Origin: an uncultured Rhodobacter sp.
Lineage (GTDB): Bacteria > Pseudomonadota > Alphaproteobacteria > Rhodobacterales > Rhodobacteraceae
Assembly: GCA_945952585.1 (NCBI GenBank)
Contig: CAMFII010000012.1
Span: 1-64,000 of the forward strand
DNA: 64,000 nucleotides
Direction: 5' to 3'
Shown here: one piece after another, positions 1 through 64,000 of the stretch
Numbering within the stretch: position 1 is the stretch's first letter
Layout: every line of letters begins with the position of its first letter
Notes under the pieces: model-generated
Database searches by the model: none
What the model was told of the DNA's origin: nothing
What the model saw: only the letters and a program-made list of their open reading frames with translations
Position numbers and translations under genes: made by a program

Positions 1-491
1 TGTCCATGTGCCAAGTTACCGAAGTAACGTGACCCACAAGACAGTGAAGCTGACATCCTCATCATCGGGCTCTCACCCTAGAGGACCGATATGCAAACGT
101 CCGTCGCCGAAACGACCAAACCGCCCGCATATCCCTTCAATAAACCGCAATGTCAAAGAGCGTGAGCGCAAAACGAACCGAGGCGCCAGATTTCCTAGCG
201 TTCCCCGAACCGCCGTGTCTCCAGATTATTGCCTGCTTTCGCCGGCTGCCGTCCCTTCCGTTTCCGCCTTTCAGCGTCGCCGTCCGTTTCGGTGAGGGGG
301 TATTTACGGAGTGGAGTCGGGACCCGCAAGAGGAAAAAACACGAATTCTGTGGAAATCTGCGCGGGTCCCGATTTCGCCCAATGTTTGCAGGGGATTTCG
401 GGCGTCCATGACCCTGCGTCACCCCCCTCTTCCGCAGCTGGCCGCAAACCACTGGGGCGACCAAGCCGATGGAATCACGCGATTCCCCCCC
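1..491. other. Left-edge region without a convincing gene
   Basis: No frame here looks like a conserved protein; the longer open frames are composition-driven. One short reading frame starts at ATG 91 behind a GAGG Shine-Dalgarno-like element (81-84) and stops at 163-165 after 24 codons (begins MQTSVAETTKPP, ends QRA). It could be a leader peptide or the remains of a longer gene. A small inverted repeat GTTAC-cgaa-GTAAC lies at 15-28. The region ends at the amidohydrolase stop codon (minus strand). Confidence 0.4.
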
Positions 492-2156
492 TCAAGCCGC
501 CAGTGCTTCGTGGGTGATGCGCCCGCCGCAGACGGTCAGCGCGATTCCGAGCCGGTCGATCTCCTCCGGCGCGACCGCCTCGATATCGCCGCCCAGAAGC
601 ACGAGGTCGCCTGCCAGTCCCGGCACCAGCCGACCCGTCACGTTCTCCCGATGCGCCGCCCAGGCCCCGCCCGCCGTATAGGCATGGAGCGCGGTCATCA
701 GGTCGACCCGCTCGTCATCGGCGCCCTCGTAGGGTTTCCGCGTCAACGCCGCCTTCAGGTTGCGCAGGACCGAGACATCCGTCACCGGCCAGTCCGAGGC
801 ATAGGCGAGCGGCGCCCCGGCCTCGACCAGCGACTTCACCAGGAAGCTGTCTTTCCAGCGGTTCCGGCCGACCTTGTGGATCGAGGGTTCCAGCGGGAAA
901 TCCATCGCCCCCGCCGGATGCGAGGGCTGGAGCGAGGCAACGATGCCAAGCTGGCCCAGCCGCGGCACGTCCGAGCGGTCGATCAGCTCGATATGTTCGA
1001 TGCGGTTCCGCCGGTCGCTGCGGCCGTTGCGCTGCTGCGCCGCCTCGTAGCCGTCGATGGTCGAGCGGACGGCCGCGTCACCGATGGCATGGACTGCAAT
1101 CTGCAGGCCCCGACGGTCGATCTCGGTCGCGATGTCCTTGAACCGCTCCGGCTCGAACAGCGGGACCGAACGATGTCCGGGCTGGCCGGGATAGTCGTCC
1201 AGCCGCCAGGCGGTGCCGGAATCCATCACCCCGTCCATGAACATCTTGACGAAGCCCGATTGCAGCCACTCGTCGTCAAAGTCGCGCGTCATCGCCTCGG
1301 CGCGGTCGAGCTCGGACAGATTCATCTCCGGCTTGAAGTGGAACGGCACCTTGACCCGGGCCGTCAGCCGCCCCTCGTCCCGCATCTCGCGCAGCAGCTC
1401 GAGCGTGTAGCGGTTGCCGTCCATGTTCACCATTGAGGTGATGCCCTGCGCCGCGCAATGGGCAAGACCATTGGCGATCTTTGCCTTGTCGACGGCCCGC
1501 TCCGCCGCGCTCGGCCAGGGATCGGGCTCGGCCCCCTTGGCGATGGCAAGGTAGAGCCGCAACTCGCCGCCCAGATCCTGCACCGGGGCGAAGGCCTCGA
1601 ATTCCTGCAACTCGCCTGTGGCCAGCCCGTCCGGACCCATCACCACGACATGCCCCTCAGGCAGCTCGCGCCCATGCAGCAGCCCCGCCGCCTCCAGCGC
1701 CGCCGTATTGGCCCAGACGGTATGGTGGTCATAGGCAGTCATGGCGATCGGCCGGTCGGCGATCACGGCATCCAGGTCATGGCGCGTGATCGGCCGCCCG
1801 CCGAACATCCCGTAATCCGCCCCTTGTGCCATCAGCAGCGGCTGGTCGGGGTGCTTCGCCGCATAGCTGCGGAAGGCATGGGCCAGCGCCTCGGCCCCGT
1901 AGACGCCAGAGAGTTGCAGATGCGCCAGTTCCGCCCCGCCCATGACCAGATGCAGATGGCTTTCGACGAACCCGGGCAGCAGCGTCCGCCCCTTGCCGTC
2001 GATCACCCGCGTCCCCTCGCCCGCCAGTGCCTCGACCTCGGCGCGGCTGCCCACGGCAAGGATCTTCCCCCCGGCCAGAGCCACAGCCTCGCCCCTCGGT
2101 TTCGCCTCGTCCATGGTCAGGACACGCGCATTCGTCACGATCAGATCGGCTTTCAT
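492..2156 (-). CDS. YtcJ-like metal-dependent amidohydrolase
   Basis: Predicted cytosolic amidohydrolase (554 aa) of the YtcJ/AepA-like branch of the superfamily, hydrolysing an unidentified amide-type substrate. The N-terminus has the composite-domain strand ADLIVTNARVLTMDE. The metal-binding HxH lies in FVESHLHL (about residues 64-71), and YASDWPVT near residue 455 holds the late Asp ligand. An HAIGDAAV segment fits the middle His ligand. Length is normal for the family. Three in-frame ATGs lie close together (2183, 2165, 2156). I chose 2156, where the conserved fold begins; 2165 is equally possible because AAGAAGAAG precedes it. The gene follows two hairpins that end the neighbouring agmatinase-like gene's transcript, so it may be transcribed alone. 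Substrate cannot be inferred. Confidence 0.85.
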   Translation of the reverse strand: MKADLIVTNARVLTMDEAKPRGEAVALAGGKILAVGSRAEVEALAGEGTRVIDGKGRTLLPGFVESHLHLVMGGAELAHLQLSGVYGAEALAHAFRSYAAKHPDQPLLMAQGADYGMFGGRPITRHDLDAVIADRPIAMTAYDHHTVWANTAALEAAGLLHGRELPEGHVVVMGPDGLATGELQEFEAFAPVQDLGGELRLYLAIAKGAEPDPWPSAAERAVDKAKIANGLAHCAAQGITSMVNMDGNRYTLELLREMRDEGRLTARVKVPFHFKPEMNLSELDRAEAMTRDFDDEWLQSGFVKMFMDGVMDSGTAWRLDDYPGQPGHRSVPLFEPERFKDIATEIDRRGLQIAVHAIGDAAVRSTIDGYEAAQQRNGRSDRRNRIEHIELIDRSDVPRLGQLGIVASLQPSHPAGAMDFPLEPSIHKVGRNRWKDSFLVKSLVEAGAPLAYASDWPVTDVSVLRNLKAALTRKPYEGADDERVDLMTALHAYTAGGAWAAHRENVTGRLVPGLAGDLVLLGGDIEAVAPEEIDRLGIALTVCGGRITHEALAA

Positions 2157-2198
2157 CACTTCCATGCTTCTTCTTGGATCCAAATACCCCGGGGGTGA

Positions 2199-2237
2199 GC
2201 CCCGGATCTTATCCGGGGCGAGGGGGCAGCGCCCCCT
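2199..2237 (-). terminator. Twin hairpins upstream of the amidohydrolase gene, at the agmatinase end
   Basis: Two adjacent perfect hairpins: 9 bp GCCCCGGAT / ATCCGGGGC (2199-2207, 2211-2219; loop ctt) and 7 bp AGGGGGC / GCCCCCT (2221-2227, 2231-2237; loop agc). The second overlaps the stop codon of the ureohydrolase gene. There is no clear T-run, so termination strength is uncertain. Confidence 0.55.
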
Positions 2238-3198
2238 ACCCCGCCAGCCCCTCCGCGATGACGCAGAGCATCTCGAACATCAGCGTCACGCCGAGGAAGG
2301 CCGTCGCCCCCGCCGGGTCGAAGGGCGGCGAGACCTCGACAAGGTCTGCCCCCACCACCTTCACGCCGCGCAACTCCCGCGCAACCTGAAGCGCCTGATA
2401 GCTGTTCGGCCCGCCCACCTCGGGCGTGCCCGTCCCCGGCGCAAAGGCCGGGTCGACGAAGTCGATGTCATAACTCACATAGGTGTCGCCCGATCCGGCG
2501 CGATCCCGCGCCTCGGCCATCACGTCTTCGACGCCACGGGCGAAGAATTCCTCGATCGGGATCACCTTGATCCCAACCGACACGGCAAAGTCTCTGTCCT
2601 CGAAATCATAGGCCGGGCCGCGGATGCCGATCATCGTCACCCGCTTGGGGTCCAAGAGCCCCTCCTCCACCGCGCGGCGGAAGGGTGTGCCGTGGGTGTA
2701 CATCGTGCCGTCGAAATAGCTGTGGAAGAGGTCGGTGTGGCTGTCGAAATGGATCATGCCAAGCGGACGGTCCTTGGCCAGTGCGCGAAGGATCGGCAGC
2801 GTGCAGAGGTGATCGCCCCCGGCGGTCAGCGGCACGATCCCGGCCGCGCGCACGCGGGAATAGAAGGCCTCCATCCGCTTCAGCGAATCCATCAGGTCGC
2901 CCGGGTTGGGGCCCACGTCCCCCAGATCGGCGCAATTCACGAGATCGAAGGGTCGCACCTTCGTCACCCCGTTCTGCGCCCGGACCATCGTCGACAGGTC
3001 GCGCATCTGCCGCGGCCCGTGGCGCGGACCGGGCCGGTTGGTGGTGCCACCATCCCAAGGCGCGCCGATCAGACCGACCTGCACCTCGGCGATGCGCGGA
3101 TCGTCCAGCGACACATGCGGCAGCCGCATGAAGGTCGGGATCCCCGCGAAGCGCGGCAGATCAACCCCAGAAACCGGTGTGAAGAAACCCCTCGCCAT
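2236..3198 (-). CDS. speB: Agmatinase / guanidinobutyrase-type ureohydrolase
   Basis: Ureohydrolase (320 aa) that would release urea from agmatine or a related guanidino acid using a binuclear Mn site. The signature metal motifs are present in order: GGDH, FDSHTD and DIDFVDP, followed by the GTGTPEVGG strand. The middle motif has Ser where many agmatinases have Ala (DAHTD). The YTHGTPFRRAVEEGL stretch resembles guanidinobutyrases as much as agmatinases, so substrate is open. Start chosen at 3198 because AGGAGG sits 6-7 nt upstream; a longer frame to 3270 lacks support. It is divergent from the bactofilin gene. The symbol is a family label only. Confidence 0.85.
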   Translation of the reverse strand: MARGFFTPVSGVDLPRFAGIPTFMRLPHVSLDDPRIAEVQVGLIGAPWDGGTTNRPGPRHGPRQMRDLSTMVRAQNGVTKVRPFDLVNCADLGDVGPNPGDLMDSLKRMEAFYSRVRAAGIVPLTAGGDHLCTLPILRALAKDRPLGMIHFDSHTDLFHSYFDGTMYTHGTPFRRAVEEGLLDPKRVTMIGIRGPAYDFEDRDFAVSVGIKVIPIEEFFARGVEDVMAEARDRAGSGDTYVSYDIDFVDPAFAPGTGTPEVGGPNSYQALQVARELRGVKVVGADLVEVSPPFDPAGATAFLGVTLMFEMLCVIAEGLAG

Positions 3199-3307
3199 TG
3201 CCGTCCTCCTGATTCCCGGCGGCATCAGACCACCCGGCCAAGACAGAGTCACGTCCGTCCGCGACAGCAAAGCGGCGCCGAGCGAACCGACGCCGTCGCG
3301 CGCGGAC

Positions 3308-3336
3308 TTGACCTTGCAGGGTCATTCGGCGTCTAT
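3308..3336 (+). promoter_or_regulatory. Sigma70-type promoter for the bactofilin gene
   Basis: TTGACC (3308-3313), 17-nt spacer, GTCTAT (3331-3336), about 49 nt upstream of the bactofilin ATG. The -35 matches consensus at five of six positions; the -10 is weaker. Confidence 0.45.
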
Positions 3337-3384
3337 CGCCGTGACAGATCGCACAGGGCCCGCGCGCGGCCGGAGGACTCGAAA

Positions 3385-3750
3385 ATGACCACGACCACAG
3401 CCGAACCCGCCGCCCGCACCCCGGCCCGCACCCCGTCGGGCGGCCGCACGGTGCTTGCCGCCGATATCCGCCTGTCGGGCGACCTGACCTCGACCGGCAC
3501 CGTCGAGATCCTTGGCGAAGTGAAAGGCGACGTGACGGCCCATACGCTGATCGTCGGCGCGGAAGGCCAGCTGAAAGGCACCGTCTCGGCCGACGTGGTC
3601 GAAGTGCGCGGTCATCTGGATGGCAAGGTCAGCTGCCTGACCTTCACCCTGCGCAGCTCGGCCATCGTCGTGGCCGAGGTCAATTACGAGGCCCTGGTGA
3701 TCGAAAGCGGCGCCCAGATCGACGGCCGCTTCACCCACGCCACCCGCTGA
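3385..3750 (+). CDS. Bactofilin family cytoskeletal protein
   Basis: Small polymer-forming protein (121 aa) of the bactofilin family; relatives act as membrane-associated scaffolds in cell-shape, stalk or polar-growth processes. After a Thr/Ala/Pro-rich tail of about 25 residues, the body is a run of short hydrophobic beta-strand repeats (LSGDLTSTGTVEILGEVKG, then similar steps ending near IDGRFTH), the right-handed beta-helix signature of bactofilins. No transmembrane segment is seen. Start at 3385 has GGAGG 8 nt upstream. The usual M23 peptidase partner is not adjacent; the next gene is a convergent thioesterase. Confidence 0.88.
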   Translation: MTTTTAEPAARTPARTPSGGRTVLAADIRLSGDLTSTGTVEILGEVKGDVTAHTLIVGAEGQLKGTVSADVVEVRGHLDGKVSCLTFTLRSSAIVVAEVNYEALVIESGAQIDGRFTHATR

Positions 3751-3757
3751 GGGTGTC

Positions 3758-4177
3758 TCAGCGCGCGGGCGGGATCGAATAGGTCATCGACACCCGCGCC
3801 ACCGGCTCCTCCAGACCGTCGGAAAAGACCAGCGCATCGGCCACGGCCAGCACCCGGCCGAGCTTCAGCAGGCGCACCCGCGCCAGAAGGTCGCGGCCCT
3901 GCTCGGGCTTGCGCAGGAAGTCGATGCTGGCACTCGTCGTCACCGCCAATGCCACCGGCCCGATCCGCGACAGGATCGCCAGATAGATCGCCACATCCGC
4001 GAGAGCGAAGATCGTCGGCCCCGACACCGTGCCGCCCGGGCGCAGGTGGCGGTCGTCGACCGGCAGGCGCAAGACGAAGTCCGTCCCGTCATGGCCCTCG
4101 ATGAGGAAATCCTTCGATGCCTGCGGAAATTCGGCCTCGAAGAAATGGCGCAACTCTTCAAGCGACATATTCACCAT
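3758..4177 (-). CDS. PaaI-family hot-dog thioesterase
   Basis: Acyl-CoA thioesterase-like protein (139 aa) with the single hot-dog fold of the PaaI/YbgC group. The GGTVSGPTIFALADVAIYLAI helix is the characteristic hot-dog central helix with the Gly-rich entry and the Asp expected near the active site. The protein ends with a short strand typical of the fold. Start at 4177 follows GGGGGGAAG; the in-frame Met at 4168 is less well placed. It is divergent from the enoyl-CoA hydratase gene with under 60 nt between starts, which suggests linked acyl-CoA metabolism. The substrate is not recognisable. Confidence 0.82.
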   Translation of the reverse strand: MVNMSLEELRHFFEAEFPQASKDFLIEGHDGTDFVLRLPVDDRHLRPGGTVSGPTIFALADVAIYLAILSRIGPVALAVTTSASIDFLRKPEQGRDLLARVRLLKLGRVLAVADALVFSDGLEEPVARVSMTYSIPPAR

Positions 4178-4235
4178 AACTTCCCCCCTCGCCGTCCGGA
4201 GCGTAAACTTCCCGGGAAAGATGGAGGAAGACAAG

Positions 4236-5027
4236 ATGGCCGAGGCGATCCTGCTGCGCGAGGATGACCGGGGCGTCGCGACCCTGACCCTCAACGACCC
4301 TGCCCGCCTGAATGCCCTGTCGGATGCGATGCTGGCCGCGCTCTCGGCCGAATTCGCCCGCCTCGCCGCGGATCGGAACATCCGGGTCGTCATCCTGCGC
4401 GGCGCCGGGCGCTGTTTCTGCGCCGGCCACGACCTGAAGGAAATGCAGGCCGGCCGGGCTGCCCCCGATAAGGGCAAGGCCTATTTCGCCGATCTCTTCT
4501 CGCGCTGCGCCACCGTGATGCAGGCGATCCCCGCCCTGCCCCAGCCCGTCATCGCGCAGGTTCATGGCGTCGCGGTGGCCGCCGGATGCCAGCTTGTCGC
4601 CTCCTGCGACATGGCCGTTGCCGCCTCGACCGCGCGTTTCGGGGTGAACGGCGTCAATATCGGCCTGTTCTGCTCGACCCCGATGGTCGCGCTGACCCGC
4701 AATGTCGCGCCCAAGGCAGCCTTCGAGCTGCTGACGACAGGCCGCCTGATCGAGGCTGACGAGGCGCAGGCGATCGGCCTCGTGAACCGCATCGCCGACA
4801 TGGAAGAGCTCGAGGCCGAGACGACGGATCTCGCCCGCACCGTCGCGGCGAAACTCAACCCGGCGATCCGCATCGGCAAGCGCGCCTTCTACGACCAGAT
4901 GGGCCTGAGCCTGTCCGAGGCCTATGCCCATGCCGGCGCGGTGATGGTGGAAAACATGCTCCTGCGCGACACCGACGAAGGCATCAGCGCCTTCCTCGAA
5001 AAGCGCAGCCCCGACTGGCAGGAGTAA
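4236..5027 (+). CDS. Enoyl-CoA hydratase/isomerase family protein
   Basis: Crotonase-fold enzyme (263 aa), expected to hydrate or isomerise an enoyl-CoA thioester in the cytosol. The first oxyanion-hole segment is GRCFCAGHDLKEM and the second is HGVAVAAGCQLVASCDM. ARFGVNGVNIGL follows, and the C-terminus has the usual trimerisation helices. The position that is Glu in classic hydratases (the first catalytic Glu) appears to be Cys/Gln in the GCQL loop, so it may be an ECHA-like paralogue with altered chemistry. Start at 4236 is preceded by GGAGGAAG. It is convergent with an MFS gene 4 nt downstream. Confidence 0.85.
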   Translation: MAEAILLREDDRGVATLTLNDPARLNALSDAMLAALSAEFARLAADRNIRVVILRGAGRCFCAGHDLKEMQAGRAAPDKGKAYFADLFSRCATVMQAIPALPQPVIAQVHGVAVAAGCQLVASCDMAVAASTARFGVNGVNIGLFCSTPMVALTRNVAPKAAFELLTTGRLIEADEAQAIGLVNRIADMEELEAETTDLARTVAAKLNPAIRIGKRAFYDQMGLSLSEAYAHAGAVMVENMLLRDTDEGISAFLEKRSPDWQE

Positions 5028-5031
5028 GGCG

Positions 5032-6195
5032 CTAGACCGCCCCGCGCGGAAGCCGTGCGGCGAGGGCCAGCGCAGCCATGGCGAGGGTGGTGGTGATTGC
5101 CACCAGCAGCACGGCCCCGCCTTGCGACAGCAGGAACGCGCCCAGAACCGGCGCGGCGGCCGAGGCGAGCAGCGTCGGGATCGACATCAGCCCCGCCGTC
5201 GCGCCATAGCCCTCCATACCAAGGGTGCCCGACACGATCACCGGGCGCAGGATGGTCATCGTCCCCATCGCGGCCCCCTGTGTCAGCGCGAAGGCAAAGG
5301 CGAGCGGCGCTGCCAGACCGGCGGCAAGAAGCATCAAGGACGCTGCCACCACCGCGGCAAGCGTCAGAAGGGTCGCCGGACGCGTGCCGATCCATGTCTC
5401 GGCCCGCATCAGGGCGAAGCGCCCCGCGACCTGCGCCGGCCCGATGCAGGAAGCGACGGCCACGGCCAGCGTCTCGCCCACACCCTTTTCGTGCAGGATG
5501 GGGATGAGGAAACTCAGCAACGTCCAGTGGTTCAGGTTCAGCAGCGAAAAGAGCAGCGCCAGTTGCCAGAACCGTCCGTCGCGTAACCGGTCGAGCGCGG
5601 CCAGCCGCCGCACCGAGGCGCCAGGGAAACGCTCGACTTCCAGCGCCCGCGCGCCGAAGAGATGCAGCGGCGCGACGGCCAGCAGCATCGTTACGACGGC
5701 CACCCAGACTGCCCCGCGCCAACCGAGGGTCGCCGACAGCGCTGCCCCTGCCGGAAAGGCGAGCGTGGAAGCCAGCCCCGCGACCAGCGTCACGCGGGTG
5801 ATCGCGCCGCGCGCCTCGGGCCCGAAGCGTCGGATCAGCACGGCAAAGCAGGTTTCATACAGCGACATCGCCTGCGAGACGCCAAGGCCGAGCCAGGCCA
5901 GAAGATAGGTCGGCGGCGCACGGGTAGTGGCAAGGAGGACCAGGAACCCCGCGCCCATCACCGCGCCGCCCGTCATCATCCAGGTCCCGAACCCGCGGTC
6001 GACCGCGCGGCCGGCAAAGGGCGCGCAGGCTGCCGAGACCAGGATCGCCAGCGTCGGACCAAGGGCAAAGACCGAGTCCGGCCAGCCCAGCTCTGCCCGC
6101 CAGCGGGCGATCAGTGCCGCGAAGATGTAGAAGATGCAGGCATAGGCCAGCGTCTGGCCCAGGGCGAGCATCCAGACGGCCCGGGATTGGGTCAT
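5032..6195 (-). CDS. Major facilitator superfamily transporter
   Basis: Inner-membrane MFS permease (387 aa) with 12 predicted hydrophobic segments and the short loop after helix 2 (GRAVDRGFGTWM) typical of the superfamily. Overall shape resembles CynX/NIMT- or oxalate/formate-antiporter-like 12-TM carriers rather than multidrug pumps; substrate unknown. The frame extends 6 codons further to an ATG at 6213 that overlaps the carboxypeptidase stop as TGATG. I prefer 6195 because AGAAGG lies 8 nt before it. Either start makes this the last gene of the ctaA-carboxypeptidase-MFS unit. Confidence 0.8.
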   Translation of the reverse strand: MTQSRAVWMLALGQTLAYACIFYIFAALIARWRAELGWPDSVFALGPTLAILVSAACAPFAGRAVDRGFGTWMMTGGAVMGAGFLVLLATTRAPPTYLLAWLGLGVSQAMSLYETCFAVLIRRFGPEARGAITRVTLVAGLASTLAFPAGAALSATLGWRGAVWVAVVTMLLAVAPLHLFGARALEVERFPGASVRRLAALDRLRDGRFWQLALLFSLLNLNHWTLLSFLIPILHEKGVGETLAVAVASCIGPAQVAGRFALMRAETWIGTRPATLLTLAAVVAASLMLLAAGLAAPLAFAFALTQGAAMGTMTILRPVIVSGTLGMEGYGATAGLMSIPTLLASAAAPVLGAFLLSQGGAVLLVAITTTLAMAALALAARLPRGAV

Positions 6196-6212
6196 GTCCC
6201 GGGCCTTCTGCA

Positions 6213-7685
6213 TCAGATCCGGTAGAGATCCTTGAACTTCGCCTCGAGATAGTCGAGCAGCGGCCCCTCGTCCGGCTCGAAGCCGCAGGCCTGCGCGATC
6301 ACCTCGCGCGGGCGGAAAAGGCCGCCGTGGCGCTGGACCTTTTCACGCAGCCAGCCGGTCGCGGGCGCGGTGTTGCCCGCCGCCAGCGCCTCGTCGATGT
6401 CGGGCATTTCCGCCCGCATCGCCTTGTGCAGGCACCCGGCATAGACGTTGCCAAGCGAGTAGGTCGGGAAATAGCCGAACAGGCCCACCGACCAATGCAC
6501 ATCCTGCAGCATCCCGTGGGCCGGACGATCGACCGGCACGCCGAAGTCGGCCTTGAAGCGGTCGTTCCACGCCGCCTCGAGGTCCTTGACAGCCAGATCG
6601 CCGCGGATCAGCGCCCGCTCTAAATCGAAGCGCATCATGATGTGCAGGTTGTAATGCACCTCGTCGGCCTCGGTGCGGATGAAGCCGGACTGGACCCGGT
6701 TGGCCGTGCCGTAGAAGGTCTCGCCATCCTCGATCCCGAAGGCGCCGAAGCGGTCGCGCATCTGTCCGTAAAGCCAGCCGGTGAAGGCGCGGCTGCGGCC
6801 AAGCTGGTTCTCGTAGATGCGGCTCTGGCTTTCATGCACCCCCATCGACACGCCCTGCCCAAGCGGGGTGAGCGCATAGTCGGGGTCGATGCCGAGCTCA
6901 TAGCAGGCGTGGCCGACCTCGTGGATGGTCGAATAAATGCAGTTGAAAGGCTCGGTCTCGACCACCCGCGTGGTGATCCGCGCATCCGATCCCGACCCCG
7001 AGGAAAAGGGATGCACGGCCAAATCGAGCCGCCCGCGGGTCCAGTCATAGCCGAAGGCCGTGGCCAGATCGCGCGCCAGCCGAAGCTGGCCGTCGGTGCC
7101 GAAATGGCCCTGCAGCGCCGGCGGCTGGTGGGCCGCACCCAGAACCGCCTCGCGCAGCGCCACAAGGCGCGGGCGCATCCGGTCGAACATCGCCCCGATC
7201 GTCGCGGCATTGGCGCCCGGCTCGTAATCATCCATCAGCGCGTCGTAAAGATCGCCGCCCTGCGCCAGGCAGGTCGCCTCGTCCTGGCGCAGGCGGATCA
7301 CCTGCGACAGCACCGGCAGGAAGGCCGCGACATCGTCATTGGCCCGCGCCTCGGCCCAGATGCCCTGCGCCATCGAGGTGACGCGCGCGATCTCCTGCGC
7401 AAGGTCGGCCGGCACCTTGACCATGCGCTCGTGGCTGCGGCGGATCTGGCGCAGCTGCGCCTCGGCCTCTTCGTCCTGCGGCACGGCTTCGGCCAGCCAG
7501 TCGGCAATCTTCTGGTCGGTGCGGCGGGCGTGAAGGATACCTTCCATCGCCGCCATCTCTTCCGAGCGCTGCTCGGCCGCACCACGGGGCATCACCGTTT
7601 CCTGGTCCCATCCCAGCCGTCCGGCCACCTGGGCCAGCGCCTCGGTCTGGCGCTGGAAGGCCATCAGCTTGTCGTAAGCGGTCAT
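6213..7685 (-). CDS. M32 metallocarboxypeptidase (Taq type)
   Basis: Zinc carboxypeptidase of family M32 (490 aa), a cytosolic enzyme trimming C-terminal residues from peptides. The zinc site HEVGH is at residues 255-259, followed by the downstream Glu region HESQSRIYEN. The helical N-terminal half begins LMAFQRQTEALAQVAGRLGWDQ, which is typical of the family, and length is as expected. Start at 7685 has GGAAGGG upstream and overlaps the heme A synthase stop codon as ATGA, so translation is probably coupled to ctaA. The pairing is likely operonic convenience rather than functional linkage. Confidence 0.92.
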   Translation of the reverse strand: MTAYDKLMAFQRQTEALAQVAGRLGWDQETVMPRGAAEQRSEEMAAMEGILHARRTDQKIADWLAEAVPQDEEAEAQLRQIRRSHERMVKVPADLAQEIARVTSMAQGIWAEARANDDVAAFLPVLSQVIRLRQDEATCLAQGGDLYDALMDDYEPGANAATIGAMFDRMRPRLVALREAVLGAAHQPPALQGHFGTDGQLRLARDLATAFGYDWTRGRLDLAVHPFSSGSGSDARITTRVVETEPFNCIYSTIHEVGHACYELGIDPDYALTPLGQGVSMGVHESQSRIYENQLGRSRAFTGWLYGQMRDRFGAFGIEDGETFYGTANRVQSGFIRTEADEVHYNLHIMMRFDLERALIRGDLAVKDLEAAWNDRFKADFGVPVDRPAHGMLQDVHWSVGLFGYFPTYSLGNVYAGCLHKAMRAEMPDIDEALAAGNTAPATGWLREKVQRHGGLFRPREVIAQACGFEPDEGPLLDYLEAKFKDLYRI

Positions 7686-8833
7686 GCAGTTCCCTTCCGG
7701 ATCGACCCCGCGACGGGGTATTGGCTCAGATAACGGGCGCGCAGGATCAGCACCCAGAGGATGACCGCGCCCAATTGATGGGTGATGGCGACATGGGGCG
7801 AAGCCGCGCTCAGCGCCGTGACGATGCCAAGGACGACCTGACCGAACAGCATCACCGCCATCCAGTCGAAGGCGCGCCGCGTCACCAGGTAGGACGAGCC
7901 TCGCGCCTTCCACCAGGCGAACAGGCCAAAGGCGAACAGGGCGTATCCCACCATGCGATGAATGAACTGGACGAGGCCCGGATTCTCGAAGAACGCCGCC
8001 CAGGCCGGCCGCCCAGGCACATAGAAGGCGTCAGTCGGGAAGAACTGCCCGTTCATCAGCGGCCAGGTCGGAAAGCCGCGGCCCGCATCAATCCCCGCGA
8101 CCAGTGCGCCGAGCAGGATCTGGAGGAACGCAAGGTGCAGGACACCCGTCGCGAGACCATTCAGCTTCGCCTCGCGCCCGCGCCGCGCCTGCAGAAGGTC
8201 GGTTTCGCTGCGGCCAAGCAGGAACACGTACCAGGCGATGAAGCCGAGGATGGCAAAGGCGATGCCCAGATGCACCGCAAGCCGGTAGGAGGCGACCGAG
8301 ACCATCCCGGCCTCAAGCCCCGAGGAGACCATCCACCAGCCGATCGCCCCCTGAACGCCGCCCAAGGCCCCGATCAGCAGCAGGCGCTGCGTCCAGCCCG
8401 TCGGGATCTTCCGCGCCAGCAGGAAGCCCAGGAAACCAACGACCCAAACCAGCCCGATCACGCGCCCAAGCTGGCGATGGCCCCATTCCCACCAGTAGAT
8501 CGACTTGAATCCCTCGACCGTCATGCCCTGGTTCATCAGCTGGTATTGCGGGCTGGCCTGGTACTTGGCGAACTCCGCGGCCCAGCCGGCCTCGTCCATC
8601 GGGGGGACCGCCCCCGTGACCGGCCGCCATTCGGTGATCGACAGCCCGCTGTCGGTCAGCCGCGTCATGCCACCGACCGAGATCATCAGGACCACAAGCA
8701 GGAAGATCAGCGTCAGCCACAGCCGAATCGCGCCACGCGCCCCGCGGCTGCTGCGGTCGATCAGGCCTGGTTGCGCCGCCGCCACCTTCTCGGTGGTGGA
8801 GACCTCTTCGAAGATGCTGCGCTTGCCGGCCAT
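7682..8833 (-). CDS. ctaA: Heme A synthase (CtaA/COX15)
   Basis: Membrane heme A synthase (383 aa), oxidising the C8 methyl of heme O for aa3-type cytochrome oxidase. It has eight hydrophobic segments. The conserved histidine sites are visible in WWEWGHRQLGR near residue 110, in AVHLGIAF, in QFIHRMVGY and in AITHQLGAV. The N-terminal GGMTRLTDSGLSITEWRPVTG is the family hallmark. This is the alphaproteobacterial COX15-like (type 2) form, without the extracellular Cys pair. It heads a minus-strand unit with the carboxypeptidase and MFS genes. Confidence 0.95.
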   Translation of the reverse strand: MAGKRSIFEEVSTTEKVAAAQPGLIDRSSRGARGAIRLWLTLIFLLVVLMISVGGMTRLTDSGLSITEWRPVTGAVPPMDEAGWAAEFAKYQASPQYQLMNQGMTVEGFKSIYWWEWGHRQLGRVIGLVWVVGFLGFLLARKIPTGWTQRLLLIGALGGVQGAIGWWMVSSGLEAGMVSVASYRLAVHLGIAFAILGFIAWYVFLLGRSETDLLQARRGREAKLNGLATGVLHLAFLQILLGALVAGIDAGRGFPTWPLMNGQFFPTDAFYVPGRPAWAAFFENPGLVQFIHRMVGYALFAFGLFAWWKARGSSYLVTRRAFDWMAVMLFGQVVLGIVTALSAASPHVAITHQLGAVILWVLILRARYLSQYPVAGSIRKGTA

Positions 8834-8991
8834 GACCCGCTCCTGTTTCGCGGGCGGAGACTAGGGCCCGCCCCGCCGGCCTTCAAGGCCCGCCGCGCGC
8901 GGCAGATGCGCCGGCCCGCAGACCGGTCGGGGCAGGCCGCAGCCCGGTCTGGGCCGCGTCTACCGTACCGGATGATTTGGGGAAGAATGCC

Positions 8992-9243
8992 TCAGGCGAT
9001 CTCGACCGAGTATTTCTCGATCACGGTATTGGCGAGCAGCTTCTCGCACATGGCCTTGACCTCGGCCTCGGCCGAGGCCTTGTCGGTCGCGGCCAGGTCC
9101 AGCTCGATCACCTTGCCCTGCCGGACAGCCTCGACCCCGGTGAAGCCGAGCGTGCCGAGCGCGTGGCGCACCGCCTCGCCCTGCGGATCGAGGACGCCGT
9201 CCTTGAGCATGACATGGACGCGGGCCTTGAGGGGAGCGGGCAT
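8992..9243 (-). CDS. purS: Phosphoribosylformylglycinamidine synthase, PurS subunit
   Basis: Small subunit (83 aa) of the three-part FGAM synthase PurSQL, which converts FGAR to FGAM in purine synthesis. The protein is a single small alpha/beta domain starting with the typical ARVHVMLKDGVLDPQGEAV, and GKVIELDL follows at the expected position. It sits 12 nt downstream of purC on the same strand and probably shares its promoter. purQ and purL are not in this window, so the complex is encoded in more than one place. Confidence 0.95.
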   Translation of the reverse strand: MPAPLKARVHVMLKDGVLDPQGEAVRHALGTLGFTGVEAVRQGKVIELDLAATDKASAEAEVKAMCEKLLANTVIEKYSVEIA

Positions 9244-9255
9244 CGGCGGGGCCTT

Positions 9256-10005
9256 TCAGTTGATGAGCGTGGGCTTGGTCGTATGCGTGACGTTCGAGGG
9301 CATGACCCCCAGACGGCGCGCGAGTTCGGTATAGACATCGGCCAGTTCGGCCGGCGGCGCGTCGGGACGTTCGACCTGGCGCATGTCCCACAGGCGGCAG
9401 CTGTCGGGGCTGATCTCATCGGCGACGATCAGGCGCATGAAGTCGCCTTCCCAGATCCGGCCGATCTCGATGCGGAAATCGGCAAGGCGGATGCCGACGC
9501 CCATCATCACGCCCGAGAGGAAATCGTTCACCCGCAGGGCCAGCGCCACCATGTCGTCAAGGTCCTGCTGGCTGGCCCAGCCGAAGGCGATGATGTGCTC
9601 TTCCGCGACCATCGGGTTCGCGAGCTTGTCGTCCTTGTAGTAGTATTCGACGATCGGGCGCGGCAGCGGCGTGCCTTCGGGAATGCCCAGACGCTCCGAG
9701 ATCGGGCCAGCGGCAAAGTTGCGCACCACGACCTCGATCGGGATGATCTCGGCCATGCGCACCAGCTGCTCGCGCATGTTCAGCCGCCGGATGAAATGCG
9801 TCGGCACCCCGATCGAGTTCAGCCCGGACATGAAGAATTCCGACAGGCGGTTGTTCAGGACGCCCTTGCCCTCGACCCCGGAATTGTCCTGGGGGGTGAC
9901 AACAGCCACGCCGTCATCCTTGAAATACTGCACCAGCGTGCCCGGCTCCGGGCCTTCGTAGAGGATCTTCGCCTTGCCTTCGTAGATCTTCTTGCGGCGT
10001 GCCAT
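9256..10005 (-). CDS. purC: SAICAR synthase
   Basis: Phosphoribosylaminoimidazole-succinocarboxamide synthase (249 aa), the ATP-dependent ligase joining CAIR and aspartate in purine synthesis. [15 protein letters not shown] at the N-terminus and [10 protein letters not shown] in the middle are PurC signatures, and [12 protein letters not shown] with [12 protein letters not shown] marks the ATP and substrate site. Start at 10005 has GGAGAG just upstream. It is the first gene of purC-purS, with a good promoter at 10108-10136, and is divergent from the ATPase zeta-subunit gene. Confidence 0.96.
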
Positions 10006-10107
10006 GAACTCTCCGATCGGCGGCCGCGGCCAAGCCTGGCCGCACTGGACTCAAAGGGAACAGGGGCCGGGGCCGACCGGCCCCGCCCCTCTCCGAAAGA
10101 TGGGCAG

Positions 10108-10136
10108 CCTATACGGCAAGCTGCCGCGCCTCGCAA
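10108..10136 (-). promoter_or_regulatory. Sigma70-type promoter for purC-purS
   Basis: Reading leftward: TTGCGA (10136-10131), 17-nt spacer, TATAGG (10113-10108), about 100 nt before the purC ATG. No recognisable purine riboswitch follows it. Confidence 0.55.
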
Positions 10137-10149
10137 GGCTGCGCGGGCC

Positions 10150-10178
10150 TTGCGGTCTGCCCTGCCAGCGGGCATATG
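10150..10178 (+). promoter_or_regulatory. Sigma70-type promoter for the DUF1476 gene
   Basis: TTGCGG (10150-10155), 17-nt spacer, CATATG (10173-10178), 32 nt before the ATG at 10211. Its -35 lies only 13 nt from the -35 of the outward-facing purC promoter. Confidence 0.55.
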
Positions 10179-10210
10179 AGGCGGTAACCATGCAACGCGA
10201 GGGATCTGCC

Positions 10211-10525
10211 ATGACCACCTTTGACGACCGCGAGCGGGGCTTCGAGTCGAAGTTCGTTCTGGATTCGGAACAGCAGTTCCGCGCCGAAGCCCGGCGCAAC
10301 CACCTGCTGGGCGTCTGGGCCGGCAACCTGCTCGGCAAATCCGGTCAGGAACTTGAAGATTACGCGATGGACCTCGTCAAGCTCGAGGTCAAGGCGCCCG
10401 GGACCGAGGACATCGTGAACCGCGTTGCCGGCGACCTGGCCGGAAAAGTCACCCCCGATGAAGTGCGCTCGCGCCTCGGGGATTTCATGCGGATCGCGAA
10501 AAGCCAGATCCAGAACGACATCTGA
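10211..10525 (+). CDS. DUF1476 protein, F1-ATPase zeta-subunit type inhibitor
   Basis: 104-aa four-helix protein of the DUF1476 family, which in Paracoccus is the zeta subunit that binds F1 and blocks rotation in the hydrolysis direction. MTTFDDRERGFESKF at the N-terminus is the inhibitory, partly disordered segment described for zeta. The four-helix domain follows from NHLLGVWAG onward. Start at 10211 is set by GAGGG about 7 nt upstream; an in-frame ATG at 10190 lacks one. It is monocistronic, between a clear promoter and a strong terminator. The family assignment is firm; the inhibitory role is inferred from homologues. Confidence 0.88.
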   Translation: MTTFDDRERGFESKFVLDSEQQFRAEARRNHLLGVWAGNLLGKSGQELEDYAMDLVKLEVKAPGTEDIVNRVAGDLAGKVTPDEVRSRLGDFMRIAKSQIQNDI

Positions 10526-10561
10526 CGGCCCGGCAACCGGCACCTGAGCCGAACCCACAAG

Positions 10562-10587
10562 AGGGCCGTTCCCGCAGGAGCGGCCCT
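10562..10587 (+). terminator. Rho-independent terminator after the zeta-subunit gene
   Basis: Near-perfect 11-bp hairpin, AGGGCCGTTCC / GGAGCGGCCCT with one G-U pair and a CGCA loop, followed by TTCGCTTT, 36 nt beyond the stop codon. Confidence 0.85.
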
Positions 10588-10734
10588 TTCGCTTTGAACC
10601 GTCTCGCGAATGCGCGGGTCCGGGGGGCCGGTGCAAGATGATGATGAATAGAATTGGCTTTGCCTGCCCCCCTCGGCGTGGCAGAGCTTCTTTCCAAGGG
10701 CCGGACTGACCGGCCGATCGTCAGGAACTCTCTC

Positions 10735-11748
10735 ATGACCGACGCACTTTCCCGGCTTCTTTCCACTCGCGACTGGCTGATGGCCGATGGCGCGACCGGC
10801 ACCAACCTGTTCAACATGGGCCTCGCCTCCGGCGAACCGCCCGAGATGTGGAACATCCAGCACCCGGACCGCATCCGGGCGCTTTATGCCAGCGCGGTCG
10901 AGGCCGGTTCGGACATCTTCCTGACCAACTCCTTCGGTGGCAACGCGAGCCGGCTGAAGTTGCATGGCGCTCAAGGGCAGGTGCGCGAGTTGAACCGCAT
11001 CGCCGCCGCGATCGGCCGCGACGTCGCGGATTCGGCGGGCCGCCCCGTGGTCGTCGCGGGATCGGTTGGACCGACCGGGGAAATCTTCGAACCCATGGGC
11101 ACGATGACCCACGCCACCGCAGTCGAGATCTTCCACGAACAGGCCGAAGGGCTGAAAGAGGGCGGCGCCGACGTCCTCTGGGTCGAGACGATCTCGGCCC
11201 CCGAGGAATTCCGTGCGGCGGCCGAGGCGGCGCAGCGCGCGAACATGCCCTGGTGCGGCACGATGAGCTTCGACACCGCCGGCCGGACGATGATGGGCGT
11301 GACCTCGGCCCGGTTCGCCGATCTCGTCGAGAAGCTGCCAAACCCGCCGATCGCCTTTGGGGCAAACTGCGGCGTGGGCGCGGCCGACCTCTTGCGCACG
11401 GTCCTGGGCTTCGTCGCCCATGGGACCGAACGCCCGATCATCGCCAAGGGCAATGCCGGGATCCCGAAATACCACGACGGCCACATCCATTACGACGGCA
11501 CGCCCGAGCTGATGGCGGAATATGCCGTCCTGGCCCGCGACGCCGGAGTGCGGGTCATCGGCGGCTGCTGCGGCACGATGCCCGAACATCTGAAGGCGAT
11601 GCACGAGGCGCTGGTCACCCGCCCGAAAGGCCCCCGCCCCTCGCTCGAGACAATTGCAGCGGCGCTTGGCGGGTTTTCCTCGGCGTCTGACGGGACCGGC
11701 GACACCTCGGGCGAGCCAAGGCGCGAACGGCGCGGCCGCAGGGGCTGA
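10735..11748 (+). CDS. bmt: Homocysteine S-methyltransferase module (split methionine synthase)
   Basis: Zn-thiol methyltransferase (337 aa) of the homocysteine S-methyltransferase family. LMADGATGTNLF opens the barrel. The Zn-binding cysteines are seen in AFGANCGVG (near residue 210) and VIGGCCGTMPEH (near 280). It is often annotated as betaine-homocysteine methyltransferase. In Rhodobacterales, however, a protein of this kind works with a free corrinoid protein and a separate methyl-THF module as a split MetH, and the corrinoid gene is 1.3 kb downstream. I favour that role. A basic, Arg-rich tail of about 15 residues ends the protein. Start at 10735 has AGGA upstream and a hairpin (10699-10715) in the leader. 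Confidence 0.85.
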   Translation: MTDALSRLLSTRDWLMADGATGTNLFNMGLASGEPPEMWNIQHPDRIRALYASAVEAGSDIFLTNSFGGNASRLKLHGAQGQVRELNRIAAAIGRDVADSAGRPVVVAGSVGPTGEIFEPMGTMTHATAVEIFHEQAEGLKEGGADVLWVETISAPEEFRAAAEAAQRANMPWCGTMSFDTAGRTMMGVTSARFADLVEKLPNPPIAFGANCGVGAADLLRTVLGFVAHGTERPIIAKGNAGIPKYHDGHIHYDGTPELMAEYAVLARDAGVRVIGGCCGTMPEHLKAMHEALVTRPKGPRPSLETIAAALGGFSSASDGTGDTSGEPRRERRGRRG

Positions 11749-11778
11749 CACCGCCACGGCGCAGCGCAGGGAACGGGC

Positions 11779-11800
11779 CAAAATCCTTCGAAGGATTTTG
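11779..11800. terminator. Bidirectional palindromic terminator
   Basis: Uninterrupted 22-nt palindrome centred on TTCGAA, with CAAAATCC on one arm and GGATTTTG on the other. It lies between the convergent methyltransferase and radical SAM genes and can serve both transcripts. Confidence 0.65.
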
Positions 11801-11812
11801 CCAGCGCTCAGA

Positions 11813-12901
11813 TCAGAAGAGGCTCAGCTGATCCCCGGGCTTCGGCGGCGGGCGAAACAGGTCGGTTCGCATGGGCGGCAGCTCGCGGTCGAGGCCCAGC
11901 CGCTTCACCGCGATTTCGAACCGACGCGCAATCAGGTTCGACCACAGCCCCTCGCCGCGCATCCGCTTGCCCCAGGCAGGATCGTAGTCCTTGCCGCCAT
12001 GGGTTTCGCGAACCCGGGCGAGCACCTTGGCGGCACGCGGCGCCGGCAGGCGCGCCTCAAGCCATTCCTTGAACAGCGGCGCCACCTCGCCGGGCAGGCG
12101 CAGCATGATCCAGCTCGCCACGACCGCGCCGGCCTCCTTCGCAGCTTCTAGAAGCGGGTCGATCTCGGGGTCGGTCAGGCCCGGCACGACAGGCGCCATC
12201 ATCACCCGCACCGGGATCCCCGCAGCCGACAATCGCCGGATCGTCTCCAGCCGCCGGGCGGGCAGTGGCGCGCGCGGCTCCATCCGCCGCGACAGGTCGG
12301 GATCGAGGGTGGTGACGGATATGCCCACCCGAACCAGTCCCTCGGCTGCCATCGGCCCCAGCAGGTCGAGGTCGCGCTCGATCATCGTGCCCTTGGTCAC
12401 GATTCCCACCGGATGGTGATGGGCGGCAAGCACCTCGAGCACCTCGCGCATCACCCGGTATTCGGCTTCGATCGGCTGGTAGGGGTCGGTATTCGTGCCA
12501 AGCGCGACGGTCGCCACCTTGTACTTGCGCGCCGCCAGTTCCTGCGCCAGGACCGCGCCGATCCCTGGCCGTGCGATCAGTCGCGTCTCGAAGTCGAGAC
12601 CGGGCGACAGGTTGAGGAAGGCGTGGGACGGCCGGGCGAAACAGTAGATGCAGCCATGCTCGCAGCCGCGATAGGGATTGACCGAGCGGTCGAAGGGCAG
12701 ATCGGGCGAGCGGTTGTAGCTCAGCGCCGAGCGCGGCTCCTCAAGCCGGACCTCGGTTTTGACCAGCCTGTCGGTCTCGGCGATGTCCCAGCCGTCATCG
12801 ACCGCCTCGCGGTCATGCGTCTCAAACCGGCCGGTGCGGTTCGATTCCGCGCCCCGCGCCCGAAGCCGTTGTCCCGGAAGAAGTCCTTCGCCCTGTGTCA
12901 T
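11813..12901 (-). CDS. PA0069-family radical SAM protein, SOS-controlled
   Basis: Radical SAM protein (362 aa) of the PA0069 family, distantly related to spore photoproduct lyase and of unknown reaction. The cluster motif CEHGCIYC (CxxxCxxC) follows NPYRG near residue 75, with GTNTDPYQPIE and an SVTTLD strand typical of the family. The C-terminus ends GDQLSLF. Start at 12901 lacks a Shine-Dalgarno. A LexA-type direct repeat lies 14 nt upstream, and the spacing suggests a leaderless SOS-induced transcript. It lies antisense between the methyltransferase and corrinoid modules of the split methionine synthase. A DNA-repair role is plausible by regulation but unproven. Confidence 0.85.
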   Translation of the reverse strand: MTQGEGLLPGQRLRARGAESNRTGRFETHDREAVDDGWDIAETDRLVKTEVRLEEPRSALSYNRSPDLPFDRSVNPYRGCEHGCIYCFARPSHAFLNLSPGLDFETRLIARPGIGAVLAQELAARKYKVATVALGTNTDPYQPIEAEYRVMREVLEVLAAHHHPVGIVTKGTMIERDLDLLGPMAAEGLVRVGISVTTLDPDLSRRMEPRAPLPARRLETIRRLSAAGIPVRVMMAPVVPGLTDPEIDPLLEAAKEAGAVVASWIMLRLPGEVAPLFKEWLEARLPAPRAAKVLARVRETHGGKDYDPAWGKRMRGEGLWSNLIARRFEIAVKRLGLDRELPPMRTDLFRPPPKPGDQLSLF

Positions 12902-12908
12902 GGGGACC

Positions 12909-12937
12909 GATATAGAACATTTAGTGAACATTTGCCA
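12909..12937 (-). promoter_or_regulatory. LexA (SOS) box inside a promoter for the radical SAM gene
   Basis: Direct repeat GAAC-N7-GAAC on the plus strand (12915-12918 and 12926-12929), i.e. GTTC-N7-GTTC toward the gene, the alphaproteobacterial LexA operator. It fills the 17-nt spacer between TGGCAA (12937-12932) and TATATC (12914-12909). The predicted start point falls at or beside the ATG at 12901. Confidence 0.8.
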
Positions 12938-13082
12938 GTCCGCTTCCGGCGTCACCCCTGCCCCGCCCTCGGCCTGTCGGCTTTTGCTTGGCCCATGTCG
13001 CAATCCGGAAAGTCGTGCTTGCCCTTTGGTCGCATTCAGGCAGCATGGCCCGATAGGGGCGCGCGAGCAGACGAGGGCAGTC

Positions 13083-13781
13083 ATGGCCGACGAAGAAGAC
13101 ATCATCCTTTCCGAGCTTTCCGACGACGAACTCGTCCTGCAGATGCACGACGACCTTTATGACGGTCTGAAGGAAGAGATCGAGGAAGGCGTCAACATCC
13201 TGCTCGAACGCGGATGGGCGCCCTATGACGTGCTCACCAAGGCGCTGGTCGCCGGCATGACCATCGTCGGCGCCGACTTCCGAGACGGGATCCTGTTCGT
13301 GCCGGAAGTGCTTCTGGCCGCCAACGCGATGAAGGCCGGCATGGCGATCCTGAAGCCGCTCCTGGCCGAAACCGGCGCACCACGCATGGGCAAGATGGTG
13401 ATCGGCACCGTCAAGGGCGACATCCACGACATCGGCAAGAACCTTGTCGCGATGATGATGGAAGGCGCCGGCTTCGAGGTTCTGGACCTCGGCATCAACA
13501 ACTCGGTCGAGAAGTATCTCGAGGCGCTGGAAAAAGAGCAGCCCGACATCCTCGGCATGTCCGCCCTGCTGACGACCACGATGCCCTACATGAAGGTCGT
13601 GATCGACACGATGAAGGAAAAGGGCCTGCGCGACGATTACATCGTTCTGGTGGGCGGCGCTCCGCTGAACGAGGAATTTGGCAAGGCAATCGGCGCCGAC
13701 GCCTACTGCCGCGACGCCGCCGTGGCGGTCGAGACGGCCAAGCAGTTCGTGGCCCGCAAGCACAACCAGATGAACGGCTGA
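13083..13781 (+). CDS. Corrinoid (B12-binding) protein of split methionine synthase
   Basis: Cobalamin carrier (232 aa) with the two modules of MtbC/MttC and MetH-type proteins. A four-helix cap domain covers about residues 10-95. A Rossmann-like B12 domain contains DIHDIGKNL (near residue 120), whose His replaces the lower axial cobalt ligand; GMSALLTTTMPYM and VLVGGAPLNEEF complete the binding site. It should shuttle a methyl group to the homocysteine methyltransferase encoded upstream. In Phaeobacter such a stand-alone protein is part of a three-piece methionine synthase. Start at 13083 has GAGGG upstream. A strong terminator follows at 13808. Confidence 0.92.
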   Translation: MADEEDIILSELSDDELVLQMHDDLYDGLKEEIEEGVNILLERGWAPYDVLTKALVAGMTIVGADFRDGILFVPEVLLAANAMKAGMAILKPLLAETGAPRMGKMVIGTVKGDIHDIGKNLVAMMMEGAGFEVLDLGINNSVEKYLEALEKEQPDILGMSALLTTTMPYMKVVIDTMKEKGLRDDYIVLVGGAPLNEEFGKAIGADAYCRDAAVAVETAKQFVARKHNQMNG

Positions 13782-13807
13782 CAGGGTCCCGGGCCCTGCT
13801 AGCTACA

Positions 13808-13832
13808 AAGCCCCGGGCATCGTCCGGGGCTT
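13808..13832 (+). terminator. Rho-independent terminator after the corrinoid protein gene
   Basis: 9-bp perfect stem AAGCCCCGG / CCGGGGCTT with a 7-nt loop, followed by TTTTGCTTT. Confidence 0.88.
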
Positions 13833-13900
13833 TTGCTTTCCGCACCGCTCCCTTGCCAGCGATGCAGCGCGCCCCCATCTGGACGAGGAAAGGTCAAGAC

Positions 13901-14056
13901 ATGCCGCCCCGGACCTATGCCCTCCTTCTGACCGCCGTCCTTCTGGCCGCGGCCGCGACCATTTTCGTGGCGCAGGCGCTGTCGCTGCCTTGGGCCGTCC
14001 TGTCCCTTCTTGCGATTGCCGCGGCCGTTGCCCTGCGGCTGAGGCCACGGGCATGA
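13901..14056 (+). CDS. Small two-helix membrane protein upstream of DUF1638
   Basis: 51-aa peptide made almost entirely of two hydrophobic segments (YALLLTAVLLAAAATIFVA and AVLSLLAIAAAVALRL), ending in a short Arg-rich tail. It is predicted to sit in the inner membrane as a hairpin. An AAAGG element lies about 6 nt before the ATG. Its stop overlaps the DUF1638 start as ATGA, so the two are translationally coupled. I do not recognise the family, and it is short enough to be missed by default gene callers. Conservation in relatives would be needed to be sure it is a gene. Confidence 0.6.
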   Translation: MPPRTYALLLTAVLLAAAATIFVAQALSLPWAVLSLLAIAAAVALRLRPRA

Positions 14057-14733
14057 CTTCCCCCCTTCCCGATGACAGCGTCCTTGCCGAACGGGGGCTG
14101 CCGCCCGAGGCGGCCGGTCGCGTGCTGCTGATCGCCTGCGGGGCGCTGGCGCATGAAATCCTCGCGCTGAAACGCAGGAACGGCTGGGATCATCTTGATC
14201 TGCAATGCCTTCCCGCGAATCTGCATCTCTGGCCGGATCGCATCCCCGATGCGGTCGAGGCGGCGGTGACCGAGCATCGCGACCACTATGAGTCGATCTT
14301 CATCGTCTACGCCGATTGCGGAACCGGCGGGCTGTTGCAGGCCCGGTGCGAGGCGCTAGGGGTCGAGATGGTCGAGGGCCCGCATTGCTATGCCTTCTTC
14401 GAAGGTGTGGCGGCGTTTCTCGACCGGGCGGAGACCGAATTCGACGCCTTCTACCTGACCGATTTCCTTGTCCGGCAGTTCGATGCCTTCGTCTGGCGGC
14501 CGATGGGCCTCGACCGGCATCCGCAATTGCGGGACATGCTGTTCGGCAACTATCGCAAGCTGGTCTACCAGGCGCAGCTCGACGACCCGGCGCTTGATGC
14601 GAAGGCCCGGGACTGCGCTGACCGTCTGGGATTGGCTTATGAGCGGCGCCTGACCGGCTATGGTGATCTGGAACCCGCCCTGGCAAAGGCCGCAAAGGGC
14701 GAATTTTCTGCGAAAATTCCCGGAGCGCGCTGA
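14053..14733 (+). CDS. DUF1638 domain protein linked to corrinoid metabolism
   Basis: 226-aa soluble protein of the DUF1638 family. Conserved features visible are LLIACGALAHEI near residue 33, LHLWPDRIP, and YADCGTGGLL with its Cys, then GPHCYAFFEG. The paired Cys/His motifs suggest a metal or cofactor site. DUF1638 genes tend to occur beside corrinoid-dependent methyltransferases, and here the corrinoid protein is the preceding gene unit, so a role in methionine synthase function or reactivation is a reasonable guess. It overlaps the small membrane-protein gene by ATGA and ends in a bidirectional terminator shared with sufE. Confidence 0.82.
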   Translation: MTSPLPDDSVLAERGLPPEAAGRVLLIACGALAHEILALKRRNGWDHLDLQCLPANLHLWPDRIPDAVEAAVTEHRDHYESIFIVYADCGTGGLLQARCEALGVEMVEGPHCYAFFEGVAAFLDRAETEFDAFYLTDFLVRQFDAFVWRPMGLDRHPQLRDMLFGNYRKLVYQAQLDDPALDAKARDCADRLGLAYERRLTGYGDLEPALAKAAKGEFSAKIPGAR

Positions 14734-14750
14734 TTTTTCGTAGAAAAATC
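14732..14750. terminator. Bidirectional terminator between DUF1638 and sufE
   Basis: Perfect 8-bp hairpin GATTTTTC / GAAAAATC with loop gta, A/T-rich on both sides, between convergent genes. A second perfect 8-bp hairpin of similar sequence (GAATTTTC / GAAAATTC, 14701-14719) sits just before it inside the DUF1638 coding end. Confidence 0.75.
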
Positions 14751-14752
14751 GA

Positions 14753-15178
14753 TCAGATCGCCGCTTCCGCCGCCGTGGCCCGGATACGCCCGACCATGGC
14801 CTTCAGCCCGTTCGACCGCTGCGACGACAAGTGCTGGTCAAGCCCCAGCCGCGCGAGTTCCGCCGACGCGTCGACGCGTCCGACCTCTTCCACAGTCAGC
14901 CCCGAATAAAGCGCGTGCAACACGGCGATCAGCCCGCGCACGATCATCGCATCGCTGTCCCCCTCGAAATCGAAACGCGCGCCGGGTCCCTGCCCGTCGA
15001 TCCGCGGCACGATCCAGACCTGGCTGGCGCAGCCCTGGACCTTGGTCGCCGGCACCCGCAGCGACTCGTCCAGCTCCGGCATCGCCCGGCCAAGTTCGAT
15101 CACATGACGGTAGCGATCCTCCCAGTCGTCGAGGAATTCGAAGGTGTCGGCGATCTCTTCAAAGGCGGGCGCGGCCAT
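14753..15178 (-). CDS. sufE: SufE-type cysteine desulfuration protein
   Basis: Sulfur-acceptor protein (141 aa) that takes persulfide sulfur from a SufS-type desulfurase for Fe-S cluster assembly. The catalytic Cys is in VQGCASQVW near residue 50. The helix and strand pattern, from FEFLDDWEDRYRHVIELGR to the YSGLTVEEV helix, is that of the SufE family, and the length is normal. No other suf genes are near. Start at 15178 (ATG, MAAPAFEEI) is the only sensible one. Confidence 0.93.
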   Translation of the reverse strand: MAAPAFEEIADTFEFLDDWEDRYRHVIELGRAMPELDESLRVPATKVQGCASQVWIVPRIDGQGPGARFDFEGDSDAMIVRGLIAVLHALYSGLTVEEVGRVDASAELARLGLDQHLSSQRSNGLKAMVGRIRATAAEAAI

Positions 15179-15296
15179 GTCGTGCTCCTGTGCAACGCCC
15201 TCGAGGTAAGCCTGCCGGGATCAAAGGTCCAGAGCGGCGGCGCTTTTCAAATCGTCCGGGCTGCGGTAACCGAGAGGAAACTGGAAGGATGTCCCG

Positions 15297-15752
15297 ATGA
15301 TCCGTGCCCGACTTGCCCCCCTTGCGCTGATCCTGGCTGTCGCGGCCTGCGGCTCGTCCCAGAAACACTGGTACAACCCGTTCAGCTGGTGGGGCAATTC
15401 GACGGAAGTTGCAGCGACGGGCGTAATGCCGACTGCGGCCGACGATCCGCGCCCGCTGGTGGCTCAGGTCACCTCGATGGCGGTCGAATCCACGACCGAG
15501 GGCGTGATCGTGCGGGCGACGGGCCTGCCGGCCACGCAGGGCTACTGGGACGGCGCCCTGCTGACCGACGGCCCGGTCGACGGCAAGATCACCTACCGCT
15601 TCGTATTGGTGCCGCCGCCCCAGCCCAATCGCGTCTCGACCGAACGGTCGCGCGAAGTCACGGTCGGGGCCTTCATCGGCAATATCGAACTGCAGGATGT
15701 GCGCGAAATCGTCGTCCAAGGCGCGAACAACGCCCGTTCGTCGCGGCGCTGA
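15297..15752 (+). CDS. Putative lipoprotein of unknown function
   Basis: 151-aa protein with a lipoprotein signal peptide: a basic N-terminus, hydrophobic core and lipobox LAVAAC, making Cys17 or so the acylated residue. Position +2 is Gly, so outer-membrane delivery is possible. The mature part has a short aromatic stretch (HWYNPFSWWGN) common in Rhodobacteraceae lipoproteins. A compact domain of about 90 residues follows, with strands such as YRFVLVPPP and VGAFIGNIELQ. GGAAGG precedes the ATG. It faces sufE divergently and is convergent with rnd. Function unknown. Confidence 0.8.
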   Translation: MIRARLAPLALILAVAACGSSQKHWYNPFSWWGNSTEVAATGVMPTAADDPRPLVAQVTSMAVESTTEGVIVRATGLPATQGYWDGALLTDGPVDGKITYRFVLVPPPQPNRVSTERSREVTVGAFIGNIELQDVREIVVQGANNARSSRR

Positions 15753-15779
15753 ACGGCTCCGGCCCGCAGAGGGCCGGGA

Positions 15780-16937
15780 TCAGATCTTGATGACCTTGAC
15801 GGCGCTGCCCTTGGCCGACAGCGCGATCTCGCCGCGGCAGAGCCGAAGCGCGTCGTCGCCAAACGCCTCGCGGCGCCAGCCCTTCAAGGCGTCCAGATCC
15901 CGCTCGCCCGCGGCGATAGCATCGAGGTCCGCGGCCGAGGCAATGAGCTTGGCAGCAACCCCCAATTCCTCGGATTTCGCCTTCAGAAGCACCCGCAGCA
16001 GGTCCGCCAGCGCCGGGTTGACCTGAAGCTGGTCGCGCTCCTGATCCGCTTTCGGCAGCTGGTCGTTCGGCATCTCCATGCCGGCCTTGACTGCCGCCAG
16101 GATACCGTCAGCGATGTCGCCGCGCCGCCCTTCCCGCAGGAGAAGCCGCGAGCGCCCGAGTTCCTCGTGGTTCGTCGGCCGGGTCGAGGCAAGCTCGAGC
16201 AGTGCATCATCCTTGAACACGCGGCTCCGGGGCACGTTGTGGCTTTGCGCGTAGTCCTCGCGGAAGCGGGCCAGTTCCTTGACGAGCGCCAGGAAACGGC
16301 CAGAGGTCGTGCGGGTCTTCACCCGCTCCCACGCCTCTTCGGGATGGACGGTGTAGGTCGCGGGATCGGTCAGGATCGCCAGTTCCTCTTCCACCCATTT
16401 CTGGCGACCGGTCTTGGCGATCTGCGCAGCGAGGAATTCGTAGATCACCCGCAGGTGGGTGACATCGGCCAGCGCATATTCCTTCTGCGCGTCGCTCAGG
16501 GGGCGGCGCGACCAGTCCGTAAAGCGCGAGGTCTTGTCCAGCGGCTCGCGGGCGATCTTCTTGACCAGCGTCTCGTAGCCCACCTGCTCGCCAAAGCCGC
16601 AGACCATTGCCGCGACCTGCGTGTCGAACAGCGGGTTGGGAAAGACGCGACCTTCGACGAAGAAGATTTCCAGATCCTGCCGGGCGGCATGGAAGACCTT
16701 GACCGTCGCCTCGTGGCGGAACAGGTCGTAGAGCGGCTCCAGCGACATGTCCTCGCCCTCGATCGGGTCGACGAGGACGGCTTCGCCGGTCTTGCCGGGA
16801 AGCGCCATCTGGATCAGGCAGAGCTTGGACCAATAGGTCCGCTCGCGCAGGAATTCCGTGTCGATGGTGACGTAGGGGCCGGACTTGGCTTCCGCGCAAA
16901 AGGCGGCAAGCGCGTCGGTCGTTGTTATGGTTCTCAT
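15780..16937 (-). CDS. rnd: Ribonuclease D
   Basis: 3'-5' exoribonuclease (385 aa) of the DEDD superfamily, acting in tRNA 3' maturation. Exo motifs are visible: VTIDTEFLRERTYW (DxE, near residue 25), VFHAARQDLEIFF, and the late LSDAQKEYALADVTHL with the Tyr and Asp of motif III. The HRDC-type helical C-terminal region follows. Start at 16937 is chosen because the exonuclease fold starts there. No good Shine-Dalgarno is seen, and an imperfect hairpin (16949-16982) occupies the leader. It lies between a convergent lipoprotein gene and purN. Confidence 0.93.
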   Translation of the reverse strand: MRTITTTDALAAFCAEAKSGPYVTIDTEFLRERTYWSKLCLIQMALPGKTGEAVLVDPIEGEDMSLEPLYDLFRHEATVKVFHAARQDLEIFFVEGRVFPNPLFDTQVAAMVCGFGEQVGYETLVKKIAREPLDKTSRFTDWSRRPLSDAQKEYALADVTHLRVIYEFLAAQIAKTGRQKWVEEELAILTDPATYTVHPEEAWERVKTRTTSGRFLALVKELARFREDYAQSHNVPRSRVFKDDALLELASTRPTNHEELGRSRLLLREGRRGDIADGILAAVKAGMEMPNDQLPKADQERDQLQVNPALADLLRVLLKAKSEELGVAAKLIASAADLDAIAAGERDLDALKGWRREAFGDDALRLCRGEIALSAKGSAVKVIKI

Positions 16938-17037
16938 GGCGTCGCTACTAGGGGTCACGGGGGCATCCCGCATGACCCCCTATAGATTGCGGTCCGGTAA
17001 AAAGAAAGTGTGCCGGACGAATTGCCCGCCAAGCGGT

Positions 17038-17631
17038 TCAGGGAAGCCACACCGGCGTCCGGTCGCCCGAAGCAAAGCGCCGCAACACCGCCGGATAAAG
17101 CCGGTGCTCCTCACGCAGGACGCGGGCAGCCAGGGTGTCGGCGGTGTCGCCGGGTTCGACCGGCACCCGCGCCTGTCCAAGGATCGGGCCGTCATCCAGA
17201 ACCGGCGTCACCTCGTGCACCGTGCAGCCCGCCTCGGCATCGCCCGCGTCCAGCGCGCGCTGATGGGTGTGAAGCCCGGGATACTTCGGCAAAAGCGAGG
17301 GATGGATGTTCAGCATCCGCCCCGAGAAGCGATGGACGAAGCCCGGCGTCAGCACCCGCATGAAGCCGGCAAGGCAGATGATGTCGGGCTGGGCCGCCAG
17401 AAGCGGGCGCAGCAACTCGGCCTCGAAGGCGTCACGATCCTTGCCGAAGGGGCGGTGGTCCACCGCCGCGACCGGCACGCCAAGCACCGCCGCCCGGTCA
17501 AGTCCCGCCGCCTGCGGATCGTTCGACAGGACAAGGACCGGCTTTGCGGCATGACCGGGCTGGGCCATGTCCCGCACCAGCGCCAGCATGTTCGAGCCAC
17601 CCCCTGAGATCAGGATGGCGACGCGCTTCAC
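17038..17631 (-). CDS. purN: Phosphoribosylglycinamide formyltransferase
   Basis: GAR transformylase (197 aa), adding a formyl group from 10-formyl-THF in purine synthesis. [13 protein letters not shown] at the N-terminus is the PRPP-amine binding loop. The catalytic Asn-His-Asp set is seen in [17 protein letters not shown] and [11 protein letters not shown]. The start is GTG at 17631, overlapping the purM stop as GTGA, so expression is coupled to purM. The order purM-purN is common across Proteobacteria. Confidence 0.95.
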
Positions 17632-18674
17632 AGGAGCTTGCCCTTGTAGGCGACGCCCTGCCCCGGCTGGACGTGGCCAAGGACAGTCACCGTCTCACCC
17701 GCCTGAGTCAGCAGTCCGGCCAGCGCCTCGGCCCGGTCGGCGGCGACGACGGCGATCATGCCGATGCCGCAGTTGAAGGTCTTGAGCAGTTCCGGCTCGC
17801 TGATCCCCGACTGCCCGGCGAGCCAGCGGAAGACCGGCGGAAGTTGCCAGGCGGACAGGTCGATCTCGGCGCCCATCCCCTCGGGCAGGACGCGCGGCAG
17901 GTTCTCGGTCAGGCCGCCGCCAGTGATATGGGCCAGCGCATGGACGCCCCCGGCGCGGATCGCGGCAAGGGCCGGCTTGACGTAAAGCCGCGTCGGCGCC
18001 AGCAGTGCCGCGCCAAGCGAGCCGTCCGAGAAGGGCGAGGCCGCGTCCCAGCCAAGGCCAGACAGTTCAACCACCTTGCGGACAAAGGAATAGCCGTTGG
18101 AATGCACCCCGTCCGAGGCGAGGCCGATGAGCACGTCGCCCGCCACGACACCGCGCGGCAGGTCGGCCCCGCGCTCCATCGCGCCGACCGAGAAGCCGGC
18201 GAGGTCGAAGTCGCCACCATGATACATGCCCGGCATCTCGGCCGTCTCGCCGCCGACCAGCGCACAGCCGGTCGCCGCGCAGGCCCGGGCGATGCCGTCA
18301 ATGATGCGCACGCCCTGGTCGACATCCAGCTTGCCGGTGGCGAAATAGTCGAGGAAGAACAGCGGCTCCGCCCCCTGGCAGACCAGATCGTTCACGCACA
18401 TGGCGACCAGGTCGATGCCGATGGTGTCCACCAGCCCGGTGTCGATCGCGATCTTGAGCTTGGTGCCGACGCCATCGGTCGCCGCGACAAGGATGGGATC
18501 CTTGTAACCCGCCGCCTTCAGGTCAAAGAGCGCGCCGAAGCCGCCGAGGCCAGCCATGGTGCCGGGCCGCTCGGTGCGTTTCGCCGCCGGCTTGATCCGC
18601 TCGACCAGCGTGTTGCCGGCGTCGATATCGACCCCCGCCTGCGCATAGGTCAGCCCCTTGCCCGAAGTCGTCAT
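17628..18674 (-). CDS. purM: Phosphoribosylformylglycinamidine cyclo-ligase (AIR synthase)
   Basis: AIR synthase (348 aa), the ATP-dependent ring-closing step of purine synthesis. [14 protein letters not shown] opens the enzyme. [14 protein letters not shown], the [14 protein letters not shown] loop and [15 protein letters not shown] are the standard nucleotide and substrate elements. Start at 18674 (MTTSGKGL) is where homologues begin; longer in-frame starts lie in the intergenic stretch before the tRNA. First gene of purMN. Confidence 0.96.
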
Positions 18675-18801
18675 GGCCCACCCCCGTTGCCGATCTGCCG
18701 CCGCCCGCATAGACGATCGCGCGCGCAGGCGCAACGCGCCCCCGGCAGGCAAAATCTCCTCAAGCGACCGGACGACGCGCCAGACTGGGGATAAGCGAGG
18801 C

Positions 18802-18877
18802 TGGTAGGCCCGGAGGGACTCGAACCCCCAACCAAGGCGTTATGAGCGCCCTGCTCTAACCATTGAGCTACAGGCCC
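18802..18877 (-). tRNA. tRNA-Ile2 (CAU anticodon, lysidine type)
   Basis: 76-nt cloverleaf with CCA encoded. Anticodon loop CTCATAA gives CAU. The acceptor stem has a G1-U72 pair. The D-loop and variable region (GGTTAGAGCAGG, CTTGGT) look like tRNA-Ile2 rather than elongator tRNA-Met, so C34 would be changed to lysidine to read AUA. Confidence 0.9.
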
Positions 18878-18890
18878 GAAGCTCGGCTCC

Positions 18891-18919
18891 GGCTTACGCA
18901 TTGCTCAGGCAGGGGTCAA
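18891..18919 (-). promoter_or_regulatory. Sigma70-type promoter of tRNA-Ile2
   Basis: TTGACC (18919-18914), 17-nt spacer, TAAGCC (18896-18891), ending 13 nt before the tRNA 5' end. Confidence 0.65.
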
Positions 18920-18967
18920 GCACTGCGGCATGCAGACGGAAGTTGCTCAAGCATTTGGAGGTCTTAG

Positions 18968-19044
18968 TGGTACAGCCTCCCCGGCTCGAACGGGGGACCC
19001 CCAGATCCACAATCTGGTGCTCTAACCAACTGAGCTAAGGCTGC
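18968..19044 (-). tRNA. tRNA-His (GUG)
   Basis: 77-nt cloverleaf with encoded CCA. Anticodon loop TTGTGGA gives GUG. Acceptor GCAGCCT pairs with AGGCTGT (G1-U72). The base before position 1 is T, so no G-1 is encoded, and the discriminator is A, the known alphaproteobacterial departure from the usual tRNA-His identity. Confidence 0.95.
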
Positions 19045-19054
19045 ACTGGGCGGC

Positions 19055-19083
19055 GATTTAGCCCCGGCGCGCGGGGAATGCAA
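19055..19083 (-). promoter_or_regulatory. Sigma70-type promoter of tRNA-His
   Basis: TTGCAT (19083-19078), 17-nt GC-rich spacer, TAAATC (19060-19055), 11 nt before the tRNA 5' end. Confidence 0.65.
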
Positions 19084-19195
19084 GACTTGCTTTGTGCGGA
19101 AAACCCGACTTGCGAAACGCGGGCCGCGGACAGGGGGCTTGCGCGATCGGAACCGGCGGGCTAGGCGCTTGAGGAACCGGCAGCGGAGGGCAGAC

Positions 19196-19429
19196 ATGGG
19201 CATCGACAAGCAAAGCGACATCGCGGCGAATCTTCAGATCGGCCCGACCAGCCTTGGCATGGTGCGCATCTATATCGAGGCCGAAGGCGTGGAACTTCCG
19301 CTCGACTTCGATCCCGAAGAGGCCGAGGAAATCGCCGAGGAACTTCTCGCCGCCGCCGAACGTGCGCGGGCGATGGGCCAGCAGCCCCAGGGCGGCAAGC
19401 CTAAAGCCCCGAAAGGCCGGAAGGGCTAA
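19196..19429 (+). CDS. Small DUF6324-type protein
   Basis: 77-aa acidic cytosolic protein. After SDIAANLQIGPTSLGMVRIYIEAEGVELPL comes a helix rich in Glu and Ala (DFDPEEAEEIAEELLAAAERA), then a basic Lys/Pro/Gly tail. I recognise it as a small protein common next to tRNA-His/mmcB in Rhodobacteraceae, and probably DUF6324; its function is unknown. GGAGGG lies 6 nt before the ATG. Its 3' end overlaps the end of the convergent mmcB gene by 29 bp. Confidence 0.75.
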   Translation: MGIDKQSDIAANLQIGPTSLGMVRIYIEAEGVELPLDFDPEEAEEIAEELLAAAERARAMGQQPQGGKPKAPKGRKG

Positions 19430-19874
19430 GTCCGGGGTCGCGCAGCGCCTGCAGGCGCAGGGCGGCGTGGCGGGCAAACTTCTGCACCAGCATCTTGCGC
19501 CGAGCCCCGGCCAGAGGCGTCTCGGGTCCCATGCGAAGGATCTCGGCATCATAGCCATCGGCCAGGATCAGGCCGGTGCCATCGGGCAGCAGCTCGGTCG
19601 GGAAGTCGGCGTCCACCGCCCAGAAGAAGCGGTCGCACCAATCGAGATAGCCCTGCCATTTCCGGTCGGTCAGGAAATCGGAGCGGCTCGACTTGCACTC
19701 GACCACCCAGACCTCGCCCTTCGGTCCAAGCGCCATGACGTCGACGCGAAGACCAGGCGTTGGCACAACCTCTTCCAGCGTCACGAAATCATGACCCAGA
19801 AGGTGGCGGCAGACCCCCCGGGCCAAAAGCTGGCCGGGCATCAGGCGCGGAGCAAGGTCGGGCGCAAGGGTCAT
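19401..19874 (-). CDS. mmcB: DNA repair protein MmcB
   Basis: 157-aa MmcB-family protein with a PD-(D/E)xK-like nuclease core: LRVDVMALGPKGEVWVVECKSS supplies the Asp and the ExK pair, and YLDWCDRFFWAVD follows. In Caulobacter mmcB is SOS-induced and contributes to mitomycin C resistance. A LexA-type repeat lies 11 nt upstream here, matching that regulation. Start is ATG at 19874; no Shine-Dalgarno is visible and the promoter position implies a leaderless or nearly leaderless message. Divergent from the putative 6S RNA gene. Confidence 0.9.
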   Translation of the reverse strand: MTLAPDLAPRLMPGQLLARGVCRHLLGHDFVTLEEVVPTPGLRVDVMALGPKGEVWVVECKSSRSDFLTDRKWQGYLDWCDRFFWAVDADFPTELLPDGTGLILADGYDAEILRMGPETPLAGARRKMLVQKFARHAALRLQALRDPGLSPSGLSGL

Positions 19875-19878
19875 GAGC

Positions 19879-19909
19879 AAGATATGAACGAAAGATGAAC
19901 ATCGCGCAA
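19879..19909 (-). promoter_or_regulatory. mmcB promoter with LexA (SOS) box
   Basis: Direct repeat GAAC-N7-GAAC (19886-19889, 19897-19900) on the plus strand, the GTTC-N7-GTTC LexA operator toward mmcB. It lies between a -35 TTGCGC (19909-19904) and a -10 around CATATCTT (19886-19879). The -35 is the mirror image of the -35 used by the divergent RNA gene, with three bases between the inverted CGCGCAA/TTGCGCG arms. Confidence 0.82.
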
Positions 19910-19912
19910 GAC

Positions 19913-19941
19913 TTGCGCGAGGCCGGGGGGTGGCCTATCTC
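19913..19941 (+). promoter_or_regulatory. Promoter of the putative 6S RNA gene
   Basis: TTGCGC (19913-19918), 17-nt spacer, TATCTC (19936-19941). The same -35, spacer and GCCTA start of the -10 region occur at both tRNA-Glu genes in this window. Confidence 0.65.
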
Positions 19942-19945
19942 TTGG

Positions 19946-20113
19946 AACGGCGGGTTCTGCCCCTCTCGTGCGAGGCTCATTTTCCAGTGGCCGATAAGCA
20001 CTTCCGAGGGAGCTGGCTCTGCCAGGATCCTGGTCCTGGTATCTGGCGCCCACCTGGTCAACCAGGCTCTCGGGAAAACTCACGTCTCCACGGCTGCCGC
20101 GGTTCCCGCCACT
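19946..20113 (+). ncRNA. ssrS: Probable 6S RNA
   Basis: About 168-nt untranslated transcript unit with a stable-RNA promoter in front. The ends pair: GGCGGG (19949-19954) with CCCGCC (20105-20110), continued by TCTGC with GCGG after a TT/TT internal loop. A long apical arm forms from CCGAGGGAGCTGG and CCAGGCTCTCGG, leaving a large central bubble, which is the layout of 6S RNA, the sigma70-holoenzyme-binding regulator. The 3' half (CACCTGG-TCA-ACCAGG, then CACGGCTGCCGCGG) resembles 6S RNAs I know. Exact ends are estimates; called from structure by eye, not a covariance search. Confidence 0.65.
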
Positions 20114-20135
20114 TACCGCCGCCCGAAAATCAAAA

Positions 20136-20153
20136 GGCCCGCCAAGGCGGGCC
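20136..20153. terminator. Terminator between the RNA gene and the convergent membrane-protein gene
   Basis: Perfect 8-bp hairpin GGCCCGCC-aa-GGCGGGCC. On the minus strand it is followed by TTTTGATTTT, a classic terminator for the gene ending at 20183. On the plus strand it can also end the 6S-like transcript. Confidence 0.8.
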
Positions 20154-20182
20154 CAGACCTGTTCCGTTTTGGACAGATCGTC

Positions 20183-20512
20183 TCAGCGCTTGCGCATCAG
20201 CATCGTGCGGGCTGATTTCGCTTCGGCGGTGACACGCACCGGCACAGGAACCGAAGAGCGCATCGGGCGGCCGCCGCGGGGGCCATCGTCCTTCTCGGCC
20301 ATCTGCATCACCGCGATGGCGAACTGAACGCCGGCGAAAACGATCCCGTTCGAGATGACCATCATCAGGAAGGCGAGCCAGCCCATTTCGGTCTCGAGCA
20401 CAAGATGACCCAAGTTCGCCACGTTGAACCATACCAAGGCCGAGACAAAGCCCAAGGCAAGGGCAAAGCCAATGGCGACGTTGACGATGTAGAGGCGGAT
20501 CAGCTTGGGCAT
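20183..20512 (-). CDS. Small inner-membrane protein of unknown function
   Basis: 109-aa protein with two clear hydrophobic segments (YIVNVAIGFALALGFVSALVW and WLAFLMMVISNGIVFAGVQFA) and a basic Arg/Pro/Lys C-terminal tail predicted cytoplasmic. AAGGGAG lies about 8 nt before the chosen ATG at 20512; the frame is open further upstream to 20611, but that stretch is AT-rich and looks like leader. No family recognised. Membrane proteins near 6S RNA genes are known in Rhodobacter, though there the gene follows the RNA, whereas here the two converge. Confidence 0.72.
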   Translation of the reverse strand: MPKLIRLYIVNVAIGFALALGFVSALVWFNVANLGHLVLETEMGWLAFLMMVISNGIVFAGVQFAIAVMQMAEKDDGPRGGRPMRSSVPVPVRVTAEAKSARTMLMRKR

Positions 20513-20690
20513 TCGTGCAGCTCCCTTAGACACGTCAAACATACTACTGCTTCTGCATGTTACCAGAGCAAAGAGCATCACAATTTGTCGCATGTTAGGC
20601 AACATCTTCACGACATTTTATTACCCTGACGGAGAAGGTTCATGTTTTCAATGAGATTCCGTCGCATCGGGCGGTACGAACAAATAGTTG

Positions 20691-20716
20691 CGCCGCAGAA
20701 ATTTCTTGCTGCGGCG
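20691..20716 (-). terminator. Terminator hairpin after nusB
   Basis: Perfect 8-bp stem CGCCGCAG / CTGCGGCG with a 10-nt A/T-rich loop, 35 nt beyond the nusB stop (minus strand). The following bases include ATTTGTT but no strict T-run. Confidence 0.6.
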
Positions 20717-20750
20717 TGCCGAATTGCAGGTTTTTCGGGCAGAGCCCCCG

Positions 20751-21212
20751 TCAGAAAGCGTCGGGCCGCGCCTCGCGGGCCATGTGGTCGAGCACGGCAT
20801 TGACGAATTTCGGCTCCTTCCCGTCGGGGAAGAAGGCCTTGGCGATGTCGACGAATTCGGTGATGACGACCTTCGGAGGCGTGCCACCATCCAGCATCTC
20901 GCCGCCGGCGGCGCGGAACAGCGCCCGCAGAACCGGGTCGATCCGGTCGATCGGCCATTTCGCCACCAGCGCCCGGTCGGTCATCTGGTCGATCTTCGCC
21001 TGCCAGTTCACCGCCTGATCGACGAGCTTGCGGAAGTGGTCGACATCGCCTTCGACCATCTCATCCTCTTCGTAGACGGCGCCAAAGCGGTGCGTCTCGA
21101 ACTCGCGGGTCACCGCCTCGACCGTCTGGCCCGAGGCTTCCATCTGGAACAGCGCCTGCACGGCATAAAGCCGGGCCGCGGATTTCATCTGGCGGCGGTC
21201 GGGCTTGGTCAT
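20751..21212 (-). CDS. nusB: Transcription antitermination factor NusB
   Basis: NusB (153 aa), the RNA-binding partner of NusE in rRNA antitermination. The all-helical core begins MKSAARLYAVQALFQME. The RIDPVLRALFRAAGGEML helix and KVVITEFVDIAKAFF near the C-terminus are family signatures. Start ATG at 21212 overlaps the ribH stop as ATGA. Last gene of the ribE-(unknown)-ribB-ribH-nusB unit, the usual Proteobacterial ribH-nusB order. Confidence 0.96.
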   Translation of the reverse strand: MTKPDRRQMKSAARLYAVQALFQMEASGQTVEAVTREFETHRFGAVYEEDEMVEGDVDHFRKLVDQAVNWQAKIDQMTDRALVAKWPIDRIDPVLRALFRAAGGEMLDGGTPPKVVITEFVDIAKAFFPDGKEPKFVNAVLDHMAREARPDAF

Positions 21213-21724
21213 TGCACGGCACCCGCAGGGCGGAAGCCGATCCCTTTCGTCGTGCCGGCCCATTTGCGGGCGAGAGCGATCAGGTGCAACGCCGCGGCGG
21301 CAGCGCCGCCGCCCTTGTCCTGTCCGTTCGGATCGGCGCGAACCTCGGCCTGGGTCCGGTTCTCGACGGTAAGGATGCCATTGCCGATGCAGGCGCCCTG
21401 CAGTCCGAGCAGGGACAGGGCGCGCGAGCTGTCGTTGCACACGGTGTCGTAATGGGTCGTCTCGCCACGGATCACGCAGCCAAGGGCGACGTAGCCGTCA
21501 TACTTGGCCATCCGCTCGGCCATCGCGACGGCCGTCGGCACCTCGAGCGCACCCGGCACCTCGACCAGATCGACCTCGGCCCCTGCCTTGGCCGCCGTGG
21601 CCCGCGCCCCGGCGATCAGGTTGTCGGCGATGTCGCGGTAATAGGGCGCGACGACGATCAGCAGCTTCACCGGCTTGTCGAAGCTCGGCAGTGGCAGGGT
21701 GTAGTGGCTTTCGGTGCCGGCCAT
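21209..21724 (-). CDS. ribH: 6,7-dimethyl-8-ribityllumazine synthase
   Basis: Lumazine synthase (171 aa), condensing the C4 phosphate with the pyrimidinedione in riboflavin synthesis. Motifs are present in order: VVAPYYRDIADNL, EVPGALEVPTAV, ALGCVIRGETTHYD (catalytic His region) and NGILTVENRTQAEVRA. A short Gly/Ala-rich insertion (DKGGGAAAAALHL) is normal. It sits 3 nt after ribB and overlaps nusB. Confidence 0.96.
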   Translation of the reverse strand: MAGTESHYTLPLPSFDKPVKLLIVVAPYYRDIADNLIAGARATAAKAGAEVDLVEVPGALEVPTAVAMAERMAKYDGYVALGCVIRGETTHYDTVCNDSSRALSLLGLQGACIGNGILTVENRTQAEVRADPNGQDKGGGAAAAALHLIALARKWAGTTKGIGFRPAGAVQ

Positions 21725-21727
21725 GGC

Positions 21728-22834
21728 TTACGCCTCCGGAATTGGGCGCGTGCCCGTGATGTTCAGGCCATAGCCCTCAAGCCCGATGACCTTGGGGGCC
21801 TGCGAATTGGTGACCAGCGTAATGTCGGCCAGCCCGAGCGAGGAGAGGATCTGCGCCCCGACCCCATATTGGCGCAGCGTCTGGGGCGAGGCTTCGCCAT
21901 CGGCCACCAGCTTCATCGTCACGTCACGCAAGAGGACAACGACGCCGCGCCCCTCTTCCGCGATCACCCGCATCGCGCCGTGCAGGTCATGGGACGTGCT
22001 ATTGCCGATGCCCAGCACGTCTTCCAGCGGGTTCAGGGCATGCATGCGCACCAGCACCGGGGCCGGAGTGGTGATGTCGCCCTTGGTCAGCACGATGTGC
22101 TCTGCGCCCTGGATCTGGTCCGAGAACACCCGCATCAGCCAGTCGCCGCCATGGATCGACCGCACCGACTTCACGTTGGTCTCGGAGACGAGGTTGTCGT
22201 GGCGGCGGCGATAGGCGATCAGGTCCGAGATCGTCCCGATCTTGATGTTGTGCTTCTGGCCGAAGGCGATCAGGTCGGGCAGCCGGGCCATGGTGCCGTC
22301 GTCGTTCATCACCTCGCAGATCACGCCCGAGGGGTTCAGCCCCGCCAGACGCGAGACATCGACGGCCGCCTCGGTATGACCGGCCCGCATCAGAACTCCG
22401 CCATCCCGCGCGCGCAGGGGAAAGACATGCCCGGGCGAGGCGATGTCGGCCGGGCCCTTCGTCGGGTCGATGGCGACGGCGACGGTGCGGGCGCGGTCGG
22501 CGGCCGAGATGCCGGTCGACACGCCTTCACGGGCCTCGATCGAGAGCGTGAAAGCGGTTTCGTGCCGGCTGGAATTCTTCGGGCTCATCAGCGGCAGGCC
22601 GAGCGCATCGATCCGCTCGCCGGGAAGCGCCAGGCAGATCAGGCCACGGCCATGCGTGGCCATGAAGTTGATATCCGCGGGCGTGCACATCTGCGCCGGA
22701 ATGATGATGTCGCCCTCGTTTTCGCGATCCTCGTGATCGACAAGAATGTACATCTTGCCGTTGCGGGCATCCTCGATGATTTCCTCGATGGAGGAGATCG
22801 CACCGGAAAATTCGCTATCAGCCTTGGCCGTCAT
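21728..22834 (-). CDS. ribB: DHBP synthase RibB with degenerate RibA-like domain
   Basis: 368-aa protein whose N-terminal 205 residues are a complete 3,4-dihydroxy-2-butanone-4-phosphate synthase: YILVDHEDRENEGDIIIPA, FMATHGRGLICLAL, and RAGHTEAAVDV. The C-terminal half has the overall order of a GTP cyclohydrolase II but lacks its three zinc cysteines and the RQEGRGIG catalytic stretch. Where RibA has a Cys-rich loop, this has VRMHALNPLEDVLG. It does retain YGVGAQILSSLG and VIGLEGYGLNI. So it should make only the four-carbon unit; a true GTP cyclohydrolase II must be encoded elsewhere. GGGGGAAA precedes the ATG. Confidence 0.93.
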   Translation of the reverse strand: MTAKADSEFSGAISSIEEIIEDARNGKMYILVDHEDRENEGDIIIPAQMCTPADINFMATHGRGLICLALPGERIDALGLPLMSPKNSSRHETAFTLSIEAREGVSTGISAADRARTVAVAIDPTKGPADIASPGHVFPLRARDGGVLMRAGHTEAAVDVSRLAGLNPSGVICEVMNDDGTMARLPDLIAFGQKHNIKIGTISDLIAYRRRHDNLVSETNVKSVRSIHGGDWLMRVFSDQIQGAEHIVLTKGDITTPAPVLVRMHALNPLEDVLGIGNSTSHDLHGAMRVIAEEGRGVVVLLRDVTMKLVADGEASPQTLRQYGVGAQILSSLGLADITLVTNSQAPKVIGLEGYGLNITGTRPIPEA

Positions 22835-22920
22835 GGTTTCCCCCAGGATTTGCGCGTCCGAATATCCCGCCGCGCCGCCAAAGGCCAGAGGAACCGGGTG
22901 CGAGACTGCACAGGCCCTGT

Positions 22921-23493
22921 TCAGCGAGCCGCCGAGACCGGGGCAAAGTAACGCTCGGCCGGCAGGTATCCCGCGAGCCTGCCGGCGACGCTCCAGTCCC
23001 GTTCCAGCGACATATCGCCGATCAGCACGACGCCGTCGCGGGGAAAACCCTTGTGGGCCGCGGCGACTGCCTCGCGCAGCGCGGAAAACGGCGCAAGGGG
23101 GTAAGGCGCCGGATGGGCGCGGTCGAGCAGCCCCTGCCCCGCCTGCAGCGCCGCTTCGGGGCTCAGACGGCCCTGGACCACCGCGATGCGACCGCATTGG
23201 CTCAGCGATGCCAGGCGGGCCTGCCGATCCTCGGGCAAGGCGGGAAGCGGCGGCATCAGCCGCAGCGCGTTCGAGGAAAACAGGAACGCCACCACGTCAT
23301 GCCCGCTCGCCGCACGGACCGAGGCGTAAGTGCGGTAGTCGAGGCCAAGCTCGGCCGCGCGCTTGACCCGCAGGCGCACGACCTCGATCGGCAGATGGGG
23401 CAGCAGGCTTTCCCGGGCCTGGCGCCAGCAGTGCCGCCGCCAGCCCTCGCCGCCCTCCATCGTCGGGCCGCCGTTATGGCCCGGGCCGGTCAT
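22921..23493 (-). CDS. Unknown protein inside the riboflavin operon
   Basis: 190-aa protein starting MTGPGHNGGP. An N-terminal helical part follows, with WRQARESLLPHLPIEVVRLRVKRAAELGLDYRTYASV and SGHDVVAFLFSSNAL. The second half (RIAVVQGRLSPEAAL, DGVVLIGDMSLERDW) is small alpha/beta. The start overlaps the ribE stop as ATGA, so it is co-translated with riboflavin synthase. The GHNGGPTME opening recurs in many alphaproteobacterial proteins of unrelated function. No family name can be given. Its fixed place between ribE and ribB argues for a real gene. Confidence 0.75.
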   Translation of the reverse strand: MTGPGHNGGPTMEGGEGWRRHCWRQARESLLPHLPIEVVRLRVKRAAELGLDYRTYASVRAASGHDVVAFLFSSNALRLMPPLPALPEDRQARLASLSQCGRIAVVQGRLSPEAALQAGQGLLDRAHPAPYPLAPFSALREAVAAAHKGFPRDGVVLIGDMSLERDWSVAGRLAGYLPAERYFAPVSAAR

Positions 23494-24089
23494 GCATTCC
23501 ACTCGCGCAGGCGGGCGACGTAGCGGGCCATGGTATCAACTTCGAGGTTGACGACCTGCCCTTCATGCACCGTGCCCCAGGTGGTGTGGGTCTGGGTATG
23601 GGGGATGAAGTTAATGCCGAAATCCGCGCCGTTGACCTCGTTCACGGTCAGCGAGGTCCCGTTCAACGCGATAGACCCCTTCTGTGCGATGAACCCGGCA
23701 AGCTGCAGCGGCGCGCGGAAGGTGACGCGGAGGCTGTCGCCCTCGGGCATGACCGAGACGACCTGGGCCATGCCGTCGACATGGCCGGAGACGATGTGCC
23801 CGCCCAGCTCGTCGCCCACCTTCAGCGCGCGTTCAAGATTGACCCGATGTCCGGCGACCCAGCTGCCAAGCGTCGTCTTCGACAGCGTCTCGGCGGACAC
23901 ATCGACATCGAACCAGTTCTGCGGCTGCGAACCCGTGGCGATCACCGTCAGGCAGACACCGTCGCAAGCGATAGAAGCGCCGATATCGATTCTCTCGACA
24001 TCGTAGTGCGTCGCAATCCTGACGCGCAGGTCTCCCCTCTGCTCAACCGAAAGGACATGTCCGACGTCGCTGATGATCCCGGTGAACAC
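23490..24089 (-). CDS. ribE: Riboflavin synthase alpha chain
   Basis: Riboflavin synthase (199 aa), dismutating two lumazines to riboflavin. It has the two tandem lumazine-binding barrels, starting at FTGIISDVGHV and near HIVSGHVDGMAQV. The CDGVCLTV loop in the first repeat matches NGTSLTVNEV in the second. The start is GTG at 24089, set by an excellent GGAGGGG 5 nt upstream. A short palindrome (24110-24123) lies in the leader. Downstream overlap with the unknown gene is ATGA. Confidence 0.95.
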   Translation of the reverse strand: MFTGIISDVGHVLSVEQRGDLRVRIATHYDVERIDIGASIACDGVCLTVIATGSQPQNWFDVDVSAETLSKTTLGSWVAGHRVNLERALKVGDELGGHIVSGHVDGMAQVVSVMPEGDSLRVTFRAPLQLAGFIAQKGSIALNGTSLTVNEVNGADFGINFIPHTQTHTTWGTVHEGQVVNLEVDTMARYVARLREWNA

Positions 24090-24260
24090 AGATCCCCTCC
24101 TGTCTTTGGGTCGATGAATCGACGTATCCCCGCCAATCCGCCCATTCAAGCCCGCGATTTGGCGTGAAGCTGCTGTAATTTCGCCAAGTCTCAGAATAAC
24201 TGTTTACCAAGGATCAGACTTTCCGCGCCAGAACGGAAGACAGGTCATTTCGGAACGAGC

Positions 24261-25550
24261 ATGGGCATTACAGGCAAGGGCAAGGTCTTTCTCTTCCTAC
24301 AGGGTCCCCACGGACCCTGGTTCAAGCTGCTCAGCCGGATGATCGCGCGCTCGGGCGCCGAGGTTTGGCGCATCGGTTTCAACCTTGGCGACGAATTCTT
24401 CTGGCCCGACCGGAACCGCTACATTCCCTGGCACGGCGCGACCGAGGATTGGCCGGCAGAACTGGCCCGGATTTTTGCCGAAAAGGGCATCACCGACATC
24501 GTGCTTTATGGCGATACGCGGCCTGTCCATGCGATGGCGGTCGAGCAGGCGCGAAAGGCCGGAATCGCGGTCCATGTCTTCGAGGAAGGCTATCTGCGCC
24601 CGCACTGGATCACCTATGAACGCGGCGGCTCGAACGGTCATTCGCGCCTGGTCGACCTGACCCTGCCCGAGATGACGCAGGCACTGGCCGACCGCGACGC
24701 CGAGTTGCCCGACGCCCCGGCGCGGTGGGGCGACATGCGGGAACATGTGTTCTACGGCGCGCTCTACCACGGCCTCGTTCTGGCCGGTGGACGGCACTAT
24801 CCGGCCTTCCGGTCGCATCGCGATGTCTCGGGCTGGGCCGAGTTCCGCCTGTACCTCAAGCGGCTGGCGCTGATGCCCTGGCACCGGCTGGAGCGGGCGA
24901 TCGCAACAGGTCGCATCCGCCGCGGCGGCTTTCCGTATTTCCTTGCGCTACTGCAGCTGGAGCACGACGCGAGCTTCCGCAGCCACGGGCCCTTCGCCAG
25001 CCAGGTGGATTTCGCTGCGCTCTGCATCGAGGGTTTCGCCAAGGGAGCGGCGCCGCATCACCACCTGGTCTTTAAGGCCCATCCGCTGGAAGACGGCCGC
25101 ACTCCGCTGTCGCGCGAGATCCGCCGCCTGGCGCAGGAGGCAGGTATCGCCGACCGCGTTCATTTCGTCCGGGGCGGCAAACTTGCACGGCTTCTGAACG
25201 ATGCGCGGGGCGCGGTGACGGTGAACTCCACCGCCGCCCAGCAGGTCCTCTGGCGCGGTCTGCCGTTGAAGATCTTCGGCCGGGCGGTCTACGGCAAACC
25301 GGAATTCGTTTCGTCCCAGCCGATCGCCGAATTCTTCGCCCGCCCGAGCCGGCCCGACAGCCGCGCCTATCGCGATTTCCGCCGTTACCTGCTGGAAACA
25401 AGCCAGGTTCCGGGCGGCTTCTACTCGAAGCGCGGGCGGCGCGCCTTGCTGCGGCAGGTCGTCGACATGATGCTGGCGGCCGAAGATCCCTATGATGCGC
25501 TGACCTTGGGAACAGCGACTCCACGGCAACAGTTGCGGCTCGTTACCTGA
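24261..25550 (+). CDS. kpsS: Capsule polysaccharide export/lipid-linker protein KpsS
   Basis: KpsS-type beta-Kdo transferase (429 aa), which starts the poly-Kdo linker on the lipid carrier of group 2-like capsules; cytosolic face of the inner membrane. Recognisable features are FLFLQGPHGPWFKLLSRM at the N-terminus, VHVFEEGYLRPHWITYE near residue 110, and the VFKAHPLEDG and VNSTAAQQVLWRGLPLKIFG blocks typical of the capsule synthesis family. A weak GGAA precedes the ATG. It leads the plus-strand cassette kpsS-kpsD-kpsC, inserted between the two minus-strand parts of the riboflavin genes. Confidence 0.88.
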   Translation: MGITGKGKVFLFLQGPHGPWFKLLSRMIARSGAEVWRIGFNLGDEFFWPDRNRYIPWHGATEDWPAELARIFAEKGITDIVLYGDTRPVHAMAVEQARKAGIAVHVFEEGYLRPHWITYERGGSNGHSRLVDLTLPEMTQALADRDAELPDAPARWGDMREHVFYGALYHGLVLAGGRHYPAFRSHRDVSGWAEFRLYLKRLALMPWHRLERAIATGRIRRGGFPYFLALLQLEHDASFRSHGPFASQVDFAALCIEGFAKGAAPHHHLVFKAHPLEDGRTPLSREIRRLAQEAGIADRVHFVRGGKLARLLNDARGAVTVNSTAAQQVLWRGLPLKIFGRAVYGKPEFVSSQPIAEFFARPSRPDSRAYRDFRRYLLETSQVPGGFYSKRGRRALLRQVVDMMLAAEDPYDALTLGTATPRQQLRLVT

Positions 25551-25638
25551 GGAATTGCCGTCAAGCTGGCAATTTCACCGGCCTTTCTGTAGTTTCGGCC
25601 CAAAATACACGCAAGCTTCCGACAGAGGAGCCCGAGCA

Positions 25639-26778
25639 GTGCCGTCAATAAAGTTCCGGGGGGCCAGCAAACTGGTCCTTCTTGCCGTTGTGGCTGCGAC
25701 CGCCTCATGCGGATTGCCGCGCACGGGTCCGACCAAATCCGAGATCTTCGCCGGATCGGTGGAAAAGCAGGGCGACGCCTTCATCGTCACCGTCAACGAC
25801 CGCGTGACCCGGGCGACGTCTGTCGTTCCCTCCTATGGATTTGGCGCGGGCTTCGAGAAGCAGGCCGTGCTTGCCTCGGACCTGATTGCGCCGGGCGACC
25901 TGCTGTCGATCACCGTCTTCGAAAACGTCAAGGACGACCCGCTGCTTGGCAATACCGGCCAGCGCGTGACGCCCCTGACCGACGTGCAGGTGGATGGCGA
26001 GGGCTTCATCTTCGTCCCCTATGCCGGCCGACTGAAGGCTGCTGGCATGACGCCCGAGGCGCTTCGCGACCTCATCACCTCGAAGCTCGACCCGCAGACC
26101 CCCGACCCCCAGATCAGCGTGACGCGCGCCGCCGGCGACGGCTCGACCGTGTCGGTTTCGGGCAGCGTCGCTGGTCAGGGCGTGTTCCCGATCGAACGCC
26201 CGACGCGGACGCTGATGGCCATGCTGGCGAAGGCAGGGGGCGTCACCATCGAGCCGCAGGCGGCGCTGGTGACCGTGACCCGAAACGGCAAGACCGGCAA
26301 GGTCTGGCTGCAAGACCTCTACGACAACCCGAAGCTTGATATCGCGCTGCGCCCCGGCGACCGGATCGTGGTCGAACGAGACCGCCGTTCCTTCGTGGCG
26401 CTCGGCGCGACCGGATCGCAAAGCCGCATCCCCTTCGACACGCAGACGGTTTCGGCGATCGAGGCACTGGCCCAGGTCGGCGGCCTGAACACCGCGCTGG
26501 CCGATCCGACGGGCATCTTCGTCTTCCGCAACGAGCCGCAGGAGATCGCCAACGTCGTTCTTGGTCGCAACGACCTGCGGGGGACGCAGCGCTTCGCCTA
26601 TGTGCTGAACCTGACCGAGCCGAACGGCGTGTTCCTGGCGCGCGATTTCGTCATCCGCGACGGCGACACGATTTATGTGACCGAGGCGCCCTTTGTGCAG
26701 TGGACCAAGACGCTTGCAGCCTTCAACGGCACGGCGACGGCGGTCGACTCGACGGCGAACCTCGCGGGCGGTCCGTGA
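25639..26778 (+). CDS. Outer-membrane polysaccharide export lipoprotein (KpsD/Wza-like)
   Basis: 379-aa polysaccharide export protein forming the outer-membrane end of a capsule channel. A lipoprotein signal runs to the Cys in ATASCG near residue 25. The Poly_export domain follows (APGDLLSITVFENV, then VDGEGFIFVPYAGRLKAAG), then SLBB-type repeats beginning VSVSGSVAGQGVFPI and FVALGATGSQSRIPF. The GTG start at 25639 has GAGGAG 8 nt upstream. Stop is 13 nt before the kpsC start. No KpsM/T/E transporter genes are in the window, so the inner-membrane part must lie elsewhere. Confidence 0.88.
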   Translation: MPSIKFRGASKLVLLAVVAATASCGLPRTGPTKSEIFAGSVEKQGDAFIVTVNDRVTRATSVVPSYGFGAGFEKQAVLASDLIAPGDLLSITVFENVKDDPLLGNTGQRVTPLTDVQVDGEGFIFVPYAGRLKAAGMTPEALRDLITSKLDPQTPDPQISVTRAAGDGSTVSVSGSVAGQGVFPIERPTRTLMAMLAKAGGVTIEPQAALVTVTRNGKTGKVWLQDLYDNPKLDIALRPGDRIVVERDRRSFVALGATGSQSRIPFDTQTVSAIEALAQVGGLNTALADPTGIFVFRNEPQEIANVVLGRNDLRGTQRFAYVLNLTEPNGVFLARDFVIRDGDTIYVTEAPFVQWTKTLAAFNGTATAVDSTANLAGGP

Positions 26779-26791
26779 TCCGCGGGTTGGC

Positions 26792-28804
26792 GTGACTCTG
26801 ACCTACACGCCCGGCGCGCGGCTTTTCGCCTTCAACGCCGGTCTCCTGAAGCCCGGGCGGGTGCGGCGCATCCTGACGCTCGCGGGATTGCCGCCGCGTC
26901 TTGGCCGTCCGGGGCGCGACGATCTTATCGCTGTCTGGGGTCGTAGCCCCTACGCCGCCCGGGGCGAGGCGATGGCGGCGCGCAGCGAGGCGTCCCTCTT
27001 GCGGATCGAGGATGCCTTCCTGCGCTCCCTCCGACCCGGACGCAGTGGCGATCCCACGATGGGGCTGATCCTCGACCGGCGCGGGGTTCATTTCGACGCC
27101 TCCGCCCCGAGCGACCTCGAGCACATCCTGTCGACCGAGCGTTTCGAGGATCACGCGCTGATCGCCCGCGCCCGCGACGGCATCGCCCGGCTTCAGGCGC
27201 TCGACATCTCGAAATACAGCGGCCACGACCCCGATGCCGCCCTGCCCGCGCCGGGCTATGTGCTGGTCGTGGACCAGTTGCAGGGCGATGCCTCGGTCCG
27301 CCACGGCGGTCTGACGCCACAAAGCTTCCGCGAGATGCTCGTGCGCGCGCAGGAGGAGCACCCCGGCCGGCGGGTGGTGGTCAAGCTCCACCCTGAAACG
27401 GTGCTGGGCCTGCGTCAGGGCCATTACGGCCCCGCGGATGCCTCGGATCGGGTGACGCTGCTGGCAGACAACGTCTCTCCCTGGAAACTGCTTGAAGGGG
27501 CGATCGCGGTCTATGTCGGCTCGTCGCAACTGGGGTTCGAGGCGATCCTTGCCGGACATCGGCCGCATGTCTTCGGCCAGCCCTTCTACGCGGGCTGGGG
27601 GCTCAGCGAGGACGAGACCGTCTTTCCCCGCCGCCGCCGCAAGCTGACCAAGGTCCAGCTCTTTGCCGGGGCGATGCTGCTGGCGCCGACCTGGTACGAT
27701 CCCTGCCGGGACCGGCTGGCCAGCTTCGAAGAGGTGGTGGATCAACTCGAGGCCGAACTTCGCCCCTTCCGCGAGGACCGCCACGGCCAAGTTGCCATGG
27801 GGATGCGCCTGTGGAAACGCCCGACGCTCCAACGCTTCTTCGGACGGACGCGGCCCCTGCGTTTCGTCGACGATCCGGCCAAGGCCGGGAAGCTTGCCGC
27901 GGACGAAGGGCGCGGGCTGCTCGTCTGGGCCGGAAAGGCGCCACAGACGCTGGCCCTTCCCTTCCGCCGGGTCGAGGACGGGTTCCTGCGCTCACGCGGG
28001 CTTGGCGCGAAGCTGGTGCCGCCGCTGTCGCTCGTCGCCGATGATCTGGGGATCTACTACGACCCGACGCGGGAAAGCCGGCTCGACCGACTGATCTCGG
28101 CCCCCGTCATCGCCGGCGGCGAGGCACGGGCGGCGCGGCTGGTCGAGCGGATCGTGGCGGGAGGCCTGTCGAAGTACAACCTCGGCCAAGCTGTGCCCGA
28201 CCTGCCGGAGGGCCATCGCATCCTGGTCCCGGGCCAGGTCGAGGACGACGCCTCGATCCGCCTCGGGGCGCCGGGGCTGCGCACCAATCTCGACCTGCTG
28301 CGCCATGTCCGGGCGAAAAACCCCGATGCGGTGATTCTTTACAAGCCGCATCCCGACGTGGAGGCGGGCCTGCGCCCCGGACGCATTCCGAAGGCTGACC
28401 TGGCCAGCCTCGCCGATGCGGTCTTGCCCCACTGCGACCCTGCGGCCCTGCTTCCCCATGTGCAGGAGGTCTGGACCTTGACCTCGCTTCTGGGGTTCGA
28501 GGCGCTCCTGCGCGGCGTGCCCGTGACCTGCCTCGGCCAGCCCTTCTATGCGGGCTGGGGACTGACACGCGATGCCATTCCTGCCCCGCCGTGGCGGCGC
28601 GGGCGTCCCGCCCTCATGGCACTCGCCCATGCCGCGCTGATTGCCTATCCGCGCTATGTCGATCCGGTCACCGGCCGCCCCTGCCCGCCCGAGGTGATCG
28701 TCGACCGCCTGCTCGCGGGGCGGGCCGGAACTGGCAGCGTCGGCCTGCGCGGATTGTCGCGCCTGCAATCGCTGCTGGCCAGCTACGCGCATCTCTGGCG
28801 ATAG
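26792..28804 (+). CDS. kpsC: Capsule Kdo transferase KpsC, two-domain
   Basis: KpsC (670 aa), the dual beta-Kdo transferase that extends the lipid linker of capsules. Two tandem homologous halves are visible: GQPFYAGWGL occurs near residue 261 and again near 581. Each is preceded by an Asp-rich DQLQGDASVRHG or GQVEDDASIRLG block and by KLHPETVLG or YKPHPDVEAG. Start is best placed at GTG 26792 (VTLTYTPGARLF); it has only a weak GGG before it and follows kpsD closely. Works with KpsS. Confidence 0.9.
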   Translation: MTLTYTPGARLFAFNAGLLKPGRVRRILTLAGLPPRLGRPGRDDLIAVWGRSPYAARGEAMAARSEASLLRIEDAFLRSLRPGRSGDPTMGLILDRRGVHFDASAPSDLEHILSTERFEDHALIARARDGIARLQALDISKYSGHDPDAALPAPGYVLVVDQLQGDASVRHGGLTPQSFREMLVRAQEEHPGRRVVVKLHPETVLGLRQGHYGPADASDRVTLLADNVSPWKLLEGAIAVYVGSSQLGFEAILAGHRPHVFGQPFYAGWGLSEDETVFPRRRRKLTKVQLFAGAMLLAPTWYDPCRDRLASFEEVVDQLEAELRPFREDRHGQVAMGMRLWKRPTLQRFFGRTRPLRFVDDPAKAGKLAADEGRGLLVWAGKAPQTLALPFRRVEDGFLRSRGLGAKLVPPLSLVADDLGIYYDPTRESRLDRLISAPVIAGGEARAARLVERIVAGGLSKYNLGQAVPDLPEGHRILVPGQVEDDASIRLGAPGLRTNLDLLRHVRAKNPDAVILYKPHPDVEAGLRPGRIPKADLASLADAVLPHCDPAALLPHVQEVWTLTSLLGFEALLRGVPVTCLGQPFYAGWGLTRDAIPAPPWRRGRPALMALAHAALIAYPRYVDPVTGRPCPPEVIVDRLLAGRAGTGSVGLRGLSRLQSLLASYAHLWR

Positions 28805-28867
28805 TCTTGTTGGGCGTTTGTTCAGCACGAAAACAAGCTGACGTGAGTTCTGATGAGGGTCTATTTG

Positions 28868-29356
28868 ATGATTGCCGCCACCCTTGAGTTCGTTCTTAGG
28901 AACCTGCCTGCGTTCATGTTCGTGCTCGCACTTGCTATCGCAACGTTCACCCGTTCCGAGCCCAACGTGCCACTCCGCTATCTGAACTGGCTGCTCCTCC
29001 TTTCCGTCGGTTTCGTCGGGATATGGGCGGGCATCTTCCACATCTTCTTCCCCACGGTGGCCTCTGCCCAGATCGGCTGGGCGCCAAGCCCGTTCGAGAC
29101 CGAGATCGGCATCGCCGACGCTGCATCAGGGGTGGTTGCGGTGGTCGCTTTCTGGCGGAGCCTGGCATTCAAGGCGGCCAGCGTGCTTTACACGGCGCTC
29201 TTCAACTTCGGAGTGGCGGCCGGTCACGTGTACCAGGCCGTGACGGCGCACAACTTTTCGCCAGACAACTTCGGACTGCTCCTGCTGCTGACCGTGGTGC
29301 AGATGGTGCTGCTTCCGGTCCTTCTGATCCGGGCGCAACGGGCGCACAGTGCTTGA
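28868..29356 (+). CDS. Small polytopic membrane protein (DUF6790-like)
   Basis: 162-aa inner-membrane protein with about four hydrophobic segments: FMFVLALAIATF, LLLSVGFVGIWAGIFHIFF, a central SGVVAVVAFWRS helix and LLLLTVVQMVLLPVLL. It is probably of the DUF6790 type, function unknown. Start at 28868 follows GAGGG; an ATG 15 nt upstream is less well placed. By eye it is less GC-rich than kpsC and may be a separate unit. It ends just before the convergent ribD. Confidence 0.72.
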   Translation: MIAATLEFVLRNLPAFMFVLALAIATFTRSEPNVPLRYLNWLLLLSVGFVGIWAGIFHIFFPTVASAQIGWAPSPFETEIGIADAASGVVAVVAFWRSLAFKAASVLYTALFNFGVAAGHVYQAVTAHNFSPDNFGLLLLLTVVQMVLLPVLLIRAQRAHSA

Positions 29357-29413
29357 CAATTTCGAACATTATGCAGGTCGGGAGAGCGAGCTTGGCGCTG
29401 CAGCTTTAAAAAT

Positions 29414-30520
29414 TCAAACAAATCGGCGATTTTTCCAGCGCGTGACCACGTCGTCACCCACGGTTTCGGTCGCGACCAGATCAAAGCCCTTCGCCCCGGC
29501 CAGATGGGCCAGAGACATCTCTCCGACCGCCGGAACACCCTCCGCGCCGATCACCTTGCCTGCCGTGAAGGCGACCAGATCCGTCACCAGATCCGCGCCA
29601 AGAAGCGCCGCCGCCAGCTGCCCTCCGCCTTCGCAAAAGACCCGCGTCAGGCCCTCGGCCGCCAGCGCCGTCAGGGCTGCGGCCGGGTCGAGATGCCCGC
29701 CGATTTCCCCACAGGGGATCAGTCGCGCGCCGGTCGCCCGCCAGGCCGCCCGGGCCGTCTCGGGCGCCGAGGGCCCGTGGCACAGCCAGACCGGCACCTC
29801 CTGCGCGGACCTGCCAAGGCGGCTGTCCGGCGACAGCGAAAGCCGGCTGTCGAAGACCACGCGCACCGGCTGCCGCACCGCCCCCAGATCGCGCACGGTC
29901 AGATCGGGATCGTCGGCGCGGGCCGTGCCGGATCCGACCAGCACCGCGTCATGGGACAGGCGCAGGGCATGGACCATGCGCCGCGCCGCGGGGCCGGTGA
30001 TCCAGCGACTTTCGCCGGACGCCGTCGCGATGCGGCCATCGAGGGTCGACGCGAGCTTCAGGGTCACCAATGGCAAGCCCCGCGTCACCCGGCGCAGGAA
30101 GCCCGCGTTCAGACGCTCCGCCGTCCGGGCTTCGACCCCTTCCTCGACCGCGATGCCCGCCGCCCGCAGGATCGCGTGACCACGCCCCGCGACCCGCGCA
30201 TCCGGGTCGGTCAGCGCGCTAACCACCCGCGCGATGCCCGCCGCCACCAGCGCCTCGGCGCAAGGCGGCGTCTTGCCGTGATGGGCGCAGGGTTCAAGCG
30301 TCACATAAGCCGTTGAGCCGCGCGCCTGCGAGCCGGCCTGGGCCAGCGCAACGACCTCGGCATGGGGGCGACCGCCGGGCTGGGTCCAGCCACGGCCGAC
30401 GACCCGGTCTTCCTTGACGAGGACGCAACCGACCGCCGGGTTGGGCCAGACATTGCCGAGCCCCCGCTGAGCGAGGGCCAGCGCGTGGCGCATGTGGCGG
30501 CGGTCGTCCTCGGCGCTCAC
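29414..30520 (-). CDS. ribD: Riboflavin biosynthesis deaminase/reductase
   Basis: Bifunctional enzyme (368 aa): an N-terminal pyrimidine deaminase and a C-terminal reductase in riboflavin synthesis. The zinc deaminase motif is HAEVVAL (near residue 54) with [11 protein letters not shown] (near 76). The reductase domain starts around [18 protein letters not shown], with [15 protein letters not shown] and [12 protein letters not shown]. The start is GTG at 30520, overlapping the nrdR stop as GTGA. The rest of the pathway lies 5 kb away beyond the capsule cassette. Confidence 0.96.
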
Positions 30521-30984
30521 TCGTCGGCGGAGGGATGCGGGCGGAGCTCAGAGACGAACTTGTCGAAATCGTCCGCCGCCTGGAAGTTCTTGTAAACGCT
30601 GGCAAATCGCACATAGGCGACCGTGTCGATCCGCGCCAGCGTCTCCATCACGATCTCGCCGATGACCTTCGACGGGATGTCGGTTTCACCCAAGCTCTCC
30701 AACCGCCGCACGATGCCCGAGATCATCTGGTCGATGCGTTCCGGTTCAATCGGGCGCTTCTGCATGGCGATGCGGATCGAGCGCTCCAGCTTGGACCGGT
30801 CGAAATCTTCGCGCTTGCCACTGGACTTGATGACGACGAGGTCACGCAACTGCACCCGCTCATAGGTGGTGAAACGCCCGCCGCAGGCCGGGCAGAACCG
30901 CCGCCGCCGGATCGATACGTGATCCTCGGCCGGACGGGAATCCTTCACCTGCGTGTCGATGTTTCCGCAAAACGGGCAGCGCAT
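30517..30984 (-). CDS. nrdR: Transcriptional repressor NrdR
   Basis: NrdR (155 aa), zinc-ribbon plus ATP-cone repressor of ribonucleotide reductase genes. [13 protein letters not shown] and [16 protein letters not shown] give the four zinc cysteines. The ATP-cone runs from [17 protein letters not shown] to [12 protein letters not shown]. It is the first gene of nrdR-ribD, as in most Alphaproteobacteria. The upstream 175 nt to the next plus-strand gene shows no clear NrdR box by eye. Confidence 0.96.
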
Positions 30985-31160
30985 CGCCCCTCCCCCTCGT
31001 TGCCTCTGTCGGGCCTTCCGCGAAGACTATAGGCGGGCCGCAACAGTTTGGGTAGCGGAAAGGTCGCGCTCAAGATGTTGGGGAATCACCTGTGGCGTCG
31101 CTGCACAAAGGGCCGCGACATGGGCGTGCATTTCGTCATCGCCATGTTACAGTTTGCTGC

Positions 31161-31454
31161 ATGGCCACCCGACTCATCCTCTGTCTGTCAGCGCTGATGC
31201 CGCTTCCCGCCCTCGCGGAAAGCCCCATCGCCGAGCTGGTCTGCGCCCCCAAGGCCGAGATGGAGCAGCGGCTGGCCATTCGCTTCGGCTCCTCGCGAAC
31301 GGCAACCGGCCTTCGCGACCCCGAGACATTGCTGGAAGTCTGGACCTCGCCCCAAGGCCGCTGGACGCTTGTGCAAAGCCACGCCAACGGGCAATCCTGC
31401 ATCGTCGCGACGGGCGAGAACTGGGAAATGAACGCTGCGGGCCAGAAAAGCTGA
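31161..31454 (+). CDS. Small secreted protein of unknown function
   Basis: 97-aa protein with a signal peptide MATRLILCLSALMPLPALA-ES and an AxA-type cleavage site near residue 19. The mature part (about 78 aa) has two Cys that could pair (ELVCAPKAE and GQSCIVATGENW). It ends with a short strand and turn resembling small periplasmic inhibitor-like proteins, but I do not recognise a family. The Shine-Dalgarno is weak. Convergent with the next membrane-protein gene, only 1 nt apart. Confidence 0.72.
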   Translation: MATRLILCLSALMPLPALAESPIAELVCAPKAEMEQRLAIRFGSSRTATGLRDPETLLEVWTSPQGRWTLVQSHANGQSCIVATGENWEMNAAGQKS

Positions 31455-31455
31455 G

Positions 31456-32046
31456 CTAGCGCCCGCCCGGCCGAACCTGCTGCACGAACAGGCCCAGATC
31501 GGTGCCATATCCCGTGATTGTCACGGTGGCACCGGGCGTAAGGGCTGCCACGACGTCATCCTCGGTCCCGCAGACCGAGTTGATGATGAAAGGCAGACGC
31601 TGCAGCTCAATCTTGTTGCGGCAGAGGGTGCTGTAGCTTTTCCGGGCGCTGTCGACGTGAAAGACCATCTCGGTCGGCTGCCCCGCCCAGAGGGTTCGAA
31701 GCATCGGGTAACCCATTGTTATCAAGGCACTGCCCAGAAACCAAAAGAGGACCGGGATGAACAGGATCATGCCAATGTTGCCGAGCGTCCCGATCCGCTC
31801 GCCCCGGCGCACCATGTCGACGGCAAAGAGGATCGTCGCCAGCACCGCCGCCCCGAAGCAGAAGGTCGAGGTGAAGCCCTCGGTTTGCGCGATCCACGCC
31901 TCGCTCGGCAGGAAGTCGATGTGGAACTTCTTCACCGCGATCGGAATCGCGCCAAGGAAGAAGACCGAGGCCAACCCCAGCCACAGAACCCGCACCACGC
32001 CTCTCGGGCGTTCTTCGGGTTCGCGGGCGGGGCTGGGGTTCGACAT
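31456..32046 (-). CDS. Hypothetical membrane protein with a soluble tail
   Basis: 196-aa protein. A Pro/Glu/Arg-rich start is followed by three hydrophobic segments (VLWLGLASVFFLGAIPIAV, FCFGAAVLATILFAVDMV, IGMILFIPVLFWFLGSALI) and then a C-terminal domain of about 75 residues outside the membrane. That tail has two Cys (STLCRNKIELQ and NSVCGTEDDVV) that could form a disulfide and ends with a strand-rich TVTITGYGTDLGLFVQQ. Function unknown. It is convergent with the small secreted protein gene. Confidence 0.72.
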   Translation of the reverse strand: MSNPSPAREPEERPRGVVRVLWLGLASVFFLGAIPIAVKKFHIDFLPSEAWIAQTEGFTSTFCFGAAVLATILFAVDMVRRGERIGTLGNIGMILFIPVLFWFLGSALITMGYPMLRTLWAGQPTEMVFHVDSARKSYSTLCRNKIELQRLPFIINSVCGTEDDVVAALTPGATVTITGYGTDLGLFVQQVRPGGR

Positions 32047-32097
32047 TGCGCTGATCCGGGGCTCCTTCGTCTCGCGGAATCCTCGCCTATTCCATCG

Positions 32098-32594
32098 CTA
32101 ATGTCGAAGGTTTGCGAAAGGCAGGCGTCCATGCTGCGCCACAAATTCCGCCAGCAATCTGGATTCAACCGCCTCGCATCCGTCGGGAACTTCCACCCAG
32201 CAAAAGACCAACTCAGCACTTTGGCGGATCTGCCAGATGTAGCGTCCGCCCCTATGAGCGATTGGCCTTCCCTGCCCAAACAGCAGGAACTCTGAAAGCC
32301 GCTTGCGCAAGCCTCGTCGTCCACTTAGCCCGCCTGCCGCCTTGCCGAGATAGACAACAGCAGAGGTAGGCACCCAGTTGGCACCCAGAGTTTGGCGAGC
32401 AACGTTGGGATCTCGGCCCTTGAACCAACCACCTGTGCCCGCTTCAATGAAGTCAGGGATTTCTGATGCGGTCCAAAGGACTGCATAGACCCCAGGACCT
32501 TCAGGAATGGCGGATTGATCTTCAATCAGGTCTGCAACTGTGTGAAAGCCCTGGAACCCCAGGGCCCTCAAATCAGCACACGTGCGCAGAGAGT

Positions 32595-32598
<4 letters not shown>
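32098..32598 (-). CDS. GIY-YIG nuclease-like protein coupled to rpoD
   Basis: 166-aa protein with features of the GIY-YIG fold: GVYAVLW (first strand), [21 protein letters not shown] (YIG-like strand then an Arg-containing helix), and [11 protein letters not shown] near the C-terminus in the position of the catalytic Glu. The motif has drifted, so nuclease activity is uncertain. The start is GTG at 32598, overlapping the rpoD stop as GTGA; it is therefore read from the dnaG-rpoD transcript. By eye it is lower in GC than rpoD, which hints at later acquisition. Confidence 0.65.
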
Positions 32599-34589
<1,991 letters not shown>

Positions 34590-34682
34590 GTATGCTCCTC
34601 GGTCGGTCATCAGCGCAGGCTGGCCGAATCATTTGGCCGCGTCACGAATCAATAGCGCGAATCACGGCGGGGGGAAGGCGGA

Positions 34683-36617
34683 TCAACCTCTTTTCTTGAC
34701 CCAGATCTGGCTGTCGATCAGGCTTTGAAGATGCGCCGACAGCGCCGCGCGGTCTTCGCCCATTTCCGATGCTCCCTCGAGATGGCCCCGTCCGGCACTG
34801 TTCACGGCCTCCGCCGCCTTCGACAGGCGCCAGGTCAGCCCCTCGTCGACAAGACCGGTCAGGTCGTGGATCGCGTCCTCGACTTCGCGGCGCGCGCCCC
34901 GTCGGGCGTCCAGCTTGGCGAGGCCTTCGGCGATGCACATCACGGCCAATTCGTCATCCTCGCGGTTCTGCACCGGCGGCGCCGAGCGGACATGGCTGCG
35001 CGCGAAGAGCGTTTCAAGAAGATCACCCGACGCGCCCGCGATTTTTTCCGCCCTTGCCTCCGGTTCAGCGTGGGCCGCGTGAAGCAGCGCCCGGCGGATG
35101 CGCTCATGCTCCTCGAGCGTCAGGTCGAGCATTTCGAGATCGCTCTCGAAGCGGGTGATGAGCGATGGATGGGTGGCGAGAGTGGCCAGCACCACGGCTT
35201 CGAGCACCTGTTCCTCGACCGGGGTCGGCCCGCTGGTCGCCAGGGCCGAGGTCTTGGTCGAAGGCAGGGGCGCTGTCGGGGGCGGCGGGAAGCGACCGGG
35301 CCGCTTGCCGGGGCGGAAAGTCTCTGGCCGCGCGGGCGTAAACAGCTCCTGCCGGAGCCGCTTGACCTCTTCGCCGTAATGGCCGCGGATCGAGGGGTCC
35401 TTGATCCGCATCAGCGCGGCGCGGAGCGTCTTGTCGAGCGCCGCCTTGCGCTCGGGGCTGTCGAAGACGCGGCCATCGGTCTCCCGCCGCCAGAGCAGGT
35501 TCACCATCGGCTGGGCGTCGTCGAGCACCTTCTGCATGGCGGGCGCGCCCTGCGCCTTGATGAGGTCGTCGGGGTCGAGCCCCTGCGGCAGAAGCGCAAA
35601 GCGCAGTCCCTGCCCCGCTTCAAGCATCGGCAGGGCAAGGTCGATCACCCGCAGCGCGGCGTTGAACCCGGCCTTGTCGCCATCGAGCGAGATGACCGGT
35701 TCAGAGTGGATGCGCCACAGGAGCCGCAGCTGATCCTCGGTCACCGCCGTGCCGAGGGGGGCGACCACCGCCTTGAACCCGGCCTCGGAGAGCGCGATCA
35801 CGTCCATGTAGCCTTCGGCCACGATCAGCGGCTGGCCCTTTCCGGCGGCCTCGCGCGCCGGGCCGATGTTGTAGAGGTTCCGGCCCTTGTCGAAAAGCTC
35901 GGTCTCAGGGCCGTTCAGGTACTTGGCGCGGGCATTGGGGTCCATCGCCCGCCCGCCGAGGCTGATCGCCCGCCCGCGCGCGTCGCGGATCGGGAAGATG
36001 ATCCGGCCGCGGAAGCGGTCGTAAGGCGGGCCGCCGTCATCAGGTTTCGCGCAGAGGCCCGAATCCACGATCAGATCGGGCGCGATGCCCTTCTGGGTCA
36101 GGGCATGGAAGAGGCCCTGCCGCTGGTCGGGGGCAAAGCCAATTTCCCACCGGTCCTGTGCTTGCGGAGACATGCGGCGGCGGTCGAGATAGTCGCGGGC
36201 CGGGGCAGCAGCGGAGGTACGCAGTTGCAGGCGGAACCACTTCACCGCCTCTTCCATCACCTCGGCCAGCTGTGTGCGCCGGTCCGCCTTTTGCGCGGCC
36301 TGCGGATCGCGGGCGGGCATCGGCATCCCGGCCTCGCGGGCAAGGATTTCCACCGCCTCGATGAAGGAGACATTCTCGGTCTCCTTCACGAAGGTCAGCG
36401 CGTCGCCCTTCGCATGGCAGCCGAAGCAGTAATAGAAGCCCTTGCGGTCATCGACATGGAAGCTCGCCGACTTTTCCTGGTGGAACGGGCACGGCGCCCA
36501 CATGTCGCCCTTGCCCTGGTTCGACTTGCGCAGGTCCCAGGTGACCTTGCGGCCCACGACCTGGGACAGCGAGATCCGGGTGCGGAGTTCGTCGAGGAAA
36601 CCGGGGGGGAGACTCAT
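34683..36617 (-). CDS. dnaG: DNA primase
   Basis: DnaG (644 aa) makes RNA primers at the replication fork. The CHC2 zinc site is CPFHQEKSASFHVDDR with YYCFGCHAKGD near residues 40-65. The TOPRIM part has VAEGYMDVIAL (catalytic Glu) and ISLDGDKAGFNAALR (DxD-like), with EIGFAPDQRQGLFHAL between. A helical C-terminal domain for DnaB binding follows a Pro-rich linker near residue 430. ATG at 36617 starts directly at the conserved SLPPGFLDELRTRISLSQVVG. Same transcript direction as rpoD. Confidence 0.97.
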   Translation of the reverse strand: MSLPPGFLDELRTRISLSQVVGRKVTWDLRKSNQGKGDMWAPCPFHQEKSASFHVDDRKGFYYCFGCHAKGDALTFVKETENVSFIEAVEILAREAGMPMPARDPQAAQKADRRTQLAEVMEEAVKWFRLQLRTSAAAPARDYLDRRRMSPQAQDRWEIGFAPDQRQGLFHALTQKGIAPDLIVDSGLCAKPDDGGPPYDRFRGRIIFPIRDARGRAISLGGRAMDPNARAKYLNGPETELFDKGRNLYNIGPAREAAGKGQPLIVAEGYMDVIALSEAGFKAVVAPLGTAVTEDQLRLLWRIHSEPVISLDGDKAGFNAALRVIDLALPMLEAGQGLRFALLPQGLDPDDLIKAQGAPAMQKVLDDAQPMVNLLWRRETDGRVFDSPERKAALDKTLRAALMRIKDPSIRGHYGEEVKRLRQELFTPARPETFRPGKRPGRFPPPPTAPLPSTKTSALATSGPTPVEEQVLEAVVLATLATHPSLITRFESDLEMLDLTLEEHERIRRALLHAAHAEPEARAEKIAGASGDLLETLFARSHVRSAPPVQNREDDELAVMCIAEGLAKLDARRGARREVEDAIHDLTGLVDEGLTWRLSKAAEAVNSAGRGHLEGASEMGEDRAALSAHLQSLIDSQIWVKKRG

Positions 36618-36668
36618 GCAGACGAATATCGGCTCTGGGGGAGCGTTCGTCCAGTGGTGAGGTCGGAA

Positions 36669-36691
36669 GCGGGGGGCTGTCTGCCCCCCGC
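36669..36691 (-). terminator. Strong GC hairpin between soxG and dnaG
   Basis: Perfect 9-bp stem GCGGGGGGC / GCCCCCCGC with loop tgtct, 39 nt beyond the soxG stop on the minus strand. No T-run follows. Confidence 0.6.
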
Positions 36692-36729
36692 CCCCCCCGA
36701 GGATGTTTGTGAGCAGAAAATGGGGGTGA

Positions 36730-37272
36730 TCAGGTCAGGCTTTGCCGGGCCGACAGGGCGGTCAGGGCAGCCTCTACCTCGTGCCAAGCAGTTCGTGCCA
36801 TCGAGCGGAAGACGAGGACGTCCACGGTCTGGGTGCCGGTCCGCATCAGGACCGCGTTCATGTGGTTGAAGGCGGTGCGCAACGAGGTGCCTTCGGGGAA
36901 GGCAGCGAGGCGGATGTCGACGGGCACGATCCGGGCGAGCGCCGCTTCGGTGCCGGGACCGTCGAGGCGCAAGGCGGCCCAACCGTCGGACTGGTCGGTC
37001 AGGGCGGCGATCCCGGCAAGCCCTTCGGGCGCCGGAGCGCCGATCAGGAAGTACTGGCCGCGGCCGGTCCAGGTGAGGCGGGCGCCCTTGGCTTCGGTGA
37101 AGCGGTTCGGCGCCGGCAGGGAAAGGCCGAGCGCCTTGGCCACGGCGGCGTCCTGTCCGGCGAAGGGTGCGATCGAGGTGATGGGATCGAGCGCGATCTC
37201 GGACAGGGTCACCCCCGCCAGCGTCAGTGGCGCGGTCCCGGCGAGGGCGGATTTGGCGATGAGGTCAGCCAC
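36730..37272 (-). CDS. soxG: Sarcosine oxidase gamma subunit
   Basis: Gamma subunit (180 aa) of heterotetrameric sarcosine oxidase, a folate-binding GcvT/YgfZ-like protein completing the complex. SIAPFAGQDAAVAKAL and GRGQYFLIGAPAP are typical, as is WAALRLDGPGTEAALARIVPVDIRL. The start is GTG at 37272, overlapping the soxA stop by 8 nt. Last gene of the operon; a GC hairpin follows. Confidence 0.9.
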   Translation of the reverse strand: MADLIAKSALAGTAPLTLAGVTLSEIALDPITSIAPFAGQDAAVAKALGLSLPAPNRFTEAKGARLTWTGRGQYFLIGAPAPEGLAGIAALTDQSDGWAALRLDGPGTEAALARIVPVDIRLAAFPEGTSLRTAFNHMNAVLMRTGTQTVDVLVFRSMARTAWHEVEAALTALSARQSLT

Positions 37273-40195
37273 GGAGCTTTGCCCCTTCCTTGTCGTGGAA
37301 CACCGGATCGGAGACCGTGCAAAGCACGTCATGGCCGCGCAATCCATCGACCATGCGGATCACCTCGCCATGCCGCGCACGGCCGTTCTTGAGGAAACCA
37401 AGACCCAGCCAGCGGTTCAGCGTCGGCGACCAGCAGACCGAGGTGACATAGCCCTGATCGTTGACGCGGGCCGCCTCGGCCCCCTTGTTGTAGAGATGCG
37501 CGCCGGCGGAAAGCACGCCCTCGCCGACCGGGGTCAGGCCCACCATCTGCTCGCGGTCGGGGCCGGTCAGGCCGGGGCGCTGCGACGCGCCCTTGCCGAT
37601 GCAGTCCTTCTTGGCGCTGACCATCTTCTCCATGCCGATGTCGAAGGCGGTGACCCGGCCGTGGATCTCGGCGTGCGTAATGAAGCCCTTCTCGATCCTG
37701 AGGACGTTCAGCGCCTCCATCCCGTAGGGGCCGCCGCCGAGGAGTTCGGCACGGGCGAGAAGGTCGCGGAAGAGCGCCTCGCCATAGCGCGTCGGCACCG
37801 CGATCTCGTAGCCTTCCTCGCCCGAGAAGGAGATGCGGAAAAGCCGCCCCTCGACATTGCCGATCCGGACCGGGGCCACGCCCATGAAGGGCAGGTCGAT
37901 TTCGGTGCCCAGATAGCTGGAGAGAAGCTGGCGGGCGCGCGGGCCGGCAACGGCGAACTGCGCCCAAGCCTCGGTGACCGAGATGGTGCGCACGTCCCAA
38001 CCGGCGCAGAAGGCCTGCTGGACGAAGTCGAGATGGCGCATGACGAGGCCGGCGGCGGCGGTCGTCGTGGTCATGAGGAACCGGTCCTCAGCCAGGCGCG
38101 CCGAGGTGCCGTCATCCAGCACCATCCCGTCCTCGCGCAGCATCAGGCCGTAGCGGGTGCGGCCCACGGGCAGGGTCGAGAAGGTGTTGGTGTAGACGAG
38201 GTCGAGGAAGCGCGCGGCGTCCTTGCCCTGGATGTCGATCTTGCCGAGGGTCGAGACATCGGCGACGCCAACGGTCGAGCGGACCATGTTGACTTCGCGG
38301 TCGCAGGCCTCTTTCCAGGTCGTCTCGCCGGGTTTCGGGAAGTAGCTGGGGCGATACCACAGGCCCGCCTCGATCATCGGCGCGCCGCGGTCGCGGCTGG
38401 CCTGGTCCGAGGTCAGGAAGCGCTGCGGTGCGAAGCCAGAGGCGCGGCCCCCCGCCCCCATGGCGGCGATGGAGACGGGCGTGAAGGGCGGGCGGAAGGT
38501 GGTCGTGCCGGTCTCGGGAATGGCGCGGCCGGTGACATCGGCCAGAAGCGCCAGCGCGGCGATGTTGGAGTTTTTGCCCTGGTCCGGCGCCATGCCCTGC
38601 GTGGTGTAGCGCTTCATGTGCTCGACGGAACGGAACCCCTCCTGCGCGGCGAGCTTCACGTCCTTGGTCGTCACGTCATTGGCGAAGTCGAGCCAGGCGC
38701 GGTTCCAGAGGCCGGGCTTGGTCGGGATGTGCCAGAGCGGCTGGATCGCGGAGGTTTCGTCGGCGGCTGCAGGGATGTCTGGCTTCGCGGCGGTCAGGCC
38801 GAGCGTCTCGAGCGACGCCACGGCGGCGGCGGCACCCTCGGCGAGGCAGGCGGCGGTCGAGAAGGTTCCCTTCGCCGATCCGGCAGGGATCAAGCCGGGC
38901 ACGGCATTCTCGGCCGGCACGAAGGCCGCGATGGTGTCGTTCCAGATGGGACGGCCGTTCAGGTGGCAGGTCAGGTGGACCGTCGGGTTCCAGCCACCGG
39001 ACATGCCGAGGGCGTCGGCCTCGACCTTGAACTCGCGGTTGCCCTGGCGGACGGTGACCGAAGTCAGGCCGTGGCGGCCCGCCGTGTCGGCAACGACGGC
39101 CCCGGCATGGACCGGGAAGGGTTCGTCGGTCGACGCGCCCTCGCGGCTATCGATCAGGGCGGCGATGGTCACGCCGGCCGCATGCAGGTCGCGGGCGGTG
39201 GCGCGGGCCGAGTCGTTGTTGGCGAAAAGCGCGATTTTCTGGCCGGGCGCCACCCCGTAGCGGTTGAGATAGGTGCGGAGCGCGGAGGCGAGCAGGATGC
39301 CGGGCCGGTCGTTGTTCTGGAAGGCGATGGGCCGCTCCAGCGCACCGGCGGCGAGCACGGTCCGCTTGGCGACGATCCGCCAGAAGCATTCCCGCGGCAG
39401 GTCGGCCTTCGGCGCGACATGCAGGCCCACGCGCTCCAGCGCGCCATAGGTGCCGTCGTCATAGGCGCCGGTCACGGTGGTGCGGGTTATCAGCCGGACA
39501 TTCGGCATCGAGGCGAGTTCCGCCAGCATCGAGGCCGCCCAGTCCGCCGCCGCCTGCCCACCGATCTGGCCCGTGTCGGACAGGAGCGCCCCGCCCATCC
39601 GCGCGCCCTCATCGGCGAGGATCACGTCCGCCCCCGCCCGCGCGGCGGTCAGCGCCGCCATCAGGCCGGTCGGACCCGCCCCGATCACGAGGAGGTCGCA
39701 ATGGGCCCAGGCCTTTTCGTAGGTGGCCTCGTCATGCTTGCCCGAGAGCCGGCCAAGCCCGGCGGCGCGGCGGATCGCCGGTTCGTACAGCCGCTCCCAG
39801 AAGGCGCGCGGCCACATGAAGGTCTTGTAGTAGAACCCTGCGCCGAAGAAGGGTGCGGCAAGGTCGTTCACCGCCAGCAGGTCGAACTTCAAGGACGGCG
39901 CGCGGTTCTGGCTTTGCACTGCCAGCCCCTCGTAGAGTTCCTGCACCGTGGACCGGACGTTCGGGGTCTGCTGGCCGTCTTCCAGCACCTCGATCAGGGC
40001 GTTCGGTTCCTCCGACCCGGCAGTAAGGACGCCGCGCGGGCGGTGATACTTGAAGCTGCGGCCCACCAGCTTCACCCCGTTCGCCATCAGCGCAGATGCG
40101 ACGGTATCGCCGGGATGGCCCGAATATTCGCTGCCGTCAAAGCGGAAGGTCAGCGCCTTGGTCCGGTCGACCTGGCCCTTGCCGGAGACTCTCAC
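37265..40195 (-). CDS. soxA: Sarcosine oxidase alpha subunit
   Basis: Alpha subunit (976 aa), carrying the NAD site, part of the FMN site and the folate-dependent domain that turns the released C1 unit into 5,10-methylene-THF. Order of domains: a plant-ferredoxin-like N-terminus (NGVKLVGRSFKYHRPRG), a Rossmann domain with LLVIGAGPTGLMAALTAARAG near residue 165, the central oxidoreductase region, and a GcvT-like C-terminus (VYTNTFSTLPVGRTRYG, SGEEGYEIAVP, GHDVLCTVSDPVFH). Start overlaps the soxD stop as ATGA-type coupling. Full length for the family. Confidence 0.96.
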   Translation of the reverse strand: MRVSGKGQVDRTKALTFRFDGSEYSGHPGDTVASALMANGVKLVGRSFKYHRPRGVLTAGSEEPNALIEVLEDGQQTPNVRSTVQELYEGLAVQSQNRAPSLKFDLLAVNDLAAPFFGAGFYYKTFMWPRAFWERLYEPAIRRAAGLGRLSGKHDEATYEKAWAHCDLLVIGAGPTGLMAALTAARAGADVILADEGARMGGALLSDTGQIGGQAAADWAASMLAELASMPNVRLITRTTVTGAYDDGTYGALERVGLHVAPKADLPRECFWRIVAKRTVLAAGALERPIAFQNNDRPGILLASALRTYLNRYGVAPGQKIALFANNDSARATARDLHAAGVTIAALIDSREGASTDEPFPVHAGAVVADTAGRHGLTSVTVRQGNREFKVEADALGMSGGWNPTVHLTCHLNGRPIWNDTIAAFVPAENAVPGLIPAGSAKGTFSTAACLAEGAAAAVASLETLGLTAAKPDIPAAADETSAIQPLWHIPTKPGLWNRAWLDFANDVTTKDVKLAAQEGFRSVEHMKRYTTQGMAPDQGKNSNIAALALLADVTGRAIPETGTTTFRPPFTPVSIAAMGAGGRASGFAPQRFLTSDQASRDRGAPMIEAGLWYRPSYFPKPGETTWKEACDREVNMVRSTVGVADVSTLGKIDIQGKDAARFLDLVYTNTFSTLPVGRTRYGLMLREDGMVLDDGTSARLAEDRFLMTTTTAAAGLVMRHLDFVQQAFCAGWDVRTISVTEAWAQFAVAGPRARQLLSSYLGTEIDLPFMGVAPVRIGNVEGRLFRISFSGEEGYEIAVPTRYGEALFRDLLARAELLGGGPYGMEALNVLRIEKGFITHAEIHGRVTAFDIGMEKMVSAKKDCIGKGASQRPGLTGPDREQMVGLTPVGEGVLSAGAHLYNKGAEAARVNDQGYVTSVCWSPTLNRWLGLGFLKNGRARHGEVIRMVDGLRGHDVLCTVSDPVFHDKEGAKLRG

Positions 40196-40491
40196 GATGC
40201 TTTCCTCCGGCCTTTCGGGGCGGGCTTGCCCTGCCCTTTCCCGGCGACCAGTTCGGCGCCGAGGATTTCATGCGTCACGGTGTTGCGGGTCACGACCAGC
40301 CACGAGGTGCAGCCGTTCTCGTGATACCAGAGGTCGCGCGTCACGCCCGCCGGGTTGTCGCGCAGGTGCAGGTAGTCGTCCCAGGCCTCGGGCGCCGCAC
40401 CCTCCTCTGGACGGTGAAGGTAGTCGTCAGACCCGTAGTAATAGAACTCGCGCCGGTCGCGCAGGCCGCAGAGCGGGCATGGGATGCGCAT
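40192..40491 (-). CDS. soxD: Sarcosine oxidase delta subunit
   Basis: Delta subunit (99 aa), the zinc-binding small subunit. MRIPCPLCGLRDRREF gives the Cys pair; LWYHENGCTSWLVVTRNTVTHE supplies the further Cys/His ligands. The Lys/Arg-rich tail (GKPAPKGRRK) is usual. It starts by TGATG overlap with the stop of the upstream secreted-protein gene, not directly after soxB as in the canonical soxBDAG order. Confidence 0.95.
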   Translation of the reverse strand: MRIPCPLCGLRDRREFYYYGSDDYLHRPEEGAAPEAWDDYLHLRDNPAGVTRDLWYHENGCTSWLVVTRNTVTHEILGAELVAGKGQGKPAPKGRRKAS

Positions 40492-40871
40492 CAGTTCACC
40501 TCTTCGCAGGACGTGATCGTGGCAAGGGTCTTGCCGTTCAGAAGATAGGCCACCTGACCGCCCCGCAGGACGAGCGCAGCCAAGGGCGGCTCGGCGCAGG
40601 CGAGCCGGGCAAAGCCGACCTCATCCGGCAGGCGCAGGTCGGCGGCAACCGTCAGGTCGAGTTGCACTTGCGGGCCACCCTGGTCTGCCGATTGCACCCG
40701 GATACCGGGCGCGATCTCGCGAAGGAGGTTCCTGTTCATCGCCTGGGCCGTGCCCTTGGCAGCGGCACAGATGTCGCCGCCGCCCGCGCCGGCGCAGGGG
40801 TTTTTCACCGGGTTCATCTGCGCAAAGGCGGGCATGGCGGTCATGGCAAGAAGGACGAGAGCAAGGCGCAT
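40491..40871 (-). CDS. Small secreted protein embedded in the sarcosine oxidase operon
   Basis: 126-aa protein with a signal peptide (MRLALVLLAMTAMPAFA, cleavage after AFA). The mature part has four Cys (NPCAGAG, GDICAAAKG, RLACAEPP, ITSCEEVN) that could form two periplasmic disulfides, and ends in small strands (LAALVLRGGQVAYLLNG). It is joined to soxB and soxD by TGATG overlaps on both sides, so it is made with the cytosolic oxidase subunits although it should be exported. Not recognised; not part of the known SoxBDAG complex. Confidence 0.8.
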   Translation of the reverse strand: MRLALVLLAMTAMPAFAQMNPVKNPCAGAGGGDICAAAKGTAQAMNRNLLREIAPGIRVQSADQGGPQVQLDLTVAADLRLPDEVGFARLACAEPPLAALVLRGGQVAYLLNGKTLATITSCEEVN

Positions 40872-42121
40872 CAGTGCAGGTTGTGCTGGGAGCCCGTGCC
40901 TTCCTCGTCAAGGAGGTGGCCGGTGCGGAAACGGTCGAGACGGAAGCGACGGGCGACCTCGTGCGGCTGGCCGGTGGCCATCAGATGCGCCATGCACCAG
41001 CCCGAGGCCGGCACGGCCTTGAAGCCGCCGTAGTTCCAGCCGCAGTCGATGAACAGGCCGTCGACATGGGTCTTGTCGATGATGGGCGAGCCGTCGGGCG
41101 ACATGTCCATGATCCCGCCCCACGACCGCAGCACCTTGGCGCGGCCGATCATCGGCATCAGCGTCATGCCGGCTTCCATCACATGCTCGACCATCGGCAG
41201 GTTCCCCCGCGCGGCGTAGCTGGCGTAAAAGTCGAGGTCGCCGCCGAAGACGAGGCCGCCCTTGTCGGACTGGCTGATATAGAAGTGCCCCATGCCGAAG
41301 CTGATGACATGGTCGATCACCGGCTTCAGCCCCTCGCTGACGAAGGCCTGCAGGATGTGGGACTCAATGGGCAGGCGCATCCCGGCCATCGCCGCAACCT
41401 GCCCCGAGCGTCCGGCAACGACGATGCCGACCTTCTTCGCGCGGATCGCGCCGCGCGTGGTCTGCACGCCCTTCACCACGCCATTCTCGATGTCGATCCC
41501 CGTCACCTCGCAGTTCTGGACCAGGTCGACGCCGCGCTGGTCGGCGCCTCGGGCATAGCCCCAGGCAACCGCGTCATGCCGGGCCGAGCCGCCGCGCGGG
41601 TGATAGAGGCCGCCATAGATCGGAAAGCGGGTCTGCTCGAAGTCGAGATAGGGCAGCTGTTCGCGCACGCCCTCGCGGTCGAGCAGGATCGCGTCGTCGC
41701 CCTGGCTCAGCATCATGTTGCCGCGCCGGGCGAAGGCGTCGCGCTGGCCGTCCGAATGGAACAGGTTGATGAGGCCGCGCTGCGAATGCATTACGTTGTA
41801 GTTCAGGTCCGCTTCAAGACCTTCCCACAACTTCAGGGAATGGCTGTAGAATTCGCTGTTGCCCTGCAGGAAGTAGTTCGCGCGCACGATCGTCGTGTTG
41901 CGTCCCACGTTGCCGCCGCCGAGATAGCCCTTCTCCAGCACCGCGACATTGGTGATGCCGTGGTTCTTGGCCAGGTAATAGGCCGTCGACAGACCGTGGC
42001 CGCCGCCGCCGATGATGATCACGTCATATTCGGATTTCGGCTGCGGATCGCGCCAGGCCGGTTTCCAGCCCTTGTTGCCGCCGAGGCCCTCCATGAAGAC
42101 CTTCAAGCCCGAATAGCGCAT
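40871..42121 (-). CDS. soxB: Sarcosine oxidase beta subunit
   Basis: Beta subunit (416 aa), which holds the noncovalent FAD and covalent FMN and oxidises sarcosine. MRYSGLKVFMEGLGGNKGWKPAW is the standard start, followed by DVIIIGGGGHGLSTAYYLAKNHG (dinucleotide-binding loop), GNVGRNTTIVRANY, and HVDGLFIDCGWNYGGFKAVPASG near the C-terminus. Start at 42121 has GGGAG 7 nt upstream. First gene of the operon; divergent from the flavin oxidoreductase gene, with 168 nt between. Confidence 0.96.
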   Translation of the reverse strand: MRYSGLKVFMEGLGGNKGWKPAWRDPQPKSEYDVIIIGGGGHGLSTAYYLAKNHGITNVAVLEKGYLGGGNVGRNTTIVRANYFLQGNSEFYSHSLKLWEGLEADLNYNVMHSQRGLINLFHSDGQRDAFARRGNMMLSQGDDAILLDREGVREQLPYLDFEQTRFPIYGGLYHPRGGSARHDAVAWGYARGADQRGVDLVQNCEVTGIDIENGVVKGVQTTRGAIRAKKVGIVVAGRSGQVAAMAGMRLPIESHILQAFVSEGLKPVIDHVISFGMGHFYISQSDKGGLVFGGDLDFYASYAARGNLPMVEHVMEAGMTLMPMIGRAKVLRSWGGIMDMSPDGSPIIDKTHVDGLFIDCGWNYGGFKAVPASGWCMAHLMATGQPHEVARRFRLDRFRTGHLLDEEGTGSQHNLH

Positions 42122-42241
42122 CTCGTAACTCCCGTCGCGGTGCGGCGAAGAAACCACTCCGGGCAGGACTATTCAATGTCGCGCGGGCAAAACCTTGCCA
42201 GTCCGCGACACCAACCGTCGCAAATGCCATGTTTAGCGGCG

Positions 42242-42270
42242 TTGACACTTGGTCGCAGCCTCGGTCAGCC
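42242..42270 (+). promoter_or_regulatory. Promoter candidate for the flavin oxidoreductase gene
   Basis: Perfect -35 TTGACA (42242-42247) with a weak -10 TCAGCC (42265-42270) after 17 nt, about 20 nt before the ATG. A weak -10 with a perfect -35 would fit an activator-dependent promoter. Confidence 0.4.
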
Positions 42271-42289
42271 TGCCTCACAGGAGGATACC

Positions 42290-44320
42290 ATGACCGACAC
42301 CCGCGATCCGCGCTTCGACATCCTGTTCCAGCCCCTGAAGATCGGCCCGGTCACCGCGCCGAACCGCTTCTGGCAGGTGCCGCATTGCACCGGCATGGGC
42401 AACCTCTACCCCCGCACCCTGGCGACGATGCGCGGCATCAAGGCCGAGGGCGGATGGGGCGTGGTGAACAGCGAATACTGCTCGATCCATCCGAGTTCGG
42501 ACGACACCCCTGCCCCCTATGCCTCGCTCTGGGACGAGGGCGACGTGGCGAACATGGCGGCAATGACCGAGGCGGTCCATGCCCACGGCGCGCTGGCGGG
42601 GGTCGAGCTGTGGCATGGCGGGCTGCGCTCGAAGAACGTGCTCAGCCGCGCAGGGTCTCTGGCGCCGGTCAGCCTGCCTGCCGAAGGGGCGCCTTGGCAG
42701 GCACGGCGGATGGACCGACAGGACATCGCCGACCTGCGCGACTGGCACCGGGCGGCGGTCGACCGGGCCGTCCGGGCCGGATTCGACGTGATCTATGTCT
42801 ACGCCGCGCATACCTACCTTCTGTCGCAGTTCCTCGATCCGGCACTGAACCCCGAGGGGGGCAAGACCCTGCTGGAGCGGGGCCGGATCATCGCCGACCT
42901 GATCGCCGAGGCGCGCGAGACGGCGGGCGCCAGCGCGGCCATCGCCATCCGCATCGAGGTCACCGACGAGGATGGCGGCGGGGCCGAGGCGCGGGCTGGG
43001 TTCCTCGCCTCGATCGCGCCGATGGTGGACGTGTTCGACGTGACGATCCCGGATTACGCGGTCGAGATGGGGCCCTCACGCTTTGTCCGCGAGGCGGCTT
43101 TGCGCGATCATGTGGCCCATGTGAAGGCTGCGACCGGCAAGCCGGTGGTGGCCGTGGGCCGCTTCACTAGCCCCGAGACGATGCTGGCCGAGGTCCGGCA
43201 GGGGCGGCTCGACTTCATCGGGGCGGCCCGCCCCTCGATCGCTGACCCCTTCCTGCCGGAAAAGATCCGGACCGGGCGGCTCGACGACATTCGCGAATGC
43301 ATCGGCTGCAACATCTGCTACGCGCATGACGGTCTTGGCGCGCCGATCCGCTGCACCCAGAACCCCAGCATGGGCGAGGAATGGCGGCGGGGCTGGCACC
43401 CGGAACGCGTCCCCGCCGTCACCGGCACGGCCGAGCCGGTTCTGGTGATCGGCGGCGGTCCGGCAGGACTCGAGGCCGCGCTGACGCTCGGGCGGCGCGG
43501 CGTGCCGGTGATGCTGGCCGAAGCGGAAGAGACGCTTGGCGGGCGGGTGACGCTGGAAAGCCGCCTGCCCGGCCTTTCGGAATGGGCGCGGGTGCGGGAT
43601 TGGCGGCTACATCAGTTGGGCAAGCTCGCGAATGTCGAGGTCTTCCCCGCCAGCCGGATGACGGTGGAGGACGTGCTCGCCACCGGTGCGCCGCATGTGA
43701 TCTGCGCCACGGGGAGCCGCTGGCGGGTCGATGGCCGGGGGCGCAGCTTTCCCGGCGGGGTGGCGAGCTATGCCGACCCGCGGACCCTGTCGCCCGAGGC
43801 GGTGTTGTCGGGTGCGCGGCCGGGTGGCCCGGTCGTCATCTTCGACGACGACAACTACCACGTCGCGGCGGGGCTGGCCGACCTTCTGGCGGGTGAAGGG
43901 CTGACGGTCACCTATGTCACCGCCGAGGGCCGGGTAGCGGAATGGGCGGGATACACCGTCGAGCAGGCCGGGTTGCATCGCCGCCTGCTTGAACGCGGCG
44001 TGACGGTCGTCACCGGCCATAGCGTCGCGGCGCTGGAACCGGGGACGGCGCGGCTTGACTGCGTCTATACCGGCAGAAGCCAGAGCATCGCCTGCGGCAG
44101 CTTCGTGCCCGTCACCTCGCGCGAACCGCAGGACGCGCTCTGGTCGGCGCTTCAGGACAAGGGGCTGACGACCCTATTCCGTGTGGGCGACGCGGCGGCT
44201 CCCGGACTGATCGCCCATGCGGTGCATGACGGGCATCGTGCGGCGCGGGAGATGTTCGGCGGCGAAACGGCGGTGCTGCGGGAACGGGTGATCCTTGCGA
44301 CACCGGGAGCGCGGGGCTAG
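42290..44320 (+). CDS. Dimethylglycine demethylase-like FMN/Fe-S flavoprotein
   Basis: 676-aa enzyme of the trimethylamine dehydrogenase / 2,4-dienoyl-CoA reductase family. An OYE-type FMN barrel covers residues 1-330 ([25 protein letters not shown]). A 4Fe-4S site follows, CIGCNICYA near residue 338 with RCTQNP. The C-terminal half is a Rossmann module, [21 protein letters not shown]. Its closest known roles are N-demethylases such as DgcA (dimethylglycine to sarcosine) or stachydrine demethylase. Divergent placement beside soxB supports dimethylglycine. GGAGG lies 6 nt before the ATG. No dgcB-like electron-transfer partner is visible here. Confidence 0.85.
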
Positions 44321-44757
44321 GCGGCGGGAGCGGCGCCGATCTCGGCCGCGCGCATGGCGCGGCCGATCAGCTCCATATCCGCCGCAGGCACCTCAAACAG
44401 CCCGAAGCGCAGGACATAGCCCCAGTTCTGACGGCCGGCGGTGAAGGAAAGAAGCGGCAGAAGCGGCTGGATCGACGCGGGTTCGGCGGCAAACCAGTCG
44501 ACATCCCGCCGCCAGGGCGTGAAGCCACCGCCCATCACCCCCTGATAGACTTCGCCCTGGCGGACGCGGCCGATGGCGGTGAAGGCCTGGAGGGGCGTTC
44601 GCGTGCCAAAGACCTCGACCGGCGAGTAATAGGCCACCAAGTCCCCCGGACTTATGCGCCGCAAGGGCGATGCCTTGCCGTGGTTGACCTGCATGAACCC
44701 CGCGGCACGCCCAATGGCGACATGGTTGGCCGAAGCGACTGCGATCCAGTTTGCCAT
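44317..44757 (-). CDS. EVE domain protein (UPF0310)
   Basis: 146-aa EVE-domain protein; EVE domains resemble PUA/YTH folds and bind modified bases in RNA or [17 protein letters not shown] at the start, [32 protein letters not shown] and [11 protein letters not shown] are the conserved blocks. Start at 44757 is chosen since GGGAG is 8 nt before it; the ATG 6 nt upstream is too close. It is convergent with the flavin oxidoreductase (4-nt overlap of ends). Target unknown. Confidence 0.85.
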
Positions 44758-44792
44758 GGTCATTCTCCCGTTTCGTCAAACGGGACATAGCA

Positions 44793-44825
44793 AGCCCCTG
44801 CTGACAGAAACCGTCGGCAGGGGCT
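44793..44825 (-). terminator. Long hairpin after glutamate dehydrogenase
   Basis: 13-bp stem with AGCCCCTGC on one arm and GCAGGGGCT on the other, extended inward by TGAC/GTCG, and a 7-nt loop, 8 nt past the gdhA stop on the minus strand. The following bases are TTGCTATG. Confidence 0.65.
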
Positions 44826-44832
44826 GCGAGAC

Positions 44833-46263
44833 TCAGAGTCCTTTCGAGACATAGGTCGCGGCGACGCGGCTGATCGAGACGATATAGGCCGCGACCCGCA
44901 GGTCCTCGACGTCGTCGCGGCCGTGCCAGATGGCGCGCATCGCCTGGTAGGCGCCGCGCATCGTGTCATCGAGGCCTGAGCGCACGAGGGCCAGTTCGTC
45001 CGAGCCGGTCAGGAACTTTTCCTTGAAATCGGGCGACAATGTCCAGCCCAGGCCCTTGTCGGCCGAGAGCCGCTCCAGCTCTTCCACCAGCATCAGCGAA
45101 CGCGCTTCCTCGGCCCGGCGCTGCATCCGGCCGAAGCGGATATGGCTGAGGTTCTTGACCCATTCGAAGTAGCTCACCGTCACACCGCCGGCATTGGCAT
45201 ACATGTCGGGGATGATGACGACCCCCTTCTGGCGCAGGATCTCGTCGGCGCCGAAGGTGATCGGGCCGTTAGCCGCCTCGATGATGAGCGGGGCCTTGAT
45301 TTGCGCGGCGTTGCCCTTGTGGATCACTCCCTCCATCGCCGCCGGGATCAGGATATCGCAGTCCAGTTCCAGGAGCTTCGCCCCGTCTTCGGCATAGCTC
45401 GCATCCGGGAAACCCTTGATCGTGCCGTGCTTGGCGATCCACTGCTTCACCGCTTCGACATCAAGGCCGTCCTCGTTGTGCAGGGCGCCGTCCCGCTCGA
45501 TGATTGCGATGACCTTCGCCCCGTCCTCTTCCGCCAGGAACTTGGCGGCATGGTAGCCCACGTTGCCGAGGCCCTGCACGACGACGCGCTTGCCATCGAG
45601 ATCGCCCGACAGATGCGCCTTGGCCACGTCCTCGGGGTAGCGGAAGAATTCGCGAAGCGCGTATTGCACGCCGCGCCCCGTGGCCTCGACCCGGCCCTGG
45701 ATGCCGCCGGCATGGGGCGGCTTGCCGGTGACGCAGGCCTTGGCGTTGATGTCGGTGGTGTTCATCCGCGCATACTGGTCGGCGATCCACGCCATTTCGC
45801 GCTCGCCGGTGCCCATGTCGGGCGCAGGCACGTTCTGCGCCGGGTTGATGAGATCGCGTTTGATTAGCTCGTAGGCGAAGCGGCGGGTGATCTGTTCCAG
45901 CTCGTGCGGTTCCCAGGCGCGGGGGTCGACGCAGAGACCACCCTTCGAGCCGCCGAAGGGCGTTTCCACCAGCGCGCATTTGTAGGTCATCAGCGCCGCC
46001 AGCGCCTCGACCTCGTCCTGATTGACACCAAGGGAGTAGCGGATGCCCCCCTTGACCGGCTCCATGTGCTCGGAATGGACCGAGCGATAACCGACGAAGG
46101 TTTCGATCTTGCCCCGCAGCCGCACACCGAAGCGCACGGTATAGGTCGAGTTGCAGACCCGGATCTTCTGCTCCAGCCCCGGGCTCAGATCCATGAGCGC
46201 GACGGCCCGGTTGAACATCAGATCGACGGATTCCCGAAAGCTCGGTTCGCCTGCGACAGCCAT
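44833..46263 (-). CDS. gdhA: Glutamate dehydrogenase (Glu/Leu/Phe/Val family)
   Basis: Hexameric-type glutamate dehydrogenase (476 aa), interconverting glutamate and 2-oxoglutarate plus ammonium. The substrate Lys is in ETPFGGSKGGLCVDP near residue 110, catalytic Asp in VPAPDMGTGEREM, and the dinucleotide site in KRVVVQGLGNVGYHAAKFL. C-terminal dimer motifs VSYFEWVKNLSH follow. Family members also include NAD-dependent leucine-type enzymes, so cofactor is not certain. Start at 46263 is set by AAAGGAGG. The gene is alone on its strand. Confidence 0.92.
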   Translation of the reverse strand: MAVAGEPSFRESVDLMFNRAVALMDLSPGLEQKIRVCNSTYTVRFGVRLRGKIETFVGYRSVHSEHMEPVKGGIRYSLGVNQDEVEALAALMTYKCALVETPFGGSKGGLCVDPRAWEPHELEQITRRFAYELIKRDLINPAQNVPAPDMGTGEREMAWIADQYARMNTTDINAKACVTGKPPHAGGIQGRVEATGRGVQYALREFFRYPEDVAKAHLSGDLDGKRVVVQGLGNVGYHAAKFLAEEDGAKVIAIIERDGALHNEDGLDVEAVKQWIAKHGTIKGFPDASYAEDGAKLLELDCDILIPAAMEGVIHKGNAAQIKAPLIIEAANGPITFGADEILRQKGVVIIPDMYANAGGVTVSYFEWVKNLSHIRFGRMQRRAEEARSLMLVEELERLSADKGLGWTLSPDFKEKFLTGSDELALVRSGLDDTMRGAYQAMRAIWHGRDDVEDLRVAAYIVSISRVAATYVSKGL

Positions 46264-46667
46264 GAATTTCCTCCTTTGGACGGCACACCCCACCCTTCCG
46301 TGGGAGGTGCTCGCTCAGCCTAGGCTCCCTTTGTAAAGGATTCCATGCACAATCTTTGGGCAGATTGCGAAGCGGAAACGCCAGATTCGAATCGGATCTC
46401 CGAGACCCGCGCTCCTTTACCCGCAGTTCGGGCGTGCGGCAGAGGGACACAACTCAGCGGCGAGTCGTGGTTCGTTAATTGTGGGGCTGCAATGAACAGT
46501 CGCGACGTTCGGCTCGCAAACGTTTCCGCGCCTGCCGGATAACGCCCCCTGGCCTTAGTTCGTGCCTCATTTTTGCCTTATCTCAAGGGATATTGGGTCA
46601 TTGGTTATTATTTCGGCTGGCCTGCGGCGACCCCCTGCAGCGCCTCCGAGGATAGAGGACAGAGTTC
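46264..46667. other. Divergent regulatory region between gdhA and the vWA gene
   Basis: 404 nt with no credible gene. It holds the promoters for the divergent gdhA and Tad-like genes. I can point only to an A/T-rich stretch around TATTAT (46606-46611), 60 nt before the vWA gene's start, without a good -35, and to a GC hairpin CCCAC/GTGGG (46289-46304) in the gdhA leader. A small open frame at 46345-46542 has no start signal and is probably spurious. Confidence 0.5.
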
Positions 46668-48383
46668 ATGCGCGGAAAACTCAGACTTCCCGCAAAAGGT
46701 GAATCACTCAAGCGCTTCCTCCAGCAGGAAGACGGCAACATGATTGTGCTCGGCCTGATGTTCTTCACGCTCATGGTGATGATGGGCGGCATGGCCGTGG
46801 ACCTGATGCGCTTCGAAGCCCGTCGGACCCAGCTTCAACAGACCACCGACCGCGCTGTCCTCGCGGCCGCCAGCATGCGCCAGACCCTCGACCCCGCTGC
46901 GGTCGTGAACGATTACTTCAAGAAGGCCGGACTTCTCGACAAGCTGAAGTCGGTCAAGGTCACCCAGACCTTCAACGCCAAGGAAGTGGCTGTCGAGGCC
47001 GCATCCGAGGTCAATCCGTTCTTCATGCAAATGACCGGCGTTCGCTCTCTCACTGCTCCGGGTGACGGCACTGCGCTCGAGAAGATCTCGGATGTCGAGA
47101 TCTCGATGGTGCTCGACATTTCCGGCTCGATGTCGACCAACAACAAGATCGGCAACCTAAAGACCGCCGCAAAGGAATTCGTCGACACCATCCTGTCCTC
47201 CTCCGAGGACGGGCGGGCGAGCATCTCGATCATCCCCTACAACATGCAGGTCGATGCGGGTACGAACCTGCGTCAGGCTCTCGGCTTCTACGCCTATCAC
47301 ACGAACTCCTATTGCGTGGACTGGAAGGACGCGGATTACAGCGCCACCACGATCAGCAAGTCCGACGCGGCCAAACTTCAGCAGACGGCATTCTCGGACT
47401 TCAGCACGACGTCAAGCTCCACCTCGACGAAGACTCCGTCTACCAGCACCACGTCGCAGTCCTACTTCTCGTGCCCCAAAAGCATGCAGACGATCATGCC
47501 GTTCAGTAAGAACGCCACGGCGCTCAAGGCCAAGATCGACAGCTTTGCGGCTGGCGGCAATACGTCGATCGACGTCGGCATGAAATGGGGGGTGCTGCTG
47601 CTTGATCCAGGGTCACAGTGGATCCTGAGCGACGCCACCACCGGGCTCATCAAGCAGGGCGTGGTCGACAGCAAGTTTTCCGGTCGTCCGCTCAACCCGA
47701 ACGATGCCGAGGTACTGAAAGTCGTCATCCTGATGACGGACGGTGAGAATACGACGCAATACGGACTGAACAGCCCCTATGCCGGGACGCTCACCGTGTC
47801 GGGCACGACAACGACTGTGACCAAGTCGCCGATCTACCGTGAAAACTCGACGGGCAACCTCGCAATCTACTACACGGCGGGCAACACCTGCGGCAACTAC
47901 TACTCTCCGAACAAGTCCTACAGCATCAAGTGTGGCACCAGCACGAAAGCGACAACAACCTACTGGGCACCGAATCCGTTCAACTCGACTTCGGGCTGGA
48001 CGCAGCTGACCTGGCCGGAAGTCTGGACCTACACCGTGCCGGACTATGTCGAACGCTACCTCTATGCTCCGGCAAGCGGCCAGTCCGTATCGACCTGGCT
48101 GAAGAACATCGAGGCCCAGATCGACAAGACCACCACGAACATCACGGGCGGCATGTCCAAGGACACGCGACTGGCGACCATCTGCAAGGCCGCGAAGGAC
48201 AAGAAAATCGTGGTCTTCGGGATCGGGTTTGCTGACTCGGCAACGACGCCGGTGTCGGGAAAGGCACAGATCCAGGCCTGTGCGACCTCGTCGGCCTACT
48301 ACTACGACGTGGCCGGCCTGCAGATCCAGACCGCCTTCCGCTCGATCGCCAGCCAGATCTCGACCCTGAGGCTGACTCAATGA
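46668..48383 (+). CDS. TadG-like pilus assembly protein with von Willebrand A domain
   Basis: 571-aa secreted/anchored protein. A TadE/TadG-type N-terminus precedes one transmembrane helix (NMIVLGLMFFTLMVMMGGMAVDLMRFE), leaving most of the protein periplasmic. The vWA domain begins VEISMVLDISGSMS near residue 145, where DxSxS forms the MIDAS metal site; VVILMTDGEN is the later Asp. A Ser/Thr-rich linker of about 22 residues starts near 244, and a second variable insert fills 380-460. GAGGACAG precedes the ATG. It overlaps the next gene as ATGA. A minor pseudopilin or surface-adhesion role is inferred. Confidence 0.85.
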   Translation: MRGKLRLPAKGESLKRFLQQEDGNMIVLGLMFFTLMVMMGGMAVDLMRFEARRTQLQQTTDRAVLAAASMRQTLDPAAVVNDYFKKAGLLDKLKSVKVTQTFNAKEVAVEAASEVNPFFMQMTGVRSLTAPGDGTALEKISDVEISMVLDISGSMSTNNKIGNLKTAAKEFVDTILSSSEDGRASISIIPYNMQVDAGTNLRQALGFYAYHTNSYCVDWKDADYSATTISKSDAAKLQQTAFSDFSTTSSSTSTKTPSTSTTSQSYFSCPKSMQTIMPFSKNATALKAKIDSFAAGGNTSIDVGMKWGVLLLDPGSQWILSDATTGLIKQGVVDSKFSGRPLNPNDAEVLKVVILMTDGENTTQYGLNSPYAGTLTVSGTTTTVTKSPIYRENSTGNLAIYYTAGNTCGNYYSPNKSYSIKCGTSTKATTTYWAPNPFNSTSGWTQLTWPEVWTYTVPDYVERYLYAPASGQSVSTWLKNIEAQIDKTTTNITGGMSKDTRLATICKAAKDKKIVVFGIGFADSATTPVSGKAQIQACATSSAYYYDVAGLQIQTAFRSIASQISTLRLTQ

Positions 48384-48925
48384 TCCGCCGCATCACACAC
48401 AGAATGCGGCAGGCATTGCGGGACTTCCGCCGCGAGGATGGCGTCGCATCGTTCGAGTTCGTGCTGATGGTGCCGGCCTTCATGGCGATCTTCTCGGCCT
48501 CTTTCGAATCCGGCCTGCTGATGACGCGCTACATCATGCTGGAACGGTCGCTCGACATCGTCGTGCGCGACCTGCGGCTGGGATCGTTCACCAATCCGAC
48601 GCATGACACGATCAAGAAGGCGGTCTGCGACCTGACGGTGATCTTTCCGGATTGCGAAAACATCCTGATGCTGGAACTGACCAAGGTCAGCACCTCGACC
48701 TGGTCGCCGCTGCCGTCGGACGTGACCTGCGTCGACCGGTCGGAGACCGTGCAGCCCGTCACACAGTTCAGCACCGGCCTCGACAACGAGCTGATGCTGA
48801 TCCGCGCCTGCGCGGTGTTCGACCCGATCTTCCCGGGGACCGGCATCGGCCTGCAACTGCCCAAGGAAAACGGCGGCGGCTACATGTTGATCGCCCGCTC
48901 CGCCTTCGTGAACGAGCCGAGTTGA
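48380..48925 (+). CDS. TadE/TadF-like minor pseudopilin
   Basis: 181-aa protein with a short basic start, REDGVASFEFVLMVPAFMAIFSASFESGLLMTRY as the TadE-type N-terminal helix (Glu at the position conserved in prepilin-like proteins), and a periplasmic tail with three Cys (KAVCDLTV, FPDCENIL, DVTCVDRS). ATGA overlap with the vWA gene indicates coupling. No prepilin peptidase or TadA ATPase is nearby, so these proteins would use a Tad system encoded elsewhere. Confidence 0.8.
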   Translation: MIRRITHRMRQALRDFRREDGVASFEFVLMVPAFMAIFSASFESGLLMTRYIMLERSLDIVVRDLRLGSFTNPTHDTIKKAVCDLTVIFPDCENILMLELTKVSTSTWSPLPSDVTCVDRSETVQPVTQFSTGLDNELMLIRACAVFDPIFPGTGIGLQLPKENGGGYMLIARSAFVNEPS

Positions 48926-48928
48926 CCC

Positions 48929-49507
48929 ATGAAAAAGCTTCGCTCCCTTCTCAGGACATTCGGCACCTCGGAGTCAGGCGGCGCCCTTGTCGAGACCGTC
49001 ATCATCCTGCCGATCATGATGTGGGCCTTTGTCGGCATGTTCGTCTATTGGGACGCGTACCGCGTCGAGAATACGGCGATGAAGGCCTCCTACACGGTTT
49101 CGGACATGATCACCCGCGAGATTGCCGACGTGACCCCGGCCTATGTCACCGGGATGAAGACCATGTTCGACTACCTTCTCGACAGCGACGAACCCACCAG
49201 CATCACCGTCAGCAGCGTGACCTGGAGCCAGGCGAACAAGCGCTACGAAGTGCTGTGGTCCGAGACCCGTGCCACGAGCGGCATGATGAACCCGCTGGCA
49301 AGGCAAGGCCTGACCTCTATCGCGCTGGCCAAGAACCAGCTTCCGAACATGTCGGATGGGGATACGGTGATCGTCGTGCAGACCCGCATGAACTATGTGC
49401 CGACCTTCAACGTCGGCGTTCCCAACTTCACCTATGACCAGTTCATCGTGACCCGGCCGCGGCGAGCGCCGAAGATCACCTGCCCGACCTGCGGCGTCGG
49501 CACCTGA
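48929..49507 (+). CDS. TadE-like minor pseudopilin, second copy
   Basis: 192-aa protein of the same class as its neighbour: FGTSESGGALVETVIILPIMMWAFVGMFVYWDAYRVENTAMKA is the TadE-like helix with the conserved Glu. A periplasmic domain follows, closing with ITCPTCGVGT, a CxxC that is unusual for TadE proteins. It starts 3 nt after the previous stop. Together the three genes form a compact vWA plus two-pseudopilin operon. Confidence 0.8.
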   Translation: MKKLRSLLRTFGTSESGGALVETVIILPIMMWAFVGMFVYWDAYRVENTAMKASYTVSDMITREIADVTPAYVTGMKTMFDYLLDSDEPTSITVSSVTWSQANKRYEVLWSETRATSGMMNPLARQGLTSIALAKNQLPNMSDGDTVIVVQTRMNYVPTFNVGVPNFTYDQFIVTRPRRAPKITCPTCGVGT

Positions 49508-49573
49508 GGAACCGCGGATCAGACTGCCGGGGGGCGGGTTGCGAGAGCGACGCCGCCCCCTTATCCTGCCGCC

Positions 49574-49870
49574 ATGCGCCCGAGTGGAAGACCGTTCGCC
49601 CTGACCCTTCTGCTCCTTGCGGCCCTGCCCGGCTGCGAGGCGCCGCATTTCCCCGGCGAGCACCGGACACCTGGCACGGATCCGGCACCGCAGATCGCCC
49701 CGCTGCACGAAGTGCTGGCCGTCGGCGGAACGGCGTCGATCGACCCCGAGGACCCTGCCGCGCTTCAGGCGCGGGCCGACCAGCTCAAGGCGCGGACCGG
49801 GGCGCTGGCGCTTGAGACCACGGATGATGCCGAGCGTGCCCGGCTGCTGCAGGCGGCAAGCGGCGGCTGA
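49574..49870 (+). CDS. Small putative lipoprotein
   Basis: 98-aa protein with a lipoprotein signal peptide: basic start, LTLLLLAALPGC lipobox, Cys about residue 21, Glu at +2. The mature part is hydrophilic; a helical stretch (DPAALQARADQLKARTGALAL) fills the second half and may be a short coiled coil. I do not recognise it. The Shine-Dalgarno is not obvious, and it precedes hom by 82 nt, so it may be a separate unit. Confidence 0.7.
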   Translation: MRPSGRPFALTLLLLAALPGCEAPHFPGEHRTPGTDPAPQIAPLHEVLAVGGTASIDPEDPAALQARADQLKARTGALALETTDDAERARLLQAASGG

Positions 49871-49952
49871 GGCGGGTCGGCGCGATCGGGCCGCGTTGCA
49901 AGCCGGCGTCCAAGCCGCTAACAGGGCGCGAGAGCTTTGAACGGAGTGTCCC

Positions 49953-51239
49953 ATGCCTGCCCCCCTGCGCCTTGGTCTCGCCGGTCTCGGCACGGTTGGC
50001 ATCGGCGTGGTGAAGATCGTGCAGAGCCATGCCGCACTTCTTGCCGCCCGCACCGGCCGCCCGATCGAGATCGTCGCCGTCTCGGCCCGCGACCGCAGCC
50101 GCAACCGTGACGCCGACCTGTCGGGCTACGCCTGGGAAACCGATCCTGTCGCCCTGGCCCGCCGCAGTGACATCGACCTTTTCGTCGAGGTGATGGGCGG
50201 CCATGACGGCGCGGCGAAGGACGCGACCGAGGCGGCGCTGGCCGCCGGCAAGGACGTGGTGACCGCCAACAAGGCGCTCCTCGCCCATCATGGCCAGGCC
50301 CTGGCGCTCGCTGCCGAAAAGGCGGGCCGCGTGATCCGCTTCGAGGCGGCAGTCGCGGGCGGCATCCCGGCGATCAAGGCCCTGACCGAAGGGCTGGCCG
50401 GCAACCGCATGAAGCGGGTGATGGGAGTGATGAACGGCACCTGCAACTACATCCTCACCCGGATGGAAAGCGCAGGGCTTCCCTATGAGACGGTCTTCGA
50501 GGAGGCGCGCCAGCTCGGCTATTTGGAAGCCGATCCGAACCTCGACGTCGGAGGCATCGATGCGGGCCACAAGCTGAGCCTGCTGGCCGCCATCGCCTTC
50601 GGCACCAAGGTGAGCTTCGACGCGGTAGAGCTTGAAGGCATTGGCAAGATCTCGATCGAGGATATTCGCCTGGCGGCTGACATGGGCTACCGCATCAAGC
50701 TTCTTGGCGTGGCGCAGATGACCGGTCGCGGACTTGAGCAACGGATGACGCCCTGCCTCGTGCCGGCCGACAGCCCGCTCGGCCAGTTGCAGGGCGGCAC
50801 CAACATGGTGGTTCTGGAAGGCGACAGCGTTGGCCAAATCGTGCTGCGCGGCCCGGGCGCCGGCCAGGGGCCGACGGCGAGCGCGGTGATGTCCGACGTG
50901 ATCGAGCTTGCGCGCGGCAGCCGCATCCCGACCTTCGGCCAGCCGGCCGCGACGCTCGCCGAAGCCACAGCCGCCGCCTCGGCCACGCCGGCGGCGCATT
51001 ACCTGCGCATGACGCTGCTCGACAAGCCGGGCGCGCTGGCCAAGATCGCCACCGTTATCGGGGACGCCGGAATCTCGATCGACCGGATGCATCAGTATGG
51101 CCATTCCGACGCCCACGCGCCGGTCCTGATCGTCACGCACCGCGCCGCCCCGCAAGACATCGCCCATGCCCTGAGCGGCTTTGCCGCGACCGGTGTGCTG
51201 GTCGGTGAGCCGGTGGCCCTGCGCATCGAAGACATCTGA
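49953..51239 (+). CDS. hom: Homoserine dehydrogenase
   Basis: NAD(P)-dependent homoserine dehydrogenase (428 aa), feeding threonine and methionine synthesis. The nucleotide loop is LGLAGLGTVGIGVV, the catalytic region VMGVMNGTCNYILTRME with a following EADPNLDVGGIDAGHKL, and a C-terminal ACT domain (MTLLDKPGALAKIATVIGDAGISIDRMHQ) gives allosteric control. GGAGTG lies before the ATG. The gene may serve methionine synthesis jointly with the split MetH modules at 10.7-13.8 kb. Confidence 0.96.
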   Translation: MPAPLRLGLAGLGTVGIGVVKIVQSHAALLAARTGRPIEIVAVSARDRSRNRDADLSGYAWETDPVALARRSDIDLFVEVMGGHDGAAKDATEAALAAGKDVVTANKALLAHHGQALALAAEKAGRVIRFEAAVAGGIPAIKALTEGLAGNRMKRVMGVMNGTCNYILTRMESAGLPYETVFEEARQLGYLEADPNLDVGGIDAGHKLSLLAAIAFGTKVSFDAVELEGIGKISIEDIRLAADMGYRIKLLGVAQMTGRGLEQRMTPCLVPADSPLGQLQGGTNMVVLEGDSVGQIVLRGPGAGQGPTASAVMSDVIELARGSRIPTFGQPAATLAEATAAASATPAAHYLRMTLLDKPGALAKIATVIGDAGISIDRMHQYGHSDAHAPVLIVTHRAAPQDIAHALSGFAATGVLVGEPVALRIEDI

Positions 51240-51241
51240 CC

Positions 51242-51925
51242 TTGGACTGGACTGCCGCCGCAGACATCTACTGCGAGCGGCTAGGAGACGGATTCTGGGC
51301 GGAACCCATCAATGCCCTGACGAACCTCGCTTTTCCGATTGCAGCCGCGTGGGCCGCCGTAACGGCCAGGCAGAGGCGCATCCGCGATCCGATTGTCTGG
51401 TCGCTCATTCTGCTCGCTGCCATGATTGGCGTCGGCTCTTTCCTCTTCCATACAGTCGCGACCCGCTGGTCGGAACTGGTCGATACAGTGCCAATCTGGG
51501 GCTTTGTCGGGTTGTTCGTCGTGGCCGCGCTTCGTTTCTTGGCGGGCGTCTCTGGCCGGTCGCTCGCCTTTCTGGGCGCGGGTGTCATGACCGCCGCGAT
51601 GCTGATTGCCTATTTTGCCACCGGCGAAGGCGGAGTCGGAACGGGAAGGCTGAACGGGTCCGACCAGTATGCGCCGGCGCTTGTGGCGATGGTCGTTTTT
51701 GTCGTGGTCGCCTATCGACGAAAGCATCCTTCGGCCAGATGGATCAGCACTGCGACACTGGTTTTTGCGGCCTCGCTCACGTTTCGAACGCTTGACCGGG
51801 ACATCTGCGCGACCTTTCCGCAAGGCACCCATTTCCTCTGGCACCTTCTGAACGCTTTTGTCGTGGGTCTGCTGTTGCAAATGCTCATCAGAACCGGCGG
51901 CTTTGCGGACGCCAAAGCCCGTTAG
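51242..51925 (+). CDS. Ceramidase-like (CREST family) membrane protein
   Basis: 227-aa polytopic protein with about six or seven hydrophobic segments and the three motif regions of the alkaline-ceramidase superfamily: CERLGDGFWAEPINALTNLAFP near the start, GVGSFLFHTVATRWSELVDTVPI (Ser/His/Asp), and GTHFLWHLLNAF near the end (His pair). These residues form the zinc hydrolase site in that superfamily. The likely start is TTG at 51242, 2 nt after the hom stop, so translation may follow hom. By eye it is less GC-rich than its neighbours. Substrate lipid unknown. Confidence 0.78.
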   Translation: MDWTAAADIYCERLGDGFWAEPINALTNLAFPIAAAWAAVTARQRRIRDPIVWSLILLAAMIGVGSFLFHTVATRWSELVDTVPIWGFVGLFVVAALRFLAGVSGRSLAFLGAGVMTAAMLIAYFATGEGGVGTGRLNGSDQYAPALVAMVVFVVVAYRRKHPSARWISTATLVFAASLTFRTLDRDICATFPQGTHFLWHLLNAFVVGLLLQMLIRTGGFADAKAR

Positions 51926-51997
51926 CGCCACCGCGCTTGCCGGTTGAGCGACCCTGGGTTAACCCATTCACGACAACCAGTTTCAAGGGATCCTCGC

Positions 51998-52963
51998 ATG
52001 GCCGACGCCACTGAATTTCATGACCGAATGCTTTCGCTCGGCCTCGCCCGGGTGTCCGAGGCGGCGGCCCTCGCCTCGGCCAGCCTGATCGGGCGCGGGG
52101 ACGAAAAGGCCGCGGACCAAGCCGCCGTCAATGCCATGCGCGACCAGTTGAACCTACTCGACATCGCCGGCGTCGTGGTCATCGGTGAAGGCGAGCGCGA
52201 CGAGGCGCCGATGCTCTACATCGGGGAGGAAGTCGGGACCGGCAAGGGACCGGCGGTGGACATCGCGCTTGACCCGCTGGAAGGCACGACGCTGACCGCC
52301 AAGGACATGCCGAACGCCCTGACCGTAATCGCCATGGCCCCGCGCGGCACGCTTCTGCACGCGCCCGACGTCTACATGGACAAGCTCGCCATCGGTCCCG
52401 GCTTCAAGCCCGGCACGGTGACCATGACCATGTCGCCCTCCGAGCGCGTCTCAGCCCTCGCGGCGGCCAAGGGTGTATCGACCGAGAACATCACCGTCTG
52501 CGTGCTGGAACGGCCGCGGCACGAGGATCTTATCAAGGAAATCCGCTCGACCGGCGCCTCGATCCGCCTCATCACCGATGGCGACGTGGCCGGCGTCATG
52601 CACTGCGCCGAGCCGGAAAAGACCGGGATCGACATGTACATGGGCTCGGGCGGCGCGCCCGAAGGGGTTCTGGCGGCGGCGGCGCTCAAATGCATGGGCG
52701 GGCAGTTCTTCGGCAAGCTCCTGTTCCGCAATGACGACGAGCGCGGGCGGGCCAAGAAGGCCGGGATCGTGAATTTCGACCGGGTCTACACCCGCGACGA
52801 TCTGGTGCGCGCCGACGTGATCTTTGCCGCAACCGGTGTCACCAGCGGCTCGCTCCTGCGCGGCATCCGGCGCGAACCGGGCTGGGTCACGATGGAGACG
52901 ATCCTGATGCGGTCCAAGACCGGGTCGGTCCGCCGCATCGAATACCGCGCGCCGGTCAAGTAA
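51998..52963 (+). CDS. glpX: Class II fructose-1,6-bisphosphatase GlpX
   Basis: Class II FBPase (321 aa), a gluconeogenesis (and, in autotrophs, Calvin cycle) phosphatase. The metal and substrate sites are in GVVVIGEGERDEAPMLYIGEEVG and VDIALDPLEGTTLTAK, and GSGGAPEGVLAAAALKCMGG follows. The start at 51998 (MADATEFHD) has AAGGGA upstream and is where homologues begin. A 12-bp palindrome lies 32 nt upstream of it. It is followed by recJ on the same strand. Confidence 0.95.
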   Translation: MADATEFHDRMLSLGLARVSEAAALASASLIGRGDEKAADQAAVNAMRDQLNLLDIAGVVVIGEGERDEAPMLYIGEEVGTGKGPAVDIALDPLEGTTLTAKDMPNALTVIAMAPRGTLLHAPDVYMDKLAIGPGFKPGTVTMTMSPSERVSALAAAKGVSTENITVCVLERPRHEDLIKEIRSTGASIRLITDGDVAGVMHCAEPEKTGIDMYMGSGGAPEGVLAAAALKCMGGQFFGKLLFRNDDERGRAKKAGIVNFDRVYTRDDLVRADVIFAATGVTSGSLLRGIRREPGWVTMETILMRSKTGSVRRIEYRAPVK

Positions 52964-52990
52964 GGCTCAGGACGCTGAATGGTCCGGGAT

Positions 52991-53012
52991 GGGGCGGGCT
53001 CCGGTCCGCCCC
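52991..53012 (+). terminator. GC hairpin between glpX and recJ
   Basis: Perfect 7-bp stem GGGGCGG / CCGCCCC extended by two pairs, 28 nt past the glpX stop. There is no T-run, so it may only weakly separate the two genes. Confidence 0.45.
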
Positions 53013-53065
53013 CTGCCCAGCCAAGCCCGCTTGCCAAGTCCGGTGCGACCCGCCAGAACCGGCGC

Positions 53066-54805
53066 ATGGCTGCATTCCTGAATGTCGAACACTCCCTCAC
53101 CGGCCGGCGCTGGATCGGCCCCTCGGCCGAGGAAGACCGGATGGCCGAGGCGATGGCGCAGCAGACCCGGCTGCCCCTGCCGCTGTGCCGCACGCTGGTC
53201 CGGCGCGGGGTCGCGGCTGAGGAGGCCGAGCGTTTCCTCGCCCCGCAACTGCGCGACCTGCTGCCTGATCCCCTGTCCTTGCGCGACATGGATGTGGCTG
53301 CCGCGCGGCTGATCCGGGCGGTGAAGGATCGCCAGCGGATCGCCGTCTTCGGCGATTACGACGTGGATGGCGGATCGGCCTCGGCGCTGCTCCTGACCTG
53401 GCTCAGGGCGATGGGGCGGGATGCGACGCTCTACATTCCCGACCGCATCGACGAGGGCTATGGCCCGAACGTGCCGGCCATGACGGGCCTTGCGCGCGAA
53501 CATGACCTGATCCTGTGCGTCGACTGCGGAACGCTCAGCCACGAACCAATCGCTGCGGCGAAAGGGGCCGACGTGGTGGTCCTCGACCATCACCTTGGGG
53601 CCGAGACGCTGCCCCCTGCCCTGGCCGTGGTAAACCCCAACCGGCAGGACGAGGACGGCGCGCTTGGCCATCTTTGCGCGGCCTCTGTCGTGTTCCTGCT
53701 GCTGGTCGAGGTCAACCGCCGGCTCCGCGCCGAAGGGGTGCAGGGGCCGGACCTGATGGCGATGCTCGACCTCGTGGCGCTGGCGACGGTCGCCGATGTC
53801 GCGCCGCTGATCGGGGTCAACCGGGCACTGGTGCGGCAGGGACTGAAGGTCATGGCGCGGCGCGAGCGGCCGGGACTTGTGGCGCTGGCCGATGTCGCGC
53901 GGATGGATCAGGCGCCGAACACCTATGCGCTCGGTTTCCTGCTGGGGCCGCGGGTCAATGCCGGCGGGCGGATCGGGCGGGCGGATCTTGGCGCGCGGCT
54001 TCTCAGCACGCTTGATGCGCAGGACGCGTCGAGCCTTGCCGCGCGGCTCGACCAGCTCAACACCGAACGGCGCGAGATCGAGATGCGGGTCCGCGACGAG
54101 GCAATGGCCCAGGCCGAGGCGCGAGGCCTTGACGGCCCGCTCGTCTGGGCCGCCGCGCCGGGCTGGCATCCGGGCGTCGTCGGCATCGTCGCCGCCCGGC
54201 TGAAGGAGGCGACGAACCGCCCCGCCATCGTCATTGGCATCGATGGGGCCGAGGGCAAGGGGTCGGGCCGGTCGATCTCGGGCGTCGATCTGGGGGCGTC
54301 GATCCAGCGGGTCGCGGCGGAGGGTCTGCTCATCAAGGGCGGCGGGCACAAGATGGCGGCGGGGCTGACCGTGGCCGCGGACCGGATCGAGGCGGCGATG
54401 GAGCGGCTGGGCGAGCTGCTGGCCCGGCAAGGGTCAGGCGCGGCGGGACCGGCAGACCTGAAGCTTGACGGCCTCCTGATGCCCGGGGCCGCGACGCCGC
54501 AGTTCGTCGAACAGGTCGAGGCGGCAGGCCCCTTCGGTGCCGCGGCCCCTGCCCCGCGTTTCGCCTTCGCCGCGCAGGCGGTCAGCGCACGGCGAATGGG
54601 CGAAAGCCACCTGCGCCTGAGCTTCGGCGCCGAGGATGGCGGGCGGCTGGAGGCGGTCGCCTTCGGCGCCTTCGACGGGCCGCTCGGGCCCGCCCTGGAA
54701 AATCCCGGCGCGGGCCGCTTCCATCTGGCGGGGCGGCTCGAGATGAACCACTGGCGCGGCCACAGCAAGGTGCAGCTCCGCCTCGAGGATGCCGCCCGCG
54801 CGTGA
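53066..54805 (+). CDS. recJ: Single-stranded-DNA-specific exonuclease RecJ
   Basis: RecJ 5'-3' exonuclease (579 aa) for recombination and mismatch/base-excision repair. DHH-family motifs are visible in order: IAVFGDYDVDGGSASALLL (near residue 90), LILCVDCGTLSHE, VVLDHHLG (DHH), then the DHHA1 signature IKGGGHKMAAGLTV near 430. PRVNAGGRIGRADLGARLL is also typical. An OB-like end region is present. Start at 53066 (MAAFLNVEHSL) avoids a longer frame that lacks support. The tRNA-Glu promoter lies immediately after the stop. Confidence 0.95.
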   Translation: MAAFLNVEHSLTGRRWIGPSAEEDRMAEAMAQQTRLPLPLCRTLVRRGVAAEEAERFLAPQLRDLLPDPLSLRDMDVAAARLIRAVKDRQRIAVFGDYDVDGGSASALLLTWLRAMGRDATLYIPDRIDEGYGPNVPAMTGLAREHDLILCVDCGTLSHEPIAAAKGADVVVLDHHLGAETLPPALAVVNPNRQDEDGALGHLCAASVVFLLLVEVNRRLRAEGVQGPDLMAMLDLVALATVADVAPLIGVNRALVRQGLKVMARRERPGLVALADVARMDQAPNTYALGFLLGPRVNAGGRIGRADLGARLLSTLDAQDASSLAARLDQLNTERREIEMRVRDEAMAQAEARGLDGPLVWAAAPGWHPGVVGIVAARLKEATNRPAIVIGIDGAEGKGSGRSISGVDLGASIQRVAAEGLLIKGGGHKMAAGLTVAADRIEAAMERLGELLARQGSGAAGPADLKLDGLLMPGAATPQFVEQVEAAGPFGAAAPAPRFAFAAQAVSARRMGESHLRLSFGAEDGGRLEAVAFGAFDGPLGPALENPGAGRFHLAGRLEMNHWRGHSKVQLRLEDAARA

Positions 54806-54814
54806 AGATTCGGC

Positions 54815-54843
54815 TTGCGCGGGTCCTGCGCCTCGCCTAAATA
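54815..54843 (+). promoter_or_regulatory. Promoter of the first tRNA-Glu gene
   Basis: TTGCGC (54815-54820), 17-nt spacer, TAAATA (54838-54843). The second tRNA-Glu gene and the 6S-like RNA gene carry the same -35 and spacing. Confidence 0.7.
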
Positions 54844-54859
54844 CCCCGCCAGATCGCGT

Positions 54860-54934
54860 GGCCCGTTCGTCTATCGGTTAGGACACCAGGTTTTCAACCT
54901 GGGAAGAGGGGTTCGACTCCCCTACGGGCTGCCA
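54860..54934 (+). tRNA. tRNA-Glu (UUC), copy 1
   Basis: 75-nt cloverleaf with encoded CCA. Anticodon loop TTTTCAA gives UUC. Acceptor GGCCCGT pairs with ACGGGCT. Identical over its full length to the copy at 59322-59396. Confidence 0.95.
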
Positions 54935-54955
54935 GGTCCGCCGCATGGGCGGACC
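54935..54955 (+). terminator. Terminator after tRNA-Glu copy 1
   Basis: 8-bp hairpin GGTCCGCC / GGCGGACC with a 5-nt loop starting right after the CCA end, followed by AGACAATTTCTT. Confidence 0.7.
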
Positions 54956-54973
54956 AGACAATTTCTTCCTTAC

Positions 54974-55426
54974 TCAGACCTTCTCCGGCGCCCAGTCGAG
55001 GAACAGGCCGACATCGCCCGGCATGCCACCCGGGAAGTTGATGATCGAGGCCTTCAGCTTGAAGCCCTGCGGTTTCGCCACCTTCTCATAGGCTTGGTAG
55101 AGTTCCTTCGCCTTGCCCTGCAGTGTCTCGGGCCAGTGCGGCAGCCGGTTGTTGATCGCGCGGCCGCTGTCGGTGCAGAGGTCGGATGGGAAGGAATAGA
55201 CCAGCGCCTCGAACTTGCCGTTGTTCACGGCGCTCAGCACGAGCTTGCGGATCAGCGCCCGCTCCTCATCCGAGATGTGATCGTGCAGGAACGATGCGGT
55301 GAAGTCCTGAAGCCGCTTTTCCTGCTCGGCCTTGACGGCCTCCTGCCGGGAGATCTCGTCCATCTCCTTTTCGAGGATCTTCATGCGCAGGTCCTGGGCG
55401 GTGATCGTCTGGGCGGGTTCGGTCAT
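54974..55426 (-). CDS. Hypothetical protein downstream of DUF3141
   Basis: 150-aa hydrophilic protein. The first half is a charged helix (MKILEKEMDEISRQEAVKAEQEKRL), probably a short coiled coil. The second half is a compact domain with DEERALIRKLVLSAVNNG and YSFPSDLCTDSGRAINN. GGAGAC lies a few bases before the ATG. It follows the DUF3141 gene on the same strand and may belong to that unit. No family recognised. Confidence 0.68.
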   Translation of the reverse strand: MTEPAQTITAQDLRMKILEKEMDEISRQEAVKAEQEKRLQDFTASFLHDHISDEERALIRKLVLSAVNNGKFEALVYSFPSDLCTDSGRAINNRLPHWPETLQGKAKELYQAYEKVAKPQGFKLKASIINFPGGMPGDVGLFLDWAPEKV

Positions 55427-55485
55427 TGCAGTCTCCCTACTTGCGGCGCAGCGCGCCGGCGGTCTAGATCGTCCGTTCCGGCCGT

Positions 55486-57678
55486 TCAGCGGGCCGTCCG
55501 TTTAGCCCGGGGGCGGGTCGGCGGGCGCAGGGGCACGGGGGCATCGGGCAGGCGGAACAGCCGGTCCACCACCTGTAGCCGCTCTTCCACCTGCGGCTCG
55601 ATCGGGCCCGAGGCAGCCAGAACCTCGCGGATCACGCCGACGGCGCGCTGACGGATCGCCTCGTCCTCGGGCAGCAGGTCCGGCAGGCGTGCCATAGCCG
55701 CCTCCTCGTCGACCAGCAGCATAAGGAATTGCTCGCGCACCAGCCGCTTGAACTCGGCCAGCGAGATGGTTGCGCGACTGTCCTGCGACCGGCGGAAGCG
55801 ACGGATCGCCTCGAAGCCGCGCTCGTCGACGCCGCCACGGGTCCGCCCGGCATAGATCAATGCGCGCAAGGTGGCTTCGCGGATGCCGCCCTTGCCGAAG
55901 GCCGCACGCAATTCGGCGATGCGGCGTTCGACCAACTGGCGGTGCAGCAGGCGCTTCGGCGCATGGCGCGGCTCGACCTGGCTTTCGGGATCGACGCCCA
56001 CGGCCTTCTGGAGGACCGGATTGCCATACAGCGCCAGGAAGGCTTCTTCGGACAGGTGTTCGACCGCCTCGCGCCAGGCCTCCAGCCCCTCGACGATCTT
56101 TTCCGATGCCGCCTTCTGCCAATCGGTCAGCGGGTTGTCCTCGCTCACCTCTTGCCGGTTCTCCCGCAGCTTTTCGGCGGCGGGCTGCACCCAGGCCATG
56201 AACGGATTGGTCGAGGCGAACATCTCGTAGCCCAGCCGCAGCGGGTGAAGCCGCCGCAGGGTTTCGGCCATCTGCGGATTGGCCATGGCGCGGACCCAGG
56301 GCTGGGCGAAGGTGCGGTAGAGGGCCAGGTTCATTTCCGACACCTTCGCCGCCGCCTCGAAGCGCTTTTCATCTTCGAGCGTGTTGCCGCCCAGATCGCG
56401 GATGTCGTCAAGCGTCCGCGCCTCGACCCGCATCACCCAGTCGCCCCGGATGAACTCGTCGTCACCGGCCTCGGCGCGCGGGGTAAAGACCGCCTCGTAC
56501 AGGCCAGGCGGCAGCACGTCGATCAGGTCGATGTTCGAGGCAAACTCGTCATGCTCCTTCCGGGCGACCCCGGACGAAACGAAGATGCCGAGATGCCCGA
56601 TGGTGTCGTGGATCGCATAGACGATGGTCTGGCCGTTCGCCTGGATGTCCTCCACGCTGTCGTAAAGGTCGAGGATCCAGTCCAGCGCCTGCTGCGGCGG
56701 CGTGATGTTGTCCCCGCGCGAGCAGAAGCAAACGATGGGCGAGGCGATGTTGCGCAGGTCCATCTCGGTGCCGTCGCGACCGCGGATGTCGCCCGAGGCG
56801 AGGTGGTTGCCGACGAACAACTCATCGACGATGAACTGCATTTCTTCGGCGTTCAGCGTCACATGGCCGCCCCACCACTTCTCGAAGCCAAGATAACGGT
56901 CGGCCTCGGTGTCGACATTGGCCCACAGGTTGTACTGCTTGGACCAGAGCGTGTTGGCGGGGTTCTGGTTCTCGAAGTTCTGAACCAGCCAGGCGCCGTC
57001 AAAGATGCCGCCGCCCAGATCCCCCGTCAGCGCAGTCAGCCAAGACCCGCCCAGAAGGCCGCCGGAATAGCGCATCGGATAGCGTCCGCGGACACCGCCC
57101 CAGTAGGACAGCGGCGTGCCCGCGATGATGATCGGTCCGAACAGTTCGGGGCGGAGCGAGGCCAGCATCATCACCGACCATCCCGCCTGGCAATTCCCGA
57201 CCACGCAGGGTTTGCCTTCCGCCCTGGGATGGGCCGCGATCACCGTCTCGAGGAAGGCAGCCTCGGCATCGAGGATGTCGAGGATCGTCTGGCCGGGCTC
57301 GGGCCTCGGGCGGAAGCCGATGAAATAGCAGGGATGTCCCGCCTTGAGCGCCACGCCGATCTCGCTGTCGGACTTGAAGCCGCCGATACCGGGACCGTGG
57401 CCCGCGCGCGGGTCGACGATCACGAAGGGGCATTTCAGCGGATCGGTGGCGACACCTTCGGGCGGCCGGATCCGCATGAGGAAATAGTTGCACGGACGCT
57501 TGAGATCGCGGCCATCGCTGACGAGATCGTGGTCATAGTCCAGAACCGTCGGCAGTTTCTCTGCCGCATGGGCCAAATACTGATCGGCGCGGCGCCGCAG
57601 CACGTCCAGGAACAGCACGTTGCGCTGCATGGCATCAAGGGCGTAGTCGGTCACGTCCTTGGGGTTCGGAATGCTCAT
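55486..57678 (-). CDS. DUF3141 protein (PHA synthase/depolymerase-like alpha/beta-hydrolase)
   Basis: 730-aa protein of the DUF3141 family, with an alpha/beta-hydrolase core related to polyhydroxyalkanoate synthases. The nucleophile elbow looks like VVGNCQAGWSVMM near residue 165; here the residue at the elbow is Cys, as in PhaC synthases, not Ser. IVYAIHDTIGHLGIFVS may supply the late His. A helical C-terminal 300 residues end in an Arg-rich tail. Start at 57678 has AAGGAGG. DUF3141 genes often neighbour phosphotransacetylase genes; none is here. The function is not established. Confidence 0.85.
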   Translation of the reverse strand: MSIPNPKDVTDYALDAMQRNVLFLDVLRRRADQYLAHAAEKLPTVLDYDHDLVSDGRDLKRPCNYFLMRIRPPEGVATDPLKCPFVIVDPRAGHGPGIGGFKSDSEIGVALKAGHPCYFIGFRPRPEPGQTILDILDAEAAFLETVIAAHPRAEGKPCVVGNCQAGWSVMMLASLRPELFGPIIIAGTPLSYWGGVRGRYPMRYSGGLLGGSWLTALTGDLGGGIFDGAWLVQNFENQNPANTLWSKQYNLWANVDTEADRYLGFEKWWGGHVTLNAEEMQFIVDELFVGNHLASGDIRGRDGTEMDLRNIASPIVCFCSRGDNITPPQQALDWILDLYDSVEDIQANGQTIVYAIHDTIGHLGIFVSSGVARKEHDEFASNIDLIDVLPPGLYEAVFTPRAEAGDDEFIRGDWVMRVEARTLDDIRDLGGNTLEDEKRFEAAAKVSEMNLALYRTFAQPWVRAMANPQMAETLRRLHPLRLGYEMFASTNPFMAWVQPAAEKLRENRQEVSEDNPLTDWQKAASEKIVEGLEAWREAVEHLSEEAFLALYGNPVLQKAVGVDPESQVEPRHAPKRLLHRQLVERRIAELRAAFGKGGIREATLRALIYAGRTRGGVDERGFEAIRRFRRSQDSRATISLAEFKRLVREQFLMLLVDEEAAMARLPDLLPEDEAIRQRAVGVIREVLAASGPIEPQVEERLQVVDRLFRLPDAPVPLRPPTRPRAKRTAR

Positions 57679-57777
57679 CGCATCCTCCTTCATCCTGTCG
57701 GCGGGGCGCCAGAGTCAGATATGGAGTCTGCCAAAAGGACCACAAGCCGGCCTTGACCCAGATCAGGGCGGCAGAGA

Positions 57778-58251
57778 TCAGAACAGGGCGCTCAGTACCA
57801 GTCCAAGGCCGATCCCCGCCACGAAGGCGATCGCGATCTGGCCGATGCGCCCGATGTCGCGACCGGGTTCGACAAGCGCGACACCTTCCGGTTCAGGCGG
57901 CTCGGGGACGGGACGAAAAACTGCCCCTGGCGGCTGGAACTGTACGACGACGCCGCGCTCGGCTGGCGGGTCGGCAGGACGGGCGACGATCGGCATCGCC
58001 GGCTCAAGCGGCGGCAGACGGTCCTGCCGGCTTACGCGCTGCACGGCGGCCGGACGAAAGACGGGGGCCGAGACCGGACGCTGCTTCTGCGCGAGGATCT
58101 TCTTGCGGGACTGGCGCGCCTCTTCCAGCCGGCGGGTCCAGGTTTCGGAGTTCAGCAGGCGGATGATCGCGGCATGATCGCTTTCGCCAAGGTCGGACGC
58201 TGGCTGTTCGCCGGTCTCGACCGGCGTCTGGTCCCCGTGCATGTCTTGCAT
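57778..58251 (-). CDS. Tail-anchored Pro-rich protein of unknown function
   Basis: 157-aa protein. An acidic start is followed by a basic helix (NSETWTRRLEEARQSRKKIL), a long Pro/Ala/Val-rich segment of about 70 residues (for example PVPEPPEPEGVAL) and a single C-terminal hydrophobic helix (IGQIAIAFVAGIGLGLVLSALF). That is a tail-anchored or C-terminally anchored layout. No family recognised. The start at 58251 has GGGGGG 8 nt upstream; it is divergent from the lytic transglycosylase gene, suggesting an envelope role. Confidence 0.65.
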   Translation of the reverse strand: MQDMHGDQTPVETGEQPASDLGESDHAAIIRLLNSETWTRRLEEARQSRKKILAQKQRPVSAPVFRPAAVQRVSRQDRLPPLEPAMPIVARPADPPAERGVVVQFQPPGAVFRPVPEPPEPEGVALVEPGRDIGRIGQIAIAFVAGIGLGLVLSALF

Positions 58252-58460
58252 GGCTGAAGCCCCCCCGAACCCGCCATCCAGACCCTGGACGGCGGTTGCG
58301 CCTGCCCCGAGTCCGATCCCAGAATTTTGACCGATGCTAGCGCCGAATCCTGCGCGCGTGGAGTCCCTTCCTTGGTTCGTTCGAAGACTTTTCCGGCGCT
58401 TGCCCCTTGCCGCCGGAACTGGCGCCCATAAACTGCGGCCACCTGTTTTGGAGAACGAAA

Positions 58461-59258
58461 TTGCGCCCGTCCCTTGTCCTTGCCGCTGGCCTTGCCCTGA
58501 CGCTCGCCGGCCCGCTGCACGCTGCCGGTTGCGGCAATACCTCGTCCGGCTTCGAAGCCTGGAAGGTTGAATTCGTCCCCGTCGCCAAATCGGCCGGGAT
58601 CGGCTCCAGCGGGATCGCGGCACTCAAAGGCGCAAACTATTCGACCAAGACGATCAGCGCCGATCGCGGTCAGAAGAGCTTCAAGTATTCGCTCGAGAAG
58701 TTCATGCAGGTCCGCGGATCGGACGTGATCGTGGCGCAGGGCCGCAAGCGCAAGGCCAAGAATCCGGAATTCTACGCCTCGCTCGAGCGGCAGTATGGCG
58801 TGCCGGCGGGGGTAATCCTGGCCATCCACGGGATGGAAACCGGCTTCGGCGCGGTGATGGGGGACACGCAGGTCGTTTCGGCCATCGCGACGCTGACCTA
58901 TGACTGCCGGCGGTCCGATTTCTTCCAGCCGCACCTTCTGGCCGCGCTGGTGCTGGTCGACCGGGGCGAGATCACCTCGGCGACGATCGGCGCCCGGCAT
59001 GGCGAGATCGGCCATACCCAGTTCCTGCCGGGCAACGCGCTGGCCTATGGCGTGGATGGCGATGGCGACGGGCGGATCGACTTTGCCGACATGGCCGACG
59101 CGCTGGCTTCGACCGCGAACTTCTTCGCGCAGAAGGGATGGAAGCCCGGGAAGGGCTATCAGCCGGGCGAGCCCAATTACGCCGTGCTCAAGGAATGGAA
59201 TGCCGCCTCGGTCTACCAGCAGGCGCTGGCGATCATGGGCGCGCAGATCGACGGCTGA
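58461..59258 (+). CDS. Lytic murein transglycosylase, MltB-type
   Basis: 265-aa periplasmic enzyme of the SLT_2/MltB family, cleaving peptidoglycan to 1,6-anhydro ends. Signal peptide LRPSLVLAAGLALTLAGPLHAA leads to a Cys (AGC), possibly a lipobox. The catalytic Glu is in AIHGMETGFG near residue 126, and GHTQFLPGNALAYGVDGDGDGRID is the downstream signature. The start is TTG at 58461, fixed by GGAG 7 nt upstream. It is divergent from the tail-anchored gene and is followed by the second tRNA-Glu. Confidence 0.9.
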   Translation: MRPSLVLAAGLALTLAGPLHAAGCGNTSSGFEAWKVEFVPVAKSAGIGSSGIAALKGANYSTKTISADRGQKSFKYSLEKFMQVRGSDVIVAQGRKRKAKNPEFYASLERQYGVPAGVILAIHGMETGFGAVMGDTQVVSAIATLTYDCRRSDFFQPHLLAALVLVDRGEITSATIGARHGEIGHTQFLPGNALAYGVDGDGDGRIDFADMADALASTANFFAQKGWKPGKGYQPGEPNYAVLKEWNAASVYQQALAIMGAQIDG

Positions 59259-59274
59259 AGCGCAATTTTCCCTC

Positions 59275-59303
59275 TTGCGCGCGGTCGGGCTGTCGCCTAG
59301 ACA
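59275..59303 (+). promoter_or_regulatory. Promoter of the second tRNA-Glu gene
   Basis: TTGCGC (59275-59280), 17-nt spacer, TAGACA (59298-59303), the same architecture as the first copy. Confidence 0.7.
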
Positions 59304-59321
59304 CCGCTCCACGCCAAGCGT

Positions 59322-59396
59322 GGCCCGTTCGTCTATCGGTTAGGACACCAGGTTTTCAACCTGGGAAGAGGGGTTCGACTCCCCTACGGGCTGCCA
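59322..59396 (+). tRNA. tRNA-Glu (UUC), copy 2
   Basis: 75-nt cloverleaf, identical to the copy at 54860-54934 in every base, with encoded CCA. No clear terminator hairpin follows, unlike copy 1. Confidence 0.95.
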
Positions 59397-59469
59397 GGCT
59401 ACGTTCCCGAAAAATCAAGTTTCCAAAGGCTGTTGCCACGGTTCCTTGACGCGTTGCGCAAGCGGGGCC

Positions 59470-60534
59470 TCAGCCCCGCTTCGAGGCCCCTGCCGGACGC
59501 CCCGCCAGACCGATATCCGACCAATTCAGCTGCGTGTTGCGGGTCACCGCGCGGGTCAGGCGCTGCCCTACCACCAGATCGAAGTCATAACCCGCGATCT
59601 CGCCCGAGCCCGGACGCCGCGCCCAGATGTCGGCCTCGGCAATCACATGGCCCTCTGGCAGGTCGCGGTCGGCAACGACGCTGGCGCGGGCGAACCGGTA
59701 GACCGGCTCCTCCGCCTGGGTGCGCTGCTTGGGATTGTTGGCCGCGATCCAGATCTCGCGCGAGCGGTCGATCAGGAAGCGCAGCTCGGCCGGGTCCATC
59801 GAGTTGATGATGTCCGGTCCGATCCGGTAGCGGGTGTCGGTGTAATGCCGCTCGAGGATGCAGGCCCCAAGCGCGACTGAGGCCAGCGCCATTTCCGGCC
59901 CGATCGAATGGTCGGAGAAACCGACGACGGCCTTGGGGAAGGCCGCCTTGAGATCGGTCACACCCTGCAGGCTGACGATCTCGGGCGGCGAGGGATAGAG
60001 GTTGGTGCATTCGAGCAGGGCATAGTCCACGCCCGAGGCGTCCAGGATCGCCACCGACTCGCGGATCGTCTCGATCGTCTGCATGCCGGTCGACAGGATC
60101 ACCGGCTTGCCCTTGCGGGCGATGTGACGGATCAGCGGGAGATTGTCGGCCTCGCCCGAGCCGATCTTGAAGGCAGGCACGCCGATTTCCTCAAGAAAAT
60201 CCGAGGCTTTCCGGCTGAAGGGCGTCGAGATGTAGATCATCCCGAGCTTTTCCGTGTAGTCCTTCAGCTGCACCTCGTCCTCGGCCGAAAGGGCACAGCG
60301 CGCCATCACTTCCCAGATCGAGACGTCGGCATTCGGCGGGAAGATCGACTTCGCCTCGTCGGTCATCTCGTCGTCAAGGAAATGGGTCTGATGCTTGATG
60401 CACTCGCAGCCCGCCAGATGCGCGAGCCGCACCATCTCCTTCGCCACGTCCAGGCTGCCGCCGTGGTTGATCCCGATTTCGGCAATGACGAGCGGCGGAT
60501 GGGCGGGTCCGATCTCGCGGTGGGCGATCTTCAT
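59470..60534 (-). CDS. N-acetylneuraminate synthase family protein (NeuB/LegI/PseI-like)
   Basis: 354-aa sialic-acid-type synthase condensing PEP with an N-acetyl sugar. The barrel starts PPLVIAEIGINHGGSLDVAKEMV, with IKHQTHFLDDEM. KIGSGEADNLPLIRHIARKGKPVILSTGM and GFSDHSIGPEMALASVALGACILERHYT are the substrate and metal motifs. The C-terminal SAF (antifreeze-like) domain begins near residue 285. The sugar acid (neuraminic, legionaminic or pseudaminic) cannot be told. No cytidylyltransferase or aminotransferase partner is in the window. GGAGACCTCC precedes the ATG. Confidence 0.88.
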   Translation of the reverse strand: MKIAHREIGPAHPPLVIAEIGINHGGSLDVAKEMVRLAHLAGCECIKHQTHFLDDEMTDEAKSIFPPNADVSIWEVMARCALSAEDEVQLKDYTEKLGMIYISTPFSRKASDFLEEIGVPAFKIGSGEADNLPLIRHIARKGKPVILSTGMQTIETIRESVAILDASGVDYALLECTNLYPSPPEIVSLQGVTDLKAAFPKAVVGFSDHSIGPEMALASVALGACILERHYTDTRYRIGPDIINSMDPAELRFLIDRSREIWIAANNPKQRTQAEEPVYRFARASVVADRDLPEGHVIAEADIWARRPGSGEIAGYDFDLVVGQRLTRAVTRNTQLNWSDIGLAGRPAGASKRG

Positions 60535-60871
60535 GGAGGTCTCCGACGTTGCGCGTGGCCCTTCTTGCCCCCTGCCCCAGCCGATTGCAATCACGCGCAG
60601 AGAGTTGGATGCCCGAAGAACAATGGCTTTTGTCGCAACATCAGCATTCGCCGGTCAGCCAGCCCAAGCTCCTGAAATTTATTGGGAGCGTTAGACTGCC
60701 TTTCAAATTCAGTGCTGCGCCCTGCTGCCAATGCCGTGCACCGCACTACCCAAGTTTTGGTGTAACCCTCACTGCAATTCCCGCGATCGTTCTTGTCCGC
60801 AGCGCCATGAGCATTTCAAACGAGGGTGGCGGATACCTGATGGCAGCGCAATCCTGCCATCAGGCAGCCAA
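60535..60871. other. AT-richer intergenic region with a terminator hairpin
   Basis: 337 nt with no credible gene; an open frame of 135 codons on the plus strand has no start signal or coding character. It carries the neuB-like leader at the left and the terminator of the right-hand gene at 60836-60864. Confidence 0.5.
60836..60864 (-). terminator. Terminator hairpin for the small secreted protein gene
   Basis: Perfect 11-bp stem CCTGATGGCAG / CTGCCATCAGG with a 7-nt loop, 8 nt beyond the stop codon on the minus strand. It lacks a T-run. Confidence 0.7.
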
Positions 60872-61306
60872 TTACTTACCGACGACCGCCGTCCAAGTGG
60901 AAAGCTTTGCAGGATCTGCCTGGTCCGACATCCGCAGGTACTTTCCAACCATGTAGGTGTCCCTGCAGGCAGTCTTGCCCTTGAGCTTGGTGCAGTACGC
61001 GTCGCCCTTCATACTCCATGGCTGCGCATCTTCCTTCCACGAGCCGTCGACCGATGCCGAGCTTGTGGTTCCGTCCTTGTCGATGATCCAGTTCCAGCTC
61101 TTGGAGGCGTCGGTCATTGGATGCCCGACAACAAGTTGCTTGAACTGGCCCGCTGTCAGCTTCGTAGCGCCAAGTTCCATCAATTCGCTTACGGTGGTCG
61201 CTTTTTCGATTTGCTTCGCAGTGACTTTAGCGTCTGCCGTGGACGTAGCTCCGACCGCCAGCCCAAACGAAAGAAGTACTACAGTCAGGTTCTTCGATAG
61301 TCTCAT
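60872..61306 (-). CDS. Small secreted protein of unknown function
   Basis: 144-aa protein with a signal peptide (MRLSKNLTVVLLSFGLAVGATSTADA) and a mature domain of about 118 residues containing two Cys (GDAYCTKLK and KTACRDTYM), probably a disulfide loop. NWIIDKDGTTSSASVDGSW and QPWSMKGDAYCTK give it the look of small alphaproteobacterial periplasmic domains. GGGAGG lies 6 nt before the ATG. It is less GC-rich than surrounding genes by eye and stands alone between terminators. Function not known. Confidence 0.72.
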   Translation of the reverse strand: MRLSKNLTVVLLSFGLAVGATSTADAKVTAKQIEKATTVSELMELGATKLTAGQFKQLVVGHPMTDASKSWNWIIDKDGTTSSASVDGSWKEDAQPWSMKGDAYCTKLKGKTACRDTYMVGKYLRMSDQADPAKLSTWTAVVGK

Positions 61307-61457
61307 TGCAGCCTCCCACAAGATACCGCCCCCGGAACAGATGAAGGCAAGGGTCATGCTGATGGATGAGCAAATCCAGTCAACGAGATTCTTGAATTGA
61401 AGTCCGCCCTCCCCCCGACGATGCGACGCGCCATCCACCGCATGACAGGTCAAGGAA

Positions 61458-61488
61458 AAAGGCGCCGCAACCAGGTTGCAGCGCCTTT
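61458..61488 (-). terminator. Rho-independent terminator of the HU-like gene / tRNA-Val unit
   Basis: Long hairpin with AAAGGCGC / GCGCCTTT, one mismatch, then GCAA / TTGC and a short loop. On the minus strand it is followed by TTTTTCC. It lies 12 nt past the tRNA-Val 3' end. Confidence 0.85.
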
Positions 61489-61499
61489 CGGGAAAACGA

Positions 61500-61574
61500 T
61501 GGTGGGCGATAACGGATTTGAACCGCTGACATCTTCGATGTGAACGAAGCGCTCTACCGCTGAGCTAATCGCCC
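61500..61574 (-). tRNA. tRNA-Val (CAC)
   Basis: 75-nt cloverleaf with encoded CCA. Anticodon loop TTCACAT gives CAC. Acceptor GGGCGAT pairs perfectly with ATCGCCC. It starts 19 nt after the HU-like gene on the same strand and probably shares its transcript. Confidence 0.95.
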
Positions 61575-61593
61575 GATGGCGGGGGTATTAGAC

Positions 61594-62154
61594 TCACTCC
61601 TCGTCGTCTGCAAGAGGCTGTTTGGCGACCCGCGCCTCGCCCCGGCGCAGCTTTACCGTCAGGAGCTTGCTGCCCGCTGCGCCATCCTTGGAGCGGTTGA
61701 CCTTGGCCTTGCCGAAGGGCGGCAGGATCAGCTCCTCGCCCTTTTCCAGCGCCTCGCCGAGCACTGCGAGCGTGGCCTCGACCACGTCCTTGACCGACTT
61801 CTTCTTGCCGCCGGACAGGGCCGCGACGCGCTCGACCAGTTCCCGCTTCTTGAGCGCGAGCGTCTTGGTCACGACCGCCGCAGCAGTCGAAGCGAGCGCC
61901 GCCCCTTCCGAAGCGATCGCCTTCATCTCGTCGCCGAAAGTCGGCGGCGGAACCACCACGGGCGCGGCCTTGCGGGCGGCCGGCTTGCGCGGCGTCGCGG
62001 CCTTGGCGGCTGCGGGCTTGACGGCTGCGGGCTTGGCCGGCGTCTTCCTCGGGGCGGTGGTCTTTGCGGCAGCGGTCTTGGCTGCGGCGGGCTTCGCCGT
62101 TGCCGGCTTGGCGGCGCGGCTGCGTTTCGGTGCTGCAGGTGTGTCCGTGGTCAT
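61594..62154 (-). CDS. HU-like DNA-binding protein with Lys/Ala/Pro-rich arm
   Basis: 186-aa nucleoid protein. The first 65 residues are Lys/Ala/Pro/Thr repeats (KPAAAKTAAAKTTAPRK and similar), like eukaryotic histone H1 tails. A linker with VVVPPPTFGDEM follows. The C-terminal 85 residues form an HU/IHF-type fold beginning KKRELVERVAALSGGKKKSVKDVVEATLAVLG and ending LPPFGKAKVNRSKDG...KLLTVKLRRG. An ordinary HU is about 90 aa, so this is twice that length. It lies just downstream of lon, an arrangement seen with HU genes elsewhere, and upstream of tRNA-Val. Confidence 0.85.
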   Translation of the reverse strand: MTTDTPAAPKRSRAAKPATAKPAAAKTAAAKTTAPRKTPAKPAAVKPAAAKAATPRKPAARKAAPVVVPPPTFGDEMKAIASEGAALASTAAAVVTKTLALKKRELVERVAALSGGKKKSVKDVVEATLAVLGEALEKGEELILPPFGKAKVNRSKDGAAGSKLLTVKLRRGEARVAKQPLADDEE

Positions 62155-62265
62155 GATCTGCCTGTCTCCCTGTCATCGTTGCTGTGCGACAGCATTTTGG
62201 TGGCGAAACAGTAGCCGAGGTCCGGCGACAGCGAAACACCGTTCCGCGCGGGCGAAAAATGAAAA

Positions 62266-62288
62266 GGGGCGCGGAAAACCCGCGCCCC
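62266..62288 (-). terminator. Rho-independent terminator after lon
   Basis: Perfect 9-bp stem GGGGCGCGG / CCGCGCCCC with a 5-nt loop; on the minus strand it is followed by TTTTCATTTTT. Confidence 0.9.
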
Positions 62289-62311
62289 CTCCGTTCCAGA
62301 CCTCAGACCGA

Positions 62312-64000
62312 TCAGTGGGCGATCGGTGCCGCCGGCGTTTCCACCGGCTTGACCAGCGCCGCAGCCGCCTCGGCGTCTTCGTCCCATTCGACCGGCTCGG
62401 GCATCCGCACCAGGGCGCGCGGCAGGACCTCGCGCACATGGGAGACCGGGATGATCGTCAGGCCCGACTTCACGCTGTCCGGGATCTCGGTCAGGTCCTT
62501 GGCGTTCTCTTCGGGGATCAGCACCGTCTTGATGCCGCCGCGAAGTGCGGCAAGGAGCTTTTCCTTCAGCCCGCCGATCGGCAGCACGTTCCCGCGCAGG
62601 GTGACCTCGCCGGTCATGGCGATGTCCTTGCGGATCGGGATGCCAGTCAGCACCGAGACGATCGAGGTGACCATCGCGATACCGGCGCTCGGCCCGTCCT
62701 TCGGGGTCGCGCCTTCCGGAACGTGGACGTGGATGTCGATTGCCTCGAACTTCGGCGGCTTGATGCCAAGCTCGGGGCTGATCGAGCGGACATAGCTCGA
62801 CGCGGCCTCGATCGACTCCTTCATCACGTCGCCCAGTTTCCCGGTCGTCTTCATCCGCCCCTTGCCGGGCAGCTTCAGCGCTTCGATCGACAGCAGATCG
62901 CCGCCAACCGAAGTCCAGGCCAGACCCGTCACGACGCCCACCTGATCTTCCTTCTCGGCCAGACCGTAGCGGAAGCGTTTCACGCCGAGGTAATCCTCAA
63001 GCTTCTCGGGCGTGACGGTGACCGCCTTGCCCTTCTTCTTGACGATCTCCGTGATGGCCTTGCGGGCCAGCTTGGCGATCTCGCGTTCCAGGTTCCGCAC
63101 GCCCGCCTCGCGGGTATAGGTGCGGATCATTTCGGTCAGCGCCGCGTCGGTGATCTCGAACTCGCCTTTCTTCAGGCCATGCGCCTTCACCTGCTTGTCG
63201 ATCAGGTGGCCCTTGGCGATCTCGCGCTTCTCGTCCTCGGTGTAGCCCGCGAGCGAGATGATCTCCATCCGGTCCAGAAGCGGGCCCGGCATGTTGTACG
63301 AGTTCGCCGTGGTGATGAACATCACGTTGGACAGGTCGTATTCGACCTCGAGATAGTGGTCGACGAAGGTCGAGTTCTGTTCGGGGTCGAGCACCTCGAG
63401 CATGGCAGACGCCGGGTCGCCGCGGAAATCCTGCCCCATCTTGTCGATTTCATCGAGCAGGATCAGCGGGTTGGTCGTCTTGGCCTTCTTCAGCGCCTGG
63501 ATGATCTTGCCGGGCATCGAGCCGATATAGGTCCGGCGGTGACCGCGCAACTCGGCCTCATCCCTCACCCCGCCAAGCGAGATGCGGATGAATTCGCGCC
63601 CCGTGGCTTTCGCCACCGACCGGCCGAGCGAGGTCTTGCCCACGCCGGGCGGTCCGACGAGGCAGAGGATCGGGCCCTTGAGCTTGTCGGACCGCGCCTG
63701 CACGGCGAGGTATTCGACGATCCGCTCCTTGACCTTTTCCAGACCATAGTGATCGGCATCGAGCACGTCCTGGGCCTTGTTCAGGTCCTTCTTGACGCGG
63801 CTCTTCGTGCCCCACGGCACGCCCAGCAACCAGTCGAGATAGTTGCGCACAACGGTGGCCTCGGCCGACATCGGCGACATGGCCTTGAGCTTCTTCAGCT
63901 CGGCCTCGGCCTTTTCGCGCGCCTCTTTCGAGAACTTGGTCTTCTTGATGCGCTCTTCGAGTTCCGCGATCTCGTTCTGGCCATCCTCGCCGTCGCCGAG
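62312..64000 (-). CDS. lon: ATP-dependent protease Lon, N-terminus cut by the window edge
   Basis: Lon (endopeptidase La), degrading misfolded and regulatory proteins. The visible 562 residues run from the middle helical region ([22 protein letters not shown]...) through the AAA+ module, with GPPGVGKTS Walker A and [12 protein letters not shown] Walker B. The protease domain follows, with catalytic Ser in [10 protein letters not shown] and Lys in [10 protein letters not shown]. The frame stays open to base 64000, so the start lies beyond the window. An in-frame ATG at 63880 is internal and not the start. Confidence 0.97.

Follow-up and report, generated by a model that had tools for sequence, protein, structure and literature searches.

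Back-to-back putative promoters of mmcB and the 6S RNA gene in Rhodobacteraceae, most tightly packed in one clade

The mmcB–6S RNA locus

The window, the 64,000-nucleotide stretch of uncultured Rhodobacter sp. DNA analysed here, carries the DNA repair gene mmcB and a divergent 6S (SsrS) RNA gene, separated by two putative promoters, a LexA-type box and a perfect inverted repeat (Table 1). The mmcB frame at 19401–19880 matches profile PF06319 at 152.7 bits (cut-off 22; E 7.5e-45) and has no match in NCBIfam. The gene is already known as an SOS gene in Caulobacter, where a passage of a review calls its product a PD-(D/E)XK endonuclease that protects against mitomycin C (PMC9578287).

Table 1. 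Coordinates of genes and putative regulatory features at the mmcB–6S RNA locus of the window.
Feature	Position	Strand	Basis
mmcB, DNA repair protein	19401–19874	-	ATG at 19874–19872; PF06319; relatives found by tblastn
Putative mmcB -10, CATATC	19881–19886	-	Sequence; predicted start 19874, the A of the ATG (leaderless)
LexA (SOS) box GTTCATCTTTCGTTC inside the mmcB spacer	19886–19900	-	Motif; kept in relatives; also at lexA and recA
9-1-9 inverted repeat	19902–19920	.	Perfect complementarity; core once in genome
Putative mmcB -35, TTGCGC	19904–19909	-	Sequence; position of the -35 core in relatives
Putative 6S -35, TTGCGC	19913–19918	+	Sequence; position of CTTG in relatives
Putative 6S -10, TATCTC	19936–19941	+	Sequence; predicted start about 19948; consensus CCTATcT in 17 packed loci
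6S (SsrS) RNA	19949–20109	+	RF00013; start 19949 is position 1 of the nhmmer model built here

The RNA gene matches covariance model RF00013 over its full length (model positions 1–187) at 19951–20109, with 43.7 bits and an E value of 1.3e-7, and this is the single match in the genome at E 0.001. The score does not reach the gathering score of 46.4, and the gene is therefore absent from the list of the whole-window gathering scan. In a whole-genome search, 18 of 19 genomes matched RF00013 at E 0.001 and three of the 19 passed the gathering cut-off, as did five of 20 loci from relatives. The single-strand fold of the window 6S has a z score of -2.84, and a quick RNAalifold run on 33 aligned and trimmed 6S sequences returned 22 pairs, six of them changed on both sides, and missed the long closing stem. 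The full-length match, the single copy and the copies in relatives support the earlier note's identification of its stable RNA as 6S. 6S is a stable RNA and has reportedly been studied in Rhodobacter sphaeroides. In E. coli, ssrS is reported to form an operon with FAU1 (ygfA), in a passage that describes the arrangement as broadly conserved, alphaproteobacteria included (PMC7641849), whereas here 6S diverges from mmcB and faces a convergent frame that has no Pfam or NCBIfam match. A terminator-like hairpin suited to the convergent gene lies just downstream of 6S, at 20135–20154 on the minus strand. The window also contains rpoD and dnaG as a pair at 32595–36617, roughly 12 kb from the 6S gene; the RpoD holoenzyme is the expected target of 6S RNA.

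The motif that the earlier note gave, CGCGCAA (19903–19909), gac and TTGCGCG (19913–19919), can be read directly in the window and belongs to a longer inverted repeat than that note had, TCGCGCAAG / A / CTTGCGCGA, which is 100% complementary in its arms and contains both putative -35 hexamers. From each hexamer a 17-nt spacer leads to a putative -10 (Table 1). A putative -35 thus faces each way, as had been proposed for an inverted -35 serving both sides, but it is not shared: the hexamers abut, with 3 bp between them and no base in common. We rejected a single -35 common to both promoters on this ground and on the finding that the gap between box and 6S is never below 48 bp in the 131 loci with both parts. 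A strict E. coli-type promoter scan returned zero sites, detecting neither putative promoter, so both rest on comparison.

A 7-3-7 inverted repeat by itself is unremarkable: the window has 15, and 20 simulated sequences average 8.3 with a maximum of 15. A loose pattern for two promoters back to back with -35s 0–6 bp apart, written post hoc, matches the window once, at this locus, and matches 20 simulated sequences 0.05 times on average. The repeat core CGCAAGNCTTGCG has one site in the 3.9-Mb genome, on which count we discarded the palindrome as a repeated regulon motif, and the full 9-1-9 arms recur in two of 202 mmcB upstream regions (L001 and L002).

A LexA box within the putative mmcB promoter

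Within the spacer of the putative mmcB promoter, between its -35 and -10, lies the LexA-type repeat GAACGAAAGATGAAC (GAACN7GAAC), which bears out the placement given in the earlier note. We take GTTCN7GTTC to be the alphaproteobacterial LexA box. A passage of a LexA paper on Dinoroseobacter shibae names GTTC and GAAC consensus motifs, and its main text contains none of the terms '6S RNA', 'mmcB', 'small RNA' or 'ncRNA'. The bare GTTCN7GTTC motif occurs near chance, at three sites in the window (1.59 expected) and 111 in the genome (101 in a reversed control). The genome's own lexA has two overlapping copies of the box upstream, and its recA is preceded by GAACAAGGCAGGAAC, a box of the same kind. 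Among 202 distinct mmcB upstream regions, 193 carry the box with at most one mismatch, 165 of them exactly, and 26 of the 28 one-mismatch boxes read GAACN7AAAC. No box at this threshold was found in the other nine regions, one of which (L102) has masked bases. By comparison, the mmcB box is a predicted SOS element, for which position counts and not the bare motif: it lies in a putative promoter, is common to the genome's own lexA and recA, and is conserved.

The box is not tied to the gene everywhere. Outside the family it is rarer at mmcB, with two of nine genomes of other families carrying it. In the family member L239, 6S lies close to mmcB with no recognisable LexA box between them; its nominal box-to-6S gap of -25, which depends on a box with two mismatches called within 6S, was discounted. 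Elsewhere in the window, a second LexA-type box, GAACATTTAGTGAAC (12915–12929), immediately precedes a radical SAM gene of the PA0069 family (11813–12901, minus strand), making this a candidate SOS gene.

Both putative promoters keep their place in relatives. On the mmcB side, 169 of 193 loci have a -35 core (CAA followed by G, T or C) 5–7 nt beyond the end of the box. On the opposite side of the box from the -35, the first CAT at a distance of 7 nt or more stands at 11 or 12 nt in 173 of 193, and the mmcB mRNA is therefore predicted to be leaderless or nearly so. On the 6S side, CTTG stands 35–39 nt before position 1 of the 6S model in 130 of 131 loci.

The mmcB–6S pairing in relatives

The 202 upstream regions comprise 65 from named records and 137 from other genomes. 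A first set of 135 loci lost 15 as copies by their first 200 bases; later, 209 upstream regions were reduced to 202 distinct ones, with nine regions from other families (L154–L162), as well as L168 and L172, from the same genomes as L031 and L021, left out of the 209. For the named loci, 586 were confirmed and the best 80 of them taken. In the family sample, 266 of 295 genomes match, and loci were chosen among about 150 matches listed in order of similarity, including 80 further places; lower similarity ranks are hardly sampled (five distant members), and family-wide shares of the box and of the packing may accordingly be overestimated.

A divergent 6S gene was matched by nhmmer in 135 of the 202 mmcB upstream regions, within a stretch of about 700–900 bp in most; absence of 6S means little in the four regions that are shorter than 700 bases (contig end). 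Among 18 family genomes without 6S at the mmcB locus, a whole-genome search located it elsewhere in 17 and did not find it at threshold in G020. Thirteen of these 17 have 6S within 3 kb of mmcB and divergent from it, one (G009) has it on the other side of mmcB at roughly 6 kb, and three have it on other contigs. The mmcB–6S pairing is thus widespread in the family. A 6S gene within about 2 kb upstream of mmcB was not found in five distant family members (L163–L167) or in nine genomes of other families of the class, which may include Caulobacter; the locus resembles Caulobacter mmcB in its predicted SOS regulation and may differ from it in the 6S neighbour. The 6S–mmcB pair was not found in titles and abstract starts of the open-licence literature, where it seems to be undescribed, a search with little bearing on subscription journals.

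Where 6S is separated from mmcB it has no LexA-type box: with at most one mismatch allowed, none of the 17 such genomes has one within 250 bp upstream of 6S, and we rejected LexA as a general 6S regulator on this result. The putative 6S promoter itself persists, with CTTG at -35 in 16 of the 17 and CTTA in L139.

Packing distances and their history

The distance from the box end to 6S position 1, counted in 131 of the 135 regions where 6S was matched, ranges from 48 to 649 bp, with a median of 87 and quartiles of 66 and 254. The lower end is sharply populated: 15 loci lie at 48 bp, one at 49 (L015) and one at 50 (L020), none at 51–56, and all others at 57 or more. We call the 17 loci at 48–50 bp packed, which leaves 114 of 131 at 57 bp or beyond. 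Packing is found in six of seven members of the window's own genus, in eight of 75 other genomes outside it and in three of 49 named records (from the best 80 of 586); the unpacked member of the genus, L003, has a gap of 86. Of the named records, Fuscibacter oryzae KVB23 (L110) is packed at 48 bp, and Frigidibacter albus SP32 (L073), whose upstream sequence equals that of L032, has a gap of 100.

The packed loci share the consensus gcgCAAGCCTTGCgc. Those other than the window mainly read CAAG or CCAG, then one base or a few, then CTTG, and it looks as if the Cs that flank each -35 when the promoters are apart are common to both when packed. Two unpacked loci, L016 and L075, have CAAG-n-CTTG beside the LexA box and, farther on, a second CTTGCG accompanied by a -10; read from these two sequences, this looks like the packed state broken by insertion or duplication. 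Repeated CAAG-n-CTTG or CTTGCG pieces between box and 6S in L016, L032 and L075 suggest local duplication that displaced the 6S promoter.

An MmcB tree (120 rows, 147 columns) left 65 of 117 inner branches open and is too weak for tracing origins, so we used DnaG. The DnaG tree covers 28 of 30 genomes (genes of G027 and G028 are partial, and the longer of two pieces represents G032), with the three packed loci from named records (L060, L082 and L110) not included. In it, all 14 packed genomes fall in one 22-row clade (support 98/99) together with eight unpacked ones. The packing state changes five times on the tree; starred branches require at least three of these changes, and a single change suffices in 0% of 200 bootstrap trees. 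For the genomes on the tree, the tight 48–50 bp packing is therefore confined to one clade, with several changes of state within it. One gain followed by several losses would be a simple history, but the count does not distinguish gains from losses.

Interpretation

The account that we consider probable is that the two promoters are self-sufficient, that LexA serves mmcB, and that packing belongs to one clade, in which it arose or disappeared several times. Two sigma70-type promoters would face away from each other, packed as closely as any observed. The leftward one would be an SOS promoter, from whose spacer LexA would leave upon DNA damage, yielding an mmcB mRNA almost devoid of a leader; its rightward counterpart would drive the single 6S RNA gene and need no LexA box. 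In undamaged cells LexA would be on, mmcB off and 6S free, and in damaged cells LexA would be off and the promoters would compete. In packed genomes each promoter may dampen the other, with mild interference as the likely default. Counting against this account are the oddly exact spacing of the packed loci, the negative strict scan and an mmcB box that is not universal.

The geometry bears on what could happen at a packed locus. An RNA polymerase covers about -55 to +20 of its promoter; footprints of this extent would overlap here, which makes joint occupancy very unlikely. In packed genomes two polymerases thus very probably cannot bind together, in keeping with the earlier note's claim that they could not sit there at once. 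The LexA box, at about -48 to -62 relative to the predicted 6S start, flanks the 6S core promoter without overlapping it, so LexA itself need not block 6S: bound there, it would block mmcB and reach just the far-upstream contacts of the 6S polymerase. The size of any competition would be set by promoter strengths, which sequence does not give.

Selection may have acted on this contact in the packed clade, with mmcB derepression and 6S competing for one polymerase slot and so tying damage to the supply of sigma70 holoenzyme, or growth phase to mmcB readiness; we regard this as rather unlikely. The exact spacing of the packed loci could reflect such selection, and it may instead arise if few tolerated insertions fit between the -35s. 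Contact is not essential across the family, in which 114 of 131 loci are unpacked and the 17 separated 6S genes manage without it.

An improbable alternative is a switch in which, after damage and the departure of LexA, polymerase on the mmcB promoter shuts off 6S initiation and frees sigma70 holoenzyme for repair and recovery. The 3 bp between the -35s, the roughly 35 bp by which the polymerase footprints would overlap and the occurrence of 48–50 bp packing in 11 loci outside the window's genus all speak for it. The predominance of unpacked loci, extending to one of the seven genomes of the window's own genus, speaks against it, as do the stability of 6S, through which a short loss of synthesis would shift its level slowly, and a literature search of titles and abstract starts that found no link of 6S to LexA, SOS or mitomycin. 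Together with the lack of boxes at separated 6S genes, the predominance of gaps of 57 bp or more does not uphold the general link from DNA damage to 6S that the earlier note had put forward; an SOS-to-6S circuit is possible but not conserved.

We give little credence to the reverse arrangement, in which the 6S promoter, busy during growth, would occlude mmcB and so add a second lock to an SOS nuclease, making mmcB induction dependent on growth phase. The same abutting geometry, the near-constant CTTG of the 6S promoter and the naming of Caulobacter MmcB as an endonuclease in the review passage (PMC9578287) would suit it, but the same LexA-box mmcB promoter persists with 6S hundreds of base pairs away, which argues that such a lock is dispensable. 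That the 19-bp inverted repeat is an operator for another dimeric regulator of both promoters is very improbable despite its perfect 9-1-9 symmetry, given its unique core, the two regions that keep its full arms and the CAAG or CCAG and CTTG of the other packed loci, which the two -35s account for.

The account of two self-sufficient promoters leaves a locus of ordinary parts in an unusual, lineage-bound arrangement. Divergent promoters under LexA control are known as a kind: in E. coli uvrA-ssb a LexA box likewise lies between divergent genes, whereas at the window locus the partner is 6S RNA and the -35s abut. At symE/symR, according to an abstract on that system, a LexA-repressed gene also shares its locus with an RNA gene, but SymR is a cis antisense RNA, whereas 6S acts on polymerase.

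A coupling, if real, would connect the SOS response with an RNA that regulates the housekeeping polymerase globally, and if contact has been selected in the packed clade, the unpacked relatives would be natural uncoupled controls. Even in the absence of coupling, the family presents one promoter pair at naturally varied -35 to -35 distances, from about 3 bp upwards, that would be useful for measuring promoter interference.
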